Below are positions 1 through 64,000 of a stretch of DNA of 64,000 nucleotides, one piece after another. This DNA is from Pseudomonas hormoni. Lineage in GTDB: Bacteria > Pseudomonadota > Gammaproteobacteria > Pseudomonadales > Pseudomonadaceae. The position numbers and the translations under genes were made by a program. The DNA lies in assembly GCF_018502625.1 (NCBI RefSeq), contig NZ_CP075566.1, positions 749,001 through 813,000 on the forward strand, in the 5' to 3' direction. Within the stretch, counting starts at the first letter, position 1. Each line of letters opens with the position of its first letter. The notes below the pieces were generated by a model. It ran no database searches. It was given only the letters and a program-made list of their open reading frames with translations, and had not been told where the DNA came from.

Positions 1-120
1 GTGATCCCCAGTGAACACCTGGTGATCGTGCGCTACGGCGATGATCGCGACGGCAGCTATCGACACAACGAACTGCTCAAACGCGCGCGCATGGCATTCG
101 CCGGGAAGGTGCAGCCATGA
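1..120 (+). CDS. C-terminal fragment, probable beta-lactamase-family serine hydrolase
   Basis: The reading frame is open from base 1 to the TGA at 118-120 and gives the last 39 residues of a protein whose start lies outside the window. The segment IPSEHLVIVRYGDDRDG resembles the C-terminal strand region of class C beta-lactamase-like serine hydrolases (PF00144), where a hydrophobic strand follows an S-x-x-L-V pattern. No catalytic motif is present in this fragment, so the family call is an inference. Its stop codon overlaps the next start (ATGA), so the two genes are translationally coupled. Confidence 0.45.
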   Translation: MIPSEHLVIVRYGDDRDGSYRHNELLKRARMAFAGKVQP

Positions 121-446
121 ATCGCCGCAGTTTTGTCCGCCGCCGACCGTTCAGCACGCTGTGGTTGATCCTGCTGATCGCCTTGCTCGGCTGGATCTGG
201 CAAGAGCGCGTGGCGCTGTGGGCGTTCCCGGACATCATCAGCGCCTACACCGCCAAGGAATACTGTTCGTGCCGGTATGTGATGAATAACGACGTTGAGT
301 ATTGCCGTGGCTATGTAAAGCAGTGGTTGCCTTTCAGCGCCTTTGCCGATGATCCCGTCAGCAAACAGGTGATGGTCAGCGGCATGGGCCGCAGCAACAG
401 CGCCATGTGGATCGGCGAACGCCAAGGCTGCCGTCTGACTCCTTAA
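117..446 (+). CDS. Small cysteine-containing membrane-anchored hypothetical protein
   Basis: This is a 109-residue protein I do not recognise by function. It has a basic N-terminus, one hydrophobic segment at about residues 14-33 and a short C-terminal domain expected outside the membrane. That domain carries a cysteine cluster (YCSCRYVMNNDVEYC) and a further Cys near the end. It starts inside the stop codon of the preceding hydrolase-like gene (ATGA overlap), so it is probably a co-translated partner. The gene is followed directly by a REP doublet, which marks the end of the unit. Confidence 0.6.
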   Translation: MNRRSFVRRRPFSTLWLILLIALLGWIWQERVALWAFPDIISAYTAKEYCSCRYVMNNDVEYCRGYVKQWLPFSAFADDPVSKQVMVSGMGRSNSAMWIGERQGCRLTP

Positions 447-460
447 CGGCGGCGATGCTC

Positions 461-587
461 TTTGTGGCGAGGGAGCTTGCTCCCGCTCGGCTGCGCAGCA
501 GTCGTAAAACCCGACAACTCGGTCTGACTGATGAATCGAATGGGGCCGCTTCGCGACCCAACGGGAGCAAGCTCCCTCGCCACAAAG
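461..587. repeat. REP doublet (GTGGCGAGGGAGC class)
   Basis: Two inverted copies of a REP hairpin of the type GTGGCGAGGGAGCTTGCTCC flank a short unique spacer with secondary arms (CTGCGCAGCAG; GGCCGCTTCGCGACC). The same doublet recurs at 7309, 9894, 14252, 32269, 41751 and 51901. It lies between two co-directional genes. Confidence 0.9.
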
Positions 588-669
588 GCTCGGTGTCGGT
601 GATGGACAGTTTGCATCTGGCTCGCGGGCGGTTAAGGTTCGTGCAGGTTTATTTTCAGCACGAGTCTTT

Positions 670-1260
670 ATGTTCAAGCGGTTCCTTATCCAAACCCTCG
701 CCTTTGTGCTGCTGACCGGCATCACATTATCGGCCCAGGCCAATTGGTACCTGGACGGCGAGTCTTCGCGGCTGTCGTTCGTCAGCACCAAAAACGCCAA
801 CATTTCCGAGGTGCAGCGCTTTCTGGTGCTGCACGGCAAGGTCAGCCCCAAAGGCCTGGCCGAGGTGGAAGTCGAGCTGGAATCGGTGAACAGCGGCATC
901 CCCTTGCGTGACGAACGCATGCGCAAGGAGTTGTTCGAGATCCAGACCTTCCCCGAAGCCTTGATCACCGCGCAGATTGATCTGCGCCCGATCAACGACC
1001 TCGCGCCCGGCGCGCAACTCGAATTGCGTCTGCCGGTGACCGTCAACCTCCATGGCAAACAACACGACTACAACGCCGAGCTGTTGGCGACCCGTCTCGA
1101 TGACCGGCGCTTTCAGGTGGTGACGCTCGAACCGCTGGTGATCAACGCCGCGGATTTCAACCTGGCTCCAGGGCTGGACAGTTTGCGCAAGGTCGCCGGT
1201 TTGTCGGCGATCAGTCTGTCGGTGCCGGTGGGTGCGGTACTGATTTTCACGGCGCGCTGA
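670..1260 (+). CDS. YceI-like periplasmic protein
   Basis: The 196-residue protein has a Sec signal peptide ending at about residue 24 (LSAQA-NW). The body resembles the YceI family (PF04264): it opens with WYLDGESSRLSFVSTKN, then has a lipocalin-like run of strands, a conserved R-D-E-R-M segment (LRDERMRKELFEIQTFP) and the strand PVTVNLHGKQHDY. YceI proteins are periplasmic beta-barrels that bind isoprenoid or amphiphilic ligands; the ligand here is unknown. It ends 1 bp before the phospholipase D-type gene, so the two are probably co-transcribed, which fits an envelope lipid context. Confidence 0.85.
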   Translation: MFKRFLIQTLAFVLLTGITLSAQANWYLDGESSRLSFVSTKNANISEVQRFLVLHGKVSPKGLAEVEVELESVNSGIPLRDERMRKELFEIQTFPEALITAQIDLRPINDLAPGAQLELRLPVTVNLHGKQHDYNAELLATRLDDRRFQVVTLEPLVINAADFNLAPGLDSLRKVAGLSAISLSVPVGAVLIFTAR

Positions 1261-1261
1261 C

Positions 1262-2419
1262 ATGGCCGGCGCGATTTTTCCCTGGCGTGAAGGCAACAGC
1301 TTCGAGCTGCTGATCGACGGTCCGCAGTTTTTCCCGCGCATGTTGGTCGCCATCGCTCGCGCTGAAGAACAAGTCGAACTGGAGCTGTATCTGGTGGAGG
1401 CGGGCGCCTGTGCCGAAGCCATGGTTCAGGCATTGGTCCAGGCCGCCGAGCGCGGCGTGCGGGTGCGCTGCCTGTTTGATGATTACGGCAGCCTCGCGTT
1501 TACCCTGACCTTACGCCAGCGGCTGATGGCGGCGGGCGTGGAGCTGCGTTTCTACAATCGCCTGAGCTGGCGGCGCTGGGTCGGCAATTTCTATCGCGAT
1601 CATCGCAAGCTGTTGCTGGTCGATCAGAGCCTGGCGGTAGTGGGCGGCACCGGTGTCACCGATGAGTTCTGGACGCCGGGCGAAGACACCAGCGAATGGC
1701 ATGAAGTGATGGTGGAAATCACCGGCCCCCTGGTCATCGACTGGCAGTTGCTGTTCGACCGCCAATGGATCGCCAACCGTCATCGGCGTGCCTGGAAACC
1801 TGCCTCGCATTTCGGCTTGCCGAGATTGCCGCGCGTACCGTCCACAGGCGAGGGCATGGGCCGTGTGGCGTATGCCGACGCCCGCCAGCACCGCGACATC
1901 CTGCAGTCACTGGTTCGCGCGTTGAACAGTGGCCAGAAGCGAATCTGGCTGGCCACGCCGTATTTTCTGCCCACCTGGAAAGTCCGCCGCTCGTTGCGCC
2001 GGGCCGCCGGTCGAGGCGTTGATGTGCGTCTGCTGCTGACCGGGCCGCGTACCGATCACCCGTCGGTGCGCTACGCCGGGCATCGCTACTACCCGCGACT
2101 GCTCAAGGCAGGGGTGAAGATCTTCGAATACCAGCCGTGTTTCCTGCACCTGAAAATGGTGCTGGTCGATGACTGGGTGAGCATTGGTTCGTGCAACTTC
2201 GATCACTGGAATTTGCGTTTCAACCTGGAAGCCAACCTTGAAGCACTGGACCCCGGGTTGACGCGGGCGGTGGCGGCGAGTTTCGAGCGGGACTTTGCGT
2301 TGAGCCAGGAGGTGAGCCTGGAGGCATGGCAACGCCGACCGCTGTGGCGACGAGTCAAGCAAAGGATTTGGGGATGGGTGGATCGGTTGGTGGTGAATCT
2401 GCTGGATCGACGCGGATAG
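1262..2419 (+). CDS. clsB: Phospholipase D-family protein, cardiolipin synthase B-like
   Basis: The 385-residue protein carries two HKD phospholipase D motifs: H114-x-K116-x4-D121 (HRKLLLVDQSLAVVGG) and a second near residue 300 (HLKMVLVDDWVSIGSCNFD). This size and arrangement, with no N-terminal membrane segments, match ClsB/YbhO-type cardiolipin synthases, which condense phosphatidylglycerol with another phospholipid at the inner membrane. It begins directly after the YceI-like gene. The phospholipase D assignment is firm; the exact substrate is inferred, and a related transphosphatidylase is possible. Confidence 0.85.
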   Translation: MAGAIFPWREGNSFELLIDGPQFFPRMLVAIARAEEQVELELYLVEAGACAEAMVQALVQAAERGVRVRCLFDDYGSLAFTLTLRQRLMAAGVELRFYNRLSWRRWVGNFYRDHRKLLLVDQSLAVVGGTGVTDEFWTPGEDTSEWHEVMVEITGPLVIDWQLLFDRQWIANRHRRAWKPASHFGLPRLPRVPSTGEGMGRVAYADARQHRDILQSLVRALNSGQKRIWLATPYFLPTWKVRRSLRRAAGRGVDVRLLLTGPRTDHPSVRYAGHRYYPRLLKAGVKIFEYQPCFLHLKMVLVDDWVSIGSCNFDHWNLRFNLEANLEALDPGLTRAVAASFERDFALSQEVSLEAWQRRPLWRRVKQRIWGWVDRLVVNLLDRRG

Positions 2420-2438
2420 TCATCCACGCCGCATACGC

Positions 2439-2532
2439 CTGTAGGAGCAAAGCTTGCTCGCGATAGCGGCGTTACATTCAATGAAGATGCTGAATGTTAT
2501 GGCCTCATCGCGAGCAAGCTCTGCTCCTACAG
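2439..2532. repeat. REP doublet (CTGTAGGAGC class)
   Basis: Outer arms CTGTAGGAGCAAAGCTTGCT and its inverse enclose a second inverted pair (ACATTCAA/TTGAATGT type). It sits between convergent genes clsB and bglX. Confidence 0.85.
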
Positions 2533-2575
2533 GGGTTAGTGTCGAGCACAAAAATTTGATGGCGACCCTAAACAT

Positions 2576-2667
2576 TGTGGGAGCGAGCCTGCTCGCGATG
2601 GCGGAGTAACATTCAACCAAGATGTTGAATGTTATGACCTCATCGCGAGCAGGCTCGCTCCCACAGG
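2576..2667. repeat. REP doublet (GTGGGAGCGAGC class)
   Basis: Outer arms GTGGGAGCGAGCCTGCTCGC and its inverse enclose an inner inverted repeat (AACATTCAA/TTGAATGTT). The inner part is nearly the same as in the neighbouring repeat at 2439-2532, although the outer arms belong to a different REP class. It probably forms the 3' end of the bglX transcript. Confidence 0.85.
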
Positions 2668-2687
2668 TTTTTGCGGTGTTTGAATAA

Positions 2688-4979
2688 TTACAGCAACTCA
2701 AAACTCTGCTGCGTCACGTCCTGGGAATCCAGGCCGATCTGCACATTGAACTTGCCTGGCTCTGCCACGTACTTGAGCTGGGCATTGAAGAACTTCAGGT
2801 CATCCTCGGTGATGGTGAAGTGCACGACTTTCTGTTCGCCGGCCTTGAGCATGACTTTCTGGAAGTTCTTCAGTTCCTTCAGCGGCCGGATCATCGAGCC
2901 GGTCACGTCCTGGATGTACAGCTGCACCACGGTTTCGCCGTCACGCTTGCCGGTGTTTTTCACCATGACGCTGGCGTCGAGCCTGCCGGTCTTGTTCAGC
3001 GTGGTCGATGACAACGCCATGTCGGTCAGGCTGAAATCGGTATAGCTCAGACCGAAGCCGAACGGGAACAGGGGGCCGGTGGTGTCATCGAAGTACTGCG
3101 AGGTGTAGTTGCCCGGTTTGCCCGGCGTGAACGGCCGGCCAATGCTCAGGTGGTTGTAGTAGGTCGGAATCTGGCCCACCGAACGCGGGAAGGTGATCGG
3201 CAGTTTGCCCGACGGGTTGTAGTCGCCGAACAGCACGTCGGCGATGGCGTTGCCGCCTTCGGTGCCGCTGAACCAGGTTTCCAGGATCGCGTCCGCCTGT
3301 TCCTTCTCCTGGAGAATCGACAGCGGCCGGCCGTTCATCAACACCAGCACCAGCGGTTTACCGGTGGCTTTCAAGGCGCGGATCAGCTCACGCTGGTTTT
3401 CCGGAATGTTCAGGTCGGTACGGCTCGACGATTCGTGGGACATGCCACGGGACTCGCCCACCGCTGCCACCACCACATCGGCATCCTTGGCGGCTTTCAC
3501 CGCTTCGTCGATCAGCACTTGCGCCGAACGCGGATCGTCCACCACTTCCGGGGCGTCGAAGTTAAGGAAGTTCAGGTAATCCAGCACCTTCTTGTCGCTG
3601 GTGATGTTGGCCCCACGGGCGTAGATCAGTGTTGCCTTGTCTGCCACGGCAGCGTTCATGCCGTCGAACAGCGTCACCGATTGCGCGGGTTTACCGGCAG
3701 CGGCCCAACTGCCCATCATGTCGATCGGCGCCTTGGCCAACGGACCGACCAGGGCGATTTTCGCGGTTTTCTTCAACGGCAGGGTTTCACCCTGGTTCTT
3801 CAGCAGCACCAAACTGCGGCGCGCAACGTCGCGGGCCTCGGCGCGGTGCAGGCGGCTGTCGGCGTAAGTGTCGGCCGGATCATCTTCAGCCTTGCCGATG
3901 CGCAGGTACGGGTCCTTGAACAGGCCCATGTCGTACTTGGCGGCCAGCACTTCACGCACGGCGTTGTCGATGTCGCTTTGCTCGATCTCACCGGCCTTCA
4001 ACAGCCCCGGCAGTTCCTTGCCGTACAGGGTGTCGTTCATGCTCATGTCGATGCCAGCCTTGATCGCCAGCTTCGCGGCTTCGCGACCGTCAGCGGCAAC
4101 GCCGTGCTTGATCAGCTCGAAAATCGCCCCGTGGTCGCTGACCGCCAGGCCCTTGAAGCCCCATTCCTTGCGCAGCAAGTCATTCATCAGCCAGGTGTTG
4201 GCGGTGGCCGGCACGCCGTTGATCGAGTTCAACGCAACCATGACGCCGCCAGCACCGGCGTCAATCGCGGCGCGGTACGGTGGCAGGTAGTCCTGGTACA
4301 TCTTGACCGGGCTCATGTCGACGACGTTGTAGTCGCGACCACCCTCGACCGCGCCGTACAAGGCAAAGTGCTTGACGCTGGCCATGATGCTGTCGGCCGC
4401 GTTCGCGCCAGTGCCCTGGAAGGCCTTGACCATCACGCCGGCAATGCGCGACACCAGATAGGTGTCTTCGCCGAAGCCTTCGGAAGTCCGGCCCCAACGC
4501 GGGTCGCGGGAGATGTCGACCATCGGCGCGAAGGTGATGTCGAGGCTGTCCGCCGCGGCTTCCTTGGCGGCGATGCGCCCGGACAGGCCAATGGCGTCCA
4601 TGTCCCAGCTCGACGCCAGCGCAATAGGGATCGGGAAAATGGTGCGGTGGCCGTGGATCACGTCATAGGCGAAGAACATCGGGATCTTCAACCGGCTGCG
4701 CATGGCCGCGTCCTGCATCGGACGGTTTTCCGGGCGAGTGATCGAGTTGAACGTACCGCCGATGTTGCCGGCTGCGATTTCCTTGCGGATCAGCTCCCGG
4801 GGCATTTCCGGGCCGATGCTGATCAGGCGCAACTGGCCGATTTTTTCATCGAGGGTCATCTGCTTCATCAGGTTGCTGATGAAAGCGTCCTTGTTCTCCA
4901 GAGGTGCGGGCGTCGTGGCGGCCAATACGGTATGACTGGCCAGGCTGACGAACAGGCCCAGCAAACACAGCTTCTTCAT
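2688..4979 (-). CDS. bglX: Periplasmic beta-glucosidase, glycoside hydrolase family 3
   Basis: The 763-residue enzyme releases glucose from the non-reducing ends of beta-glucosides in the periplasm. A signal peptide (MKKLCLLGLFVSLASHTVLA) is followed by the GH3 N-terminal barrel, including FGEDTYLVSRIAGVMVKAFQG and KHFALYG; the nucleophile Asp lies in KGLAVSDHGA. Then come the GH3 C-terminal domain (LVLVLMNGRPLSI, ETWFSGTEGG) and a C-terminal fibronectin type III-like domain (FPFGFGLSYTDF onward). The length equals that of E. coli BglX. It is monocistronic and divergent from the lemA-like gene. Confidence 0.95.
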   Translation of the reverse strand: MKKLCLLGLFVSLASHTVLAATTPAPLENKDAFISNLMKQMTLDEKIGQLRLISIGPEMPRELIRKEIAAGNIGGTFNSITRPENRPMQDAAMRSRLKIPMFFAYDVIHGHRTIFPIPIALASSWDMDAIGLSGRIAAKEAAADSLDITFAPMVDISRDPRWGRTSEGFGEDTYLVSRIAGVMVKAFQGTGANAADSIMASVKHFALYGAVEGGRDYNVVDMSPVKMYQDYLPPYRAAIDAGAGGVMVALNSINGVPATANTWLMNDLLRKEWGFKGLAVSDHGAIFELIKHGVAADGREAAKLAIKAGIDMSMNDTLYGKELPGLLKAGEIEQSDIDNAVREVLAAKYDMGLFKDPYLRIGKAEDDPADTYADSRLHRAEARDVARRSLVLLKNQGETLPLKKTAKIALVGPLAKAPIDMMGSWAAAGKPAQSVTLFDGMNAAVADKATLIYARGANITSDKKVLDYLNFLNFDAPEVVDDPRSAQVLIDEAVKAAKDADVVVAAVGESRGMSHESSSRTDLNIPENQRELIRALKATGKPLVLVLMNGRPLSILQEKEQADAILETWFSGTEGGNAIADVLFGDYNPSGKLPITFPRSVGQIPTYYNHLSIGRPFTPGKPGNYTSQYFDDTTGPLFPFGFGLSYTDFSLTDMALSSTTLNKTGRLDASVMVKNTGKRDGETVVQLYIQDVTGSMIRPLKELKNFQKVMLKAGEQKVVHFTITEDDLKFFNAQLKYVAEPGKFNVQIGLDSQDVTQQSFELL

Positions 4980-5217
4980 GAATGGTTTTCTCTAAAGCCT
5001 AAACGGCAGGGAATACGCGCCGGTCAGCCAAAATTTAGGGAGCGACTATTGTTGTTCAGGTAAATGCAGCACACTTCTGCGTGTTTTTTGCGCTGGGGCA
5101 TCTTTTAGCCCATTGGCTCGATGCAATCCAGTGGCGGCGGCAGATTATGCCCCAAGAGGCCGCTCAGAAGGTCGCTGGTTGTTTTTTCAACGGAATGTGC
5201 AAGGGAGCGTCAACCAG

Positions 5218-5826
5218 ATGAATGCAAGACACCACACTCGGTCGAGCCTGCGCGTCGCAGCCTTGATGTTGCTGACCACGTTGCTGGCCGGTTGCGGCAT
5301 CAACAACATTCCGACCCTCGACGAACAGGCCAAGGCGGCCTGGGGCCAGGTGCAGAACCAGTACCAGCGCCGCGCCGACCTGATCCCCAATCTGGTGGAA
5401 ACCGTCAAGGGTTACGCAAAACACGAAGAAGAAACCCTGACCGCGGTGATCGAAGCCCGGGCCAAGGCCACTTCGATCCAGGTGGATGCCAGCACTCTCG
5501 ACAATCCCGAGAAACTCAAGCAGTTCCAGCAAGCGCAGGATCAGCTGACCGGTGCCTTGAGTCGTTTGATGGTGGTCTCCGAGCGCTATCCGGACCTCAA
5601 GGCCAACCAGAATTTCCTGGCGTTGCAATCGCAGCTGGAAGGCACCGAGAATCGCATCGCCGTGGCGCGTCGTGATTTCATCCTCGCGGTGCAGAAGTAC
5701 AACACCGAAATCCGTACCTTCCCGGGGCGCTTGTGGCACACCGTGATGTACAGCGATCTGCCGATTCGTGAAACCTTCGAAGCCACCAGCCCCGGCGCCG
5801 AGAAAGCGCCTGAAGTGAAATTCTGA
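5218..5826 (+). CDS. LemA family lipoprotein
   Basis: The 202-residue protein starts at ATG 5218, which has a good ribosome binding site (AAGGGAGC) just upstream; a longer in-frame extension lacks one. A lipobox (LLAGC) ends the signal sequence, so it should be a lipoprotein. The LemA family (PF04011) hallmarks NQYQRRADLIPNLVETVKGY and a long alpha-helical body follow. Its function is not established; LemA proteins are regularly encoded beside TPM-domain proteins, as here, and are thought to work with them at the envelope. The next two genes complete that conserved trio. Confidence 0.92.
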   Translation: MNARHHTRSSLRVAALMLLTTLLAGCGINNIPTLDEQAKAAWGQVQNQYQRRADLIPNLVETVKGYAKHEEETLTAVIEARAKATSIQVDASTLDNPEKLKQFQQAQDQLTGALSRLMVVSERYPDLKANQNFLALQSQLEGTENRIAVARRDFILAVQKYNTEIRTFPGRLWHTVMYSDLPIRETFEATSPGAEKAPEVKF

Positions 5827-5860
5827 CCGGCTTGAAGCATTACCACGGATGAGGTTGCCA

Positions 5861-6643
5861 ATGCGCGTGTTGAAAGTGGGCCTGGTGCTGTTGCTCTGGG
5901 TGTTTGCCCTGACGGCCCGGGCCGAGCTGAAGTTTCCGGAGCTGACCGGGCGGGTGGTGGACAACGCCCAGTTGATTGAACCCTCGGTGCGCGAGCAGTT
6001 GACGCAACAGCTCAACGCCCACGAAAAAGCCACTGGTGAACAACTGGTGGTGGTGACGTTGCCGGACCTGCAGGGCACTGACATTGCAGACTTCGGTTAT
6101 CAGCTCGGTCGCCACTGGGGCATCGGGCAGAAGGACAAGAACAACGGCGCGCTGCTGATCGTCGCGCGCGATGAGCGCAGGTTGCGGATCGAAGTCGGTT
6201 ATGGCCTGGAAGATCGCCTGACCGATGCGCAGAGTTCGGTGATCATCAACCAAGTGATCACCCCGGCGTTCAAGACCGGCAACTTCAGCAAAGGCATCAG
6301 CGACGGGGTCGCGGCGATGCTGGTGGTGTTGGGCGGCAGTCCGCTGGATGAACCGTCGACGGTGTACGACTCCGGCGGCAATCAGGAGAGTGACTTCGTT
6401 TCGCGGCATCCCGGGGTGTTTGTGTTCCTGGTGTTGCTGTTCATTCTGACGATATTCGTCTTGCAGATGTTCGGGATTTTGCCCGCCGGCCGAGGCGGCT
6501 CGGGCGGTTCCAGTGGTGGTTTCGGCGGTGGAGGTTTTGGGGGGCGGCGGTGGAGGCGGGGGCTTCAGTGGCGGCGGTGGCAGTTTTGGTGGCGGCGGTT
6601 CGTCGGGCGGCTGGTGATAACAATAATGAACGAGCACTTTTAG
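5861..6643 (+). CDS. TPM-domain membrane protein with an apparent C-terminal frameshift
   Basis: The start is ATG 5861. A signal peptide ends near ARA, a TPM domain follows (about residues 20-150, with LTGRVVDNAQLI and GYGLEDRLTD), then a membrane segment (VFVFLVLLFILTIFVLQMFG). The family normally ends in a long Gly/Ser-rich tail closing with GGW. Here the frame leaves that tail at a run of six Gs (6539-6544) and becomes Arg/Trp-rich, stopping at 6643. With five Gs the frame would read an unbroken Gly/Ser tail ending SSGGW at the TGA at 6615-6617. The lesion is a one-base sequencing error or a real slippage mutation. Probably co-transcribed with lemA. Confidence 0.85.
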   Translation: MRVLKVGLVLLLWVFALTARAELKFPELTGRVVDNAQLIEPSVREQLTQQLNAHEKATGEQLVVVTLPDLQGTDIADFGYQLGRHWGIGQKDKNNGALLIVARDERRLRIEVGYGLEDRLTDAQSSVIINQVITPAFKTGNFSKGISDGVAAMLVVLGGSPLDEPSTVYDSGGNQESDFVSRHPGVFVFLVLLFILTIFVLQMFGILPAGRGGSGGSSGGFGGGGFGGRRWRRGLQWRRWQFWWRRFVGRLVITIMNEHF

Positions 6644-6645
6644 AC

Positions 6646-7263
6646 ATGGCATTACTGACTGAACACGAACAACGCAAAGTCGCCGAGGCAATCGCCCGGG
6701 TCGAGCGCGACACCGACGCCGAACTGGTGACCGTGCTCGCGGCCCGCGCGGACGACTATGCGTACATCCCGCTGCTGTGGGCCAGTTTGCTGGCGCTGGT
6801 GGTGCCGGGTGTCGTGCATTACCTGACCGGCTGGCTGACCATGCACAGCCTGCTGCTGGTGCAATGGCTCACCTTCATCGTGTTGTGCCTGGTATTCCGG
6901 ATTCCTAAAGTCACCACGCACCTGATCCCGCGCTCGGTGCGTCACTGGCGCGCCTCGAACCTGGCGCGTCGGCAGTTTCTGGAGCAGAACCTGCACCACA
7001 CCGTGGGCAGCACCGGCATGCTGATTTTCGTCTGCGAGGCCGAGCGTTATGTGGAAATTCTGGTGGACGAAGGGATTTCCAAACGGCTGGACAACAAGAA
7101 CTGGGACGCCATTGTTGCGGCGTTCACCCAGCAGGTGAAGCAGGGGCAGACGTTGCAGGGGTTTGTGACGTGCGTCGAGGCGTGCGGCGAGTTGCTCAAG
7201 GTGCATGTGCCAGTGACGCATGTGAGGAATGAGTTGCCGAATCGGTTGGTGGTGTTGGGCTGA
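6646..7263 (+). CDS. TPM-domain membrane protein, third gene of the LemA cluster
   Basis: The 205-residue protein starts at ATG 6646 (MALLTEHEQ). It has an N-terminal part of a TPM-like fold (EAIARVERDTDAELVTVLAA), two hydrophobic segments at about residues 38-85, and a second TPM-like half (AERYVEILVDEGISKRLDNKNW). It has no signal peptide, unlike the preceding TPM protein. Position and family suggest it belongs to a LemA/TPM envelope complex of unknown function. It lies 28 bp after the restored end of the previous TPM gene. Confidence 0.85.
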   Translation: MALLTEHEQRKVAEAIARVERDTDAELVTVLAARADDYAYIPLLWASLLALVVPGVVHYLTGWLTMHSLLLVQWLTFIVLCLVFRIPKVTTHLIPRSVRHWRASNLARRQFLEQNLHHTVGSTGMLIFVCEAERYVEILVDEGISKRLDNKNWDAIVAAFTQQVKQGQTLQGFVTCVEACGELLKVHVPVTHVRNELPNRLVVLG

Positions 7264-7308
7264 TTCAACCTTCTGGAATTGATACACCTTCTGTGGGCGA
7301 GAGGGCTT

Positions 7309-7442
7309 TTGTGGCGAGGGAGCTTGCTCCCGCTCGGCTGCGAAGCAGCCGCAAAGCAGGCAACCGCGTTTTTCTGAATGACTGCATTGGCTGGTTTTGG
7401 GACCGCTTCGCGCTCCAGCGGGAGCAAGCTCCCTCGCCACAG
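7309..7442. repeat. REP doublet (GTGGCGAGGGAGC class)
   Basis: Inverted arms GTGGCGAGGGAGCTTGCTCC lie at both ends with CTGCGAAGCAG and CCGCTTCGCG secondary elements. It closes the lemA/TPM unit. Confidence 0.9.
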
Positions 7443-7558
7443 AGAACTCACACGTCTCAGGATTCTCACCGTTCGGTAAATAACTGCGTGTCCCGGACGA
7501 CCATCCCCCCTAAAATACCCGCCATTCCCGATTCGCTCCGCCCGAGGCCGTTTTTTCC

Positions 7559-8773
7559 ATGTCCGTCACCGCCACTCCCGCCAGCCTCGCGCCGGATCAC
7601 CACGCCCAGTTCATCGACCTGCTGCAAACCAGCCTCGACGCCAACGCCTTCATCAAACTGGTGCTGGCCAAGTACGTCGGCACCGAAGCGGATCTGCAGC
7701 GGCTGATCATCAAGCAGCTGACCGTCAAGGATCAGCCTTGCCTGTCCTTCGTCTACCGCTACAAGACGCGCGATATCACCAAGAACCTGCCGCTGGCCGA
7801 GGGCGTGGCAACGATCGCCGCGTTGTTGCCGGCTTCGTTCAAAAATGCGCATTTGTTGTCGCTGACTGATGAAGCCCAGCTCGAATACAGCAAAAAGGGC
7901 AAGTCTTCGCTGTTCAAGAGCAAACCTCAGCAATTGCGTGAAGTGCCGTCCGCCGAGCACAACCGCGAGAAGAATCGCTTCCTCGACCTGAGTCGTCCGT
8001 TCCTCGCCGACCTTGGTGTCACGAACAGCAAGCACGAGCTTATCCCGGCGATGTCGCGCAAGTGGAAGCAGATCAACAAATTCATCGAAGTCTTCAGCCA
8101 TGCGCTGACCACCTCGCCGCTGGCGCTGGACAAACCGGTGCGGGTCGCGGATTTCGGTTCGGGCAAGGGCTACCTGACGTTCGCGATCCACGATTACCTG
8201 CGCAACACCTTGAACGCCGAAGGCGAAGTGACCGGCGTCGAGCTGCGTGAAGACATGGTCACCCTGTGCAACGCCGCCGCCGCGAAGCTGGAACATCCGG
8301 GCCTGGTGTTCAAGTGCGGTGACGTGCGCAGCGTGGCGCCGAGCGAGCTGGACGTGATGATCGCGTTGCACGCCTGCGACATTGCCACGGACTATGCGAT
8401 CCACACAGGCATCCGCTCCGGCGCGTCGATCATCATGTGCTCGCCGTGCTGCCACAAGCAGATCCGCCTGCAAATCCAGAGCCCGGCACTGCTCAAACCG
8501 ATGCTGCAATACGGTTTGCATCTGGGGCAGCAAGCGGAAATGGTCACCGACAGTTTGCGTGCGTTGTTCCTCGAAGCCTGCGGTTATGAAACCAAGGTGT
8601 TCGAGTTCATCTCACTGGACCACACCAACAAGAACAAGATGATCCTGGCGGTCAAGCGCGCCGAGCCGGTGGACCCGGCCCAGCTGTTGGTGAAGATTCA
8701 GGAGCTGAAGGATTTCTATCGGATTACCGAGCACTGCCTCGAAACCTTGCTGCGAGCCGACGGTTACCTCTAA
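7559..8773 (+). CDS. Class I SAM-dependent methyltransferase, Methyltransf_32 type
   Basis: The 404-residue protein has an N-terminal region without a recognisable domain and a C-terminal methyltransferase domain from about residue 190. The SAM-binding loop is RVADFGSGKGYLTFAIHDYL. An acidic residue follows in VTGVELREDMV, and ALHACDIATDYAI and the distinctive SPCCHKQIR follow. This C-C-H motif after the SAM site is typical of the PF13679 group, some of which act on tRNA or small molecules; the substrate cannot be read here. The gene stands alone between two REP elements. Confidence 0.8.
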   Translation: MSVTATPASLAPDHHAQFIDLLQTSLDANAFIKLVLAKYVGTEADLQRLIIKQLTVKDQPCLSFVYRYKTRDITKNLPLAEGVATIAALLPASFKNAHLLSLTDEAQLEYSKKGKSSLFKSKPQQLREVPSAEHNREKNRFLDLSRPFLADLGVTNSKHELIPAMSRKWKQINKFIEVFSHALTTSPLALDKPVRVADFGSGKGYLTFAIHDYLRNTLNAEGEVTGVELREDMVTLCNAAAAKLEHPGLVFKCGDVRSVAPSELDVMIALHACDIATDYAIHTGIRSGASIIMCSPCCHKQIRLQIQSPALLKPMLQYGLHLGQQAEMVTDSLRALFLEACGYETKVFEFISLDHTNKNKMILAVKRAEPVDPAQLLVKIQELKDFYRITEHCLETLLRADGYL

Positions 8774-8784
8774 AACACCGCAAT

Positions 8785-8855
8785 CCTGTAGGAGCCAGGC
8801 TTGCCGGCGAAGACGTCCTCACGATCGCCTTCGCCGGCAAGCCTGGCTCCTACAG
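8785..8855. repeat. REP hairpin (CTGTAGGAGCCAGGC class)
   Basis: The arms CTGTAGGAGCCAGGCTTGCC and its inverse are separated by a short spacer. It lies between the convergent methyltransferase and DMT transporter genes and probably serves both transcript ends. Confidence 0.85.
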
Positions 8856-8910
8856 GGTCATGCGGTGGCAATGCGTTCGTGTTTGGCCAGGGTCATGCGG
8901 TGGCAATGCG
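8853..8910. repeat. Direct repeat across the 3' end of the DMT transporter gene
   Basis: A 23-bp sequence beginning CAGGGTCATGCGGTGGCAAT occurs at 8853-8875 and again at 8888-8910, a 35-bp period. The second copy contains the stop codon and last codons of the DMT transporter gene, so the first is a duplicated copy of that gene end joined to the REP hairpin. Confidence 0.85.
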
Positions 8911-9783
8911 GGCGGGTTTGACCGTGGTCTTGCGGCCCAGCATCACCGTCACAATCACCCCGGCAGCAAACAGCCAAGTGATCGGCTCAATGTGTTCACC
9001 GAAGAACAACGCCGAGAACGCGATGGTGAAGAAGATCTGCAACAACTGAATCTGACTGACCCGGGCAATGCCGCCCATCGCCAAACCGGCGTACCAGGCA
9101 AAGAATCCAATGAACTGTGAGAACAGCGAAACATAACCAAACGCCCACCAGGTCTTGGCCGAAATCTCGCCCTGATGTTGCAGCGCCAGGTACATCACCG
9201 GCCCGATCAACAGCGGTGTCGACAGCACCAGCGCCCAGCAGATCACCTGCCAGCCGCCCATCTCCTTGGCCAAGCGGCCACCTTCGGCATAACCCAGACC
9301 GCCTACGGCAATCGCGCCGAGCATCAGCAAATCACCGGCCTGAATGCTGCCGGCGCCGCTGATCAGCGCGTAACCCAGCACCAGCGCACTGCCCAGCGCG
9401 GCGCAGGCCCAGAAGGCTTTCGACGGTCGTTCGTGGGACAACCACGCGGCGTACAACGCCACGCACAGCGGTTGCAGGCCGTTGACCAAAGCGCCGTGGG
9501 ACGCGGGCAACGTTTGCATCGCCCAAGCGGATAAAACCGGGAAGCCGAGGATCACCCCGGCGATCACCAGCGTCAGGCCTTTGACCTGTTTCCAGGTCGG
9601 CCATTTCTCGCGGCGCCACAGCAACAATATCGCGGCCGGAATCGCCGCGAACAGCGCACGACCCAAGCCGTTCAGCAGCGGATGGAGTTCCTGCACGACG
9701 ATCCGTGTGAAGGGCAGGGTGAGGCTGAAGATGACGACGCCGAGCAGGCCGAGGGCCATGCCGGTGTTTTCGCGCGAGGACAT
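8893..9783 (-). CDS. DMT-superfamily transporter with EamA domains
   Basis: The 296-residue integral membrane protein has about ten hydrophobic segments arranged as two EamA repeats (PF00892), with GVVIFSLTLPFTRIVVQE in the first helix and SWLSHERPSKAFW near the centre. Proteins of this family export amino acids or metabolites; the substrate is unknown. The ATG at 9783 is the natural start (MSSRENTGMALGLLGVV). It is monocistronic; the upstream gap to 10110 holds only a REP doublet. Confidence 0.85.
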   Translation of the reverse strand: MSSRENTGMALGLLGVVIFSLTLPFTRIVVQELHPLLNGLGRALFAAIPAAILLLWRREKWPTWKQVKGLTLVIAGVILGFPVLSAWAMQTLPASHGALVNGLQPLCVALYAAWLSHERPSKAFWACAALGSALVLGYALISGAGSIQAGDLLMLGAIAVGGLGYAEGGRLAKEMGGWQVICWALVLSTPLLIGPVMYLALQHQGEISAKTWWAFGYVSLFSQFIGFFAWYAGLAMGGIARVSQIQLLQIFFTIAFSALFFGEHIEPITWLFAAGVIVTVMLGRKTTVKPARIATA

Positions 9784-9893
9784 GATGGGGACCGGAATTC
9801 AGGGTGATTGGACGTGGCTTCATCTAGCCACAAACCTATGGTTTTGGCGCTTACAGCTGAGCACAGAAATATCCGTACAGTTGAGCGCGATCC

Positions 9894-10016
9894 CTGTGGC
9901 GAGGGAGCTTGCTCCCGCTGGGCTGCGAAGCAGCCCCTGCATTCTGCCCACAGGGTCAGGTCTTCAGATTTTACGACTGCTGCGCAGCCGAACGGGAGCA
10001 AGCTCCCTCGCCACAA
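9894..10016. repeat. REP doublet in the 9784-10109 gap
   Basis: This is a GTGGCGAGGGAGC-class doublet with CTGCGAAGCAG and CTGCTGCGCAGCC inner arms. The rest of this 326-bp gap between the divergent DMT transporter and PfpI genes shows no reading frame or RNA that I can support. Confidence 0.9.
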
Positions 10017-10109
10017 AAGCTCATTGTTCGTAGTAGCAGGTTATTACCCACCCCCACGGATAAGGACTACCTTGAATACTCCTACGCATTTCCCAGAGGA
10101 GTCCTCCCC

Positions 10110-10691
10110 ATGGCTGCCAAGAAAATCCTGATGCTGGTCGGCGATTACGTCGAAGACTATGAAGTGATGGTGCCGTTCCAGGCACTGCTGATGGTCGGTC
10201 ACACCGTACACGCGGTGTGCCCGGACAAATCCGCCGGCCAGACCGTGCGCACGGCGATCCATGACTTCGAAGGCGACCAGACCTACAGCGAAAAACCCGG
10301 CCACCTGTTTGCCCTGAACTTCGATTTTGCCAAGGTCGCCGAAGCCAACTACGACGCGCTGTTGATCCCCGGTGGTCGGGCGCCGGAATACCTGCGCCTG
10401 AACGAAAAAGTCCTGGACCTGGTGCGCGCCTTCGACAAGGCCGGCAAGCCGATCGCCGCCGTGTGTCACGGTGCGCAATTGCTGGCAGCGGCAGGCGTTC
10501 TTGAAGGCCGCGAGTGCAGCGCTTACCCGGCCTGTGCGCCGGAAGTGCGCTTGGCGGGCGGCACGTTCATCGATATCCCGGTGACGGAAGGTCACGTTCA
10601 AGGCAATCTGGCCACTGCCCCGGCCTGGCCAGCCCACCCGAGCTGGCTCGCCGGTTTCCTCGGCTTGCTGGGCACCAAAATCACGCTGTAA
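10110..10691 (+). CDS. DJ-1/PfpI family protein
   Basis: The 193-residue protein starts at ATG 10110 after AGAGGAGTC. It has the DJ-1/PfpI fold: strand [14 protein letters not shown] carrying the acidic partner, the [13 protein letters not shown] loop, and nucleophile-elbow [13 protein letters not shown] with Cys119-His120. Members include glyoxalase III, deglycase-like stress proteins and intracellular peptidases; which activity applies cannot be told from this sequence. The following ribbon-helix-helix gene begins 14 bp downstream, so the two probably form an operon. Confidence 0.9.
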
Positions 10692-10705
10692 CGAGGGACG
10701 ATTCC

Positions 10706-11011
10706 ATGTGCGAGCTCTACGTCAAAGCCGATCCGATTCTCTACGAATCGCGCTCCCGCTCGCTGCGCATCTGCGGGGTGGTCACCACCCTGCGGCTGGA
10801 GAATCAGTTCTGGGACATCCTCAGCGAAATCGCCGAGGTCGACGGCATGACCACCAATCAGTTGATCGCCAAGCTGTATGAAGAGGTGATGGATTACCGT
10901 GGGGAAGTGGTGAATTTTGCTTCGTTTTTGCGGGTGAGTTGTACGCGGTATTTGTCGCAGCGGCGGGTGGCTGCTCCGGAATTGTCGGTGGTTCGGGCTG
11001 CTGCGAAGTAG
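10706..11011 (+). CDS. Ribbon-helix-helix domain protein (RHH_4 type)
   Basis: The 101-residue protein has the RHH_4 pattern (PF13467): RSRSLRICGVVTTLRLENQF for the strand and first helix, then EIAEVDGMTTNQLIAKLYEE for the second helix. Such proteins are small DNA-binding or regulatory proteins and often neighbour metabolic genes. It follows the PfpI gene by 14 bp and probably shares its transcript. Its target is unknown. No toxin gene follows it, so it does not look like an antitoxin. Confidence 0.85.
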   Translation: MCELYVKADPILYESRSRSLRICGVVTTLRLENQFWDILSEIAEVDGMTTNQLIAKLYEEVMDYRGEVVNFASFLRVSCTRYLSQRRVAAPELSVVRAAAK

Positions 11012-11030
11012 CGTAGACCGCGCCGACCCA

Positions 11031-11112
11031 ATCGCGAGCAGGCTCGCTCCCACATTTGACCGCGTTTATCTGGGCAACTCGGTCAAATGTGGAAGCGGGC
11101 TTGTTCGCGAAG
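11031..11112. repeat. REP-like hairpin, partly degraded
   Basis: The arms ATCGCGAGCAGGCTCGCTCC and GAAGCGGGCTTGTTCGCGAA, with the inner pair TTTGACCG/CGGTCAAA, form an imperfect copy of the GTGGGAGCGAGC class. Confidence 0.75.
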
Positions 11113-11141
11113 GGGTCCGAAAGATCAATGCAACTCTTGGA

Positions 11142-11310
11142 TCAGAAGAACCGCGTCACACTCACCTTGGCATTGCGCCCCTGGCTCCACGCCCGATCCC
11201 CGCTCAAGGCCGGGCGGTAGTTTTCGTTGAACAGATTATCGACCGTCAGGTTGACCTCGGTGTTTGTCGGTGAACCACGAATAGGACAGCGACCCGAACA
11301 GGTGGCAAAT
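11142..11310 (-). pseudogene. Remnant of a TonB-dependent receptor, C-terminus only
   Basis: On the minus strand the segment ending at the stop at 11142-11144 reads VNLTVDNLFNENYRP, then GRNAKVSVTRFF and stop. That is a typical last beta-strand of a TonB-dependent receptor, with the terminal aromatic residue used for outer-membrane assembly. Just upstream, LFGSLSYSWFTD is in another frame; removing one A from the AAA at about 11264 joins them as FTDNTEVNLTVD. No receptor sequence continues beyond about 11310, so this is a truncated and frameshifted relic. It resembles heme or siderophore receptors, but the ligand cannot be told. Confidence 0.8.
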
Positions 11311-11400
11311 GATCGTCAAATTGGCCGGCAGTGGATAAACCCTGTGAACGGTCTTTACTGTCAGGCAACTTTCGTGGGATCAATCGACAGGAGCAGCACC

Positions 11401-11745
11401 ATGTCTGGATGGTATGAGTTGAGCAAAACCAGCAACGGCCAGTTTCGCTTCGTGCTGAAAGCGGCGAATGCCGAAACCGTTCTGAACAGCGAGCACTACA
11501 CCACCCGCAGCGCCGCCGAAAACGGCATTGCCTCGGTGCAGAAGAACAGCCCGCTGGAAGAACGCTACGAGAAAAAGACCACCAAGGACGGTCAGCCGTA
11601 CTTCAACCTCAAGGCCGGCAACCACGAGATTATCGGCAACAGCGAAACCTATTCCTCTGATGCCGCGCGGGACAAAGGCATCGCGAGTGTGAAAGCCAAC
11701 GGCCCGACGACGGTGATCAAGGACAAGACGTTGCCGGTGCTCTGA
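11401..11745 (+). CDS. YegP family protein (two DUF1508 repeats)
   Basis: The 114-residue protein starts at ATG 11401, preceded by CAGGAGCAGC. It consists of two copies of the DUF1508 repeat (PF07411): residues about 4-52 (WYELSKTSNGQFRFVLKAAN, then GIASVQKN) and 55-105 (RYEKKTTKDGQPYFNLKAGN, then GIASVKAN). The fold is small and soluble. Function is unknown, though family members are often stress-induced. It is monocistronic and followed by a REP doublet. Confidence 0.92.
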   Translation: MSGWYELSKTSNGQFRFVLKAANAETVLNSEHYTTRSAAENGIASVQKNSPLEERYEKKTTKDGQPYFNLKAGNHEIIGNSETYSSDAARDKGIASVKANGPTTVIKDKTLPVL

Positions 11746-11774
11746 TCGCACCTTTCAAACCCAATACGAATCCA

Positions 11775-11866
11775 CTGTGGGAGCTAGCCTGCTAGCGATG
11801 GCTGCTTAACATTCGACGAAGATGTTGAATGTCAGGCCGCTATCGCTAGCAGGCTAGCTCCCACAT
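11775..11866. repeat. REP doublet, variant with CTAGC arms
   Basis: Arms GTGGGAGCTAGCCTGCTAGC and its inverse replace the CGAGC/GCTCG arms seen at 2576 and 49854. All four half-arms carry the matching substitution, so both hairpins stay paired. The inner AACATTC/GAATGT pair is retained. Confidence 0.88.
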
Positions 11867-11888
11867 TGGTTTTTTGTGAACTTCGAGA

Positions 11889-12776
11889 TCAGCTCAATGC
11901 TTTCAACAAGCCTTGTAGCTGACCAAGCCCAGCCTCACCCAGCGGAAACACCGGCAACCGCGGATCGCCCACTTCCAGCCCGGTCGCGCGCAAGCCAGCC
12001 TTGATCGTCGCCGGCAAGCCACCCTTCAAAATGAAATCGAGCAGCGGCAACTGGCGATAGAACAGGTCACGCGCCTTGCTCAAATCGTTGGCCAATACCG
12101 CTTCATACAGATCAAGGTTCAGCTGTGGAATCAGGTTCGGCGCCGCCGTGCACCAGCCCTTCGCACCTGCCGCGAAGGCTTCCAGTGCCAGCGGGTTGCA
12201 GCCGTTATAGAACGGCACCTGACCTTCGCCGAGCCGTTGCAGTTGGTGCATGCGCTGGATGTCGCCGGTGCTCTCCTTGACCATGGTCACGTTGTCCACG
12301 GAGTTGACGATGCGCAGGATCAGGTCGACCGACATGTCGGTGCCGCTGGTGGCCGGGTTGTTGTAGAGCATGATCGGTACGCCAATGCTGTCACCGATGG
12401 CGCGGTAGTGGGCGAGGATTTCCGCTTCGCTGAGTTTCCAGTAGGAAGTCGGCAGCACCATCACCACATCGGCGCCATGGGCTTCGGCAAACCGTGCGCG
12501 GCGCACGGCTTTGGCGGTGGTCAGGTCGGACACGCTGACGATGGTCGGCACACGTTTGGCCACGTGCCTGATGCTGAATTCGGCGACCTGGTCCCACTCC
12601 GCGTCGCTCAGGTAAGCGCCTTCGCCGGTGCTGCCAAGCGGCGCGATCGAGTGGACGCCGCCGTCGATCAGGCGGTCGATGGAACGCCCGAGCGCGTCGA
12701 GATCAACGCCTTCGCCATTGGCGGTGAACGGGGTGATGGTGTAGCCGATGATGCCGTGAATCGTTGGGGTCGACAT
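11889..12776 (-). CDS. Dihydrodipicolinate synthase-family aldolase/dehydratase
   Basis: The 295-residue protein starts at ATG 12776 (MSTPTIHGI), which has GAGGAG just upstream. It is a class I (Schiff-base) TIM barrel of the DapA/NAL family: the carboxylate-binding GSTGEG loop at 48-53, Tyr138 in LYNNPAT, and the Schiff-base Lys167 in TMVKESTGD. It sits in a likely catabolic pair with a class II aldolase, opposite an XRE-cupin regulator. It therefore probably handles a 2-oxo acid rather than making lysine precursors. The substrate cannot be read from sequence. Confidence 0.88.
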   Translation of the reverse strand: MSTPTIHGIIGYTITPFTANGEGVDLDALGRSIDRLIDGGVHSIAPLGSTGEGAYLSDAEWDQVAEFSIRHVAKRVPTIVSVSDLTTAKAVRRARFAEAHGADVVMVLPTSYWKLSEAEILAHYRAIGDSIGVPIMLYNNPATSGTDMSVDLILRIVNSVDNVTMVKESTGDIQRMHQLQRLGEGQVPFYNGCNPLALEAFAAGAKGWCTAAPNLIPQLNLDLYEAVLANDLSKARDLFYRQLPLLDFILKGGLPATIKAGLRATGLEVGDPRLPVFPLGEAGLGQLQGLLKALS

Positions 12777-12805
12777 GGCGACGCTCCTCTTGAAAGTGTG
12801 TGGGT

Positions 12806-13588
12806 TCAGTTCAGGCAATCGGCGTGTTGACGCAGGTTCTGCCGAGCGTAGTAGTTGAAAGCGGCGCCATGGCGCTTGGGTTTCGAGATCCAGTCATGGG
12901 CTTCACGACCCAACTCCGGAATGATCGGCTTGATGGCCCCGGCACTCATCGCCAACAGTTGCAACTTGGCGGCGCGTTCGATCAGTTGCGCGATGACACA
13001 GGCTTCCTCGATGGTCGTGCCCGTCGACAACTGGCCGTGGTGCGAAAGCAGGATCGCCCGTTTGTCGCCGAGTGCGCCGGCAATCAGTTCGCCTTCTTCA
13101 TTACCGACCGGCACCCCCGGCCAGCCTTCGAGAAACGCGCAGTCGTCGTAGAGCGGGCAGAGGTCCATGTGGGAAATCTGCAGCGGCACTTCCAGCATCG
13201 ACAGCGCCGCGACGTGGGTCGGGTGCGTGTGAATGATGCAGTTCACGTCCGGCCGGGCGCGGTACACCCAACTGTGGAAACGATTGGCCGGGTTGGGCAT
13301 GCCGTGGCCTTCAAGCACTTCCAGGTCTTCGTCGACCAGCAGCAGGTTGCTCGCGGTGATCTCGTCGAAACCCAGGCCCAGTTGTTGAGTGTAGTAAGTG
13401 CCAGGCGTCGGGCCGCGGGCGGTGATTTGCCCGGCCAGGCCGGAGTCATGACCATTCTCGAACAGAATCCGACAGGTCAGGGCCAGCTTTTGCCGGTCGG
13501 TCCACGTATTATCCGCCAGGGTACTTTGCATCTGGGTCAGCGCTTGCTTGACCAGTTGCTCTTTGGGTAGTGCTAAGGTCTTGGCCAT
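12806..13588 (-). CDS. Class II aldolase/adducin family protein
   Basis: The 260-residue protein has the zinc-dependent class II aldolase fold (PF00596): the metal-binding HTHPTHVAALSM motif and a third His in LLSHHGQLSTG, plus GHDSGLAGQITARG near the N-terminus. Enzymes of this family split phosphorylated sugars or hydroxy acids, and some are decarboxylases. The gene starts at 13588 after AAAGGA and lies 29 bp before the DapA-like gene on the same strand, so the two form one operon. The partner regulator is divergent at 13699. Confidence 0.88.
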   Translation of the reverse strand: MAKTLALPKEQLVKQALTQMQSTLADNTWTDRQKLALTCRILFENGHDSGLAGQITARGPTPGTYYTQQLGLGFDEITASNLLLVDEDLEVLEGHGMPNPANRFHSWVYRARPDVNCIIHTHPTHVAALSMLEVPLQISHMDLCPLYDDCAFLEGWPGVPVGNEEGELIAGALGDKRAILLSHHGQLSTGTTIEEACVIAQLIERAAKLQLLAMSAGAIKPIIPELGREAHDWISKPKRHGAAFNYYARQNLRQHADCLN

Positions 13589-13617
13589 ATCGGTGTCCTT
13601 TGGGTGGTTTCATGCAA

Positions 13618-13653
13618 ATGACACTAACGAGGCTATATGACACTTTGTGTCAT
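13618..13653. promoter_or_regulatory. Putative operator ATGACAC/GTGTCAT
   Basis: A perfect inverted repeat ATGACACTTTGTGTCAT lies at 13637-13653, and another ATGACAC half-site at 13618-13624. Both are between the divergent aldolase operon and the XRE-cupin regulator, 30-46 bp from the two start codons. The position suits binding by the adjacent regulator to control both directions. Confidence 0.6.
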
Positions 13654-13698
13654 TGGCAAGGGCAAATCGTCGCCTCCTTGATGGATTAATCGTTCTAC

Positions 13699-14241
13699 AT
13701 GTCTATCCGTTTGAAATTACTGAGAAAAAAACTTGGCGTGACGCTTGAGGCCCTGGCCGAAAAATCCGGCATGACCAAGAGCTATCTGTCGAAAGTCGAG
13801 CGCGGGCTGAACACGCCGTCGATTGCCGCCGCGCTGAAACTGGCCAAGGCGCTGAACGTGAAGGTCGAGGAGTTGTTCTCCGAAGACAACGTCAGCCTCG
13901 ACAGCTACAGCCTGGTGCGCAGCCACGAGCGTCAGTCGCTGGCGGCCAACGATGAAAGCCCCGGCTATGCGGTGCTGGCGCATCAGGTCAGTGAGCGCAG
14001 CTTATTGCCGTTCATCATCTATCCGCCGTTCGAATTCGCGGACAAAACCTTCAAGGAACACTTGGGGGAAGAGTTTCTGTTTGTCCACGAAGGACAGGTG
14101 GAAGTGGATTTCATGAACGAGCGCGTGCTGCTCGATCGCGGTGATGCGCTGCACTTCAACGCGCAGAAACCGCACCGGATTCGGTCAGTGGGCGAGGTTA
14201 AGGCGCAGTTGCTGGTGGTGGTGCATAGCGCGGAAGAATGA
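13699..14241 (+). CDS. XRE-family regulator with C-terminal cupin domain
   Basis: The 180-residue protein has an N-terminal helix-turn-helix (residues about 3-60: LGVTLEALAEKSGMTKSYLS, PSIAAALKLAKALNV) and a cupin domain from about residue 105 (HLGEEFLFVHEGQVEV, HFNAQKPHRI). This architecture (as in PuuR-like proteins) senses a small carboxylate or amine through the cupin. It is divergent from the class II aldolase/DapA-like operon with a palindrome between them, so it most likely controls that operon and itself. Confidence 0.9.
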   Translation: MSIRLKLLRKKLGVTLEALAEKSGMTKSYLSKVERGLNTPSIAAALKLAKALNVKVEELFSEDNVSLDSYSLVRSHERQSLAANDESPGYAVLAHQVSERSLLPFIIYPPFEFADKTFKEHLGEEFLFVHEGQVEVDFMNERVLLDRGDALHFNAQKPHRIRSVGEVKAQLLVVVHSAEE

Positions 14242-14251
14242 GTTGCATAGC

Positions 14252-14375
14252 TTTTGTGGCGAGGGAGCTTGCTCTCGCTCGGCTGCGTAGCAGTCGTAAT
14301 CCTGCCAGTGGGTTTTCACTGAAAAATGCAGGGGGCCGCTTCGCAGCCCAGCGGGAGCAAGCTCCCTCGCCACAG
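14252..14375. repeat. REP doublet (GTGGCGAGGGAGC class)
   Basis: Arms GTGGCGAGGGAGCTTGCTCT and its inverse lie between the convergent XRE-cupin and DUF4917 genes. The inner arms CTGCGTAGCAG and GCCGCTTCGCAGCC are present. Confidence 0.9.
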
Positions 14376-14389
14376 GTCCGGTGTTCGCT

Positions 14390-15409
14390 TCAGACTTCGA
14401 CGGGAACCGTGAGCTTCGGACTCCCCAACGCATGCGTCTTCGAATCAAAAAACCGCAGTTCTGATCCGGTCCCCTCAAACACCTTTGCGTAATGCCGCTT
14501 CTGATGCTGGATAAACGCCTTGCTGCGCGGATAAATCGACACCGCCACCACCTTCGGTTTCGCCTGGCGCAGCGCATGAACGATGTGGCTGTCCTGCTCA
14601 CCCAGCGCATGGCCAAAGACGCACAACCCCTCGCCATGCCCCAATAGCTGGTCATAGCAAAACGACAAATAATCCGAACTGCGAATGGTCTTGAGCTTGT
14701 CCGCGCTCGGCCCTTCGTTCACAAACAGCGGCACGTCATCCAGCGTCTTGATCGTATTGTTGATCGCAAAACTGCCCAGCAACGTGCCCTCGGTCGACAT
14801 CAGTTTGCGCGCTGTGCCGTCCTGATTGCGCACCAGATGCAAACCGCCGTGCAAGTACAGCAAGCGGGTTTTGTCGGTCGCCGTGGCGCTCAGATCAAAC
14901 CCCGGCTCGGCACCCTGGAACAGGTCGGTGATGGCATCCGGCTGGTGTTGAATCGCCCAGTAATTGAGCAAGTCGTAATTGGTGGTGAACACCGTCCGAT
15001 AACGCCCCAGTTCCTGACTGATCGTCGCCAGCGTCGAGGGCACCACCAGTCGCCACGGGATGTGCACCGCGTGCACGGTGTTGATCAGCGCTTCCTTGAT
15101 CGCGTAGTAGCGATTGCGCGGTGCGGCGGAGCTGACGGCCAGGGCCTTGTTCACGCGGCTGGTGGTTTTCAGCGCGCCCAGCACCTGCTCGAAACTGCGC
15201 GTCTGCATCGCGTCGAACACACTCAGCTCGGACTGGCTCAGGGGCTTTTCTTCGACGGTGCGGGCGTTTTCGAACAGCGAGTCGTAGCCGAAATCGTCCC
15301 ACACCGCACGGCTGGCACCATTGCCCACCAGCAGGCCGCTGATCGAGGCGGTGGCGCGCAAGGCGTTCCAGTCTTCAAGTTGGGCATCGACATCCTGGAA
15401 ATCGGTCAT
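14390..15409 (-). CDS. DUF4917 family protein, SIR2-like fold
   Basis: The protein is about 339 residues from ATG 15409; an ATG 24 bp further upstream is also possible. It has SIR2-like nucleotide-site features in order: LLVGNGAS near the start, TVFTTNYDLLNYW in the middle, LLYLHGGLHL, and a late LCVFGHALGEQDSHI. These are shared by SIR2-type NADase domains found in antiviral systems and by DUF4917 proteins, whose function is unknown. No clear effector partner is adjacent: the neighbours are a REP element and an alcohol dehydrogenase. A role in NAD hydrolysis or defence is only a possibility. Confidence 0.8.
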   Translation of the reverse strand: MTDFQDVDAQLEDWNALRATASISGLLVGNGASRAVWDDFGYDSLFENARTVEEKPLSQSELSVFDAMQTRSFEQVLGALKTTSRVNKALAVSSAAPRNRYYAIKEALINTVHAVHIPWRLVVPSTLATISQELGRYRTVFTTNYDLLNYWAIQHQPDAITDLFQGAEPGFDLSATATDKTRLLYLHGGLHLVRNQDGTARKLMSTEGTLLGSFAINNTIKTLDDVPLFVNEGPSADKLKTIRSSDYLSFCYDQLLGHGEGLCVFGHALGEQDSHIVHALRQAKPKVVAVSIYPRSKAFIQHQKRHYAKVFEGTGSELRFFDSKTHALGSPKLTVPVEV

Positions 15410-15566
15410 TGCGGTCGTCGTCTCAAAAAGCAAAAGTTCGGATGGGCGGCGACTTTATCACGACCGGGACTTGAGCCAGATCAACATCCGGTGTGATCGA
15501 TGGGTCGATCCTGTGGGTACCCGTTGAATCGGCACTACCGGTTCGGCCCCGCCAGGAGATTCGCCC

Positions 15567-16715
15567 ATGAGCAGCACATTTTTCATCCCCTCGGTAAACA
15601 TCATGGGCATCGGTTGCCTCGACGAAGCCATGGACGCCATTGGCAAGTACGGTTTTCGCAAGGCACTGATCGTCACCGACATGGGGCTGGCCAAGGCCGG
15701 CGTAGCGAGCATGATTGCCGAGAAACTGGCAATGCAGGATATCGACTCGGTGATCTTCGATGGTGCCAGGCCTAACCCGAGCATCGCCAACGTCGAGAGC
15801 GGCCTGGGGCTGCTCAAGGAAAGTCGCTGTGATTTCGTGGTGTCGCTGGGCGGTGGTTCGCCCCACGACTGTGCCAAAGGCATCGCATTGTGCGCGACCA
15901 ACGGCGGGCAGATTCGCGATTACGAAGGCGTCGATCAATCCGAAAAGCCGCAATTGCCGCTGATCGCCATCAACACCACCGCCGGCACAGCCAGCGAGAT
16001 GACGCGTTTCTGCATCATCACCGACGAATCGCGCCACGTGAAAATGGCCATCGTCGACCGCAACGTCACGCCGCTGCTGTCGGTCAACGACCCGGCGCTG
16101 ATGGTCGCCATGCCCAAAAGCCTGACGGCGGCCACTGGCATGGACGCGCTGACCCACGCCATCGAAGCCTACGTGTCCACCGCCGCCAACCCGATCACCG
16201 ATGCCTGCGCACTCAAGGCCATCACCTTGATTAGCCAAAACCTGCGCCTGGCCGTGCGCGACGGCAGCGACATGGCTGCACGGGAGAACATGGCGTACGC
16301 GCAATTCCTCGCGGGCATGGCGTTCAACAATGCGTCCCTGGGCTATGTCCACGCCATGGCTCACCAGTTGGGCGGTTTCTATGACCTGCCCCATGGCGTG
16401 TGCAACGCCGTGCTGCTGCCGCATGTGCAAAGCTTTAACGCGATGGTCTGCGCCGATCGTCTCACCGATGTAGCCCGCGCGATGGGCGCTGACATCCGCG
16501 GTTTCAGCCCGGAAGAGGGCGCCCGGGCGGCCATCGCAGCGATTCGTGGCCTGGCCAAAGACGTTGAGATTCCCGCCGGTCTGCGTGAACTCGGCGTCCG
16601 GCTCAACGACATCCCGACCCTCGCCACCAACGCCTTGAAAGACGCCTGTGGCGTGACCAATCCGCGGGCGGCGGATCAACGGCAGATCGAGGAGATTTTC
16701 CGCAACGCGTTCTAA
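15567..16715 (+). CDS. Iron-containing (group III) alcohol dehydrogenase
   Basis: The 382-residue enzyme oxidises an alcohol or reduces an aldehyde with NAD(P). The nucleotide loop is [16 protein letters not shown], the substrate-pocket signature [14 protein letters not shown], and the metal ligands are an Asp and three His, including those in [11 protein letters not shown] and [13 protein letters not shown]. The start at 15567 follows a CAGGAG site. It resembles YiaY/ErcA-type enzymes; substrate and metal preference are not readable. Its stop codon overlaps the convergent MFS gene by 4 bp. Confidence 0.92.
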
Positions 16716-17878
16716 GCGGTTTTACGGCCGGGCGCAAACCTCACGCAGAGCATCGCGCCCAAGGCCAGCAACGTACATAACAGTGACAGCGGCCATGCCT
16801 GCTGACTGGCTATCAGACTGGCAATCCCACCAATGACGGACGCCATCAGTTGATGGATGAACCCGCTCAACGCCATCGCATAAGCTCCGCCGACCGGCGA
16901 ACCGTCGTTGGCCAGCGACAGGCTGATCGGGTAATTCAACGACTGGCCAAACACCGCAACGCAGTAGGGCAACCAGAACAGCAGCGCAATCGAAGTGCCA
17001 GCCATGCTCCCCAGCAACATCACCGCACTACCGGCCAGTACCAGTCCCACACCCGCCGTCATCAACCGACGCTGACCGGTGCGCAACACCAAACCGTTGA
17101 CCCCCAAGGCCCCCAGGAAATACGCCGCACTGATTGGCCAACCCAATAACCCGTACTCCACAGCCGACCAGTTGAACGGTCCTTGCAGAATCAACGGCGC
17201 CGCGGTGTTGAACGCGATGATCACCCCATAACCCAGCCCGCCGGTGAGCGCCGGAAGCAGGAAGGCTCGATCACGCAGAATGCGCCAGTAGCTCGGCCAC
17301 GCGGCCGACTGAACATTGTCTTCCACCCGCGTCGGGAACGTGACCCTTGCCACGACCATCGCCAGCAACAGACTCACACTGCCCAGCAGGTAGAAAATCG
17401 CCGGCCAGCCCAACGCGACCTGGATGATCGACCCCAGGTACTGGCCAATCCCCAGTGCCACCACGAAAGAAATTGAAAGCCACGACAGCGCTTTAGCCAA
17501 CAGGTCGCCACGAAAACTGTCACGGATCAACACCCTGGCCATGACCGAAATCCCGCTGGCGCCGAGGCCCTGAACCAGTCTGAAAAACAGAAAGGATTCG
17601 AGTGTCTGGCCCAAGGGCAATGCAAGGTTGCCCACTCCATAGAGACCGAGCGCCGCCAGCAGAACCGGTTTTCGGCCAATGCGTTGACCAAGACTGCCCC
17701 AGAACAGCATCGGCAGCGCCATGCCGATCAGATACACCGCCAATCCCCATGAAACCTGTGAGGCGTCGGCAGACAGATGTCGAGCCATTTCCGGCAGCGC
17801 TGGCAGGTAAATGCTCATGCCCAACTGCGCGAGAAAAACGGTGCTGCAGGTGACGAGGAGGGTGGTGGTGCTCTTCAT
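16712..17878 (-). CDS. MFS drug/metabolite exporter (Bcr/CflA-like)
   Basis: The 388-residue protein has 12 predicted hydrophobic segments and the family motif A region [16 protein letters not shown] between helices 2 and 3. The N-terminus ([20 protein letters not shown]) matches Bcr/CflA-type drug efflux proteins. It starts 18 bp after the stop of the oxoamine synthase-type gene, with AAGGAAG before the ATG, so the two genes are one operon. The likely job is export of that enzyme's product, or self-protection from it. Confidence 0.88.
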
Positions 17879-17896
17879 CGAGTCTTCCTTGGGTTT

Positions 17897-19126
17897 TCAA
17901 TCACCGATGTTCCGAGCGTGTAAGAGTTCGCTCACAAGCTCACAAAACTGTTGGATCAACAATGGCTCCATGTCTGCACGCAAAGTGATTCGCAGGGCGG
18001 CCCGACCTTGTGCAACCACCGGGAAAAACACAGCAGAGGTAAAGTATCCAAGATTGGCCAGTTCGATGGCGACGCTGTTTGCCAACGCCGCTTCACCGCA
18101 GCGAATCAGTCGAATCGCCATGTTGCTGCCGCGTTGTCCAGTTTGAATAAGGCTGTCAAAGAGCTGGATATTAGCCTGCAGTTTTTCCTGCAATGCGCCA
18201 AATTCCAACGTGTGATGCAACTGGATGGACGCTCTTCCGGCACCAATAGCTGCGCTGTTCAGGCTTTGCGACCAGTTACTGGGGCCGCCATAACGTTGAA
18301 TCAGTTTTTTCTGCCGCTCGCTGCCGAGCATCACCAGCCCGCCACTGGCGCCGAACGATTTGGCCAGGGACGCGACGATCAGGCAATCATCATCAAACGC
18401 CTGAATTCTTGGGCGTACGAGGCCGGCACCGAATGTTCCGACAGCGGACAGTGCGTGGGAATCATCGAGATAAAGAAACAGCCCATAGCGCTCTTTCAGA
18501 TACAGAAGACTGTTCATGTCGGCGATTCCACCCATGCTGTACGCGCCGTCGGCGATATACGCGACCTTGGGGTGCTGTTTACACAGGTCCTCGAGGAAAT
18601 CCATGTCGTTGTGCGGACACGTCACCACTCGAGTCTCGTCCGCGCATGCTGATTTCAAGTAGTTCATCGAATAATGGGCCAGCCGGTCGAAAGCCATTAG
18701 CGGAGGCTGGTTTTGCGTAAATACGCCGCTGGCGAGCATCGGCAGAATGCCTGCACTCGCGGCGCTGCACGACAGGGTGCTCAGACAGTAAGCGCCGAAC
18801 AACTCCGATAGTTCACTTTCGTACTGCTCTAAAACGGCCAGCTTGCAGCGATTCTTTGAATTGGCAATGCGCAGCGTGCCAATTTCCCGCAAGGCACTTA
18901 CGGCGCCATCGAGCAGGGCGGGATGATGATCCAGTCCTAAATAGGACGTGGTACAGAAGTGGTGAAACGAACGCCCAAACTGATCAACCATCTGGTTTGG
19001 GTTTTTGACCTCAACATTAAGCCCTGCAATCTTCCCGGTTTCAGCCGTCTCCCAGTCGTGATCGGCTAGCGAGATGAGTTTTCGATAGTTGGTGAAGGTG
19101 TTTGCCGCGTGCGCTTTCTGGTCCAT
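17897..19126 (-). CDS. PLP-dependent alpha-oxoamine synthase-like enzyme (BioF fold)
   Basis: The protein has 409 residues from ATG 19126 (MDQKAHAANTF), preceded by AAGGAA; the frame extends 80 codons further but without a credible start. It is a fold-type I PLP enzyme related to 8-amino-7-oxononanoate synthase: TSYLGLDHHP, HNDMDFLE, IADGAYSMGG, LYLDDSHALSAVGTFGAG, and the PLP lysine in SLAKSFGASGG. It departs from BioF, since the usual Gly-rich GSR/H segment reads LRIANSKNRCK. Such enzymes condense an amino acid with an acyl-thioester. No biotin or polyketide genes are near; only the MFS exporter follows. By eye it is less G+C-rich than its neighbours. Confidence 0.85.
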   Translation of the reverse strand: MDQKAHAANTFTNYRKLISLADHDWETAETGKIAGLNVEVKNPNQMVDQFGRSFHHFCTTSYLGLDHHPALLDGAVSALREIGTLRIANSKNRCKLAVLEQYESELSELFGAYCLSTLSCSAASAGILPMLASGVFTQNQPPLMAFDRLAHYSMNYLKSACADETRVVTCPHNDMDFLEDLCKQHPKVAYIADGAYSMGGIADMNSLLYLKERYGLFLYLDDSHALSAVGTFGAGLVRPRIQAFDDDCLIVASLAKSFGASGGLVMLGSERQKKLIQRYGGPSNWSQSLNSAAIGAGRASIQLHHTLEFGALQEKLQANIQLFDSLIQTGQRGSNMAIRLIRCGEAALANSVAIELANLGYFTSAVFFPVVAQGRAALRITLRADMEPLLIQQFCELVSELLHARNIGD

Positions 19127-19368
19127 GTGAACGTGTCTTTCCTTGAGTGCGAAGCGATCCATTGGTTTGAAGCAAACGGTGTAGGTTCCAGACTGTACAG
19201 CGTGCGGACCGGACCTTTGAATCAGCCGTTTCCGGTACAGCTGAGTGTTACAAGAGATAAATGTGTAGGGCGATGCCTCGTGAGGTTGTGGGTCATTGCT
19301 TTGCCCGAGTTGCATGAAAACCGGGCTATCCTCCCGACTCAGCCAAGCCGAAACCATCGAGCCCACTC

Positions 19369-20277
19369 ATGCTGCAAAAAAGCCTGATCCGCCGCCTCGA
19401 CCTCATCACCCTCCAGCTGTTCGTCGCCGTCCACGAAGAAGGCACGCTCACCCGTGCCGCGACCCGCGAAGCCATCGCGGTGTCGGCGGCGAGCAAGCGC
19501 TTGATGGAGCTGGAAGAGGCGCTGGGCATCAGTCTGTTCGTGCGACAGGCCAAGGGCATGACCCTGACGCCGGCCGGCGAAACCCTGTTGCACCATGCCC
19601 GGCAGATGCTGTTCAACGTCGAGAAAATGGGCCTTGAACTGGGCGAACACAGCCACGGCATTCGCGGTTATGTGCGGATGCTCGCCAACCTGTCGGCGAT
19701 CATTCAATTCCTGCCCGAAGACCTGCGGGACTTTTCCGAGCGTCATCCGCAGGTCAAGACCGACCTTGAAGAACGTCCCAGCAGCGGTGTGATTCAAGGT
19801 GTGCTGGATGGTGTGGCGGACCTCGGGATCTGTTCCAGCGACAGCGACGTCAAAGGCCTGCACAGCGTGCTGTATCGCCAGGACAAACTGGTGGTGCTGA
19901 TGCTGCCGGATCATCCATTGGCCAGACGCTCCAGCCTGGCGTTCGCCGATACGCTGGACAGCGATTACGTCGGCCTGCACGCCGCCAGTTCCATCAACAT
20001 GCGCACCCACGCCGCTGCGCGTCAGGCGGGCAAGGTGTTGCGATTGCGGATTCATGTGCCAGGGTTCGATGCGATGTGCCGGATGGTCCAGGCCAACATG
20101 GGCATCGGGATTTTGCCGCAGAAGGCTTACGAGTTGTTTGGCCGGGCGCTGGGGTTGCATGCGGTGCCGTTGACCGATGACTGGTCGGATCGGGCGTTGA
20201 TTCTGGTGGTGCGTAATGAAGCGGCGTTGTCGCCGGTGAGCCGGATGTTGTTTGAGCAGTTGCGGGGGCAGGTCTGA
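19369..20277 (+). CDS. LysR-family transcriptional regulator
   Basis: The 302-residue protein has an N-terminal winged helix-turn-helix (LQLFVAVHEEGTLTRAATRE, SKRLMELEEALG) and a LysR-type effector-binding domain from about residue 90. It lies 243 bp from the divergent oxoamine synthase operon and 230 bp before the co-directional CoA-transferase unit. It could control either; the catabolic unit is the commoner arrangement for this subfamily. No T-N11-A site could be assigned with confidence. Confidence 0.92.
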   Translation: MLQKSLIRRLDLITLQLFVAVHEEGTLTRAATREAIAVSAASKRLMELEEALGISLFVRQAKGMTLTPAGETLLHHARQMLFNVEKMGLELGEHSHGIRGYVRMLANLSAIIQFLPEDLRDFSERHPQVKTDLEERPSSGVIQGVLDGVADLGICSSDSDVKGLHSVLYRQDKLVVLMLPDHPLARRSSLAFADTLDSDYVGLHAASSINMRTHAAARQAGKVLRLRIHVPGFDAMCRMVQANMGIGILPQKAYELFGRALGLHAVPLTDDWSDRALILVVRNEAALSPVSRMLFEQLRGQV

Positions 20278-20303
20278 GATCTTCATTGCCTGGGCCGGCC
20301 TCA

Positions 20304-20369
20304 TCGCGGGCAAACCTCGCTCCTACAGGGATCACGCATATCCTGTAGGAGCGAGGCTTGCCCGCGAAG
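20304..20369. repeat. REP hairpin (CTGTAGGAGCGAGGC class)
   Basis: The inverted arms CGGGCAAACCTCGCTCCTAC and CTGTAGGAGCGAGGCTTGCC are separated by about 12 bp. It lies after the LysR gene. Confidence 0.85.
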
Positions 20370-20484
20370 ACTTACCTGAGGTCGCGGCAATTCTTCCACG
20401 GAGCGTTCGCGTTTCACGAACGCCCGTTATCAACTGAAGGTTGGATTCCAGTCCCTTCGCTCCTCTAGCCTTGGCGCATATTCC

Positions 20485-20492
20485 AAGAACAA
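20485..20492 (+). promoter_or_regulatory. CA motif (AAGAACAA) beside the CoA-transferase RBS
   Basis: The sequence AAGAACAACAGAGG places an AANAANAA motif next to the Shine-Dalgarno element, 16 bp before ATG 20508. In Pseudomonas, Hfq/Crc binds such motifs to repress translation of catabolic genes while a better carbon source is present. Confidence 0.5.
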
Positions 20493-20507
20493 CAGAGGTA
20501 CCCCGCG

Positions 20508-21701
20508 ATGACTGCCCCCCTGAGTGCAATCAAGGTGATCGAAATCGGCACGCTGATCGCTGCGCCATTCGCCGCGCGCATGCTCGCCGAGTTCGGCGCC
20601 GAGGTGATCAAGATCGAAGCCATGGGCCAGGGCGATCCCCTGCGCAAATGGCGCAAGCTGCACGAGGGCACCTCGCTGTGGTGGTACCTGCAATCGCGCA
20701 ACAAGAAGTCTCTGGCGCTGAACCTGAAATCCCCCGAAGGCATCGAACTGGTCAAGCAACTGGCGACCAGCGCCGACGTGCTGATCGAAAACCTGCGGCC
20801 CGGTGCCCTGGAAAAACTCGGTTTGGGCTGGGACGTGTTGCACGCCTTGAATCCCAACCTGACCCTGGTGCGCATTTCCGGCTACGGCCAGACCGGTCCG
20901 TACCGCGACCGTCCAGGATTCGGCGCCATCGGCGAGGCCATGGGCGGCATTCGCTACACCACCGGCACCCCCGGTTCGCCACCGGCGCGGGTCGGTGTCA
21001 GCCTCGGCGATTCACTGGCGTCCTTGCACGCGGTGATCGGCGCCTTGATGTCGCTGCTGCGGGTCAAGACCGGGCAGGGTGGCGGGCAAGTGGTCGACGT
21101 GTCGCTGGCCGAAAGCGTGTTCAACGTCATGGAAAGCCTGGTGCCGGAATACGACATGCTCGGTCATGTGCGTGAACGCAGCGGCGGGGCATTGCCCGGC
21201 ATCGCGCCGTCCAATACCTACCTCACAGCCGATGGCGCCTACGTGGTCATCGCCGGCAACAGCGACCCGATCTACAAGCGTTTGATGGAAGTCGTCGGCC
21301 GTCGCGATCTGGCCGAAGCGCCGGAGTTTGCTCACAACGACGGTCGTGCATTGAAAAGTAATGTGCTCGACGCGGCCATCACTCACTGGACCAGCAGCCT
21401 GCCAATCGACGAAGTCCTGTCGGCACTGGAAGCCGCTGAAGTCCCGGCCGGACGCATCTATTCCGTGGCCGACATCGTCGCCGATCCGCACTATCAGGCG
21501 CGGGACATGCTGCTCAGCGCCGACCTGCCCGGCGGCACGAAAGTGAAGATGCCGGGCATCGTCCCCAAACTCTCCGAAACTCCCGGTGGCGTGAATTGGT
21601 CGGGGCCGAGTCTGGGCCAGCACACCGACGGGATTCTCGCGGGCCTGGGCCTGACGGCGTCGGATATCGAACGCCTGAAAACTGAAGGGGTGGTGCAATG
21701 A
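20508..21701 (+). CDS. CaiB/BaiF (family III) CoA-transferase
   Basis: The 397-residue protein moves CoA between carboxylic acids. It shows the family pattern: VIEIGTLIAAPFAARMLAEFGAE split over the first strands, NLKSPEGIELVKQL, ENLRPGALEKLGLG and RISGYGQTGPY. The segment that normally carries the nucleophilic Asp (P-G-[YF]-D) reads PGFGAIGEAMGG, so Glu143 may take that role. The next gene, an HMG-CoA lyase-type enzyme, overlaps by 4 bp (ATGA), so the product acyl-CoA probably passes to it. The substrate is likely a branched dicarboxylate. Confidence 0.92.
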   Translation: MTAPLSAIKVIEIGTLIAAPFAARMLAEFGAEVIKIEAMGQGDPLRKWRKLHEGTSLWWYLQSRNKKSLALNLKSPEGIELVKQLATSADVLIENLRPGALEKLGLGWDVLHALNPNLTLVRISGYGQTGPYRDRPGFGAIGEAMGGIRYTTGTPGSPPARVGVSLGDSLASLHAVIGALMSLLRVKTGQGGGQVVDVSLAESVFNVMESLVPEYDMLGHVRERSGGALPGIAPSNTYLTADGAYVVIAGNSDPIYKRLMEVVGRRDLAEAPEFAHNDGRALKSNVLDAAITHWTSSLPIDEVLSALEAAEVPAGRIYSVADIVADPHYQARDMLLSADLPGGTKVKMPGIVPKLSETPGGVNWSGPSLGQHTDGILAGLGLTASDIERLKTEGVVQ

Positions 21702-22624
21702 TCACTGATTTTTCCGAGACCCTGATCGTTCAGGAAGTCTCCCCTCGCGACGGCCTGCAGATCGAGCCGACCTGGGTCGAAACGGTCGATAAGATTGCCC
21801 TGATCGATCAGCTGTCGCTGGCCGGTTTCAGCCGCATCGAAGCCGGCTCGTTCGTGTCGCCCAAGGCCATTCCGGCGCTGCGCGATGGCGAGCAGGTGTT
21901 CAACGGCATCACCCGTCAACCGGGGGTGATTTACGTCGCATTGATCCCCAACCTCAAAGGCGCGCAACGGGCGCTGGCGACGAGGGCTGACGAGCTGAAC
22001 CTGGTGATGTCCGCCAGCCAGACACACAACCTGGCCAACATGCGCATGCGTTGCGAAGCCTCATTGGCGGCGTTCGGCGAGATCGTGCAATACGTGGGGG
22101 ACACCCAGGTGCGACTGAACGGCAGCATCGCCACCACGTTCGGTTGCCCGTTCGAGGGCAAGATCGATGAGGACCGCGTGCTGCACATCGTCGAGGCGTA
22201 TCAGGAGCTCGGGATTCAGGGCATCACCCTGGCCGACACCACCGGCATGGCCAACCCGCGTCAGGTCGATCGGCTGGTGAGGCGGGTCCTGCAGCGGGTT
22301 TCGCCAGCGGATCTGACCCTGCATTTCCATAACACCCGCGGCCTCGGTTTGTGCAACGTGCTGGCCGCTTACGAGGCCGGTGCCCGACGCTTCGACGCAG
22401 CACTCGGCGGCCTCGGCGGTTGCCCGTTTGCACCGGGCGCCTCGGGCAACATCTGCACCGAAGACCTGGTGAACCTGTGCGATGAAATCGGCATTCACAC
22501 CGGCATCGATCTGCCGCTGTTGCTGACGTTGTCGCGAGGATTACCCGCGCTGCTTGGGCACGAAGTCCCCGGCCAGTTGGCCAAGGCCGGACGCAATTGC
22601 GATTTGCACCCGGTGCCTTCCTGA
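21698..22624 (+). CDS. Hydroxymethylglutaryl-CoA lyase family protein
   Basis: The 308-residue TIM-barrel lyase has all HMG-CoA lyase hallmarks: EVSPRDGLQIEP at the N-terminus, LADTTGMANP, metal-binding HFHNTRG, and the catalytic-loop Cys in GLGGCPFAPGASGN. The known reaction splits 3-hydroxy-3-methylglutaryl-CoA to acetyl-CoA and acetoacetate; relatives cleave other 3-hydroxyacyl-CoAs. It is not beside leucine-degradation genes (no liu cluster here). It overlaps a CoA-transferase gene by 4 bp, pointing to a free acid activated by CoA transfer. Confidence 0.92.
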   Translation: MITDFSETLIVQEVSPRDGLQIEPTWVETVDKIALIDQLSLAGFSRIEAGSFVSPKAIPALRDGEQVFNGITRQPGVIYVALIPNLKGAQRALATRADELNLVMSASQTHNLANMRMRCEASLAAFGEIVQYVGDTQVRLNGSIATTFGCPFEGKIDEDRVLHIVEAYQELGIQGITLADTTGMANPRQVDRLVRRVLQRVSPADLTLHFHNTRGLGLCNVLAAYEAGARRFDAALGGLGGCPFAPGASGNICTEDLVNLCDEIGIHTGIDLPLLLTLSRGLPALLGHEVPGQLAKAGRNCDLHPVPS

Positions 22625-22639
22625 CCCAACCCAACCCCC

Positions 22640-22733
22640 CTGTAGGAGCGAGGCTTGCCCGCGAAAGCGATGTGTCGGTCTCCATCAATGCTGAATGGTA
22701 AACCGCCTTCGCGGGCAAGCCTCGCTCCTACAG
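22640..22733. repeat. REP doublet (CTGTAGGAGCGAGGC class)
   Basis: Arms CTGTAGGAGCGAGGCTTGCC and its inverse lie between the lyase gene and the MFS permease gene of the same unit. It may tune the downstream gene rather than end the operon. Confidence 0.88.
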
Positions 22734-22754
22734 AAAGCAGCACCTCAACCAGAC

Positions 22755-22765
22755 AACAAAAACAA
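22755..22765 (+). promoter_or_regulatory. CA motif (AACAAAAACAA) before the MFS permease gene
   Basis: An AANAANAA-type Hfq/Crc site occurs 38 bp upstream of ATG 22803. Together with the site before the CoA-transferase gene it suggests catabolite repression of the whole unit. Confidence 0.45.
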
Positions 22766-22802
22766 TCGGACACCCAAGGGCAGTCCGCCTGGAGAAAGCA
22801 CC

Positions 22803-24134
22803 ATGAGCCTCAATGTACTGGAGGCGGGCGCGAGCCCGTCCGTTAGCCACGACGAAGAAAAAGCCCTGGTCAGCAAAGTCGCCTGGCGCCTGATGCCGCT
22901 GATCATGGTCTGCTACCTGTTTGCGTTTTTCGACCGTATCAACATCAGCTTCGCCAAGTTCCAGTTGCAGACCGACCTGAGCCTGAGCGACACCGCCTAC
23001 GGCCTCGGCGCCGGGCTGTTCGTGGTCGGTTACGTGATCTTCGAAGTGCCGAGCAACATGATGCTGTACAAGGTCGGCGCCCGGCGCTGGATCGCACGGA
23101 TCATGATGTCCTGGGGCCTCGCGACGGCGGCGATGGTCTTCGTCAACAGCGAATGGCAGTTCTACGCGCTGCGCTTCGTGATCGGCGCGATGGAGGCCGG
23201 TTTCGCACCGGGCGTGCTGTATTACCTGACGCTGTGGTTCCCGCAGCACTATCGCGGGCGCATCACCTCGATGCTGTTCCTGTCGTCGGCGTTTGCCGGT
23301 CTGGTCGGCGCACCGTTCTCCGGGCTGGTGCTGCAACACCTCGACGGCTTCATGGACATGCGTGGCTGGCACTGGCTGTTCCTGCTCGGCGGCGTGCCGT
23401 GCATCGGCCTCGGGTTGCTGGTGCTGACGCTGCTCAAGGACCGCATCGAAGACGCCCACTGGCTGACGCCGTCGGAGAAAACCCTGCTGGCCAGCCGCAT
23501 CGCACACCATGAACCGCACAAGAGCGGCGGCTCGTTGCTCGCGGCGCTGCGGATTCCAGGTTTCCTGACCTTGGGCCTGATCTACTTCCTGATTCAGGTG
23601 GCGTCCTACGGCCTGAATTTCTGGGCCCCGCAACTGATCCGCAGCGCCGGCACCGAGAGCCCGGTGATGATCGGTTTGCTAACGGCGATTCCGTACATCT
23701 GCGGGGCGATCAGCATGGTGGTGATCGGGCGGTTGTCGGACTCGACCGGTGAGCGTCGCAAGTTTGTTGCCGGTCTGGTGGCGGTGGGCGCGCTGGGCTT
23801 CTTCTGCGCAGGGATCTTCGCCAACCACACGACCTTCCTGATTGTTGCGCTGGGCCTGCTCGGCGCCGGGATCATCGCCTCCATTCCGAGCTTCTGGACC
23901 CTGCCGCCGAAACTGCTGGCCGGTGCCGGCGCGGGTGCCGCGGGCGGGATCGCGGTGATCAACACCCTTGGCCAATTCGGCGGCATCGTCAGCCCGGTGA
24001 TGGTCGGCCGGATCAAGGACCTGACCGGTAGCACCACACCGGCGCTATATGTCATCGCGGTCTGCGCGCTGATCGCGGTTGCGCTGTTGTTGTGGGGGTT
24101 GCCGCAGAAACTGCGCACGCTCGACAAGTTTTAA
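22803..24134 (+). CDS. MFS permease of the anion:cation symporter type
   Basis: The 443-residue protein starts at ATG 22803 after GGAGAAAGCACC. It has 12 hydrophobic segments and typical ACS-family (phthalate/tartrate permease-like) sequence: FAFFDRINISFAKFQLQTDL in the first helix, FEVPSNMMLYKVGARRWIAR after helix 2, and LTLWFPQHYRGRITSM. Members take up organic acids with protons. It follows the CoA-transferase and HMG-CoA lyase genes, so it probably imports their substrate. Confidence 0.9.
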   Translation: MSLNVLEAGASPSVSHDEEKALVSKVAWRLMPLIMVCYLFAFFDRINISFAKFQLQTDLSLSDTAYGLGAGLFVVGYVIFEVPSNMMLYKVGARRWIARIMMSWGLATAAMVFVNSEWQFYALRFVIGAMEAGFAPGVLYYLTLWFPQHYRGRITSMLFLSSAFAGLVGAPFSGLVLQHLDGFMDMRGWHWLFLLGGVPCIGLGLLVLTLLKDRIEDAHWLTPSEKTLLASRIAHHEPHKSGGSLLAALRIPGFLTLGLIYFLIQVASYGLNFWAPQLIRSAGTESPVMIGLLTAIPYICGAISMVVIGRLSDSTGERRKFVAGLVAVGALGFFCAGIFANHTTFLIVALGLLGAGIIASIPSFWTLPPKLLAGAGAGAAGGIAVINTLGQFGGIVSPVMVGRIKDLTGSTTPALYVIAVCALIAVALLLWGLPQKLRTLDKF

Positions 24135-24137
24135 AAG

Positions 24138-24202
24138 ATTGCAGGCTACCCCAGCTCCCGCATGGACCACGCATCCCTGTAGGAGCTGGCGCAGCCTGCG
24201 AA
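24138..24202. repeat. Degenerate REP-like hairpin
   Basis: The arms GCAGGCTACCCCAGCTCC and TGTAGGAGCTGGCGCAGCCT pair imperfectly around a short spacer after the MFS gene. It could act as the transcript end. Confidence 0.55.
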
Positions 24203-24251
24203 CTTTTGATCTTCATGAGGTCGCAATAACCGCCTTGCCGCTCGCTGATCT

Positions 24252-24536
24252 CTACCAATTAGTGGGCGGAAGGCGTCGTGTATGAAAGACCCGAAGCACT
24301 TGTAGGCGACCTTGGCGCACTCGATAGGGAATCAGATACGGTCGGTCGGGCAGTACCCATTCACGAGTGCCAGGCAAACGACCCTCACGACCTGTTGCTG
24401 GAAAGTGAGCAAGGTGATCGACGCTGGCGAGAATGGCTTGAACGAAATCTGCTGCAGCTTTTGGATTTTCCATCGCTATGTATGCAGCTTCGTCATCGAG
24501 GTTCTTTGATGCAGTACGCAACCACTCAACGCGCAT
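24252..24536 (-). CDS. parE: RelE/ParE-family toxin
   Basis: The 94-residue protein has the ParE/RelE toxin pattern (PF05016): N-terminal VEWLRTASKNLDDEAAYIA helices, HFPATGREGRLPGTREWVL, then the C-terminal strands YLIPYRVRQGRLQVLRVFHT. Such toxins inhibit DNA gyrase or cleave mRNA at the ribosome. Its ATG overlaps the last 11 bases of the antitoxin gene, so the pair is translationally coupled. The ParE subgroup is favoured by the RHH antitoxin, but gyrase inhibition is not proven by sequence. Confidence 0.9.
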   Translation of the reverse strand: MRVEWLRTASKNLDDEAAYIAMENPKAAADFVQAILASVDHLAHFPATGREGRLPGTREWVLPDRPYLIPYRVRQGRLQVLRVFHTRRLPPTNW

Positions 24537-24765
24537 TGGCTATCCATTTGTTGGCGATTGCATTCACTTCTTCAGGCGTTACGAAATCCCCTGCGTCGGC
24601 TTCTATCAGTGCTTTTTGAATTTCTTCGATTTGCCAGGCTTCCCGGGCCAGGTATTCGCGCAGTGCATCCACGGCAAGAAACGACTTGCTGCGGCCTGTG
24701 GCTTTGGAAAGAGTGGCGAGGGTATCGGCGATTTCGTCTGGCAGGCGCAAGGACATGACGGACAT
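24526..24765 (-). CDS. Ribbon-helix-helix antitoxin (CopG/ParD-like)
   Basis: The 79-residue protein begins with the RHH strand and helices (MSVMSLRLPDEIADTLATLS, GRSKSFLAVDALREYL) and ends in a toxin-neutralising tail (IQKALIEADAGDFVTPEEV). It binds DNA as a dimer and represses its own operon. An inverted repeat lies 9-43 bp upstream of its start and is the likely operator. It overlaps the toxin gene by 11 bp. Confidence 0.92.
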   Translation of the reverse strand: MSVMSLRLPDEIADTLATLSKATGRSKSFLAVDALREYLAREAWQIEEIQKALIEADAGDFVTPEEVNAIANKWIANAR

Positions 24766-24773
24766 GATGGTCT

Positions 24774-24808
24774 CGATGTAGTGGTTTGTAATACAACATA
24801 CTACATCG
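24774..24808. promoter_or_regulatory. Putative ParD operator
   Basis: Inverted repeat CGATGTAGT (24774-24782) and ACTACATCG (24800-24808) flanks the AT-rich segment TTTGTAATACAA, itself partly symmetric, just upstream of the antitoxin start at 24765. It fits autorepression by an RHH antitoxin. Confidence 0.6.
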
Positions 24809-24926
24809 TCATAGAGAGAGCGGTCAGCCGTTCGTCTGTCGTAACAATCGATTGAATGAGATTACAGAGCTAAGGATAGTGCCCGCCTCAAACCACCTCA
24901 TATTCGAAGCGCATCAGGAAGAAAGA

Positions 24927-25661
24927 ATGACATTGAAGTCTGTATGGATGGGATGTTCGGCACTGTGCGGTTTGATGATGACGGCACACGCATTGGCTGC
25001 TTGCGAGAAACCGTTTCTGGCGGGCGATTTCGGCTATTCGGTGTGCAAGGACTGGCCAGCTTATCCAGGGCTGACGATTACGGCGTTCTCGCAATTCGAG
25101 TCGGGATATTCAGCGAGCGACTATGGCCCTCAGGGTAAATACGACCTCAATCTTGCCGTTGTCTCGGCGGGCAATTCGAAACCGCTGGCGACGTATCACA
25201 AGGCAGCGGCTTTTGAGTCGGATGCCATCGCCTTTGAAGACCTGCAACTCGATACCGCACGTTACCAGCTCACGCCTGACCTGAGAGCGTTTGGTGTGCG
25301 TGTCACGTTTAATGGCTCGTCCCGCGTCAATCCTGTGAACGAAAAGTTGCTCTCGCTCTACGTGAAAGAAGGCGACCGCTTACGTCCGGTCCTGGAAAAA
25401 CTCATCACCTATGAGTACGGCGGTGAATGGGATGGCAATTGCGCCGGAGAGCTTTATCAGCACACCCGTACACTCGAAATCGGCAAAACCAGTTCACATG
25501 GCTACGCGGATCTGATCGTCAAAACAGTAACCTCCCACGAAGTCGGGAAGGGTGAAGGGGAGGCGTGTGAATCCAGAACCCTGACAGCCAAACCGGTGCT
25601 GACGACGCTTCGATATGACGGTAAAAACTACGTCGTGCCTCAAGGTTTCAAAGGTATATAA
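24927..25661 (+). CDS. Secreted hypothetical protein
   Basis: I do not recognise this protein. It has 244 residues from ATG 24927 (AGGAAGAAAG upstream), with a Sec signal peptide ending near AHALAA-CEK and four or five cysteines in the mature part (CEKPFLAGDFGYSVC, NCAGELY, ACESR), which suits disulfides in the periplasm. The rest looks like beta-rich sequence with no catalytic motif I know. By eye its codon use is less G+C-biased than its neighbours. It stands alone between the ParDE module and fosA. Confidence 0.75.
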   Translation: MTLKSVWMGCSALCGLMMTAHALAACEKPFLAGDFGYSVCKDWPAYPGLTITAFSQFESGYSASDYGPQGKYDLNLAVVSAGNSKPLATYHKAAAFESDAIAFEDLQLDTARYQLTPDLRAFGVRVTFNGSSRVNPVNEKLLSLYVKEGDRLRPVLEKLITYEYGGEWDGNCAGELYQHTRTLEIGKTSSHGYADLIVKTVTSHEVGKGEGEACESRTLTAKPVLTTLRYDGKNYVVPQGFKGI

Positions 25662-25691
25662 ATACTGCGCACCGATCAGGGTTAATCACTC

Positions 25692-26156
25692 ATGCTAACC
25701 GGCCTCAATCACCTGACCCTCGCCGTCACCGACCTGAACCGCAGCGTTGCGTTCTATCACGACCTCCTGCAGCTTCAGCTCGAAGCCTCGTGGGACAGCG
25801 GCGCCTACCTCTCGCTGCCCGGGCTGTGGCTATGCCTTTCCCTCGATCCCCTGCGCAACGCCGAGTCCGCCGCCGATTACACCCATTACGCCTTCAGCAT
25901 CAGCGCCCCCGACTTCCCTCCATTCGTCGAACGCCTGCGAGCCGCCAACGTCAGGGAATGGCGCGACAACCGCAGCGAAGGCGCGTCGTTCTACTTCCTC
26001 GACCCGGACGGCCACAAGCTCGAAGCCCATGTCGGCGATCTGGCGTCGCGGCTGGCGGCCTGTCGGCAGCGGCCTTATGCGGGAATGAAGTTCTTCGACG
26101 ATCAGTCAGTCGATTTCCGGGGACCTGATATAGACTTGCGCCCATTCACCAAATAG
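25692..26156 (+). CDS. fosA: FosA-type fosfomycin glutathione transferase (VOC family)
   Basis: The 154-residue protein matches FosA along its length: N-terminal [11 protein letters not shown] with metal ligand His7 and Thr9, second ligand His65 in [10 protein letters not shown], and third ligand Glu111 in [14 protein letters not shown]. The [14 protein letters not shown] segment that binds fosfomycin and K+ is present. FosA opens the fosfomycin epoxide with glutathione and needs Mn2+ and K+. The position of Lys90 in the P. aeruginosa enzyme is Arg91 here, and there is an extra tail of about 19 residues after YAGMKFF. Activity on fosfomycin is probable but untested. Confidence 0.9.
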
Positions 26157-26174
26157 TTCAAAAGGATTTCCCCG

Positions 26175-26812
26175 ATGACCCCATCGCTGCTAATGGCCGT
26201 TCTCGCCGCGGGCTTCATTTACGGGATCACCCCGGGGCCGGGCGTATTGGCGGTGTTTGGCATCGGCGCGGCGCGTGGGCGGCGGGCAGGGGCGGGTTTT
26301 TGTGCGGGCATTTGCTCGGGGACGTGGTCTGGTGCAGCACCGCGCTGATCGCGATTGTCGGGGCGCGGGAAATCGGCAGTACGGCGTTTGACGTGTTGGG
26401 CGTGCTCAGCGGGCTGTATCTGTTCTGGCTCGGTTTGCGCGCGGTGCGGGCCAAACGCAGCAGCGCCGAAGCGCCGCAGGGCCCGGCGCGGCAACCGTTC
26501 TGGCACGGCATTCTGTTCGGTCTGACCAATCCCAAGGCGTATCCGGTGGCGGTGGCGACTTTTACGGCGCTGTTGTCCAGCCGTGCAGAGTTGCTGCATT
26601 GGTCGATGTTGCCCTGGCTGATCGTTCTGAGCTTCGTCGGCGGCCTGATCGCCTACGCTATCCTCATTGGCATCGTCGGTGCACGGCAGGTGCGCAGCCT
26701 GTATCAGCGGCATGAACTGGCGATCACCCGGCTGTGCGGGGTGATGTTTATCGGTTTCGCCATCAACGCCCTGGCGCATGCCTTGCCGGGGCTGATACCG
26801 AACAAGGCTTGA
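26175..26812 (+). pseudogene. LysE-family exporter gene interrupted by a one-base frameshift
   Basis: Translation from ATG 26175 gives MTPSLLMAVLAAGFIYGITP and GPGVLAVFGIGAARG, the first helix and motif of a LysE/RhtB amino acid exporter. The frame then stops soon after residue 50. From 26300 the next frame continues the family (LCGHLLGDVVWCSTALIAIV, FWLGLRAVRAKRSS, ILFGLTNPKAYPVAVATF) to 26812. Adding one T to the TTTTT at 26297-26301 restores a single 212-residue protein. This is a real lesion or a homopolymer sequencing error; as printed, the gene is broken. Confidence 0.85.
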
Positions 26813-26899
26813 AACTGATCGCAGGGACGCGTCAGCGGCATCATCACCGGTCAGGGATGGTTCTTTTTTGCTGCATTGTTCGGACATGCTCTCTGCACC

Positions 26900-28249
26900 A
26901 TGGCAACCAGAAATTCCGCGCCGTTGGCGAGTTACATCGATCTACTGCTCGACGCCGTTTGCGCGGTTGATAAACAAGGTCGCTTTGTTTTTGTCAGCGC
27001 GGCCTGCGAGCGCATTTTCGGTTTCACGCCTGATGAGCTGGTCGGCCAGCCGATGATCGATCTGGTGCATCCCGCCGATCGCCAGCGCACCCTCGACGCT
27101 GCGCGGGAGATCATGGGCGGCGAACCCAAACTCAACTTCGAAAACCGCTACCTGCGCAAGGATGGCGGCGTGGTGCACATCCTCTGGTCCGCGCGCTGGT
27201 CGGAAGTCGATCAACTGCGCATCGCCGTGGCCCGCGACATCACCGAGCGCAAGCAGGCCGAGTCCCGGCAGGCGGCGCTGTATGCGATCTCCGAAGCGGC
27301 ACACGCTGCGGAAGATTTGCTGGCATTGTTCAAACGCATTCACTTGATCATCGGCGAGTGGCTGCCAGCGTTGAATTTTTCCGTCGCGCTGTATGACGAA
27401 CACTGCGCGCAACTCAATTTCCCTTACCACGTCGATGACAACGAACAGCAACCCGAGCAGCCCGGAACGGTCACTGGACGGCTGTGTGCCGAGGTGATCC
27501 GCAGCGGCCAGCCGATCCTGCTGACCCCCGATCAGGACAACGCCCCGGAAGGTTTCGAGTTGCTGGTTGCCGGCCAGCATTCGCCCTGCTGGCTGGGCGT
27601 GCCGTTGAACTCGCAGAACGGCACCATCGGCGCGCTGATTGTTAAAAGCGTGGCGGGCGGCGAGCGCTATACCGAGCAAGACAAGGAACTGTTGCAGTTC
27701 GTGTGCGCCCAGGTCGCGACCGCCATCGAGCGCAAGCAGTTGCATGCCCGGCTGCAACGCATGGCCCAGTACGATCAACTGACCCAACTGCCCAATCGCG
27801 AGTTGCTCCGTGACCGGCTGAAAGCCTCGCTGACACTGGCCAAGTCGGAGTGCGGGCGCATGGCGCTGCTGTATGTCGATCTCGACCGCTTCAAGGAAGT
27901 CAACGACACCCACGGCCATGCGGTCGGCGACATGCTGCTGCAAGCAGTCGCCAATCGTCTGAAAGGCTGCGTGCGCGAAACCGACACCGTGGCGCGTATC
28001 GGCGGTGATGAGTTTGTGGTGTTGTTGCACAGCATTCAGGCTGCGGAAGATGCTGACAGCGTCGCCGGAAAAATCCGACAGATCCTGGCTCAGCCGCTGC
28101 GGCTGGATGGCCACAGCCTGAACATCCAGCCGAGCATCGGCGTTGCGCATTTTCCCGAGCATGGTACGGAAGAAAAGCAATTGTTCCGCCACGCCGACGA
28201 GGCCATGTACAGCGCCAAACGCCAGAATCACTTGCAGTACGGGGCTTGA
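26900..28249 (+). CDS. Diguanylate cyclase with PAS and GAF sensor domains
   Basis: The 449-residue protein starts at ATG 26900 (an in-frame ATG at 26876 is possible). Domains in order: PAS at about 12-115 (VFVSAACERIFGFTPDEL, then a PAC segment ending ARDITERKQAES), GAF at about 130-275 (WLGVPLNSQNGTIGALIV), and GGDEF from about 285 (DLDRFKEVNDTHGHAVGD). The active-site GGDEF is intact and the product-inhibition I-site RETD lies five residues before it. It makes cyclic di-GMP in response to signals sensed by PAS/GAF. It has no membrane segment, so it is cytoplasmic, and it stands alone. Confidence 0.93.
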   Translation: MATRNSAPLASYIDLLLDAVCAVDKQGRFVFVSAACERIFGFTPDELVGQPMIDLVHPADRQRTLDAAREIMGGEPKLNFENRYLRKDGGVVHILWSARWSEVDQLRIAVARDITERKQAESRQAALYAISEAAHAAEDLLALFKRIHLIIGEWLPALNFSVALYDEHCAQLNFPYHVDDNEQQPEQPGTVTGRLCAEVIRSGQPILLTPDQDNAPEGFELLVAGQHSPCWLGVPLNSQNGTIGALIVKSVAGGERYTEQDKELLQFVCAQVATAIERKQLHARLQRMAQYDQLTQLPNRELLRDRLKASLTLAKSECGRMALLYVDLDRFKEVNDTHGHAVGDMLLQAVANRLKGCVRETDTVARIGGDEFVVLLHSIQAAEDADSVAGKIRQILAQPLRLDGHSLNIQPSIGVAHFPEHGTEEKQLFRHADEAMYSAKRQNHLQYGA

Positions 28250-28365
28250 AAACCAGTCACCGTTCGTCGCATCGATCCCAGTTTTTCTAAACCTTTGCAG
28301 CGATCGAAATTCAGATTCTATGCGGGCTACAGCTCGCCGCGATCAATACCACGAGGTAGAAAATC

Positions 28366-28524
28366 ATGCCTAACTCAAGAAACTCGAACACGGGACATAC
28401 TGCTACCGATCGAACGAAGGCATCTGAAGCCGGTCGCAAAGGTGGGAAAACTACCACCACGACTGTCGATAAAGAGCCTGCGAAACCCGATATGGGCCGC
28501 AAAGGCGATCAGAAATCCAAGTAG
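28366..28524 (+). CDS. Small KGG-motif stress protein
   Basis: A 52-residue, highly hydrophilic, basic protein starts at ATG 28366 with GAGGTAG before it. It contains a GRKGG motif (EAGRKGGKTTTT) and a second degenerate copy (DMGRKGDQKSK), as in stress-induced KGG repeat proteins (PF10685, the GsiB/YciG type). These are small disordered proteins induced by stationary phase or desiccation. It is followed by a stem-loop and then a DUF4142 gene. Confidence 0.75.
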   Translation: MPNSRNSNTGHTATDRTKASEAGRKGGKTTTTTVDKEPAKPDMGRKGDQKSK

Positions 28525-28550
28525 TGGTGAACGTAGTTTTGATTGAGAAG

Positions 28551-28573
28551 CGGGAGCGAAAGCTCCCGTTTGA
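28551..28573 (+). terminator. Stem-loop terminator after the KGG gene
   Basis: CGGGAGC-GAAA-GCTCCCG is followed by a weak T stretch. The perfect 7-bp stem with a stable tetraloop lies 26 bp after the KGG stop codon. Confidence 0.7.
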
Positions 28574-28597
28574 ATTTATAGAGAGGAGGGCGCGACC

Positions 28598-29101
28598 ATG
28601 AGCCGGATGGCCACCCGATTACGCAATGCCAGTATTGCCACGTTACTGGGCCTGTGTGCCAGCACTGCCTTTGCCCAGTCCCCCGCCGAATTCATCAACG
28701 ATGCCTCGGCCAAAGGCATGGCCGACATCGAAGCCAGTCGCCTGGCGCACCAGAAATCCGAATCCAAAGAGGTCAAGGACTACACCATCGTCGTCATCAA
28801 CGACCGCACCACCGCCAACCAGCACCTGGCGAAAATCGCCAAGCAACTGGATTTGCCGGTGGCGCCACGGGAAGAGGTGGTCGACAAGGCCAAAGCCTTG
28901 ATGCCGCCAGTGCAGGACGGCGCGACCTTCGACCAGGCCTATGCCGCCAGTCAGGTGAAGACCACGCAGGAGGCCATCGAGCAACTGCAGCAGACCGCGC
29001 AGACCACCGATGTGCCTGAGATAAAAGCCTTCGCCGAAGAAACCCTGCCCAAACTGCAGAACCATCTGCAAATGGCCAAGGCGCTGCAAGCGGGTCGATA
29101 G
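28598..29101 (+). CDS. DUF4142 family periplasmic protein
   Basis: The 167-residue protein starts at ATG 28598 after GAGGAGGG. A signal peptide ends near STAFA-QSP. The mature part is a helical, ferritin-like DUF4142 domain (PF13628): FINDASAKGMADIEASRLA, KDYTIVVINDRTTANQHLAK, then VPEIKAFAEETLPKLQNHL near the end. The function is unknown; members are often linked with envelope or oxidative stress. It lies after the KGG gene and before a convergent iron permease-like gene. Confidence 0.88.
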   Translation: MSRMATRLRNASIATLLGLCASTAFAQSPAEFINDASAKGMADIEASRLAHQKSESKEVKDYTIVVINDRTTANQHLAKIAKQLDLPVAPREEVVDKAKALMPPVQDGATFDQAYAASQVKTTQEAIEQLQQTAQTTDVPEIKAFAEETLPKLQNHLQMAKALQAGR

Positions 29102-29125
29102 CACCGGTTTTCAGTGTTTAAAACA

Positions 29126-29159
29126 AACGGCGCGTGATTCACATCACGCGCCGTTTTTG
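29126..29159. terminator. Bidirectional rho-independent terminator
   Basis: The inverted repeat AACGGCGCGTGAT/ATCACGCGCCGTT with a TCAC loop is followed by TTTGT on the + strand and is A-rich on the left. It separates the DUF4142 gene from the convergent iron permease-like gene. Confidence 0.9.
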
Positions 29160-29166
29160 TTGGTGC

Positions 29167-29577
29167 TCAGCAGTCGTTCAGATTCTGTTTGTGCTTGCCC
29201 TTGGTCGCCAGCCCCGCCAGACCATGCACCTCGTTTTCGCCCATGGCGCGATAGTGTTTACGCAGTGCTTCCAGTTGCTTCAGGTCGAGTGACTCCAGCC
29301 CGAGCATCGCGTTCTGCGCTTCCTTGTTCACCCGCAGCAACTCATCGATTTTTAAATGCAAAATGTCGGTATCGCGGTTCTGCGTGTTCTGGATCAGGAA
29401 CACCATCAAGAACGTGATGATCGTGGTCGAGGTGTTGATGATCAGTTGCCAGGTGTCGTTGAAATCAAAAATCGGCCCGCTCAACCCCCACAGACCGATG
29501 AGAATCAACGCCCCCATGAACGTCTTGGGACTGCCGGCCCACAACGCGAGTTTCTGCGAGATTTTTGCGAATTTCAT
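29167..29577 (-). CDS. Low-affinity iron permease family protein
   Basis: The 136-residue protein starts at ATG 29577 (MKFAKISQKLALWAG), preceded by AAGGAAC. It has two hydrophobic segments (TFMGALILIGLWGLSG and IINTSTTIITFLMVFLIQNT) and a soluble C-terminal part, matching the bacterial iron permease-like family PF04120. The family name comes from fungal Fet4-type transporters; in bacteria the transport role is not proven. It shares a terminator with the DUF4142 gene. Confidence 0.85.
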   Translation of the reverse strand: MKFAKISQKLALWAGSPKTFMGALILIGLWGLSGPIFDFNDTWQLIINTSTTIITFLMVFLIQNTQNRDTDILHLKIDELLRVNKEAQNAMLGLESLDLKQLEALRKHYRAMGENEVHGLAGLATKGKHKQNLNDC

Positions 29578-29682
29578 AGCCGTGTTCCTTATTGGATGCG
29601 CCTGAATTTCAGACAGCGACGGCATGTTGAAAATTCTACTTACGTTTCCAGGTTCAATGAAAAACGGCTCCTACAGATCTGC

Positions 29683-30225
29683 TCAGTCCTGAAGCCTCAC
29701 TTCAACCACCCAACTGAAATACCCCAACGCCTCACAGTTTTTATCAATCAGCATGAATTTCAGCTCACACGCTTCAACCCCGGCGGCGAGTCGAGTGCAT
29801 TTCCAATAATGATCATCGGCCTGGTGAGTACCCGGTTCAGTCGGGTTTTCAGGATCAGGTGCTGGCACAGTGAGGTCGCCCTGGACCACCAGTTCAGGTG
29901 TCGAAAGTACGCCGGAATCGCCAACGGACATGTCGTAAAACACCACGCTGTGCTCGGCGAGCAAGCTGACGGTTCTGCCACGGATATGGAAGGTCGCGGT
30001 TTTGTCGGTGACCAACGTAATGGAGCTGTCATTTATCGTATTTTGTGGCTTTGGTGATCCGTTGATGGCGAAGACAAAGCCATCAGAAATGGACGTCGGA
30101 TTTTCCGCCTCAAGACTGGGCTCCGGGTAACGTGAAAGCAGTGATTCGGCATCAACGATCAGCAACACATTGTTTGCAGTCGCGACGCTGGATGAAGGCG
30201 ATTTGATCGGTTCGGAAGTCATCAT
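29683..30225 (-). CDS. AidA/PixA-family inclusion body protein, copy 1
   Basis: The 180-residue protein resembles the AidA/PixA family (PF12306): NNVLLIVDAESLLSRYP near the start, DGFVFAING, a beta-rich middle (VSLLAEHSVVFYDMS), and HYWKCTRLAAGVEACELKF followed by FMLIDKNCEALGYFSW. PixA is an inclusion-body protein in Xenorhabdus and AidA is quorum-regulated in Burkholderia; their biochemical role is unclear. The second copy lies just upstream at 30349-30852. The start codon is inside a hairpin (30220-30242). Confidence 0.88.
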   Translation of the reverse strand: MMTSEPIKSPSSSVATANNVLLIVDAESLLSRYPEPSLEAENPTSISDGFVFAINGSPKPQNTINDSSITLVTDKTATFHIRGRTVSLLAEHSVVFYDMSVGDSGVLSTPELVVQGDLTVPAPDPENPTEPGTHQADDHYWKCTRLAAGVEACELKFMLIDKNCEALGYFSWVVEVRLQD

Positions 30226-30242
30226 GGATTCCTTTCATGATG
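30220..30242 (-). promoter_or_regulatory. Hairpin covering the RBS and start codon of AidA/PixA copy 1
   Basis: On the minus strand CATCATG-AAAGGAATC-CATGATG puts the Shine-Dalgarno AAAGGA in the loop and the ATG in the 3' arm. It could limit ribosome access. Confidence 0.5.
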
Positions 30243-30318
30243 GTGACACATGACGGCAGCCGCTTCGGTTCATGCAAGGCATTCCGTTCCTGTCGAGGCG
30301 GCAACGTAGTCGATAAAA

Positions 30319-30340
30319 GCCCCTCGTTGCCAAGGGGCCG
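30319..30340 (-). terminator. Stem-loop after AidA/PixA copy 2
   Basis: Arms GCCCCT and AGGGGC with a seven-base loop lie directly after the stop codon at 30349 (minus strand). On that strand the stem is followed by TTTTATCGA. It could partly end transcription between the two copies. Confidence 0.5.
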
Positions 30341-30348
30341 GGCGCTCG

Positions 30349-30852
30349 TCAGTTACGGATGGTAATGAACGGGTCCCACGAGCAGCAGCCGACGATCTTG
30401 CAATCGCGGTCCACGATCAGGAAGTGGAAGTGATACGTCACACTGCCGCAGGACAGGGTTTCCGAAGACCAGTAGTGGTTATCGACTTTCTGGCAGCTCG
30501 GCACCGACGGATTGCTGGTGTTGGGTACCGCAACGCAAGCGGTAGCCTTGCGCGGCGTAGGCGTGGAGATCAAGTCGTTACCGACATTGCCGATGAATTT
30601 GTAGAAAATCACGGCGGTCTCGAAGCTCTGCGACAGGCTGGTTTCACGCCAGCGAATCAGGTCGCCCACCTGCGCTTTCAAGTTGAGTTCGCCACCGGCC
30701 TGGCCGCTCACCACGTTGTTCTGGTTGGTCACCATGTACACATGATTGACGTCGATCAGCGTCGGCGAAGCCGGGTTTTTGCTGATGTTCGGGTAGTTTT
30801 TCAGAATGGTTTCGGTGTCGATGGAAACCAGTACATCCGTGACTCGAGACAT
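30349..30852 (-). CDS. AidA/PixA-family inclusion body protein, copy 2
   Basis: The 167-residue protein is a diverged paralogue of the downstream copy: TDVLVSIDTETILKNYPNIS at the N-terminus, VNHVYMVTNQNNVVSGQAGG, ETAVIFYKFIGN, DNHYWSSETLSCGSVTYHFH, FLIVDRDCKIVGCCSWDPF. The shared features are the paired strands before HYW and the I-D-x-x-C segment near the end. Its RBS AAGGAGC is strong. It carries more cysteines than copy 1. The two are probably co-expressed, with a partial terminator between them. Confidence 0.9.
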   Translation of the reverse strand: MSRVTDVLVSIDTETILKNYPNISKNPASPTLIDVNHVYMVTNQNNVVSGQAGGELNLKAQVGDLIRWRETSLSQSFETAVIFYKFIGNVGNDLISTPTPRKATACVAVPNTSNPSVPSCQKVDNHYWSSETLSCGSVTYHFHFLIVDRDCKIVGCCSWDPFITIRN

Positions 30853-31244
30853 AATAAAGCTCCTTGTTCATAGTGAATGCCTGGCATCTTTCCAGGCACA
30901 ACAACGCTTGCTTGCCTTGCGGTCGTTGCGCAAACACTACGGACGGAACCCAACTGTCACGGGCATGAGCTGGCCTTGCTCCTTGAGTACAAACTGACGG
31001 GTTCGGGTTCCTTCCGACGGGCCGCGATTGGACTATAGAAGTGAAATTCAGGCTGTCAAAATTGCTTGGCCAGTAGCTCGACGAACGGTCGATCTGGTTA
31101 TGACTTTCGATGATTTGGCGATAAGAAACAGCCCACATATCCTCCGAACATCCATAAGTCGGATAGGGCTGGTGCACGGGTCGATGTATCGTAGCGAACC
31201 GGTTGTCGGCCCAGGCCCGGACAACGATTCGACAGGAGAACGCA
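30853..31244. other. 392-bp intergenic region with a 7-bp inverted repeat
   Basis: This is the divergent region between the AidA/PixA pair and the trans-aconitate methyltransferase gene. It holds the perfect inverted repeat TGCCTGG-CATCTTT-CCAGGCA at 30878-30898, 26 bp upstream of the AidA/PixA copy 2 start, which could be an operator or a 5'-leader hairpin. No gene or known lux-box match was seen in the remainder. Confidence 0.6.
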
Positions 31245-32015
31245 ATGAGTTGGTCCGCCAAGCAATACGTCGCTTTTGAAGATGAACGCACCCGCCCGGC
31301 ACGCGATCTGCTCGCAGCGATCCCGCCTGTGGACGCACATTCGGCCATCGACATCGGTTGCGGCCCCGGCAACTCGACCGAATTGCTCGTGGAGCGCTTC
31401 ACCAGCGCCACAGTGCGCGGCGTCGACAGTTCGACCGACATGATCGACGCCGCCCGCAAGCGCTTGCCGCAGGTGCAGTTCGACACCGTTGATATCGGCA
31501 CCTGGAACGACAGCGGCCCGTTCGACGTGATCTTCGCCAACGCGGTGTTGCAGTGGCTGCCCGATCACGCGACGTTGCTGCCTTCGCTCGCCGCCCGACT
31601 GACCCCGGGCGGTAGCCTGGCCATTCAGATGCCCGACAACCTCAACGAACCGTCCCATCGCCTGATGCGCGAAGTGGCTGCCGATGGCCCATGGGCCAGC
31701 AAATTGGCGGACGCCGCCGGGCAACGCACGGAAATGGCCAGTGCCAGCGATTACTATTCGATGCTGCGACCACACTGCGCGCGCGTCGACGTGTGGCGCA
31801 CCACCTACCATCATCCGCTGGCGGGCGGCGCGTCGGGCGTGGTCGAGTGGTTCAAGGGCAGCGGTTTGCGGCCGTTTCTCGAACCGCTGGATGATGCGGA
31901 AAAGGCACAGTACCTCAAGCAATATCACGCCGCGATCGAGCAAGCGTATCCGGCGCTGAGTGATGGTTCGGTGCTGTTGCCGTTCCCGCGATTGTTCATC
32001 GTCGCGACCCGCTGA
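31245..32015 (+). CDS. tam: Trans-aconitate 2-methyltransferase
   Basis: The 256-residue SAM-dependent methyltransferase starts at ATG 31245 after CAGGAGAACGC. Motif I is AIDIGCGPGNSTELL, the acidic ribose-binding residue follows in VRGVDSSTDM, and the Tam-specific NAVLQWLPDHATLLP and HPLAGGASGVVEWFKGSGLR are present. Tam methylates trans-aconitate, an inhibitor of aconitase formed spontaneously from cis-aconitate. The length matches the family. It stands alone and is followed by a terminator. Confidence 0.93.
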   Translation: MSWSAKQYVAFEDERTRPARDLLAAIPPVDAHSAIDIGCGPGNSTELLVERFTSATVRGVDSSTDMIDAARKRLPQVQFDTVDIGTWNDSGPFDVIFANAVLQWLPDHATLLPSLAARLTPGGSLAIQMPDNLNEPSHRLMREVAADGPWASKLADAAGQRTEMASASDYYSMLRPHCARVDVWRTTYHHPLAGGASGVVEWFKGSGLRPFLEPLDDAEKAQYLKQYHAAIEQAYPALSDGSVLLPFPRLFIVATR

Positions 32016-32020
32016 GCCAA

Positions 32021-32049
32021 AAAGGGACGGATAACGTTATCGGTCCCTT
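32021..32049. terminator. Terminator between tam and the small convergent gene
   Basis: A near-perfect inverted repeat (AAGGGAC, GATAAC/GTTATC, GTCCCTT) lies 6 bp after the tam stop with A and T tracts outside. It overlaps the last codons of the small minus-strand gene. Confidence 0.75.
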
Positions 32050-32141
32050 CGTTTGGCACTCAAGTAGTCGAAAAGAAACGAAGCAAAGCCGAACAACCCA
32101 ATCATTGAAATGATCATGATCCCCAACTCTGAATTGTCCAT
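32037..32141 (-). CDS. Predicted 34-residue single-pass membrane protein
   Basis: A short minus-strand frame from ATG 32141 encodes a 34-residue protein: MDNSELGIMIISMIGLFGF leads into a second hydrophobic part and a basic end (YLSAKRRDR). The pattern of one hydrophobic helix with acidic start and positive tail is that of small bacterial membrane proteins with a cytoplasmic C-terminus. The upstream sequence CAGAGATCAGC gives only a weak ribosome binding site. No function can be assigned. Confidence 0.5.
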   Translation of the reverse strand: MDNSELGIMIISMIGLFGFASFLFDYLSAKRRDR

Positions 32142-32268
32142 GCTGATCTCTGCGTGAAAGGTGAGAGGGCAGATTAGGGTGTTTTTTGTCGGGGTTGATG
32201 CTGCGCTACTGCTTCTTTACTGGGTTGCGGGGATCTATACGAAAAATATACGTGGGGCGCCAAAAAAA

Positions 32269-32363
32269 CCTGTGGCGAGGGAGCTTGCTCCCGTTGGACT
32301 GCGCAGCAGTCCTTGTTTTGGGGCCGCTTCGCGACCCAGCGGGAGCAAGCTCCCTCGCCACAG
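32269..32363. repeat. REP doublet in the 32142-32440 gap
   Basis: This is a short-spacer GTGGCGAGGGAGC-class doublet with CTGCGCAGCAG and GCCGCTTCGCGACC inner arms. Apart from this element and the following terminator, nothing else was seen in the gap. Confidence 0.9.
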
Positions 32364-32405
32364 TAATTGGTAAAGAAATTCACGACACAGCGGTTGATTT
32401 ACGAA

Positions 32406-32438
32406 TCAAAAGGGGCGCCAAAAAGACGCCCCTTTTGA
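32406..32438. terminator. Rho-independent terminator downstream of the small DUF gene
   Basis: TCAAAAGGGGCG and CGCCCCTTTTGA form a strong stem with T tracts in both directions, directly after the stop codon of the minus-strand gene at 32441. Confidence 0.9.
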
Positions 32439-32440
32439 TG

Positions 32441-32710
32441 TCAGGACGGTTCTGCATCCATGCGTCGAGCGATGACATCCAGCACATCGCAGCCATCGCG
32501 CAAGGGGATGCTGCAGAGCATTGCGAAGTCGCTGAGAATCACCGAATCGGTGGAGATTTCTCCGCGCATCGCGAGATTTTCCAAGACCTGCGTCACCGCG
32601 CCGATTCTGTAACGGGCGGAGCTGAGAAGGGAATGCAGCGGTTGGGTGGTGTTGACGTAGAACGTGGGGAGGTCGTCGGCGTTGCTGGTTAAAGCCATGT
32701 AGTCATTCAT
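32441..32710 (-). CDS. Small hypothetical protein, possibly DUF3077/DUF6124-like
   Basis: The 89-residue protein has no known function. Its pattern (LPTFYVNTTQPLHSLLSSAR, a helical middle, then DFAMLCSIPLRDGCDVLDVI) resembles the small DUF3077/DUF6124 proteins that are common and multicopy in Pseudomonas; this is recollection of a pattern and not a search result. It is monocistronic, ends in a strong terminator, and has a long leader (to about 32900) that can fold into several stems. The unusual leader suggests regulated expression. Confidence 0.7.
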   Translation of the reverse strand: MNDYMALTSNADDLPTFYVNTTQPLHSLLSSARYRIGAVTQVLENLAMRGEISTDSVILSDFAMLCSIPLRDGCDVLDVIARRMDAEPS

Positions 32711-32765
32711 GAGTGATCACCATATCGGAGGGAAGACCTACCACTCAATCGTCGCCAAACAATAG

Positions 32766-32843
32766 GGTGGTAGCTGTACGTGGGTTGGCGAACCGGGACA
32801 TGGCAAAACCGGCAGACCCTGGGGTCTCCCACGCACAGCCACC
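32766..32843 (-). ncRNA. Candidate structured RNA leader (branched stem)
   Basis: The outer stem pairs 32766-32784 (GGTGGTAGCTGTACGTGGG) with 32828-32843 (CCCACGCACAGCCACC). Inside it are hairpin GGTT-GGCG-AACC (32783-32794) and hairpin AGACCC-TG-GGGTCT (32814-32827), giving a branched fold. It lies 56 bp upstream of the small minus-strand gene starting at 32710, so it would be part of its 5' leader. No known Rfam family comes to mind. A 63-codon frame runs through it but looks like a by-product of the structure. Confidence 0.55.
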
Positions 32844-32875
32844 AAAAAAGAGGCAGCCAAGTGCGTTCAAAAGCG

Positions 32876-32894
32876 CTCCGAGAAATTCTCGGAG
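32876..32894. promoter_or_regulatory. Inverted repeat CTCCGAGAA/TTCTCGGAG
   Basis: A 9-bp inverted repeat with a one-base centre lies 32 bp upstream (minus strand) of the structured leader. It may be an operator or another leader stem. The rest of the gap up to 33178 shows no supported feature. Confidence 0.45.
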
Positions 32895-33178
32895 GCTTCT
32901 GTGCCAGTCATCGAGTCGCCAAACCCAATACGCCATTTGGGCGCGCTCGGACTATAGGTCTCATGACAAAGGCACAGCAATGCGCAAGTCTACGGACAAT
33001 TCCCAGAGTCGTGTAGGAGCTTGCCTTTTCCGCATGCTGCCTCGCTTAAACCCCCGGAGAATGGGCATTGGCCCTCGGTGTCAGTGACGGTTAATCCTTT
33101 AATTGGGCAACGAAAACGCTAACAAAACACCAACTTCATGGAAAAACGCTAATTTCAGCGTTGAACTGCGAAGGATGC

Positions 33179-33490
33179 TCACGAGGCCGGTTGCTTAACG
33201 CCTCCAGGGTGGCTCTCACGTTGTTTTTTCTGGTACTCCTCCGCCTTGTGCGAAGAACCTGAGTCTTTCTCCAGCGATTTCGAATCGGCCCCGGAATTTG
33301 CACCCGAAGACTCCTCGCCCTTTTTGCTGGCCTTCTCCTTGTTTGATTCAGCTCCTTGCCCCTGGTTAAGACCGGGAAGTGCGGCAGGAGGAACGGCATT
33401 TCCTGTCGTCGTCTTCTCGGCCGCTATCGCGTAGAACGAGCAGGAGGACAGTAGGCCCGCAAGCGTCAGAGCAGCGATTTTGGTGTTCAT
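33179..33490 (-). CDS. Small exported hydrophilic protein, possible lipoprotein
   Basis: The 103-residue protein has a signal peptide (MNTKIAALTLAGLLSSCSF, then YAIAAEKTT). LSSC could serve as a lipobox, or cleavage could occur at AIAA-EK. The mature part is disordered and rich in Ser, Lys, Glu and Gly (SNKEKASKKGEESSGANSG, HKAEEYQKKQRESHPGG). There is no domain I recognise. Such proteins are often stress-linked. It stands alone. Confidence 0.65.
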   Translation of the reverse strand: MNTKIAALTLAGLLSSCSFYAIAAEKTTTGNAVPPAALPGLNQGQGAESNKEKASKKGEESSGANSGADSKSLEKDSGSSHKAEEYQKKQRESHPGGVKQPAS

Positions 33491-33629
33491 GCTTAAGCCT
33501 TCTGTGCGAGGGATGTACTTATTGGAAGGCAGGCTGGAGAGCGCGTGCTGGACAGCTGACGAGCGGCGGGAATTGAAAACAGTCGGAGCTGAGAAGTGAA
33601 TGCCGCGTCACTAAATCCGATCCATTAAA

Positions 33630-33660
33630 AGCCGGCCGCTGGGGCCGGTTTTTGCAGTTT
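33630..33660 (-). terminator. Terminator downstream of hicB
   Basis: AAAAGCCGGCC and GGCCGGTTTTT form a stem with a short GCTG loop and T tracts outside, 14 bp after the hicB stop codon. Confidence 0.85.
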
Positions 33661-33673
33661 GGAAACAAGGAGA

Positions 33674-34081
33674 TCAGCTCTCCTGCAACACCTTCAGTGC
33701 TGCCGATGCCAGAAAACCTGAACGGCTTTTCTCTTCCGGGTGATGCAATACGTATTCGTCGATGCGGTTGAGCAGGTACCCCGGCAGGGTGATGTTCAGC
33801 TTCTGGGCTTTGCCCAGGTACTTGGTAACATCGATGTCCACCACCGCCCATGTGCAACCTGCGTAATGCGGATTGGCCGCATGCAAAGTGACTTTGTTTG
33901 CAGGTGGAATCGGTGAACCGTCTTCGGCAAGAATTTCGAAATGGCCCTCAATGGCTTCACGAGCCATGGCCATCGCATCATCAAGATCCTCACCTGCAGA
34001 GAAACACCCTGGAATATCCGGTACTTCTACGCCCCAAGCGTGTTCGTTATCGCCCATTGAAATCGCAATCGGGTAAAGCAT
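33674..34081 (-). CDS. hicB: HicB-family antitoxin
   Basis: The 135-residue protein starts at ATG 34081, eight bases after AGAGGA; an in-frame GTG two codons earlier is too close to that site. The HicB fold begins with YPIAISMGDNEHAWGVEVPD then IPGCFSAGEDLDDAMAMARE, and a C-terminal RHH-type DNA-binding part (KLNITLPGYLLNRIDEYV, SRSGFLASAALKVLQ) follows. It neutralises HicA and represses the operon. It lies 36 bp after the hicA stop codon on the same strand. Confidence 0.93.
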   Translation of the reverse strand: MLYPIAISMGDNEHAWGVEVPDIPGCFSAGEDLDDAMAMAREAIEGHFEILAEDGSPIPPANKVTLHAANPHYAGCTWAVVDIDVTKYLGKAQKLNITLPGYLLNRIDEYVLHHPEEKSRSGFLASAALKVLQES

Positions 34082-34117
34082 TTTCACTGTCCTCTGAGGC
34101 GCTGAGCTTTGAAATCG

Positions 34118-34297
34118 TCAGAGCAGCGCCTGTTGCAAAATACTCAAGGCCGTTTTTTTGAGCAGGTCCTTTTTTGGATGAGGAACTGTCACCAGCCCCG
34201 GTTTGGTCGGGTGCTTGAAGTGATGATGACTGCCCTTGATACGCACCAGATACCAGCCATCCGCAACAATTTGGCTTATCAAAAATCGGCTATTCAC
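34118..34297 (-). CDS. hicA: HicA-family mRNA interferase toxin (GTG start)
   Basis: A 59-residue frame from GTG 34297, with GGAGGTGAT immediately upstream, encodes the HicA double-stranded RNA-binding fold: ISQIVADGWYLVRIKGSHHH, HFKHPTKPGLVTVPHPKKDL, and a final helix (LKKTALSILQQALL). The catalytic His is in the GSHHHF segment. HicA cleaves mRNA and is held inactive by HicB. The GTG start and small size make it easy to miss. It comes first in the operon, upstream of hicB. Confidence 0.9.
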   Translation of the reverse strand: MNSRFLISQIVADGWYLVRIKGSHHHFKHPTKPGLVTVPHPKKDLLKKTALSILQQALL

Positions 34298-34602
34298 ATC
34301 ACCTCCGTGTGGTGTGCTTAGGTGGTTACTATACCTACTGAATTTATATGATCAACACTATAACCACTGAGCCTTCTCGGCGCCGATGGAAAGGTGGTGT
34401 GAAAAACGAGTCTAGGAGGGCGTGAGGATAGAGTTCGGAGATGGCCGCAAATGAGGCGTTTTCTATATTGCAGGGTTTTGCCACACCCCTTGAAGCGCTC
34501 CTGTAGCTCAATCGACGGGCATAAAAAAACCGGCCACATGGGCCGGTTTTTTTCTTTCTACATCCCCGTCAAAACCATCTTAACGTGAGACCAAAATTCG
34601 AT
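34298..34602. other. Intergenic region between hicA and the tRNA gene
   Basis: The hicA promoter region holds the inverted pair GTGGTTA (34322-34328) and TAACCAC (34361-34367), possible HicB operator half-sites. The other feature is the terminator at 34523-34553. The fragment GTAGCTCAATCGACGG at about 34504 looks like a tRNA D-arm but no tRNA folds from it. Confidence 0.5.
34523..34553 (-). terminator. Terminator downstream of tRNA-Gly
   Basis: AAAAAAACCGGCC and GGCCGGTTTTTTT form a strong stem-loop about 50 bp beyond the 3' end of the tRNA. It works in either direction. Confidence 0.9.
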
Positions 34603-34676
34603 TGGAGCGGGTGAAGGGAATCGAACCCTCGTTATCAGCTTGGGAAGCTGGAGTAATGCCATTATACGACACCCGC
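34603..34676 (-). tRNA. tRNA-Gly (anticodon CCC)
   Basis: The 74-base minus-strand gene has acceptor arm GCGGGTG/CACCCGC, a D-arm GTATAATGGCATTAC, the anticodon loop TTCCCAA (anticodon CCC), a T-arm with GGGTTCGATTCCC, and an encoded CCA end. The T-arm and anticodon loop match the E. coli tRNA-Gly(CCC) pattern. It decodes GGG. The CC-x-GC/GCTGA stem has one C-A mismatch at its base. A terminator follows. Confidence 0.95.
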
Positions 34677-34782
34677 TCAGAGCGGCTGACTTTGTACCAG
34701 ATGTGCGCGTGGAAATGAAGTTTTTCTTTGCGCGGGATGGCTTTAGCGCAGGTGAAACAAGACATCGGACCGGGTGACGGTC

Positions 34783-34842
34783 GTTCGCGGGCAAGCCTCG
34801 CTCCTACAGTACGGCGTTAGGCTGCGAAGCTTGCTCGCGATG
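34783..34842. repeat. Degenerate REP fragment
   Basis: TCGCGGGCAAGCCTCGCTCC and a diverged partner (GCTGCGAAGCTTGCTCGCGA) lie between the tRNA and phaG. The pairing is poor. Confidence 0.6.
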
Positions 34843-34850
34843 ACGCTGTT

Positions 34851-35735
34851 TCAGATTGCGAATGCATGGTGGTCCTGGACGTAGTGGTAACGCGGTCGGC
34901 TTGCCTGTTGCTCAGGTTTCAGGAAACCCAGCAGCGCATTGCGACTGTCTCGGCAGGCGGCTTTGTGTTCCATGTCGAGAAAGTGGCCCGTCGCATCCAG
35001 CGTCGTGAAGGTGGCGTGTTGCACGCGATTGGCGAATAGTCGCGCGCCTTCGGCGGCGGTGTATTCGTCCCATTCGCCGTTCATGAACAGCACCGGTACG
35101 TTGATTTTTTCCGAGGCCTTGAGGAAGCACTCGCGGTCGCTGTGCAGCAGGTCGCTGATGTGGAAGTGCATCTGCCCGTATTCATGATCGGCCAGGCTGC
35201 TGACGTGGCGATAGTTGAAGCGCTTGAACAGGGTCGGCAGGTGTTTGCCGATGGTGCTGTTCACCAGGTTGCCGACCCGGTCGCCGTCACGGCTGCCGAG
35301 GTAGTCCACACCGCGCTCGAGGTAGTCGAGCATGTGCGCGTTGATCTCCGGGGAGAACGAGCTGATCACGGCTTTTTCGATCCGTCGCGGTTGTTGGGCG
35401 AGGGCGACCAGGGTCGCGGCGCCACCCCAGGAAAACGACAGCACGTGTTCGGCGGCGAAGTGGTCGATCAGCTCCAGGAGGATCTGCCCTTCGACTTCCT
35501 TGGTCAGCAATTTCTCATGCAGGTTGTGGGCTTTTGACTTGCCCGCGTAGGGCTGGTCGTAGCAGACCACATTGAACTGCGGGTGGAGGTTTTTCACGGT
35601 TTGTGCAAACGACGCAGTCGTGGCCATCGAGCCGTTGACCAAGATAATGGTCTTCTCTGCGGCGTCTGCGCGATAGAACTCCGTGTAAACCCGATACTGA
35701 CCCTGTATATCCAGCACAGCGATTTCTGGCCTCAT
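34851..35735 (-). CDS. phaG: (R)-3-hydroxyacyl-ACP:CoA transacylase/thioesterase PhaG
   Basis: The 294-residue alpha/beta hydrolase starts at ATG 35735 (MRPEIAVLDIQGQYRVYTEF), the start used in P. putida PhaG, which it closely resembles throughout. The nucleophile Ser102 lies in SFSWGGAAT, and the late His in TLDATGHFLDMEHK. PhaG draws (R)-3-hydroxyacyl chains from fatty acid synthesis toward CoA thioesters for medium-chain polyhydroxyalkanoate; RhlA, for rhamnolipids, is its relative. The strong match over the N-terminus and HYRHVSSL-type region favours PhaG. It is monocistronic and far from pha synthesis genes. Confidence 0.93.
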   Translation of the reverse strand: MRPEIAVLDIQGQYRVYTEFYRADAAEKTIILVNGSMATTASFAQTVKNLHPQFNVVCYDQPYAGKSKAHNLHEKLLTKEVEGQILLELIDHFAAEHVLSFSWGGAATLVALAQQPRRIEKAVISSFSPEINAHMLDYLERGVDYLGSRDGDRVGNLVNSTIGKHLPTLFKRFNYRHVSSLADHEYGQMHFHISDLLHSDRECFLKASEKINVPVLFMNGEWDEYTAAEGARLFANRVQHATFTTLDATGHFLDMEHKAACRDSRNALLGFLKPEQQASRPRYHYVQDHHAFAI

Positions 35736-36049
35736 GTCATAAGACTCCTGGCAAGCGGGTATGCGCGCAAATGAGATTGCACGAGCTTTGTGACAGGTAG
35801 GCATACGCCTGGAATTTTGGAGGCCCATGTCGATCCATTGCAGTCCGGTCGACGGGTATTGTTATTGGCGGGCAGTCTGCCGGTCTGAGGCGGAACCTGA
35901 GGGTTCTCTAACCGACAAAAAGTTTCTTAGAAGTATGTTGTGACTCGTCAGTCACATTTCGGCTGACGACCTGATTCAAGCAGGGGAGGCGGCATCGCGC
36001 AAGTGCCAATCGTAAATTGTTCGACAACTTCTGCTGAGCGGTAGGCTGC
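35736..36049. other. Upstream region of phaG with overlapping inverted repeats
   Basis: Perfect hairpin GTGACT-CGTC-AGTCAC occurs at 35940-35955 and overlaps a second pair CGTCAG/CTGACG (35946-35968). No clear promoter element was assigned. No gene was seen in these 314 bp. Confidence 0.5.
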
Positions 36050-36742
36050 TTAGATCAAATGGATCTCTTCGGTGCGCAACGCGCGGTACTCGCCCGGTTT
36101 TAGCGCGTTATCGAGCACCAGCGGGCCCATGCGTTCGCGGTGCAGGCGCAGCACTTTGTTGTCGAAGTGGCCGAACATCCGCTTCACCTGGTGATAACGG
36201 CCTTCGACGATGCTCAGTCGCGCCGACTTCGGCCCGAGCACGATCAGCTCGGCAGGTTGGGTGGTGAGGTCTTCGAAGGCAAAGTACAGGCCTTCGGTGA
36301 ATTTCAACGCATATTCCGGACCGATCTCCTGTTCAGTCTCGACGTAATAGACCTTGGGCAGTTTGGTCTGCGGTTGGGTCAGGCGTCGCGACCAGCTGCC
36401 GTCGTTGGTGATCAGCATCAGACCGGTGGTGTTGAAGTCGAGGCGGCCGGCGATGTGCAGGTCTTCCTTGTCCGGTTCGTCGATCAGGTCGAGCACGGTC
36501 GGGTGCTCCGGGTCGCGGGTGGCGCTGACGCAACCGGGCGGTTTGTGCAGCATGAAGTAACGGGCGGGTTTGCCGGCTTGCAGGACTTCTTCATCGACTT
36601 CGACGCGGCTGAACTCCAGCACCTCGGTGTGCGGGTCGCTGACGACATTTCCGTCGACCCGCACGCGCTTTTCCACCAGCAACAGGCGAACCTGCTGACG
36701 GTTGAAGCGGGGCAGGTTGCTGAGGAAGCGGTCAACGCGCAT
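36050..36742 (-). CDS. rsuA: Ribosomal small subunit pseudouridine synthase RsuA
   Basis: The 230-residue enzyme makes the pseudouridine at position 516 of 16S rRNA. It has an N-terminal S4 domain (MRVDRFLSNLPRFNRQQVR) and the catalytic domain with GRLDFNTTGLML containing Asp102, the position of the catalytic Asp in E. coli RsuA. KPPGCVSATRDPEHPTVLDL and EGRYHQVKRMFGH are further family motifs. It is preceded by the CWC-protein gene at 36800-36994 on the same strand. Confidence 0.95.
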   Translation of the reverse strand: MRVDRFLSNLPRFNRQQVRLLLVEKRVRVDGNVVSDPHTEVLEFSRVEVDEEVLQAGKPARYFMLHKPPGCVSATRDPEHPTVLDLIDEPDKEDLHIAGRLDFNTTGLMLITNDGSWSRRLTQPQTKLPKVYYVETEQEIGPEYALKFTEGLYFAFEDLTTQPAELIVLGPKSARLSIVEGRYHQVKRMFGHFDNKVLRLHRERMGPLVLDNALKPGEYRALRTEEIHLI

Positions 36743-36799
36743 GAAGTGAGATCGGCAGGTAAAGGGCCGCGCATCTTACGCGATCGGCCGGGCCGCTGC

Positions 36800-36994
36800 T
36801 TACAACTGCGACTCGACCTGCGCGCAGCGTGGGCACAGGCAGGATTTGTCACGCAGCTCGGCAGGCAGCGCTTCGAGTACCGCCGGGTCGATGCTGACGC
36901 TGTAGCACCAGCAGGGCCGATCGGCGGTTCGAGGGTCGGCCAGTGTGCAGTCATTGGAGGCGCCACAGGCCGGGCAGAATTCAGGCTTGTTCAT
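36800..36994 (-). CDS. Cysteine-rich CWC family protein
   Basis: The 64-residue protein has eight cysteines in the CWC arrangement (PF14375): FCPACGASNDC, PCWCYSVSI, and SCLCPRCAQ. This layout suggests a small zinc-binding knuckle. The family is widespread in proteobacteria, without known function. It lies between the diguanylate cyclase and rsuA on the same strand. Confidence 0.9.
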   Translation of the reverse strand: MNKPEFCPACGASNDCTLADPRTADRPCWCYSVSIDPAVLEALPAELRDKSCLCPRCAQVESQL

Positions 36995-37000
36995 GTAGGA

Positions 37001-38488
37001 CTATGCATAACTGGTGTGAGGCATTTCCGCGCAAGTACGGTTACGGCCGGATTGCTTGGCCCGATACATCGCATGATCGGCCCGGGAGAGCAGGGTGTGC
37101 AAGGTGTCATCCGGTTGCAAGGTGGTCAAGCCGATGCTGACGGTTAGCTGCAAGACTTTATCGTTGTAGGCATAACGCTGTTCTTCGACATGCTGGCGAA
37201 TTTTCTCGGCGATCATCAGACCGGTCTCACCGTCCGTGTCCTTGAGCAACACGATGAACTCTTCACCGCCCCAGCGACAAACGATGTCGGAATGGCGCAG
37301 GCAACTCTCGAGGTCCCGTGCGAAGCCGATCAGCACCTGATCGCCGGCGAGGTGGCCGTAGGTGTCGTTCAAAGCTTTGAAGTGGTCCAGGTCCAGCAGC
37401 AGCGCCGTCAACGGTTTGGGTTCGCGTTGGGCTTCGTGCATGGCTTGCGCGGCCAGCAGGTCGAAGCCGCGTCGGTTCGGCAGTTCGGTCAGGCTGTCGA
37501 GGGTCGCCTGCGCCTGGATCTTGCCCTGATAGCGCTTGATTACCCGGTTGAGCAGCATCAGTACGATCAGCGTGACGAGCAGGCAAATCAGTAAGTTGAG
37601 GTACAGCGACTGACGGATTTCACTCAGGGCGCCGTCTTCGCGTTTGTCGACGAACAGGTACCAGTTCAGTTCCGGAATGAACCGCACGTTGAGGAAATGT
37701 CCCTGGCCCTGGACGGAATATTCGTAGCTGCCGCTGTGGGGTTTGGGCAGTTGGCTGACGAGGCTCTTCATGCTGTCGAGTTCGCCGAGGGTTTGCCCGA
37801 TTCGCGAACCTTGCGGGCCGCCATCGGCACCGGTGAGTACCAGCCGGCCGAAGTTGTCGACGAAATACACGCTGCGCTGATAGCGCTGCTGGTACTTGTC
37901 GATCAGTTTGATCACCGCATCCACCGTCAGGCCGACGCCCGCCGCGCCGATGAAGCGATTGTTGTAGTCGTAGACCTTGTAGTTGATGAAGAAGGTCAGG
38001 TTGTCCTTGTTGGCAAGGTCCGGGTCGACGTTGATCTCGTAAGGGTCGGCCATATCACGCACGCGGAAATACCAGGCGTCGCGCGGTTCAGTGACCTTGA
38101 CCTGCTTGAGCACACCTTTGGCGTGGTAGTAGGTCAGTGTGCCGTTGGAGACAAAAAACGCGGTGTAAGCGCCGTAGTGGGTCATGACCTCGTTGAGGCA
38201 GCGGGTCATCTGGTCGGGGTCGTTTTCGCCGTTGACCACCCAATCGCGCATGAAGGTGTCGCGGGACATCATCGAGGAAATCAGGATCGGTCTGACGAGG
38301 TCTTTCTGGATTTCCGAGTAGACCGTGTCCGAAGTCAGCGGCAGCTCGGTGTTGACGATGTTGTCGCGGATCGAGGCGCGCGAGGCGTAGTAGCTGAGGA
38401 ATGAAGTGGCGAGAAAACCCGCGCCCAGCAGCGCGATCAGCGTGAGAACCAGCGAACGTTGCGAATACAGCGGCGAGTGAAGCGGCAT
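37001..38488 (-). CDS. Membrane-bound diguanylate cyclase with dCache-like sensor
   Basis: The 495-residue protein has a transmembrane segment at about residues 12-32, a periplasmic sensing domain with Cache-like motifs (DAWYFRVRDMADPYEINVDP, GAAGVGLTVDAVIKLIDKYQ), a second transmembrane segment near residue 300 (LNLLICLLVTLIVLML), and a GGDEF domain from about 320. The active site is GGEEF and the I-site RHSD lies five residues before it, so product inhibition is expected. It makes cyclic di-GMP in response to an extracellular ligand. The CWC gene follows 6 bp after its stop codon. Confidence 0.93.
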   Translation of the reverse strand: MPLHSPLYSQRSLVLTLIALLGAGFLATSFLSYYASRASIRDNIVNTELPLTSDTVYSEIQKDLVRPILISSMMSRDTFMRDWVVNGENDPDQMTRCLNEVMTHYGAYTAFFVSNGTLTYYHAKGVLKQVKVTEPRDAWYFRVRDMADPYEINVDPDLANKDNLTFFINYKVYDYNNRFIGAAGVGLTVDAVIKLIDKYQQRYQRSVYFVDNFGRLVLTGADGGPQGSRIGQTLGELDSMKSLVSQLPKPHSGSYEYSVQGQGHFLNVRFIPELNWYLFVDKREDGALSEIRQSLYLNLLICLLVTLIVLMLLNRVIKRYQGKIQAQATLDSLTELPNRRGFDLLAAQAMHEAQREPKPLTALLLDLDHFKALNDTYGHLAGDQVLIGFARDLESCLRHSDIVCRWGGEEFIVLLKDTDGETGLMIAEKIRQHVEEQRYAYNDKVLQLTVSIGLTTLQPDDTLHTLLSRADHAMYRAKQSGRNRTCAEMPHTSYA

Positions 38489-38607
38489 GGCGATTCCGTT
38501 GGCAGTAACCCGATGGCGAGCATTCTAGTGGGACTGCAGGGAAATAACTGCGGGATTTGTGGGGTGAATCGGTTGGGATAGGTTCAGTGGCGTCTGGGCT
38601 GACGCCA

Positions 38608-38670
38608 TCGCTGGCAAGCCAGCTCCCACAAGGACTGCGCAAAAACCTGTGGGAGCTGGCTTGCCAGCGA
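38608..38670. repeat. REP hairpin (GTGGGAGCTGGCTTGCCAG class)
   Basis: Inverted arms CGCTGGCAAGCCAGCTCCCA and its complement lie with a short spacer between the DGC gene and the guanidine operon 3' end. Confidence 0.85.
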
Positions 38671-38679
38671 ATCGTGAGA

Positions 38680-40452
38680 TCACCCCAGATCTTTCAGGTA
38701 CGCACGCCAACCGCCTAGATGGCTGATATTGACTGCCCCCTCCAACCCATATTGCTCACAGATAAACCCACTCTCCCAACGCCCATCCGCCAGTTGCACC
38801 TTGCCCAACCCCAACGGCGCCGGAATCCCGGTCAAAAACGACCCCAACTCACTGCTCGGCAACTCCCAGACCTCCACCGCAATCGCCACACCGCCATCCT
38901 TCACCCGCACCATCCCCGGACGAAATGGCGGGCCGCCGGCCAATGCATACAGCCGATAGTCCGGCGAACTGAACGTTGTCTCGACCAACGTCGCGCCGCG
39001 CCGCTTCAGTTGCCAGTTCAGCGCCAAGCCATCCAGATGCGCACCGCACACCACCAACCGAGCGCGATCATTGCGGGCGACTGCCGAAGAGGCAGGCGCA
39101 TCCGAACGACGCTGCAACGCATCCGCCACGCTCAACAAGTACTGATCGGTAAACGCCCGGCCAAACACCGTCACACCCCACGGCAAACCATTGCCCATGA
39201 ACCCGCTCGGCACCGCGACGGCAGCGTAATCGAGCAGGTTCATGAAGTTGGTGTAGTAGCCCAATTCCGAATTGCGCAGCACCGGTTCAGCCTCAAGTTC
39301 CGCCAACGTCACGGGACGGCCGATGGTCGGCGTGACCACACAATCCAGTCCCTCCAGCGCCTTGTCGCACAGGGCTTTCAAGGCTTGCAACCGATACTGC
39401 GCGCGGAACGTTTGCACGCCGCACACCGCTGGCGCCTTGGCCAACACGGCGCGAATCACCGGCAACACCGCTTCAGGGTTTTGCTCCATCAACTCACCGG
39501 CAACGCTGTAGCGCTCAGCCACCCACGGGCCTTCGTAAAGCAAACGCGCGGCTTCGAGAAACGGCGACATATCCAGTTCCACCGCTTCACCGCCCAACGC
39601 CTTGAGCTGATCGATGGCGTCTCCAAACAACAGCGGACCTTCAGGGCAACCGAAGAACTCCAGGTCCTGCGCACGCGGCACGCCGAAGCGGAAAGGACGC
39701 GGAATACCAAACGCCGAGCCGTCATTCCACAGCGGGTTGGCGCGGCTGTACTCATCCCGCGGATCAAGGTGTGCGGTGAGCGCCAGCAACTGGCTCGCCT
39801 CCCGCGCCGTCGCGGTAAACGTCGTGACGCAATCGAGCGTACGACACGCCGGCACCACCCCCGCCGTGGAGATCAACCCTTTGGTGGCTTTCATCCCCAC
39901 CAGATTGTTCAGCGCCGCCGGCACGCGCCCGGAACCTGCGGTGTCCGTGCCCAACGAAAAACTCGCCACCCCCAGCGCCACCGCCAGCGAGGACCCGGCG
40001 CTGGAACCACCCGACGGATACTCCGGCAACACGCTGTTCGGGCAGGCGCCATACGGCGAGCGACTGCCGTTGAGCCCGGTGGCGAACTGATCAAGATTGG
40101 TCTTGCCCAGCGGAATCGCCCCCAGCGCCAGCAACTGCTCGACGATGGTCGCCGACTGCTGCGGCACATAGGCAAACACCGGGCACGCCGCCGTGGTCGG
40201 AATGCCGGCCAGATCGATGTTGTCCTTGATCGCAAACGGCACGCCGTACAGCGGCAGGCTGTCGAGGTCCCGACCGTCGAGCGCGGCGAGGTACGGTTCC
40301 AGTTCTTCAACACTGAGCAAGTGGATGAACAGGTGATAGTCCGGGTTCAGCGCCGCGGCTCTATCGCGCAGGCTCAGCAGCAATTGACGTGGCGTGATGT
40401 TGCCGACGCGGTAAGCGCTGCGCAGGGCGTCGAGTTGTAGATTGATGGTCAT
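38680..40452 (-). CDS. atzF: Allophanate hydrolase
   Basis: The 590-residue enzyme hydrolyses allophanate to two ammonia and two CO2. It has an amidase-signature domain with the Ser-cisSer-Lys triad: Lys in FAIKDNIDLAG and the serines in GGSSAGSSLAVALGVASFSL, followed by the oxyanion-loop Gly/Ser-rich GTDTAGSGRVPA. The C-terminal domain (ARLVVCGAHLDGLALNWQL; YALAGGPPFRPGMVRV) is intact, as in full-length AtzF. It is the last gene of the riboswitch operon, 25 bp after the carboxylase gene. Confidence 0.95.
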   Translation of the reverse strand: MTINLQLDALRSAYRVGNITPRQLLLSLRDRAAALNPDYHLFIHLLSVEELEPYLAALDGRDLDSLPLYGVPFAIKDNIDLAGIPTTAACPVFAYVPQQSATIVEQLLALGAIPLGKTNLDQFATGLNGSRSPYGACPNSVLPEYPSGGSSAGSSLAVALGVASFSLGTDTAGSGRVPAALNNLVGMKATKGLISTAGVVPACRTLDCVTTFTATAREASQLLALTAHLDPRDEYSRANPLWNDGSAFGIPRPFRFGVPRAQDLEFFGCPEGPLLFGDAIDQLKALGGEAVELDMSPFLEAARLLYEGPWVAERYSVAGELMEQNPEAVLPVIRAVLAKAPAVCGVQTFRAQYRLQALKALCDKALEGLDCVVTPTIGRPVTLAELEAEPVLRNSELGYYTNFMNLLDYAAVAVPSGFMGNGLPWGVTVFGRAFTDQYLLSVADALQRRSDAPASSAVARNDRARLVVCGAHLDGLALNWQLKRRGATLVETTFSSPDYRLYALAGGPPFRPGMVRVKDGGVAIAVEVWELPSSELGSFLTGIPAPLGLGKVQLADGRWESGFICEQYGLEGAVNISHLGGWRAYLKDLG

Positions 40453-40477
40453 GGCGTTAATCCTTTTTCAAATGGGT

Positions 40478-43400
40478 TCAGTCGAGTTCCAGCACCACGA
40501 CGCGCTGTCCGGCGCGCACCGCCGAACCCGGTTGCACGCGGATCTCGCGCACCACGCCGGCCATGGGCGCGAGCAGCGGAATCTCCATCTTCATCGACTC
40601 CAGAATCACCAGCACATCACCGGCGGCCACGCGGCTGCCGGTCTGCACCTGAACCTGCCAGAGGTTGCCGGCGATGTGGCTGTCGACGCTCATTTCACCA
40701 CTGGCCAGCGGTGCGTCTTCGGTGGTTTCCGGGGCCGTTTCTTCACTGTCGAAATGCGCCTGGCCGCTGGCGATCCAGCGCTCGCGCTCGGCGTTGAACG
40801 CGCCTTGTTGCTGCTCGCGAAACGCGGCGATGGTCTCGGCTTCTTTCGCCAGGAACGCCTGGTAATCCGCGAGGTTCAACTGGCTGTGCTCGATGTTCAA
40901 ATCGAAGCGACCGAGCGGGAAATCCCGGCGGATGCGCAGCAGTTCATCAGCGCTCACCGGGTAGAAACGGATCTGGTCGAAGAAGCGCAGCAGCCACGGT
41001 TTGCCATCGAACGCGGCGACTTCGCGGTAGCGGTTCCACATCTGCAACGTACGACCGACGAACTGATAACCGCCGGGACCTTCCATGCCGTACACGCACA
41101 TGTAGGCGCCACCGATGCCCACCGAGTTTTCCGCGGTCCAGGTGCGGGCCGGGTTGTACTTGGTGGTCACCAGACGGTGACGCGGGTCGAGCGGGGTGGC
41201 GACCGGTGCGCCTAGGTAAACGTCGCCCAACCCCATGACCAGATAACTGGCGTCGAACACCGTGCGCTGCACTTCGTCGAGGTTCGGCAGGTCGTTGATG
41301 CGGCGGATGAACTCCAGATTGCTTGGGCACCACGGCGCGTCCTTGCGCACGGTGGTCATGTATTTCTCGATCGCCAACTGGCAGGCCGGGTCGTCCCAGG
41401 ACAATGGCAAATGAACGATGCGCGACGGTACTTGCAGGTCCTTGGCGGCGCACACTGCGTCCCATTCACCGGCGACGATGCCGAGCAGATCGGTCAGCGG
41501 CAGTTGTTCGGGTTGGTAGTGCACTTGCAGTGAACGGATGCCCGGGGTGAGGTCGATTACGCCGTGCAGGGTTTTGCTTTCCAGGGCTTGCATGAGGGCG
41601 TGGGCGCGGAAGCGCAAAACAAGGTCAAGTTCCGGCGCACCGATTTCCAGGAGCAAATGCGTATCGCCCGAAAGACGTGCAACCAACCGCGTATCCCCCT
41701 GACCCAAATCCAACACCACCGGCGACACGATCCCTTGTGGGTACACATTTCCTGTGGCGAGCGAGCTTGCTCGCGCTGGGTCGCGAAGCGGCCCCAAATC
41801 CTGCAACCCGGTTGCTTCAGGCACACTGCATTCTGCTATCGGCGAGTGCTTCGCACTCGAGCGGGAGCAAGCTCCCTCGCCACAAAAGCGATGCGTTGCC
41901 AGTGAGCGGGCGGTTTTGAGATCGACGGGGAGGAACTGGACTTTGTCGCCAGCCTTGAGCTGCCCAAGCTGCCAAAGATCCGCCTCGATCACCGTCACCG
42001 GGCACACAAACCCACCCAGACTCGGACCGTCCGGCCCGAGAATCACCGGCATGTCCCCGGTGAAATCCACCGCGCCAATGGCATACGGATTGTCATGAAT
42101 ATTCGACGGATGCAGCCCCGCTTCACCACCATCAGCGCGCACCCATTCCGGCTTCGGCCCGATCAATCGCACGCCGGTGCGGCTGGAGTTGAAATGCACC
42201 TCCCACTGAGTCGCAAAGAAAGTGCCGATGTAGTTTTCGGTGAAGTATTCCGGTGCGCCATGCGGGCCGTAGATCACCCGAATCTGCCGCACGGCAGGCA
42301 GTTCAGCGATTTCAGACAGTTGTTCGCCGGCGCTTCGGTCGTTTAAGGCAGGCACATGCAACACGTCACCCGCGCGCAACGCCCGACCACCATGCCCGCC
42401 AAACTGGCCAAGGGTGAAGGTACTTTTACTGCCCAGATAATCCGGCACCTGCAGACCGCCGCGCAGGCACAGATAGCTGCGAGCGCCCGCACCGGCAATC
42501 GTCCCGAGGCTCAGCGTGGCACCGGCGGGAATCAGCAGCGCCGTGTTCATCGCGACGGTTTCACCGTTCAACGCCAGCGGAATCACTGCCCCAGTGATCG
42601 CCACCACGGCGTCGCAATTGAAGCGCAGCAACGGCCCGCTCATGGTGATTTCCAGGGCGGCGTCGCCTTCTTCGTTACCCAGCAAAAGGTTGCCCAAGCG
42701 CAGCGCGCGACTGTCCATCGGCCCCGATGGCGGCACGCCTACGGCCCAGTACCCAAGGCGTCCGGGGTAGTCCTGAACACTGGTCTGCGTACCGGCGCTG
42801 AGCACTTCAAACGTGTTGGCCTGATAGACCAGATGCTCGAGGCAGCGGGTCCACGGCTGACCGCTGGCGAACGGCGTATCGAGCAAAATCTGCCGCAGGT
42901 AATCGCGGTTGGTTTCCACACCGTAGAGCAGGCTGTCGCCCAATGCTTGATGCAGATCGGCACGCGCTTCTTCGCGAGTCGGCGCCCAGCAAATGACCTT
43001 GGCGATCATCGGATCGAAGTACGGCGGAATCTCGCAACCGGCCTCGACCCAGGTGTCGATGCGCAGCTGTTTGCCGTCGGCTGCAGGGAAGTTCACTGCG
43101 GTCAGCAAACCGGGGCTCGGCTGAAAATCACGCCCCGGGTCTTCCGCATACAGCCGTGCCTGAATCGCATGGCCGTCGGCTTTCAAGCCCTGGCTCAACA
43201 CGCTCAACGGCGGCAAATCCCCGGCCGCCAGTTCCACCATCCAGCGCACCAGATCCACGCCCCACACCTGTTCGGTGACGCCGTGCTCTACCTGCAAACG
43301 GGTGTTCACTTCCAGAAAGTAGAAACGCTGGTCTTCACTGTCGAAGACGAATTCCACGGTGCCGGCACTGCGGTAATTCACGGCTTTTGCCAGTTTGATC

Positions 43401-44173
43401 GCAGCGGCGCAAAGCGCTTCGGCCATTCCTTCGGGCAGGTTCGGCGCCGGGGTTTCTTCGAGAACTTTCTGGTTGCGGCGCTGCACCGAGCAATCGCGTA
43501 CGCCGAGGGCGATCACTTCACCGCGACCGTCGCCGAACACCTGAACTTCCAGGTGCCGTGCGCGCTGGATGTACTTCTCGATGAACACCCCGGCATCGCT
43601 GAAATTGTTCTGGCCGAGGCGTTTCACCGCTTCAAAGGATTCGCTCAACTCGGCCGCACTGCGGCACACACGCATGCCGATGCCACCACCGCCAGCGGTG
43701 CTTTTGAGCATCACCGGGTAACCGACCTGTTCACCGGCGATCAGCGCCGCGTCGAGGCTGTCGAGCAACTCGGTGCCTTCGAGCATCGGCACGCCGTGTT
43801 GTTTGGCCAATGCACGCGCGGTGTGTTTGAGGCCGAACACGCGCAGCTGTTCTGGCGTCGGACCGATGAAGGCGATGTCGGCGGCTTCGCAGGCTTCGGC
43901 GAACGCGGCGTTTTCCGAAAGGAAACCGTAGCCGGGATGGATCGCCGTGGCGCCGGTGGCCTTGGCGATGGCGAGGATTTTGTCGACCGCCAGGTAGGTG
44001 CCGGCCGCTGCGCCTTCACCGAGGCTGTGGGCTTCATCGGCTTGCAGAATGTGCAGGCTCGCGGCATCGGCTTCGGAGTACACGGCGACGCCGTTGACGT
44101 GCAGTTCACGCAGGGTGCGCAGGATGCGGCAGGCAATGGCGCCACGGTTGGCAATCAGGACTTTTTCGAACAT
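40478..44173 (-). CDS. Biotin-dependent urea/guanidine carboxylase with an in-frame REP insertion
   Basis: The 1231-residue enzyme uses ATP, bicarbonate and biotin to carboxylate its substrate. Domains in order: biotin carboxylase (about 1-450; MLKSTAGGGGIGMRVC, FLEVNTRLQVEHGVTEQVWG), KipA-like (AHS2) carboxyltransferase half (about 470-750), KipI-like (AHS1) half (about 815-1100) and BCCP with biotinyl-Lys in ILESMKMEIPLLAPMAG. At about residues 763-808 the linker is replaced by REP-encoded sequence (positions 41751-41885, exactly 135 bp, no stops). The riboswitch and DUF1989 partners make guanidine the likely true substrate; urea is the older name. Nearly identical domain core otherwise. 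Confidence 0.93.
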   Translation of the reverse strand: MFEKVLIANRGAIACRILRTLRELHVNGVAVYSEADAASLHILQADEAHSLGEGAAAGTYLAVDKILAIAKATGATAIHPGYGFLSENAAFAEACEAADIAFIGPTPEQLRVFGLKHTARALAKQHGVPMLEGTELLDSLDAALIAGEQVGYPVMLKSTAGGGGIGMRVCRSAAELSESFEAVKRLGQNNFSDAGVFIEKYIQRARHLEVQVFGDGRGEVIALGVRDCSVQRRNQKVLEETPAPNLPEGMAEALCAAAIKLAKAVNYRSAGTVEFVFDSEDQRFYFLEVNTRLQVEHGVTEQVWGVDLVRWMVELAAGDLPPLSVLSQGLKADGHAIQARLYAEDPGRDFQPSPGLLTAVNFPAADGKQLRIDTWVEAGCEIPPYFDPMIAKVICWAPTREEARADLHQALGDSLLYGVETNRDYLRQILLDTPFASGQPWTRCLEHLVYQANTFEVLSAGTQTSVQDYPGRLGYWAVGVPPSGPMDSRALRLGNLLLGNEEGDAALEITMSGPLLRFNCDAVVAITGAVIPLALNGETVAMNTALLIPAGATLSLGTIAGAGARSYLCLRGGLQVPDYLGSKSTFTLGQFGGHGGRALRAGDVLHVPALNDRSAGEQLSEIAELPAVRQIRVIYGPHGAPEYFTENYIGTFFATQWEVHFNSSRTGVRLIGPKPEWVRADGGEAGLHPSNIHDNPYAIGAVDFTGDMPVILGPDGPSLGGFVCPVTVIEADLWQLGQLKAGDKVQFLPVDLKTARSLATHRFCGEGACSRSSAKHSPIAECSVPEATGLQDLGPLRDPARASSLATGNVYPQGIVSPVVLDLGQGDTRLVARLSGDTHLLLEIGAPELDLVLRFRAHALMQALESKTLHGVIDLTPGIRSLQVHYQPEQLPLTDLLGIVAGEWDAVCAAKDLQVPSRIVHLPLSWDDPACQLAIEKYMTTVRKDAPWCPSNLEFIRRINDLPNLDEVQRTVFDASYLVMGLGDVYLGAPVATPLDPRHRLVTTKYNPARTWTAENSVGIGGAYMCVYGMEGPGGYQFVGRTLQMWNRYREVAAFDGKPWLLRFFDQIRFYPVSADELLRIRRDFPLGRFDLNIEHSQLNLADYQAFLAKEAETIAAFREQQQGAFNAERERWIASGQAHFDSEETAPETTEDAPLASGEMSVDSHIAGNLWQVQVQTGSRVAAGDVLVILESMKMEIPLLAPMAGVVREIRVQPGSAVRAGQRVVVLELD
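41751..41885. repeat. REP doublet inside the carboxylase gene
   Basis: A GTGGCGAGCGAGCTTGCTCG arm and an inverted GAGCAAGCTCCCTCGCCACA arm enclose inner elements CGCGAAGCGGCC and GCGAGTGCTTCGC. It is the same element class as the intergenic doublets, here read through as codons. The left arm has matched substitutions that keep its palindrome. Confidence 0.9.
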
Positions 44174-44274
44174 GGCATAGACCCCGGAGGGGATGCGGGC
44201 CGTCCCGCAGTTTTTCGATAAGCGCCAGGGTCGTCCCCGACGGCAGAATCAATTCTCTGACGAACAACACCGAA

Positions 44275-44367
44275 CCTGTGGGAGCGGGCTTGCCCGCGAT
44301 TGGGTCGGCACATTCAACATTGATGTGTCTGACATACCGCCATCGCGGGCAAGCCCGCTCCCACAGG
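44275..44367. repeat. REP doublet (GTGGGAGCGGGC class) within the operon
   Basis: Arms GTGGGAGCGGGCTTGCCCGC and its inverse enclose CACATTCAACATTGATGTG. It lies between the DUF1989 gene ending at 44452 and the carboxylase gene starting at 44173, so it could affect expression of the last two operon genes. Confidence 0.9.
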
Positions 44368-44368
44368 T

Positions 44369-44461
44369 TTAGTGGTGGTCTGGAGATTTCAGGCACTGCC
44401 CGGAACGGGCCTGGCACAGGGCAAACAACCACCGCCGCAACCGCGAAAGTTTCAGTTCCAT
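44369..44461 (-). CDS. Candidate 30-residue coupled frame after the second DUF1989 gene
   Basis: An ATG at 44461 overlaps the end of the DUF1989 gene (ATGGAACTGA) and opens a 30-residue frame beginning [10 protein letters not shown] and ending SPDHH. The tight overlap is the only support; the REP doublet starts right after its stop codon. It may be chance. Confidence 0.25.
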
Positions 44462-45093
44462 ACTAATAACTCCGCAGGCGTAGGGTTGTAGGCATTGCAC
44501 GGATTGTTCAGCTGCGGACAGTTTGAAATCAGCACAATCACATCCATCTCCGCCCGTAAATCAACGTACTTTCCCGGCGCCGAAATCCCGTCTTCAAAGG
44601 TCAGCCCGCCATCCGCCGTGACCGGTACGTTCATGAAGAAATTGATGTTCGGCCCAATGTCGCCCTTGCCCAGTCGCCCGTCGTGGACGCAGGCGCGCAG
44701 GTAGTTGTCGCGGCAGCTGTGCATGTAGCGTTTCTCCAGCGCGTAACGCACGGTGTTGCTCTCTTGCGCGCAGGCACCGCCGAGGGTGTCGTGGCGACCG
44801 CAGGTGTCGGCGACGATGGTCAGCATCGGTTTGCCGAGGTTGGAATAGAGCACGCTACCGGTGCTCAGGTAGACGCTGTTTTGCCGGCGCAAGGTGCGTT
44901 GCACGTCGTAGCGTTCTTTCGGGTTGGCGACGCTGTAGAACAAGGTATCGACGGCCTGATTGCCTTCCAGGTCGAGGATGCGCAGGGTCTGGCCGGCCTT
45001 GACTTCCATCAGCCACGGTTCGCCGGCGGGGATGGTGGCGCGATAGACCGCCGTTTCTGGATGCTTTTGAGCGGTAGCGATTGCAAGTGACAT
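44452..45093 (-). CDS. DUF1989 protein, urea amidolyase-associated (carboxyguanidine deiminase subunit)
   Basis: The 213-residue protein belongs to DUF1989 (PF09347), the urea amidolyase-associated protein 2 type. Shared core motifs include [37 protein letters not shown] and [17 protein letters not shown]. In P. syringae two such proteins (CgdA/CgdB) form a carboxyguanidine deiminase that turns carboxyguanidine into allophanate. I cannot say which subunit letter applies. It is 11 bp from its DUF1989 partner on the same strand. Confidence 0.9.
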
Positions 45094-45104
45094 GGCAGCG
45101 ATCC

Positions 45105-45830
45105 TCAGGCGAACAGACGGTCGGTGTTGATGAAGCCGCGCTCGTTTTCCGGGCGCGAAGTGCGGCAGTGTTCGGCGACGCTGGCGTCGGCGTTCATCCA
45201 GCTCAGCTTCAAGGGTTTCGGTGCGTATTCTGGCGACGGGTCCATCGGGTGTTGCAGCGCGGTGAGCACCACCAGCGTGTCCATCGGTGCGTACAACTCG
45301 ATGTAGTCGCCGGCCTTGGAGTTGCCTTCAACGAAGTGGAAACGCCCGGCCTCATCGACATTCACGCGGCTGAACAGGTTGAGGGTCATCAGCAGATCCG
45401 ACAGGCCCAGACCCCACTTGCCGAGTTCCACCAACAGGTTGTCGGTGCCGTTGCGGAAGAAACCGTTGCGCAGTTCCTGATAGCGTCCCGCGCCGTATTT
45501 TTCCGCGACCTCTTCAGCGCAGAGCACGCCGCCGAGGCTGTCGCTCCAACCGCAGGTATCGGCGGTGATCGCCACCAGCACCCGGCCCATGTCCGAGTAC
45601 AGACAATGACCCGTGGTGAGCTTGGCGGTGTGTTGGCATTTGAGGCTGTCGGGCAGGTTCAGACGCTCGGTTTTTTCATTGGCGTTGAGCAGCGTCAGGC
45701 TGACGTTGGCGCCGCCGCGCAGGTCGGTGAGGCGCAGCAGTTGGCCGCGTTTCAGGACGAAGGAACGATGGCCGCCACCGGGGAGCATTTCTTCGGCGAA
45801 GGGCGGGAACAGTTGGGTCGAATCAGTCAT
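45105..45830 (-). CDS. DUF1989 protein, urea amidolyase-associated (carboxyguanidine deiminase subunit)
   Basis: The 241-residue DUF1989 protein is the urea amidolyase-associated protein 1 type: [20 protein letters not shown], then [40 protein letters not shown], and [20 protein letters not shown]. It pairs with the shorter DUF1989 protein 11 bp downstream, the arrangement of the heterodimeric carboxyguanidine deiminase. The Cys and Asp in DTCGWSD are conserved in both and are candidate metal or active-site residues. It follows the ABC ATPase gene. Confidence 0.9.
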
Positions 45831-45832
45831 GT

Positions 45833-46630
45833 TCAGATTCCTCTAAGCGATACGAGCGTGCCTGCAAGCGTTGCCGGCAAGGCATCGACGGCTTTGCTGT
45901 GGGCGCGGCGGTCGCTGTTCAAAGGGATGTCGTAGGTGATGCGCGCGCCATAGGCGCCGGGGGCGTGCGGGTCGACGCGGACCTTGTCGAACACCAGCAA
46001 ACGGGTGCCGAGGCTGAAACCTTCGGACAGGTCGTGGGTGACCATGAACACCGTCAGTTGCGTCTCGCGCCACAGCTCCAGCAGCAAGGCGTGCATGTCT
46101 TTGCGGATGCCCGGATCGAGGGCGCCGAACGGTTCGTCGAGCAGCAACACGCGGGGTTTCATGATCAACGCCTGGGCGATGGCCAACCGTTGCTGCATGC
46201 CGCCGGAGAGCTGCGCCGGGTACTTGTCCAGCGAGTGGCCGAGCCCCACTTTGTGCAGCAGCACCGAAGCCTGTTCTCGCGCCTCTTTTTTAGCGCTGCC
46301 GAACAACCGCCCAAGCAGCGGCGAGCGCGGCAGTTCGAGGCCAAGGGCGACGTTGTCCAGCACCGTCAGGTGCGGGAACACCGAGTAGCGCTGGAACACC
46401 ACGCCACGGCTCGAATCCGGCTCGCCGGCCAGGGCCTGGCCATCCAGCAGAATCTCGCCGCGACTGGCGCGTTCCTGACCGAGTAGCAGCCGCAGGAAGG
46501 TCGATTTGCCGCAACCGGACGCGCCGACCAGGGTGCAGAACTCACCTTCGTTGACGTTCAGGTTCAAGCCTTCGAGCACCACCTGATCGGCGTATTGCTG
46601 CCAGACGTTTTTTACCGTGATGAAGCTCAT
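45833..46630 (-). CDS. ABC transporter ATP-binding protein (guanidine/urea-type uptake)
   Basis: The 265-residue ATPase has Walker A GASGCGKST, a Q-loop in VFQRYSVFPHLTVLD, the signature LSGGMQQRLAIAQALIM and Walker B VLLLDEPFGALD followed by the His switch VTHDLSEG. The type resembles nitrate/taurine family importers. It works with the permease encoded directly upstream (4-bp overlap) and the binding protein to import the operon's substrate. Its stop codon is followed by the DUF1989 gene after 2 bp. Confidence 0.93.
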   Translation of the reverse strand: MSFITVKNVWQQYADQVVLEGLNLNVNEGEFCTLVGASGCGKSTFLRLLLGQERASRGEILLDGQALAGEPDSSRGVVFQRYSVFPHLTVLDNVALGLELPRSPLLGRLFGSAKKEAREQASVLLHKVGLGHSLDKYPAQLSGGMQQRLAIAQALIMKPRVLLLDEPFGALDPGIRKDMHALLLELWRETQLTVFMVTHDLSEGFSLGTRLLVFDKVRVDPHAPGAYGARITYDIPLNSDRRAHSKAVDALPATLAGTLVSLRGI

Positions 46631-47442
46631 GCGCGGGCTCCTTCATACCAGGGGAACGCGCGTTGGGTCAGGCGCTTGAGCCCCCAATCCATCAGCCAGG
46701 CGAGCAGGGTGATCCACACCACGTACGGCAGAATCACATCCATCGCCAGGTAACGACGCACGAGGAAAATCCGGTAACCAAGGCCGTCGGTGGAAGCGAT
46801 AGCTTCGGCAGCGATCAGGAACAACCACGCCGAACCGAGCATCAGCCGCAGCGAGATCAGCAGGCGTGGCAGCAATTGCGGCAGCACCACACGCAGCATC
46901 AGCGTCCAGGTTGAAGCGCCGAGGGTCTGGGCCTTGATCAGCAACTCCACCGGAATTTCCCGGGCGCGCTGTTCCAGATCCCGCGCCAGGCACGGGGTGA
47001 TGCCGATCACGATCAGCATCACTTTCGACAATTCCCCCAGCCCGAACACGATGAACAGAATCGGGAGGATCGCCAGCGGTGGCACCATCGACAGCACCGT
47101 CAGCAGCGGCGACAAAGGCGCGCCAAACAGCGGCAACGTCCCGGCGGCGATGCCCAGGCACAGCCCGGCCAGCGCGCTGATGCCGAGGCCGATCGCGAGC
47201 CGACGCAAGCTGGACGCGGTGTCTTGCCAAAGCACGTATTCGCCGGTGCGACTGTCGGCGGTGAACGCCAGGCGCTTTACCGCGTCGGTCATCTGCACCG
47301 CGCTCGGCAACAGTTTGTCGTTGGGGTTGTCCGTCAGCCGCTCGGCCGAACCCATGAAGTAGGCGAACAGCACCAGGGCGAACGGCAGGATCACCAACAA
47401 CAGGCGGCTCGGACGATCCGGGTGGCGATTGATCAGGCGCAT
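46627..47442 (-). CDS. ABC transporter permease (nitrate/taurine-type)
   Basis: The 271-residue membrane protein has about six hydrophobic segments and the EAA-type loop consensus in the region ELLIKAQTLGASTWTLMLRV. The start has MRLINRHPDRPSRLLLVILPF. It forms the channel of the guanidine-type ABC importer with the ATPase and the periplasmic binding protein. It is 15 bp downstream of the binding-protein gene and overlaps the ATPase gene by 4 bp. Confidence 0.93.
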   Translation of the reverse strand: MRLINRHPDRPSRLLLVILPFALVLFAYFMGSAERLTDNPNDKLLPSAVQMTDAVKRLAFTADSRTGEYVLWQDTASSLRRLAIGLGISALAGLCLGIAAGTLPLFGAPLSPLLTVLSMVPPLAILPILFIVFGLGELSKVMLIVIGITPCLARDLEQRAREIPVELLIKAQTLGASTWTLMLRVVLPQLLPRLLISLRLMLGSAWLFLIAAEAIASTDGLGYRIFLVRRYLAMDVILPYVVWITLLAWLMDWGLKRLTQRAFPWYEGARA

Positions 47443-47457
47443 GACCAGGTCCTCTTC

Positions 47458-48525
47458 TTACAGCTTGGCGTCGGCGGCCATCTGCACGTAACTCGGGTCG
47501 AAGCGCAGCTTGAGGTTGGTCTTGTCGCCGCTGGTCACACCATTGGCGAAGGCCATGCCGACGGCGCTGGTGTCCTTGGCGCCTTCACCGAGCAAGCCGT
47601 GCTGAAAGGAAAACTCGGCGACCTTGCGCATGGTTTCCGGCAGTTGCTTGCTGGTGGCGAACCCCAGGGCTTCTTTCGGCGTGGCGAACAATTTGGTGGT
47701 GTCGAGTTGCGCCTGGAAACCCGCGAGGTCGGTGCCGGAGGCTTTGGCCATGTGTTCGAGGGCCGTTTTGCTGGCGGCGTTTTTCGCGTTCATCAACTCG
47801 ACCACTTCGAACCAGGCGCCGGTCAGCGCTTTGCCCAGGGCCGGGTTGTCTTTGAGAGTGGCGCTGTTGACCACCATCATGTCCATGATTTCGCCGGGGA
47901 TCTGGCTGGAGTTGAAGACTTCGGTCACACCGGGTTTTGCCTTGATATCCGAGAGCATCGGGTTCCAGGTGGTGACGGCATTGACCTGGTCGGTGTTGAA
48001 CGCCGCCGAGATGTCGGCGTCGGAGGTGTTGACCACTTTCAGGTCTTTCTCGGTGAGATCGACTGAATCAAGCGCGCGGGCCAGCAAGTAGTGGGAAACC
48101 GACAGCTCCACCAGATTGACGTCCATGCCCTTGAGGTCGCTGACTTTCTTGCCGTCGCCCTTGAGCACGATGCCGTCGTTGCCGTTGGAGAAGTCGCTGA
48201 CGATCAACGCGGTGCTGTCGACGCCACCGGCCGCCGGAATGGTCAGCGCGTCCATGTTGGTCATGGTGCAGCCGTCGAACTGGCCGGCGGTGTATTGGTT
48301 GATGGATTCGACGTAGTCGTTGAGCTGCACCACATCAATCTTGATGCCGTACTTCTTCGCCCATTTATCGACGATGCCTTGGCTGCCTGCGTACTCCCAG
48401 GGCATCCAACCGGCGTAGATGGTCCAGCAGACGCTGAAGTGGTCTTTTTGCGCAGCCTGGGACGAGACGCTCACGAAGGCTGCGAACGCAGCGGCGAGGA
48501 GGGCGGGTAAACGAAGCTTGAGCAT
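47458..48525 (-). CDS. ABC transporter substrate-binding protein (urea carboxylase-associated)
   Basis: The 355-residue periplasmic protein has a signal peptide (MLKLRLPALLAAAFAAFVSV, cleaved near SSQA-AQK). The NMT1/ThiY-like fold begins with FSVCWTIYAGWMPWEYAGSQ, continues with WAKKYGIKIDVVQLNDYVES, and ends with ANGVTSGDKTNLKLRFDP. Genes of this kind next to urea carboxylase and DUF1989 genes are the putative urea/guanidine binding proteins. It is the first gene of the operon, 60 bp after the riboswitch. Confidence 0.92.
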   Translation of the reverse strand: MLKLRLPALLAAAFAAFVSVSSQAAQKDHFSVCWTIYAGWMPWEYAGSQGIVDKWAKKYGIKIDVVQLNDYVESINQYTAGQFDGCTMTNMDALTIPAAGGVDSTALIVSDFSNGNDGIVLKGDGKKVSDLKGMDVNLVELSVSHYLLARALDSVDLTEKDLKVVNTSDADISAAFNTDQVNAVTTWNPMLSDIKAKPGVTEVFNSSQIPGEIMDMMVVNSATLKDNPALGKALTGAWFEVVELMNAKNAASKTALEHMAKASGTDLAGFQAQLDTTKLFATPKEALGFATSKQLPETMRKVAEFSFQHGLLGEGAKDTSAVGMAFANGVTSGDKTNLKLRFDPSYVQMAADAKL

Positions 48526-48584
48526 GGGTGGTTCTCCAGTTGATCAAGGGCGGGCAGGAGTCAACGCGGCACCGTGAACGGTGG

Positions 48585-48680
48585 CTTGTCTCCCGGGCTT
48601 TTGTCCCGCCGTGTAACCTCAACTGGAGGTCGCCAACTCTCGGACCAGTCACTCGCGTCAGCGAGCCGGAACCCTAGTCA
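48585..48680 (-). promoter_or_regulatory. Guanidine-I riboswitch (ykkC motif)
   Basis: The minus-strand leader has the conserved ykkC elements in order: CTAGGGTTCCGGC, a variable stem (CTCGC/GCGAG), ACTGGTCCGAGAG, a second variable stem (ACCTCCAGTTGAGGT), and ACACGGCGGGACAAAAGCCCG ending in GGGAGA. This is the guanidine-I consensus. It lies 60 bp before the substrate-binding protein gene. Guanidine binding prevents a terminator or otherwise turns the operon on. Confidence 0.95.
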
Positions 48681-48966
48681 GCCATTGCAAATTGTGGTGC
48701 CGCGAACCTGTGATGACTCCTGCACGGGTTTGTTAAAGCGAGAGCCGTGCCAAGTCGGCCGAAGCGCTCTGGGCCGAGGGATTGCCATTGGCTGGCAGGG
48801 TGGAAGGGCAGGTTTGTTGCTTTGTGATGGTGCGTCCGTGCACTGAGATGCAGCGTGGCTGGCCGCTGATCCGAAGGTCGGTTGCGTCCGGCACTCACCA
48901 TCGCATTTCCAGTCAAAACAGGTGTCAGCCGGCCCGTATCGGCTGCGGGTCTTTCAGGAGGCCGCC

Positions 48967-49209
48967 ATGTTTCGTCGACTGTTGCTTGGTGTTGTGCTCG
49001 GTGTCGGGCTGTCCGGCTGCTATTACTACGCCGGCTCCTACGATGTGTATTCCACGCCTTATTACTACCCCGGTTACTCGCCTTATTCCTACTATTACGG
49101 CCCGCGTTATTACTATGGTCCGCGCTTTTACGGTGGCTATCACTACTACTATTGGGGCGGGCACTCGCCACGTTATTACGGTGGTGGATATCGCGGAGGG
49201 CACCATTAA
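48967..49209 (+). CDS. Small Tyr/Gly-rich lipoprotein, copy 1
   Basis: The 80-residue protein starts at ATG 48967 after CAGGAGGCCGCC. A lipobox (VGLSGCYYY) ends the signal peptide. The mature 60 residues are almost all Tyr, Gly, Pro and Ser, for example YYYGPRYYYGPRFYGGY. No domain is recognisable; composition suggests a surface or envelope protein with aromatic clustering. A paralogue with the same leader (CAGGAGGCCGCCATG) follows at 49377. Confidence 0.75.
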   Translation: MFRRLLLGVVLGVGLSGCYYYAGSYDVYSTPYYYPGYSPYSYYYGPRYYYGPRFYGGYHYYYWGGHSPRYYGGGYRGGHH

Positions 49210-49302
49210 TCAGCGGGTGAATAGATGAAAAACCTTTCATCGGCTAGATGTTTCAACTTGTTGCCAGACCGCACCAGATTTCGAAAACGATGTCTGATCT
49301 TT

Positions 49303-49329
49303 CGACAGTCACCGAATAATTGACTGTCG
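49303..49329. promoter_or_regulatory. Hairpin CGACAGTCA/TGACTGTCG between the two lipoprotein genes
   Basis: A perfect 9-bp inverted repeat with a 9-base spacer lies 48 bp upstream of the second Tyr/Gly-rich lipoprotein start. It could be an operator; it lacks the T tract of a terminator. Confidence 0.5.
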
Positions 49330-49376
49330 CTCGCCAGCGTCGCTGGTGTGGCTCACTCGCGGTCCAGGAGGCCGCC

Positions 49377-49835
49377 ATGCTCTGTCGAAAACAGCTCCGC
49401 CGAATTCTTCTGATTGCCGTGTTGGGTTTGTCTGTTGTTGCGTGCGTGCCCTATGCCGATGGAGGAGGCAGCTACTACAGTTCCGAGGTGTACACGTCCC
49501 CAGCGCCGTATTACTCCGGGGGCGGACCTTACTACTCCGATGGTGGTTACTACACGTCGCCACGCCGGTACTACTCACCACCGGCACGCTACTATCAGCC
49601 AACACCGCGGTATTACTACCAGCCGCGGGTTTATCAACCGGCACCGCGTTATTACCAGCCGTCGCAGCGAGGCGACTACCGGGCTCATCAGAGTCGCGGC
49701 TGGGACGGCAATGGCCGGGGCGGTTGGGATGGACGTAACCGTGGCAATTGGAACAACGATAATCGCGGTGGCCATGGCGGACGCGATAACCGGGGCGGAC
49801 GGGGCGGCCATGATGGGCGTGGCGGGCACCGGTAA
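49377..49835 (+). CDS. Tyr/Gly/Arg-rich lipoprotein, copy 2
   Basis: The 152-residue protein starts at ATG 49377. Its signal peptide ends in a lipobox-like VVACVP. The mature part has Tyr-Pro-Ser repeats of the form RYYxPxxRYYQP (RRYYSPPARYYQPTPRYYYQ), then a disordered Gly/Arg/Asn/Asp tail (GWDGNGRGGWDGRNRGNW) ending GGHDGRGGHR. The function is unknown. It shares start context and N-terminal design with the smaller copy 1, so the pair probably arose by duplication and then diverged in its tail. Confidence 0.75.
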   Translation: MLCRKQLRRILLIAVLGLSVVACVPYADGGGSYYSSEVYTSPAPYYSGGGPYYSDGGYYTSPRRYYSPPARYYQPTPRYYYQPRVYQPAPRYYQPSQRGDYRAHQSRGWDGNGRGGWDGRNRGNWNNDNRGGHGGRDNRGGRGGHDGRGGHR

Positions 49836-49853
49836 CATGAGTTAACTGCAATA

Positions 49854-49943
49854 CCTGTGGGAGCGAGCCTGCTCGCGAAAGCACTGTCAGTCACATCATT
49901 GATGGATGACAAACCGCTTTCGCGAGCAGGCCCGCTCCCACAT
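49854..49943. repeat. REP doublet (GTGGGAGCGAGC class)
   Basis: Arms GTGGGAGCGAGCCTGCTCGC and its inverse enclose a short inner pair. It lies between the convergent lipoprotein and enoyl-CoA hydratase-type genes. Confidence 0.88.
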
Positions 49944-49957
49944 TTCGTTTTGTGACC

Positions 49958-51061
49958 TTACAAATCCGCCAGTGGATGCCGCCCTTCCCAAACCTTGTGA
50001 AAATGCGCCTCCACCACCGCATCCGGCACATTGTTGATGTCTGGCCAATGCCAGTGCGGTTTCTGATCCTTGTCGATCAACCGCGCCCGCACGCCTTCGC
50101 TGAACTCCGGATGGCGGCAGCAGTTGAGGCTCAAGGTGTATTCCATCTGAAATACCTGCGCCAGCGACAAGTGTCGGGCGCGGATGATCTGCTCCCACAC
50201 CAGATGAGCGGTCAGCGGCGAACCTTCACTCATTGTCCGCGCAGCACGGCTGAGTAGCAGGTCGGTGCTATCGCGCTGTTGGCTGATAGCCTTCCAGGCG
50301 CATTGCACGTCACTGACGTCCAGCAGTTCATCGATCTGCTGACGACGCGGCAGCCACTGGGCTTCGGGCATTTGCGCGAGCGCTTCCTGCTGCAAGGCCT
50401 TGAGCAGACTGTTGAGCTGCATCGGTGTCTGTTCCTGCCAGTTCAACTGCAGCAAACCTTCGATCAGCTGTTCTTGCTGTTCATCGAGCAGAAAGCGGTC
50501 GGCCAGGTCCAGGTCGATCGCATCCCGGCCGTTCATGTGCGCGCCGGTCAGGCCGAGGAACAGACCGAGCTTGCCGGGCAGGCGCGACAGAAACCAACTG
50601 GCGCCGACATCCGGGTACAAACCAATGCTGATTTCCGGCATCGCCAATCGGCTGCTTGGCGTGACGATGCGGATGCTTGCGCCTTGCAGCAGGCCCATGC
50701 CACCCCCCAGCACATAACCGTGGCCCCAGCAGATCAGTGGTTTCGGGTAGGTGTGCAGGCTGAAGTCCAGTCTGTATTCCGCCGCGAAGAAATGCGCGGC
50801 CAGCGGCGGTACTTCACCCGGATGCGCGCGACAGGCTTCCACCAGGCTGCGGACTTCGCCGCCGGCGCAAAAGGCCTTGGCACCTTTGCCGCGTAACAAT
50901 ACGCAGACGATTTGCGGCTCCTTGGCCCAGGCGTCCAATTGATCGCGCAGGGCGTTGATCATCGGGAAGGACAGGGCGTTCAGGGACTTTTCGGCATCCA
51001 GGCTGGCAACGCCGATGCGAGCGCCGTCGGTGCCGGTGAGTTCTTCGAAGTGCAGATTCAT
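49958..51061 (-). CDS. Enoyl-CoA hydratase/isomerase-family protein, 3-hydroxyisobutyryl-CoA hydrolase-like
   Basis: The 367-residue protein has the crotonase fold with a long C-terminal extension, as in 3-hydroxyisobutyryl-CoA hydrolases. The oxyanion loops are FCAGGEVRSL and GYVLGGGMGLLQGAS; the MPEISIGLYPDVGASWFLSR segment with its Glu and Asp is typical of HIBCH rather than enoyl-CoA hydratase. HIBCH works in valine catabolism, releasing 3-hydroxyisobutyrate. The N-terminus begins at MNLHFEELTG. It is monocistronic here. Confidence 0.85.
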   Translation of the reverse strand: MNLHFEELTGTDGARIGVASLDAEKSLNALSFPMINALRDQLDAWAKEPQIVCVLLRGKGAKAFCAGGEVRSLVEACRAHPGEVPPLAAHFFAAEYRLDFSLHTYPKPLICWGHGYVLGGGMGLLQGASIRIVTPSSRLAMPEISIGLYPDVGASWFLSRLPGKLGLFLGLTGAHMNGRDAIDLDLADRFLLDEQQEQLIEGLLQLNWQEQTPMQLNSLLKALQQEALAQMPEAQWLPRRQQIDELLDVSDVQCAWKAISQQRDSTDLLLSRAARTMSEGSPLTAHLVWEQIIRARHLSLAQVFQMEYTLSLNCCRHPEFSEGVRARLIDKDQKPHWHWPDINNVPDAVVEAHFHKVWEGRHPLADL

Positions 51062-51193
51062 CGTGACCTCGATCGGGAATTTGAGCGTTCAGTATGATCG
51101 CAATGCAGGAAAGTGCCGGTTCTGCGTCAGATCAATTGACAAGCGTGATGGGCTTTCCTAGGGTTCGCCCCATTGTTTTTGCCGGATGTAACC

Positions 51194-51886
51194 ATGACTG
51201 CTGACGACCGTATCAAACTCGAACCGAGCTGGAAGGAGGCACTGCGTGCTGAGTTCGACCAGCCTTACATGGCAGAGTTGCGCAATTTCCTGCAACAGGA
51301 GCGCGCGGCGGGCAAGGAAATCTATCCTCCGGGACCGATGATTTTCAACGCGCTTAATTCGACGCCGCTGGACAAGGTCAAAGTGGTGATACTCGGTCAG
51401 GACCCGTATCACGGCCCGGGCCAGGCCCATGGCTTGTGCTTCTCGGTGCAACCGGGCGTGCCGGCGCCGCCGTCGCTGGTGAACATCTATAAAGAGCTGA
51501 AGCGCGACTTGAACATCGACATCCCCAATCACGGCTACCTGCAGAGCTGGGCCGAGCAGGGCGTGTTGATGCTCAATACCACCATGACCGTTGAGCGCGC
51601 CAACGCCAATGCGCACAAGGACAAGGGCTGGCAGTTTTTTACCGATCGGATCATTGAAGTGGTCAGCCAACAGCAACCGCATCTGGTGTTCATGCTGTGG
51701 GGCGCGCATGCCCAGAGCAAGCAGAAACTGATCGATGCGACCAAGCATCTGGTGCTGACGTCGGTGCATCCGTCGCCGCTGTCCGCTTATCGCGGTTTCC
51801 TCGGCTGCGGGCACTTCAGTCGGACCAACAAGTTTCTTGAGCAGAATGGCGAGACGCCGATCGAGTGGCGGTTGCCGCCGGTTTAG
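51194..51886 (+). CDS. ung: Uracil-DNA glycosylase
   Basis: The 230-residue enzyme removes uracil from DNA as the first step of base excision repair. The start is ATG 51194. The water-activating loop [14 protein letters not shown] carries the catalytic Asp70, and the minor-groove loop [18 protein letters not shown] carries the catalytic His. The length fits family 1 UDG. It is divergent from the HIBCH-like gene and followed by a REP doublet. Confidence 0.97.
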
Positions 51887-51900
51887 GCACGACACAGGGC

Positions 51901-52036
51901 TTTTGTGGCGAGGGAGCTTGCTCCCGCTCGGCTGCGTAGCAGTCGTAAACCGGGTGCATGTGGTAAATCAGAAAGAACCAGCTTGCATGTTTTGGGGATG
52001 CTTCGCAGCCCAACGGGAGCAAGCTCCCTCGCCACA
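51901..52036. repeat. REP doublet (GTGGCGAGGGAGC class)
   Basis: Arms GTGGCGAGGGAGCTTGCTCC and its inverse enclose CTGCGTAGCAG and GATGCTTCGCAGCCC. It lies between the convergent ung and abrB-type genes. Confidence 0.9.
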
Positions 52037-52046
52037 GTGGATAGTG

Positions 52047-53096
52047 TCAGGGCTGCTCCGGCACCCGATTCCAATACTTGAACAACGGCTCCGCCAGAAA
52101 CAACACAAACAACAACCGCATCACCTGCATCGCCGTCACCAACGGCACCGACAATTGCAAGGTCTCCGCCGTCAGGCTCATCTCCGCGATCCCGCCGGGC
52201 ATCATGCCCAGGGTCAGCGAACGCAAATCCAGATGTGTCAGCGCACTCAACCCGAGCGCTGCCGCGGTGGCGATCAACATCGTCAGCACCGTTCCGATCA
52301 AGGTCCGCCCCATAAACGAAGGCGCCCGCCGGAAAAACTGCCGATTGAAGTGACAGCCCAGGCCGCTGCCGATCAGCCATTGGCCAATCTGGCTGCCCCC
52401 ATGGGGCAAGCCAATATGCAAATCCCAGCCAATGCTCACCGCTGCACTCACCAGCAACGGGCCGAACAGCCACGGATTGGGTTGACGAAGACGTTCCCAA
52501 AGCCAGGCTGCCAACGCGCCCGCCGGGAATAGAAGGGCCAGCCACCACCAGTTGACGGCCGTCGGATGAGCGATAGGCGCACCGTCACCCAGCAAATACT
52601 TGAAGGCGGCCGGCACACACAGCACCACCACCAGCACCCGAAGACTTTGCCCGGCCGCTACGCGACTGAGCACCGCGCCATTGCGTGCGCCGAGGTTGAC
52701 CATCTCCCCGGAGCCGCCGGGCATGCTGGAGAAGAACGCCGTGGCGCGATCCTCACCGGTGCGCCGCATCAACCAGACCCCGACGATGGCCGAGAGGCTG
52801 GTGACCAACGCACCGAAGAAAATCAGACCGAAGTGACTCAGCACCTGCTCCATCACCACCGGGGTGAAGTGCAGGCCGATGCCGATGCCGACCACCCACT
52901 GGCCGCACTTGCGGCCACCGGGGATTTCCGCCAGTTGCCAGGGCGTCAGGCAGCGCACCAGGATGATCGCCAGCAACGAGCCGACCATCCACGGCAGCGG
53001 CCAGCCGACCAGGCTGGCCAGGTAACCGCCCAGCGCGCCGACCAGCGGCGTACCCCACCAGGCTTTGAACGGTGTTCGATCAGACATCGGCGACAA
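52047..53096 (-). CDS. AbrB-family membrane protein
   Basis: The 349-residue protein has about ten hydrophobic segments in two AbrB duplication repeats (PF05145): GTPLVGALGGYLASLVGWPL at the N-terminus, VVGIGIGLHFTPVV, SSMPGGSGEMVNLGA in one half and GMMPGGIAEMSLTAE in the other. Its start overlaps the last 17 bases of tctA, so it is the fourth gene of the tripartite transporter operon. AbrB (named from E. coli) has uncertain transport or regulatory function. Confidence 0.9.
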   Translation of the reverse strand: MSPMSDRTPFKAWWGTPLVGALGGYLASLVGWPLPWMVGSLLAIILVRCLTPWQLAEIPGGRKCGQWVVGIGIGLHFTPVVMEQVLSHFGLIFFGALVTSLSAIVGVWLMRRTGEDRATAFFSSMPGGSGEMVNLGARNGAVLSRVAAGQSLRVLVVVLCVPAAFKYLLGDGAPIAHPTAVNWWWLALLFPAGALAAWLWERLRQPNPWLFGPLLVSAAVSIGWDLHIGLPHGGSQIGQWLIGSGLGCHFNRQFFRRAPSFMGRTLIGTVLTMLIATAAALGLSALTHLDLRSLTLGMMPGGIAEMSLTAETLQLSVPLVTAMQVMRLLFVLFLAEPLFKYWNRVPEQP

Positions 53097-54594
53097 CGCG
53101 ACGAGCGACCGAACGTTTGCGCCAGATTCGCAGGATCGGCACCAGCAGCATCACAGCAATCAACGCCCAGACACCCATGGTGATCCCGCTCGACCAGAGA
53201 ATCTCCAGCGAACCGTTGGAGATCGACAGTGCCCGGCGCAGATTCTGTTCCATCAAACCTCCGAGAATGAAGCCCAGCAGAACAGGCGACAACGGGAAAT
53301 CCAGCTTGCGCAGAATGTAGCCGAAGATGCCGATGCCGATCATCAGGAACAGATCGAAGGTGGTGGCATGCACCGCGAATACGCCGATGGCGGTAATGAT
53401 CGCGATCATCGGCACCAGCGCCCAGTTCGGCACGGCGAGGATGCGGGTGAAGATGCGGATCATCGGAATGTTGAGGATCACCAGCATGATGTTGGCGACA
53501 AACAACGAAGCGATCAGGCCCCAGACGATGTCCGGTTGCTGTTGAAACAGCAGCGGGCCTGGCGTGATGTTGTACAGCGACAAGGCACCGATCATCACCG
53601 CCGTGGTGCCCGAACCGGGAACGCCGAGCGTCAACATCGGCACCAGCGCGCCGCAGGCTTCAGCACCGATGGCGGTTTCCGGCGCGGCCAGGCCACGTTT
53701 GTCGCCCTGTCCGAATTTTCCACTTGGGCCGGCGATACGTTTCTCGGTCATGTAGGCAACGGCGCTGGCAAGTGTCGCGCCGGCACCGGGCAGCACGCCC
53801 ATGATGAACCCGAGTACACCGCAACGCATGTTCACCCAGAACACCGAAGCGGCTTCCTTGAAGTTGAACATCATGCGGCCGGTGGCCTGGAACGCCTCCT
53901 GACCCCGGTGGGTTTTTTCCAGCAGCAACAGGATTTCGCTGATGGAGAACAGGCCCAGCACCAGCACCACGAACTGAATGCCGTCGGTGAGGTGGATGTT
54001 GTCGCCGGTGAAACGGTAGACACCACTGTTGGCGTCGATGCCGACGGTCGACAGGAACAGGCCGATCAACGCAGCGATGAAAGTCTTCAGTGGTCGGTCG
54101 CCGGCCATGCCGCCGAGACAGACAATCGCAAACACCATCAGTACGAAATATTCCGCCGGACCGAAGGCAATCGCCCATTTCGCCAGGATCGGTGCGAACA
54201 CCACCATCCCGCAGGTCGCAATAAAGGCACCGATGAACGAACTCCACGCCGAGAGTGACAGCGCAACACCCGCCATGCCTTGTCGGGCCATCGGATAGCC
54301 GTCGAGGGTGGTCATGACGGTGGACGCTTCGCCCGGAATGTTCAGCAGAATCGAACTGATCCGGCCGCCGTACTCGCAACCCAGGTATACCGCGGCCAGC
54401 AGGATCAACGCTGATTCCGGCGGCAGGCCGAGGGCGAACGCGATCGGGATCAGCAACGCCACGCCGTTGATCGGACCGAGGCCGGGCAGCAGGCCGACGA
54501 CGGTGCCGATCAGCGTGCCGCTGAGTGCGGTGACCAGGTTGTAAGGGGTCAACGCGACGCCGAAGCCATGACTCAAGTAACCAAGCGTATCCAT
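53080..54594 (-). CDS. tctA: Tripartite tricarboxylate transporter, large membrane subunit TctA
   Basis: The 504-residue protein has 11-12 hydrophobic segments and TctA hallmarks: LTPYNLVTALSGTLIGTVVG and GLLPGLGPINGVALLIP at the N-terminus, EYGGRISSILLNIPGEASTV, and GVLPGAGATLASAVAYMTEK. TctA carries the ion-coupled translocation path for citrate-like substrates. It follows tctB with a 1-bp gap. Confidence 0.95.
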   Translation of the reverse strand: MDTLGYLSHGFGVALTPYNLVTALSGTLIGTVVGLLPGLGPINGVALLIPIAFALGLPPESALILLAAVYLGCEYGGRISSILLNIPGEASTVMTTLDGYPMARQGMAGVALSLSAWSSFIGAFIATCGMVVFAPILAKWAIAFGPAEYFVLMVFAIVCLGGMAGDRPLKTFIAALIGLFLSTVGIDANSGVYRFTGDNIHLTDGIQFVVLVLGLFSISEILLLLEKTHRGQEAFQATGRMMFNFKEAASVFWVNMRCGVLGFIMGVLPGAGATLASAVAYMTEKRIAGPSGKFGQGDKRGLAAPETAIGAEACGALVPMLTLGVPGSGTTAVMIGALSLYNITPGPLLFQQQPDIVWGLIASLFVANIMLVILNIPMIRIFTRILAVPNWALVPMIAIITAIGVFAVHATTFDLFLMIGIGIFGYILRKLDFPLSPVLLGFILGGLMEQNLRRALSISNGSLEILWSSGITMGVWALIAVMLLVPILRIWRKRSVARRVVADV

Positions 54595-54595
54595 A

Positions 54596-55054
54596 TCAGT
54601 TCTCCAGAACGTCGAGCAGGCCCAGAGGCAGTGGCACGTCCATGACTTTGTCGAACAGCAGGTACAGACCGATACTCATCAGGCTGATGATCACCGCGCC
54701 CGGCAACCAGCGTCCGCCGTAAAGGCGCGCCATCGGTATACCGATCAGCATGCTGCTGAGGATGAATCCCAGAGGTTCGAACAACCCGGCGAAGACCAGA
54801 AGCAGCAATACGCAGAGGCTAATCTTGGTCAGGGTTTCGCGATCCATCGGCGGATCTTCATCGGTGTGTTTGATCGGCGAAGGGCGATACACCATGTAAA
54901 CCAGTCCCAGGCCCATCAGGCCCAACATCAACAGGGGAAAGGCCCGTGGTCCGATCGGTTCGTAGGAAAAAGGCGCCTGGTAGGGCAAGGCCATCAGCAC
55001 CAGGCTGACACAGGCCAGCAACAGCACCGAAGCAAAAATGCGTTGTAAGAGCAT
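54596..55054 (-). CDS. tctB: Tripartite tricarboxylate transporter, small membrane subunit TctB
   Basis: The 152-residue protein has four hydrophobic segments, as in TctB. It starts MLLQRIFASVLLLACVSLVL and has GPRAFPLLMLGLMGLGLVYM near the second helix, the conserved family segment with a G-P-R-x-F-P core. TctB forms the membrane complex with TctA. It lies between tctC and tctA in the usual order. Confidence 0.93.
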   Translation of the reverse strand: MLLQRIFASVLLLACVSLVLMALPYQAPFSYEPIGPRAFPLLMLGLMGLGLVYMVYRPSPIKHTDEDPPMDRETLTKISLCVLLLLVFAGLFEPLGFILSSMLIGIPMARLYGGRWLPGAVIISLMSIGLYLLFDKVMDVPLPLGLLDVLEN

Positions 55055-55113
55055 AGGGAACTCCTGTGCCGCGGCCCCGCAGAACGGGGGCCGCAGCCGC
55101 TAGACAGAGGCGA

Positions 55114-56091
55114 TCACTGAATCAGGCCGAACTCTTTGGCCAGCACTTTGTAGTCCGCGACCTGCTTCTTCACGTAGGTGTCCAGCTCCGGGCCGGTCAT
55201 GGCGAACGGGAACAGTTCACGCTGATCGCGCAGCTTGGCGAATTCAGGTGACGCCAGCAGTTTGTCAAAGGAGTCTTTCCACCAGGCGTAGTCTTCATCG
55301 CTGACTTTTGGCCCGAGGTAGAAGCCGCGAACCACTGGCCAGACGATGTCGTAGCCTTGTTCTTTGGCGGTCGGAATGTCTTTCATTTCCGGCTCGTCCA
55401 GGCGTTTCTCGGAGAACACCGCCAGCAGGCGCATGTCGCCGCTCTGGATGTGCGGCATGGAGTCGGAGATGTCGGTGCTGCCGACCTGGATATGACCGCC
55501 GAGCAGGGCGGTGGCGATTTCACCGCCGCCTTCGAGGGCGACGTAACGCAGGTCGCGCGGGTTGATTCCGGCGGCCTTGGCGATCAGCGCGGTTTGCATC
55601 CAGTCCTGGCTGCCGACGGTGCCGCCGGAACCGATCACCACTTTGCTCGGATCTTTCTTCAGGGCCTGAACGAGGTCGTCGAGATTCTTGTAAGGTGAAT
55701 CGCTTTTCACCGCGATGGCGCCGTAGCTGGTGCCGACGGCGGCCAGCCAGCGCACGTTGGTTTCATCGAAGCGACCGAACTTGCCCTGGGCCAGGTTCAG
55801 CAACGAACCGCTGGACCACGCTACGAGCGTGCCGGCATCCGCCGGACGTTGAGCGACCACCGCGTTGTACGCCACCGCGCCGACACCGCCGGGCATGTAG
55901 GTCACGCGCATCGGTTTGGTCAGCAGCTTTTCGTTGACCAGCGCGCTCTGCGCCAGTTTGCAGGTCAGGTCGAAACCGCCGCCAGGTGAGGCCGGGGCGA
56001 TGCATTCCGGGCGTTTCGGCTCGGCCATCAGTTGGCCGGCAAACAGCATGCAGCTGGCGGCGAGGGCGAAACGGCGCAGTGATCGATTCAT
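55114..56091 (-). CDS. tctC: Tripartite tricarboxylate transporter, substrate-binding protein TctC
   Basis: The 325-residue periplasmic protein starts at ATG 56091, with GTGGAGAC upstream. A signal peptide ends near QLMA-EPK. The Bug/TctC fold follows: CIAPASPGGGFDLTCKL at the ligand-binding start, MPGGVGAVAYNAVVAQRPAD, and GGEIATALLGGHIQVGSTDI. It captures a tricarboxylate such as citrate for TctAB. It is the first gene of the operon, divergent from tctDE. Confidence 0.95.
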   Translation of the reverse strand: MNRSLRRFALAASCMLFAGQLMAEPKRPECIAPASPGGGFDLTCKLAQSALVNEKLLTKPMRVTYMPGGVGAVAYNAVVAQRPADAGTLVAWSSGSLLNLAQGKFGRFDETNVRWLAAVGTSYGAIAVKSDSPYKNLDDLVQALKKDPSKVVIGSGGTVGSQDWMQTALIAKAAGINPRDLRYVALEGGGEIATALLGGHIQVGSTDISDSMPHIQSGDMRLLAVFSEKRLDEPEMKDIPTAKEQGYDIVWPVVRGFYLGPKVSDEDYAWWKDSFDKLLASPEFAKLRDQRELFPFAMTGPELDTYVKKQVADYKVLAKEFGLIQ

Positions 56092-56112
56092 TGTTGTCTC
56101 CACGGGAGTTAT

Positions 56113-56120
56113 TGTTTTTG
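56113..56120 (-). promoter_or_regulatory. CA motif (AAAAACAA) upstream of tctC
   Basis: On the minus strand AAAAACAATAA lies 22 bp before ATG 56091. It matches the AANAANAA element used by Hfq/Crc to repress catabolic transporters in Pseudomonas. Confidence 0.45.
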
Positions 56121-56365
56121 GGGATGTTTCAGATGCGGCGGTTTCGCGTTGCGCAGCCAGCAACAGCGCTGACGAGCGTATACGATGGGGAGCGAGAAAA
56201 GGGGTGGGGCGGGCAAATCTGGAGCTGTGTGGACAGCATGGCGAAGTACCTCGTTATTGTTCTTATTGGCGAAAACGCATCGAGGCGTTTTTCGGGAGCT
56301 ACATTTCAAAGCAGATCGGTGGCTTGCAGTCGGAACCATCCATGGGCCGACTCTAACGGTCGAAC

Positions 56366-56393
56366 CTTTCACTAACCTTTCAGCGGACTTTCA
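56366..56393. promoter_or_regulatory. Three phased direct repeats CTTTCA, putative TctD sites
   Basis: CTTTCA occurs at 56366, 56377 and 56388, each 11 bp apart, in the divergent region between tctC and tctD. OmpR-type regulators bind tandem direct repeats in one-turn phase, so these may be TctD sites. The remainder of the 389-bp gap holds the divergent promoters but no supported gene. Confidence 0.6.
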
Positions 56394-56480
56394 CGGTTTT
56401 CGGGCTTCACAGCGGCGGATGCGGCTGTAAACTCCGCGCCAAAGAATGGCGTCGAACATCCCTGAATGAGGTAAAGATCC

Positions 56481-57152
56481 ATGCGTGTTCTGCTCGTCGA
56501 AGACCATCTGCAACTCGCCGACAGTGTCGCCCAGGCGCTCAAGAGCACCGGGCTGACCGTGGATGTGCTGCATGACGGTGTGGCCGCCGACCTGGCGTTG
56601 AGCAGTGAGGAATACGCCATGGCGATCCTCGACGTCGGCCTGCCGCGCATGGATGGTTTCGAAGTGCTGGCGCGCCTGAGGGCCAGGGGCAAGAACCTGC
56701 CGGTACTGATGCTGACGGCGCGCAGCGACGTCAAGGACCGGGTCCATGGCCTGAACCTTGGCGCTGACGATTACCTGGCCAAGCCTTTCGAACTGACCGA
56801 ACTCGAAGCCCGGGTCAAAGCCTTGCTGCGCCGCAGTGTGCTCGGCGGCGAACGCCAGCAGACCTGCGGCGTGCTGGCTTACGATCTGGACACCCGGCGC
56901 TTCACACTCGGCGAAGAATTGCTGACCCTGACCTCTCGCGAACAAGCGGTGCTCGAAGCCCTGATCGCCCGTCCTGGTCGGGTGATGAGCAAGGAGCAAC
57001 TGGCTGCCCAGGTGTTCGGTCTGGACGAAGAAGCCAGCCCCGACGCCATCGAAATCTACGTCCACCGCTTGCGCAAGAAGCTCGACGGCCAACCGGTTGC
57101 CATCGTGACCTTCCGTGGTCTCGGCTACTTGCTGGAAAGCCGTGATGCATAA
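56481..57152 (+). CDS. tctD: Response regulator TctD (OmpR family)
   Basis: The 223-residue protein has a receiver domain with phospho-acceptor Asp in AILDVGLPRMDGFEVL, conserved DDYLAKPFELTELEARVKAL, and a C-terminal winged helix (LTLTSREQAVLEALIARPGR, EIYVHRLRKKLDG). The position, opposite tctC, and the partner kinase identify it as the Tct system regulator: phosphorylated TctD activates tctC in response to tricarboxylates. Its stop overlaps the kinase start. Confidence 0.93.
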   Translation: MRVLLVEDHLQLADSVAQALKSTGLTVDVLHDGVAADLALSSEEYAMAILDVGLPRMDGFEVLARLRARGKNLPVLMLTARSDVKDRVHGLNLGADDYLAKPFELTELEARVKALLRRSVLGGERQQTCGVLAYDLDTRRFTLGEELLTLTSREQAVLEALIARPGRVMSKEQLAAQVFGLDEEASPDAIEIYVHRLRKKLDGQPVAIVTFRGLGYLLESRDA

Positions 57153-58533
57153 GCCCAGCAGCCTGCGCTGGCGGTTGCTGTGGAACCTCGCGCTGTTGTT
57201 GGTGGTGTTGATGCTGGCCAGTGGTTTGAGCGCGTACTGGAACGGGCGCGAGGCTGCTGACACCGCGTACGACCGGACCTTGCTGGCCTCGGCACGAACC
57301 ATTGCCGCCGGGGTGTCCCAGCGCGATGGCAGCCTGAGCGCCGACGTGCCCTACGTGGCCCTCGATACCTTTGCCTACGACAGCGCCGGGCGGATTTTCT
57401 ATCTGGTCAACGACATCAATCAGAAGTTGATCTCCGGTTACGAAAACCTGCCGCCACCACCGCCGGGCACGCCGCGCACCGATGACTATCCGGCGCTCGC
57501 ACGTTTCTACAACGCGACGTATCAGGGGCAGAACGTGCGGGTGGTGAGCCTGCTCAAACCCGTGAGCGAGCCGAACATGAACGGCATGGCGGAAATTCGC
57601 GTGGCGGAGACCGATGAAGCTCGCGTCAGCATGGCTCGTAGCCTGGCAGCAGACACGTTGCTGCGGCTGGGCATGCTGGCGGTCGGGGCATTGCTGATGG
57701 TGTGGTTTGCGGTCAGTGCGGCGTTGCGTCCATTGGAGCGCTTGCGCACGGCGGTGGAAGAGCGGCAGTCCGATGACCTGCGGCCGCTGCCGTTGGTGGA
57801 AGTGCAGCACGAATTGTGGCCGCTGGTGCGCGCGCTCAATCACTTTACCGAGCGCCTGCGCGGGCAGTTCGAGCGACAGGCGCAATTCATCGCCGATGCC
57901 GCCCATGAACTGCGTACGCCACTGGCGGCGCTCAAGGCCCGGCTTGAGCTGGGCCTGCGTTCGACCGAACCGGAGACCTGGCGCAACACATTGGAAACGG
58001 CGGCCCAGGGCACGGACCGCTTGACCCATCTGGCCAATCAATTGCTCTCGTTGGCGCGGGTTGAAAACGGTGCCCGGGCGATCGCCGAGGGCGGCGCGCA
58101 GTTGTTGGACTTGAGTCAGTTGGCCCGCGAACTCGGCATGGCCATGGCGCCGCTGGCCCATGCCCGCGGCGTGGCGCTGGCGCTGGAGGCGGACGAGCCG
58201 GTATGGCTGCGCGGTGAGCCGACGCTGTTGAGCGAGCTATTGAGCAATCTCGTGGATAACGCGCTGGCCCATACGCCTTCCGGTGGTAATGTGATCCTGC
58301 GGGTTTCGGCGCCGGCAGTGCTGGAAGTCGAAGATGATGGGCCGGGGATTCCTCTTGAAGAACGCGACCGGGTGTTCGAACGCTTCTATCGACGCAACCA
58401 GCAAATCGCCGGCTCGGGGTTGGGGCTGGCGATTGTCGGCGAGATTTGCCGCGCGCATTTGGCACAGATCAGCCTGCACGATGGTGAACAGGCCGGGTTG
58501 AAGGTGCGGGTGAGTTTTATCGCGGGAGAGTGA
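57145..58533 (+). CDS. tctE: Sensor histidine kinase TctE
   Basis: The 462-residue kinase starts at ATG 57145, inside the end of tctD. It has a transmembrane helix near residues 15-35, a periplasmic sensor part (about 36-170), a second transmembrane segment near 180, and the cytoplasmic core: H-box QFIADAAHELRTPLAALKAR, N-box LLSNLVDNALAHTP, and G-boxes DDGPGIPLEERDRVFERFYR and GSGLGLAIVGEI. It phosphorylates TctD when tricarboxylate is present outside the cell. Confidence 0.93.
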   Translation: MHKPSSLRWRLLWNLALLLVVLMLASGLSAYWNGREAADTAYDRTLLASARTIAAGVSQRDGSLSADVPYVALDTFAYDSAGRIFYLVNDINQKLISGYENLPPPPPGTPRTDDYPALARFYNATYQGQNVRVVSLLKPVSEPNMNGMAEIRVAETDEARVSMARSLAADTLLRLGMLAVGALLMVWFAVSAALRPLERLRTAVEERQSDDLRPLPLVEVQHELWPLVRALNHFTERLRGQFERQAQFIADAAHELRTPLAALKARLELGLRSTEPETWRNTLETAAQGTDRLTHLANQLLSLARVENGARAIAEGGAQLLDLSQLARELGMAMAPLAHARGVALALEADEPVWLRGEPTLLSELLSNLVDNALAHTPSGGNVILRVSAPAVLEVEDDGPGIPLEERDRVFERFYRRNQQIAGSGLGLAIVGEICRAHLAQISLHDGEQAGLKVRVSFIAGE

Positions 58534-58551
58534 TGGTGTCTGTACTGGCCT

Positions 58552-58619
58552 CTTCGCGGGCAAGCCTCGCTCCTACAGGTCATCACTGATCCTGTAGGAG
58601 CGAGGCTTGCCCGCGAAGC
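58552..58619. repeat. REP hairpin (CTGTAGGAGCGAGGC class)
   Basis: Arms CGGGCAAGCCTCGCTCCTAC and its inverse lie between the convergent tctE and HDOD genes. Confidence 0.88.
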
Positions 58620-58627
58620 TTTTTCTT

Positions 58628-59449
58628 TTAATAGAACATCGACCGCGACTCTTCCAGCTCCCTGCACATCGCCTCGTTTTCCGGATCGATCCCGAGCTTC
58701 CTGAAGGCTGGCACACTGATCGCGTCGATACGGGCGATGGGATGGTCGGTGTCCTTGTGGCAATACAAACTGGCCACCTGCACCAGATCCACATAGTCGA
58801 CGCGCTCGGACTCACGCTTGAAGTCCAGATACAGCCCCGGCAATTGCACCAGCATTTCCGGAAACTCCCAGACCCGCAGCAGTTTATCGCCCAGCAACGG
58901 GTGAATCTGGTCGATCACATGGTTCAGGCTGACCGGGTCCGACAGCAGCTCGTAATGGTCTTCGGCGTAGGTCAGGATCGGCAGTACACCAATCTGATGC
59001 ACCAGCCCGCCGAGAGCCGCCTGATCAGGTTTGAGTTGCGTGTAACTGCGGCACAGCGCGTAACTGACGCCGGCGATTTCCAGGCTTTTGCGCCAGACAT
59101 CGCGCATTTTCTTTTCCACCACGTCGGAACGCGCGTGGAAAATCTGCTCCATGACCAGGCCAATGGCCAGGTTGCTGCTGTAGTTGACGCCCAGGCGCGT
59201 AATGGCCGTGTGCAAGTCAGTGACTTCCTGGGTCGCGCGAAGAAGTGGGCTGTTGACCACTTTGATCAGGCGCGCCGACAACGCGGTGTCACGGCCGATC
59301 ACTTTACTCAGGGTGCTGACACTGATTTCCGGGTCTTCAGCGGCCTTGCGAATCTGCAGGGCCACTTCCGGCAATGTTGGCAGAACCAGGTCATCGTTAT
59401 CGATGGCCTCAACCAAATCCTGTTGGACCTTATCCGCCAGCTCACTCAT
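58628..59449 (-). CDS. HDOD domain protein
   Basis: The 273-residue protein has an HDOD domain (PF08668) over about residues 20-215: LPTLPEVALQIRKAAEDPEI, a helical core with LARLIKV-type segment (ALSARLIKVVNSPLLRATQE), and a degenerate HD region (GGLVHQIGVLPILTYAEDHY). HDOD proteins are HD-related but lack hydrolase activity and act in signalling, often linked to cyclic di-GMP or motility. It is on the same strand as ygfZ, 34 bp downstream of it. Confidence 0.9.
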   Translation of the reverse strand: MSELADKVQQDLVEAIDNDDLVLPTLPEVALQIRKAAEDPEISVSTLSKVIGRDTALSARLIKVVNSPLLRATQEVTDLHTAITRLGVNYSSNLAIGLVMEQIFHARSDVVEKKMRDVWRKSLEIAGVSYALCRSYTQLKPDQAALGGLVHQIGVLPILTYAEDHYELLSDPVSLNHVIDQIHPLLGDKLLRVWEFPEMLVQLPGLYLDFKRESERVDYVDLVQVASLYCHKDTDHPIARIDAISVPAFRKLGIDPENEAMCRELEESRSMFY

Positions 59450-59483
59450 TTCTTTTCTCTAGGTGTTGCGACAATTGCTGCCG

Positions 59484-60425
59484 TTAACGCTGGATTTCGC
59501 GATCGCGATCCAGTTCATAAGGCAGGTCGAGCAGGTGCAGGGCTGGCCCTTCGAGTGCGCCCAGATGGACATCACCGCCTTCGGCTGCTTCGGCTTGCAG
59601 CACGGCCAGCAGTTCAATGTGTTGTCCGGTGTGTGCGGCGATCACCACTTCGCCGATGGAACTGCCGTGGGTCGGAGAGAACAGTTGAGTGCCGGGCTCA
59701 GGCAGATCACTGGCGTCCAGCTTCAGGCGATACAAGCGACGCTTGAGTTTGCCCAGGTACTGCATCCGCGCGACGATTTCCTGGCCGGTATAGCAACCCT
59801 TTTTGAAACTCACGCCACCGATGGCTTGCAGGTTGAGCATCTGCGGAATGAACAGCTCGCGGGTGCTCGGCATGACCTGACCGATCCCTGCGCGGATCTG
59901 GCCCAGCAGCCACTCGTTGAGATCGCCTTCGGCCAACAGGGCGGATAACCGGCCTTTGATGACATCGGCCTGATCGGCGGTAACCCAGAGCTCTGCACGG
60001 TCCGGCGAAACGCGGATGGCGATCAGCCCGTCATTGCGCGCAACGCTGTCGGTGTCTGCCGGCAGTTCAAGGCCCAGACTGATCAGGGCAGCATCACCAT
60101 GGTCGACGCCAAAGCGGACCCACGCGGCGCTTTCATCAGTCAGCTTGGATTTGGAGAACACCGCGTACTTTTTCAGATCCGCCAGTTGCGGTTCCAGCAG
60201 CTCGCTGGCCATGGCCATGAGCACGCCGTCACCTTGCAGCAGGATGCGGAAACTCGATTGCATCCGGCCTTTCTGGGTACAGCGCGCGCCGAGGCTGGCC
60301 TGGGTGTCGCTCAGGTAATTGAGGTTGCAGGTCAGTTGGCCTTGCAGAAATTTACCGGCATCCGCGCCGCGGACCGCGAGAACGCCTTCGTGAGACAGGG
60401 TGCAGAAAAAAGCAGAGTCGGCCAT
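59484..60425 (-). CDS. ygfZ: Folate-binding protein YgfZ
   Basis: The 313-residue protein has the conserved K-G-C-Y-x-G-Q-E motif (KKGCYTGQEIVARMQYLG), the hallmark of YgfZ. It binds tetrahydrofolate and supports maturation or repair of some iron-sulfur enzymes. The N-terminus carries the aminomethyltransferase-like fold (HEGVLAVRGADAGKFLQGQL). It is divergent from sdhE, as in other Pseudomonas. Confidence 0.95.
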   Translation of the reverse strand: MADSAFFCTLSHEGVLAVRGADAGKFLQGQLTCNLNYLSDTQASLGARCTQKGRMQSSFRILLQGDGVLMAMASELLEPQLADLKKYAVFSKSKLTDESAAWVRFGVDHGDAALISLGLELPADTDSVARNDGLIAIRVSPDRAELWVTADQADVIKGRLSALLAEGDLNEWLLGQIRAGIGQVMPSTRELFIPQMLNLQAIGGVSFKKGCYTGQEIVARMQYLGKLKRRLYRLKLDASDLPEPGTQLFSPTHGSSIGEVVIAAHTGQHIELLAVLQAEAAEGGDVHLGALEGPALHLLDLPYELDRDREIQR

Positions 60426-60575
60426 GGGTCATCGCAGAGAAGAAGAGTCTGGAGGACATCATAAGGGGGCGCCCATGAAATGGGTAGTTCACAAAAGGTC
60501 GGCAGTGCCCGACCAAAGCCGACTGTTCGATGGTGTCGGGGGCTGTATACTTGCCGCCTATTTGAGGAGCGCTCC

Positions 60576-60830
60576 ATGGTCGAAGATGTAGAACTGAATC
60601 GCCTCTACTGGCACAGCCGCCGCGGCATGCTTGAACTTGACGTGTTGCTGGTGCCGTTCGTGAAAGAGGTCTACCCGCACCTCAATGATGTCGACCGCGA
60701 TTGCTACCGCAAGCTGCTCGAGTGCGAAGATCAGGACATGTTCGGCTGGTTCATGGAACGCGCCGAATCGGAAGATCCGGAGCTTCAGCGCATGGTTCGC
60801 ATGATCCTGGATCGTGTCCAGCCCAAGTAA
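60576..60830 (+). CDS. sdhE: Succinate dehydrogenase flavinylation factor SdhE
   Basis: The 84-residue protein starts at ATG 60576 after GAGGAGC. It has the SdhE/CptB core [19 protein letters not shown], with the RGxxE motif needed to attach FAD to SdhA, and the helical [19 protein letters not shown]. It matures succinate dehydrogenase and fumarate reductase. It overlaps the YgfX/CptA gene by 17 bp, the known pair arrangement. Confidence 0.95.
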
Positions 60831-61266
60831 TGGGTTCGAATGCCGCTGGCATGCCTCGCGGCAGTTGCTGGCGGCGTATCTGTTGGCTCAGCTGTTCGCG
60901 CTGGGTTCGTTGTTTTTTCTTTCCATACCGGTCTGGGCCAGTTTGCTCGGCGCCTGCTGCTGCCTGATGCATGGCATTTGGGCGTTGCCGCGACAGATTT
61001 TGCTCACACACCCGCAGGCGTTTCGCGGCTTGCGTCGCGATGCAGATGGCTGGCAGTTGTGGAATCAGGCGGCCGGTTGGCAGGCTGTTCAACTACGGCG
61101 GGACAGCCTGGCGTTGCCGTTGGTCGTGGTGTTGCGTTTTCGTTTGCGGGGCGATCGGCGGATTCGATCGATCTGCGTGCCACGGGATTCGCAGGCGGCG
61201 GATCTGCACCGACGCCTGCGGGTTCGACTCACGTTCAGTCGGCGTAGGTGGGCGGCACCAGAATAG
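60814..61266 (+). CDS. cptA: YgfX family membrane protein (CptA-like)
   Basis: The 150-residue protein has two hydrophobic segments ([17 protein letters not shown] and [17 protein letters not shown]) and a basic soluble C-terminal half ([20 protein letters not shown]). YgfX/CptA pairs with SdhE and was described as a toxin affecting cytoskeletal proteins, though that role is debated. It starts 17 bp before the sdhE stop, and its end overlaps the convergent nadB by 32 bp. Confidence 0.85.
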
Positions 61267-62851
61267 TGTCCAGCGCAACCGGCAGCATGTTCGGGTAGTC
61301 GAGGGTGTAATGCAGGCCGCGACTTTCCTTGCGCTCCATGGCTGACAGAATCATCAGTTCGGCGACCTGGGCCAGGTTACGCAGTTCGATCAAATCCCGG
61401 CTGACCTTGTAGTTGCTGTAGAACTCGTCGATTTCATCCAGCAACAACTGCACGCGGTGCTGCGCCCGTTGCAGGCGCTTGTTGGTGCGCACGATGCCGA
61501 CGTAGTCCCACATGAACCGCCGCAGTTCATCCCAGTTGTGCGCAATGATCACGTCTTCATCCGAATCGGTGACCTGGCTGGCGTCCCAGACGGGCAGGGC
61601 GACGGGAATCGAAACCTGTGGCAACTGTTCAAGAATGTCTGCAGCTGCCGAGCGCGCGTAAACGAAGCATTCCAGCAGCGAGTTGCTGGCCATGCGGTTG
61701 GCGCCGTGCAAGCCTGTGAAACTGGTTTCGCCAATTGCATACAGCCCCGGCACGTCGGTGCGACCTTGCTGATCGACCATCACGCCGCCGCAGGTGTAGT
61801 GCGCCGCGGGAACCACCGGGATCGGTTGCTTGGTGATGTCGATGGAAAACTCGAGGCAACGCTCGTACACCGTCGGGAAGTGCGTCTTGATGAAGGCTTC
61901 TGGCTTGTGACTGATGTCCAGGTAGACGCAGTCGATACCGAGCCGCTTCATCTCATGGTCGATCGCCCGGGCGACGATGTCCCGTGGCGCAAGCTCGGCG
62001 CGCGGGTCGAAACGCTGCATGAAACGTTCGCCGTTGGGCAGTTTCAGGTGTGCGCCTTCACCACGCAAAGCTTCGGTGATCAGGAAGCTTTTGGCCTGCG
62101 GGTGATACAGGCAGGTCGGGTGGAACTGGTTGAACTCCAGGTTCGCCACTCGGCAGCCCGAACGCCAGGCCATGGCGATGCCGTCACCGCAGGCGCCGTC
62201 GGGGTTGCTGGTATAGAGGTAGACCTTGGCGGCACCGCCAGACGCAAGGATTACGAAGCGTGCGCCATAGGTGTCGACTTCGCCTGTGCCGCGATTGAGG
62301 ACGTAAGCGCCGAGGCAGCGATCGCCTTCAAGGCCAAGGCGTTTTTCGGTGATCAGATCGATCGCGACGCGCTGTTCCAGCAGTTCGATGTTGGGTCGTT
62401 GTCTGGCTTTGTCGAGCAGGGTTCTGAAAATCGCTGCGCCCGTTGCGTCGGCGGCGTGAATGATGCGCCGATGGCTGTGGCCGCCTTCGCGGGTCAGATG
62501 GAACTCGAACCCGCCGTCTTCGGTGCCGGACTGCTCATCGCGGGTAAAGGGCACGCCCTGATCGATCAGCCATTGAATGGCCTCTTTGCTGTGCTCGACT
62601 GTAAAGCGCACAGCGTCTTCGTGGCACAGGCCGCCGCCAGCGTTGAGGGTGTCATCGACGTGGGACTCAACGGTATCGGTGTCGTCCAGAACGGCAGCGA
62701 CACCACCCTGGGCCCAGAATGTCGAGCCATTGGCGAGGTCGCCTTTGCTCAGTACGGCGATACGCAAATGATCGGGCAAGGTCAGCGCAAGACTCAAACC
62801 GGCTGCACCGCTGCCAATGACCAGAACATCGTGTTGAAACTGTTGGCTCAT
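61235..62851 (-). CDS. nadB: L-aspartate oxidase
   Basis: The 538-residue flavoenzyme oxidises L-aspartate to iminoaspartate for NAD synthesis. The start at ATG 62851 places the FAD-binding [17 protein letters not shown] near the N-terminus; a longer frame upstream is non-coding. It has family segments [33 protein letters not shown] and [20 protein letters not shown]. The C-terminus ends near [12 protein letters not shown]. It is convergent with cptA and divergent from algU. Confidence 0.95.
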
Positions 62852-63129
62852 TTCAGGATTCCGCTCAAAGCGACCCGGGTCGGGGTTGGCGCCAGACTCC
62901 TGGAACGGAGAGTCACGGCGGCCAAACAGCCCACTAGTATATAGAGGGGGGGAGCGGCACAATAGCCGGGCTGACATGGCATTGTGAAACTACAGTGACA
63001 GAAAAGACCTGACGCTTCGTCGGATGGTTTTTTGATCCGTTCGGCGACAAGGCGACTGTATCGTGGATTTAACAGTCTTTTTCCGTTCAGGGTTGCACAA
63101 TGTCGGTCTGGCACAGCTATAAATATTTG

Positions 63130-63157
63130 GAACTTTTGCCAAAGGCCCAAGATCAAT
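63130..63157 (+). promoter_or_regulatory. Second AlgU-type promoter-like element
   Basis: GAACTT-N17-TCAAT at 63130-63157 shares most of its spacer with the proximal promoter (GAACTTTTGC, AAA, GCCC). It looks like a diverged copy about 193 bp further upstream. The -10 match is weaker. Confidence 0.5.
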
Positions 63158-63322
63158 AGACCGTTGCCTGAATCAAGGGACAGTGTCGGCTTCAGTGCGG
63201 GATTGCGGTTCGATCCTTGCAGTCGAATCCGATGACAAGATTATTCGCGCAGCCGGGTTAGCTCGAGCTGCGCTTTTCGTGCGTGCCAATCAGAGCCCGC
63301 AGGAAACTTGCTTGGAGGGGGA

Positions 63323-63350
63323 GAACTTTTGCGAAAAGCCCGAGTCTATG
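63323..63350 (+). promoter_or_regulatory. AlgU autoregulatory promoter
   Basis: GAACTT-N16-TCTATG at 63323-63350 matches the AlgU/RpoE consensus (GAACTT, 16-17, TCtnA) and lies 59 bp before the algU start. The same element precedes P. aeruginosa algT. Confidence 0.88.
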
Positions 63351-63408
63351 TTTGCAAGTCTGGTCGTTTAGTTATGCAAGCTTCCTCCGAGCTTATCGAG
63401 GAGAGTTC

Positions 63409-63990
63409 ATGCTAACCCAGGAAGAGGATCAGCAGCTCGTCGAACGCGTTCAACGCGGCGACAAGCGAGCTTTCGATCTGCTAGTGCTGAAATACCAGCA
63501 CAAAATTCTCGGGTTGATCGTGCGTTTCGTGCACGACACCCATGAAGCCCAGGATGTAGCACAGGAAGCCTTTATCAAGGCATACCGTGCGCTTGGAAAT
63601 TTTCGCGGAGACAGCGCGTTTTATACGTGGCTTTACCGCATCGCCATCAACACGGCGAAAAATTATCTGGTTTCACGCGGCCGCCGGCCGCCGGATAGCG
63701 ATGTCAGTTCCGAGGATGCAGAGTTCTACGATGGCGATCATGGCCTCAAGGATCTCGAGTCGCCAGAACGTGCATTGCTGCGGGATGAGATCGAAGGCAC
63801 CGTCCATCGAACCATTCAGCAACTGCCAGAAGATTTGCGTACGGCTTTAACTTTACGTGAATTCGATGGTCTGAGTTACGAGGACATTGCGAGCGTCATG
63901 CAATGTCCGGTGGGTACCGTGCGCTCCCGGATTTTCCGCGCTCGGGAGGCCATCGATAAAGCCCTGCAGCCGTTGTTGCAGGAAAACTGA
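63409..63990 (+). CDS. algU: RNA polymerase sigma factor AlgU (RpoE family)
   Basis: The 193-residue ECF sigma factor starts at ATG 63409 (MLTQEEDQQLVERVQRGDKR), preceded by GAGGAGAG. Region 2 has KYQHKILGLIVRFVHDTHEA and region 4 has REFDGLSYEDIASVMQCPVG and TVRSRIFRAREAIDKAL. AlgU drives the envelope-stress and alginate regulon and its own gene. The window ends 10 bp later, before the expected mucA. Confidence 0.97.
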   Translation: MLTQEEDQQLVERVQRGDKRAFDLLVLKYQHKILGLIVRFVHDTHEAQDVAQEAFIKAYRALGNFRGDSAFYTWLYRIAINTAKNYLVSRGRRPPDSDVSSEDAEFYDGDHGLKDLESPERALLRDEIEGTVHRTIQQLPEDLRTALTLREFDGLSYEDIASVMQCPVGTVRSRIFRAREAIDKALQPLLQEN

Positions 63991-64000
63991 GACAGCGGCG

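Follow-up and report, generated by a model that had tools for sequence, protein, structure and literature searches.

The guanidine/urea carboxylase of Pseudomonas hormoni contains a complete REP doublet that is read as part of the protein, and in most orthologues across the genus the equivalent linker between two carboxyltransferase domains holds a palindromic element as well, usually of a different REP family. REPs are usually regarded as extragenic and as rarely moving. We consider it probable that this inter-domain linker is a tolerant one, in which RAYT-type REP elements insert, exchange, expand and decay, filtered for reading frame. The window referred to below is the whole analysed stretch of 64,000 nucleotides of P. 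hormoni DNA (contig NZ_CP075566.1, positions 749,001 to 813,000 of the forward strand), and coordinates are positions within it.

The carboxylase gene and its neighbourhood

The following features surround the carboxylase gene.

40478 to 44173, reverse strand: guanidine/urea carboxylase gene, 1231 amino acids (1231 codons and one stop), assigned by TIGR02712 and Pfam
38680 to 40452, reverse strand: allophanate hydrolase gene, next gene downstream of the carboxylase
44195 to 44242, reverse strand: guanidine-II riboswitch, just upstream of the carboxylase
44452 to 45830, reverse strand: UAAP2 and UAAP1 genes, upstream of the carboxylase
48588 to 48688: guanidine-I riboswitch

The protein matches the TIGR02712 urea carboxylase profile over its full length (residues 2–1229) with 1877.6 bits, the cut-off being 1303.85. 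Pfam places BC at residues 1–446, CT_A_B at 478–747, CT_C_D at 833–1052 and the biotinyl domain at 1169–1228. Because of the neighbouring riboswitches of classes I and II, the allophanate hydrolase and UAAP1/UAAP2, the enzyme most likely serves as the pathway's guanidine carboxylase. In the solved structure of a yeast relative (3va7), the equivalent place comprises about 43 residues (793–837), which are omitted between the two matched halves.

Three further observations concern this locus. Two distinct classes of guanidine riboswitch (I at 48588–48688, II at 44195–44242) lie near one guanidine gene set. Two GTGGGAGCTGGCTTGCCAGCG-type REPs in outward orientation (window 38606–38670) adjoin the 3′ end of the allophanate hydrolase gene. 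The database names of the close relatives P0028, P0034, P0037 and P0125, which include KipI antagonist and D-alanine--D-alanine ligase, are misnamings of the carboxylase.

A REP doublet inside the reading frame

The element and its parts are located as follows.

41751 to 41885, reverse strand: in-frame REP doublet of family B with TGTGGCGAG heads, residues about 763–808
41860 to 41884, reverse strand: left REP in gene orientation, TGTGGCGAGGGAGCTTGCTCCCGCT, a 25-mer found identically beside the RAYT gene L309
41753 to 41777, reverse strand: right REP (gene orientation), differing from the family by a paired G/C change
41732 to 41741, reverse strand: CCCACAAGGG (gene orientation), recognised by eye; it may be what is left of an older GTGGGAGC-type REP at its right end

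The initial annotation had described a REP doublet read through in frame between the two carboxyltransferase halves. This description holds: the 135 bp are free of stops, code for residues about 763–808 and fill the linker between the Pfam domains CT_A_B and CT_C_D. Two details of that description were likewise confirmed. The same element recurs in the window, where seven doublets with TGTGGCGAG heads are present (the carboxylase copy and six others), and the arm at the low-coordinate end carries a paired substitution, reading GCGAGCTTGCTCGC instead of the family sequence GGGAGCTTGCTCCC.

The doublet consists of two inward REP arms that pair at 33 of 37 arm positions. Its inverted-repeat score is 47, compared with maxima of 18, 24 and 28 in sets of 20, 30 and 50 codon shuffles; these scores, together with the control windows described below, rule out a chance palindrome. 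The predicted RNA fold is one long hairpin (−75.3 kcal/mol, z −4.5), and two neighbouring gene stretches used as controls gave z values of −0.2 and 0.45. A sequencing or frame error is also ruled out, as relatives have the same family in frame. The element possesses the two inverted REPs around a spacer that mark a REP doublet or REPIN, but lacks the extragenic location of a REPIN. Since it lies in a coding frame, we term it a REP-derived in-gene doublet with the sequence of its family.

The short sequence CCCACAAGGG next to the doublet is possibly the stub of an older GTGGGAGC-type REP, because CTCCCACAGGG occupies the equivalent place in two relatives (L033 and L053). In L001, L031, L033 and L053, inspection by eye shows a CCCACAGGG-like stub after the B element; it would represent the end of an older A element.

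Copies in the P. hormoni genome and RAYT genes

Among 509 candidate places in a DNA search of the genome with the doublet, 40 were scored and yielded at least 82 matches. A census of the window together with 80 blocks of 20 kb each (1,664,000 bases, of which 3 kb are counted double) recorded 194 inward REP doublets of two head types. Scores were obtained for 193 of them, of which 14 belong to the window and 179 to the rest of the sample. The TGTGGCGAG head starts 89 of the 193 sampled doublets, in keeping with the high copy number of REPINs. A length divisible by three combined with at least one open frame was found in 79 of the 193, and 20 sit in a frame that stays open through them and for 60 codons beyond on both sides.

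The carboxylase copy is the single one of the 193 scored doublets with positive codon scores on both sides, and the view that it is unusual is thus borne out within this genome. None of the other 13 doublets of the window, of either type, has coding scores on both sides, and none of the 179 scored outside it lies between coding flanks. Among the other 19 open-frame doublets the best seven resemble, by eye, antisense shadow frames, and the remaining 12 scored lower. A search for REP-coded peptides in proteins of similar length, which is insensitive to other frames and families, gave five matches among 4243 candidates, all with carboxylase domains and one of them the query itself.

Two Y1_Tnp matches are present in the genome, L309 above the cut-off and L310 weaker. 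L309 bears on both sides a 25-nt REP identical to the left REP of the doublet; L310 is flanked by GTGGGAGC-type REPs (GTGGGAGCTGGCTTGCCAGCGATG REP), a type present in the linkers of relatives. The genome hence contains a cognate transposase with a matching REP, called a RAYT from its Y1_Tnp match, and enzymes of this kind would be the agents of insertion.

Occupancy of the linker across the genus

The even sample of the genus consisted of 159 genomes. At E <= 1e-60, 89 of them gave a match; 88 of these contain an orthologue, and G003 contains the paralogue only. A significant inverted repeat lies in the linker of 61 of the 88 orthologues, compared with 5 of 246 control windows of the same length from the same gene pieces (three each from 82 of the 88 pieces, with very short and very long linkers omitted). 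At least nine of the 27 linkers that fail the test show single or decayed REPs by eye (e.g. G077, G122, G160 and the interrupted G134), and the rest are mostly short and plain. Where neither the test nor visual inspection shows a REP, the linker spans about 6–39 residues in the coordinates used for this sample.

Linkers were also taken from 29 of 30 loci found in a search of 57 genomes, and from 80 named loci. The named set, the best 80 of 557 and biased to near relatives, has 72 of 78 linkers passing the test, L055 and L105 having been dropped as duplicates. The paralogous carboxylase has a linker of 33 residues, and a REP was found in 0 of 7 such linkers, five of them from genomes that also have the orthologue; an eighth (L312) gave no anchor. 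In the rows from other genera (L016, L025, L027, L028, L029) the test detected no linker repeat; L024 and L026 are the same genes as L317 and L318.

The initial annotation had read the P. hormoni element as an exapted copy. As a single event, this reading is unsupported, because 61 of the 88 orthologous linkers hold palindromic elements, mostly of another family. It had also named equally long, unrelated linkers without a REP as a case that would speak against it. The lengths are indeed matched, with many relatives having linkers of 37–65 residues, but most of these linkers are other REPs.

Element families and their probable exchange

By head sequence, the 61 passing linkers comprise 48 of family A, five of D, three each of B and E, one of C and one other; the linker elements belong to at least five head families.

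Family A: heads GTGGGAGC or GTAGGAGC; many stems, in 27 crudely cut stem classes
Family B: heads TGTGGCGAG; the doublet of the P. hormoni window
Family C: head GTAGGACCGG
Family D: head GTAGCCCGGATG
Family E: head CCCTCTCCC

Families A and D may form one superfamily in the sense used in parts of PMC3733652, since the letters GTAG are common to both heads. Families B, C, D and E were searched in their own genomes, and all four are multicopy, dispersed repeats. In whole-genome counts, which include both strands and partial matches, the C element of G022 has 88 matches in G022. The D element of G028 has 112 in G028, 81 in G014 and 80 in G144, and the E element of G075 has 75 in G075, 50 in G169 and 44 in G084. 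The linker of L221 (G008; also L013) has two different palindromic elements in series, one of the GTAGGA type and one of the GTAGCCCGG type. In L038, L057, L104, L080 and L034, a GTCGGATCG(C/T)CGCACCG-like or inverse stretch lies within one arm of the REP doublet, perhaps as an element nested in an element.

Elements are swapped between near-identical flanks. Among 33 pairs of loci with at least 92% identity over 600 flanking bases (nine rows omitted, namely two duplicates, L016 and L024–L029), the insert identity is below 0.70 in 17; one of these pairs (L018/L019) is without a REP, and in another (L011/L094) the difference is mainly one of length. In both L007/L008 and L039/L048, almost matching outer bases and heads enclose different elements. 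In Pseudomonas vancouverensis, P0015 has a B element and P0115 an A element between flanks that are 98.7% identical over about 600 residues (from a comparison of 122 protein rows with both anchors, of 125). Size changes as well: the linker of L227 (G115) is an in-frame tandem array of eight 36-residue units and a partial ninth within an open frame of 1516 codons, that of P0002 has 193 residues, and the B element of L053 has, by eye, collapsed in frame.

As related bacteria have many different repeats at this place, the linker appears to be a long-standing site of arrival for them. Some of the variety may be due to allele exchange between strains, since the left flank of B-type linkers (like SLATQxxC) differs from the LALKWDxxC of A-type linkers.

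Based on this dataset, we hypothesize that the CT_A_B/CT_C_D linker of the Pseudomonas guanidine/urea carboxylase tolerates added residues. REP doublets, spread by RAYT (Y1) transposases, would land in it repeatedly and swap for one another, and only copies that leave the frame open would survive. Their later fate would be replacement by another element, tandem expansion, or decay via in-frame deletion. In the window, a doublet of the TGTGGCGAG family seems to have displaced an older GTGGGAGC-type element, of which the stub would remain.

The insertion junction

One finding stands against pure tolerance: in one clade, the starting base of the element is nearly shared among families A, D and E. 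Seven of 8 A elements, all 4 D elements whose D head comes first (a fifth D linker, that of G008, has another REP first) and 2 of 3 E elements begin no more than 1 nt apart, and in this clade the starts mostly follow CTC or CTT. This may suggest a target-specific hotspot, in which a target favoured by REP transposases lies in the linker, so that different families would share one entry point. Cleavage by TnpAREP enzymes occurs at C|T, as described in part of PMC8266576, which would fit. In the P. hormoni genome, REP heads are bordered at each end by four bases rich in C and poor in G, and the left sides of the linkers show the same pattern. However, the C-rich tract may be part of the element itself, because it is symmetric at both ends, and an exchange of element for element preserves the junction without any target preference. 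Moreover, the E element begins 9 nt later in G084 and in the interrupted G134, the A element of G141 begins 24 nt earlier, and the start position varies elsewhere in the genus. The junction data keep a site-specific reading possible, short of proof, and we regard such a hotspot as unlikely.

Constraint on the encoded peptide

In 14 pairs with a common element (some loci reused), the pooled pN/pS is 0.59 for the insert (pN 0.068, pS 0.116) and 0.09 for the flanks (pN 0.025, pS 0.290). Differing sites number 12 of 700 in the arms and 47 of 510 in the centres. Hence, purifying selection acts on the flanking enzyme, the encoded peptide faces little constraint as such and may be neutral, and the palindromes stay near consensus. 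Loss of function is ruled out by the low pN/pS of the flanks. The earlier suggestion that the protein may be impaired finds no support, given this ratio of 0.09 and a TIGR02712 score of 1877.6 against the cut-off of 1303.85. The flexible loop that was also proposed is likely, but the AlphaFold model behind it is weak (mean pLDDT 62.3 for the CT part, from 22 sequences). The insert has a pLDDT below 50 and no secondary structure, which counts little, because other parts of the model are equally poor.

Conservation of the arms is compatible with renewal from the genomic family, and selection on the hairpin would be compatible with it too. A selected function of the hairpin or the peptide, such as translation pausing between domains or spacing, would agree with the high occupancy (61 of 88), with the strong RNA hairpin (z −4.5) and with arms that differ far less than the synonymous sites of the gene. 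Several orthologues nevertheless have short, plain linkers, the paralogue manages without an element, and both the peptides and their lengths are highly variable. Arm conservation, moreover, is also expected if copies are renewed from the genomic family. We therefore give a selected function little chance of being correct.

Ancestry of the inserts

On a quick tree computed without the linker, the families need at least 23 changes and the stem classes 52. Support for this tree is weak, with 11 of 85 inner branches well supported, and these branches force only six changes for family A and one each for B, D and E. A single ancestral insertion, followed by divergence and allele exchange without new insertions, would explain why 46 of 48 A-type linkers have their first head in frame 0, at a similar position, and why alleles of the same kind recur in separated strains. 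The heads and stems of B, C, D and E differ, however, each matching repeats of its own genome, and G008 (L013) has two different elements in series. For changes between families, the repeat matches speak against an ancestral insertion, which may hold within family A; as an account of the whole it appears quite improbable.

A one-off exaptation or damage in the P. hormoni strain, which the rarity of the copy among the REP doublets of the genome might suggest, is contradicted by REPs in the equivalent linker of relatives and by the purifying selection on the flanks, and is almost certainly wrong.

Relation to known repeats in coding sequences

REPINs and REP doublets of P. fluorescens (Bertels and Rainey 2011, PMC3116915) are described in parts of that paper as inverted REPs around a spacer, in high copy number, with RAYT genes that have matching REPs. 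The P. hormoni doublet agrees with these features. Unlike those extragenic REPINs, the carboxylase element is read as protein and varies inside the frame. REPs of the GTAG/CGTC kind inside ORFs of several species, often with 20–30 encoded residues and in clusters with 43–82, are reported in the main text of PMC3733652, as are two Xanthomonas species whose recB genes contain different REPs at roughly the same place. The carboxylase case is similar in having in-gene REPs, with different ones at about one site. It differs from the cases given there in that a single linker carries elements in 61 of the 88 sampled orthologues, drawn from at least five head families and swapped between near-identical flanks. 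The words carboxylase and urea are absent from that main text.

Rickettsia palindromic elements are inserted in protein-coding frames, and a single orthologous site can hold different RPE groups, according to portions of PMC3767692 and PMC10969869. PMC3767692 weighs a hotspot against common origin in the part concerned, and favours common origin for RPE-4, -6 and -7. The likeness, palindromes in frame with different groups at one site, is one of working only. The host is another one, and the linker elements match repeats of their own genomes, which points to new elements. Enterobacterial RU/ERIC-like sequences are, in sections of PMC2759123, small mobile repeats giving in-frame peptides. The REPs described here likewise supply in-frame peptides, in one enzyme linker as opposed to the many different genes of the RU/ERIC-like cases there. 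In the openly licensed literature we found no report of REPs in guanidine/urea carboxylase, nor of genus-wide, multi-family REP turnover at one enzyme linker.

Implications

The linker may be a natural cassette site, at which unrelated REP families enter and swap at a fixed junction inside a live frame; we put this forward tentatively and with considerable doubt. If true, bacteria of the genus would maintain a protein segment whose sequence comes from the mobile palindrome that happens to occupy the cassette site at the time.

One protein linker across many species offers a countable, frame-filtered record of the arrival, exchange, tandem growth and decay of REPs, and a site where REP exchange is testable. 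The case illustrates how an enzyme absorbs mobile DNA as variable loop sequence.
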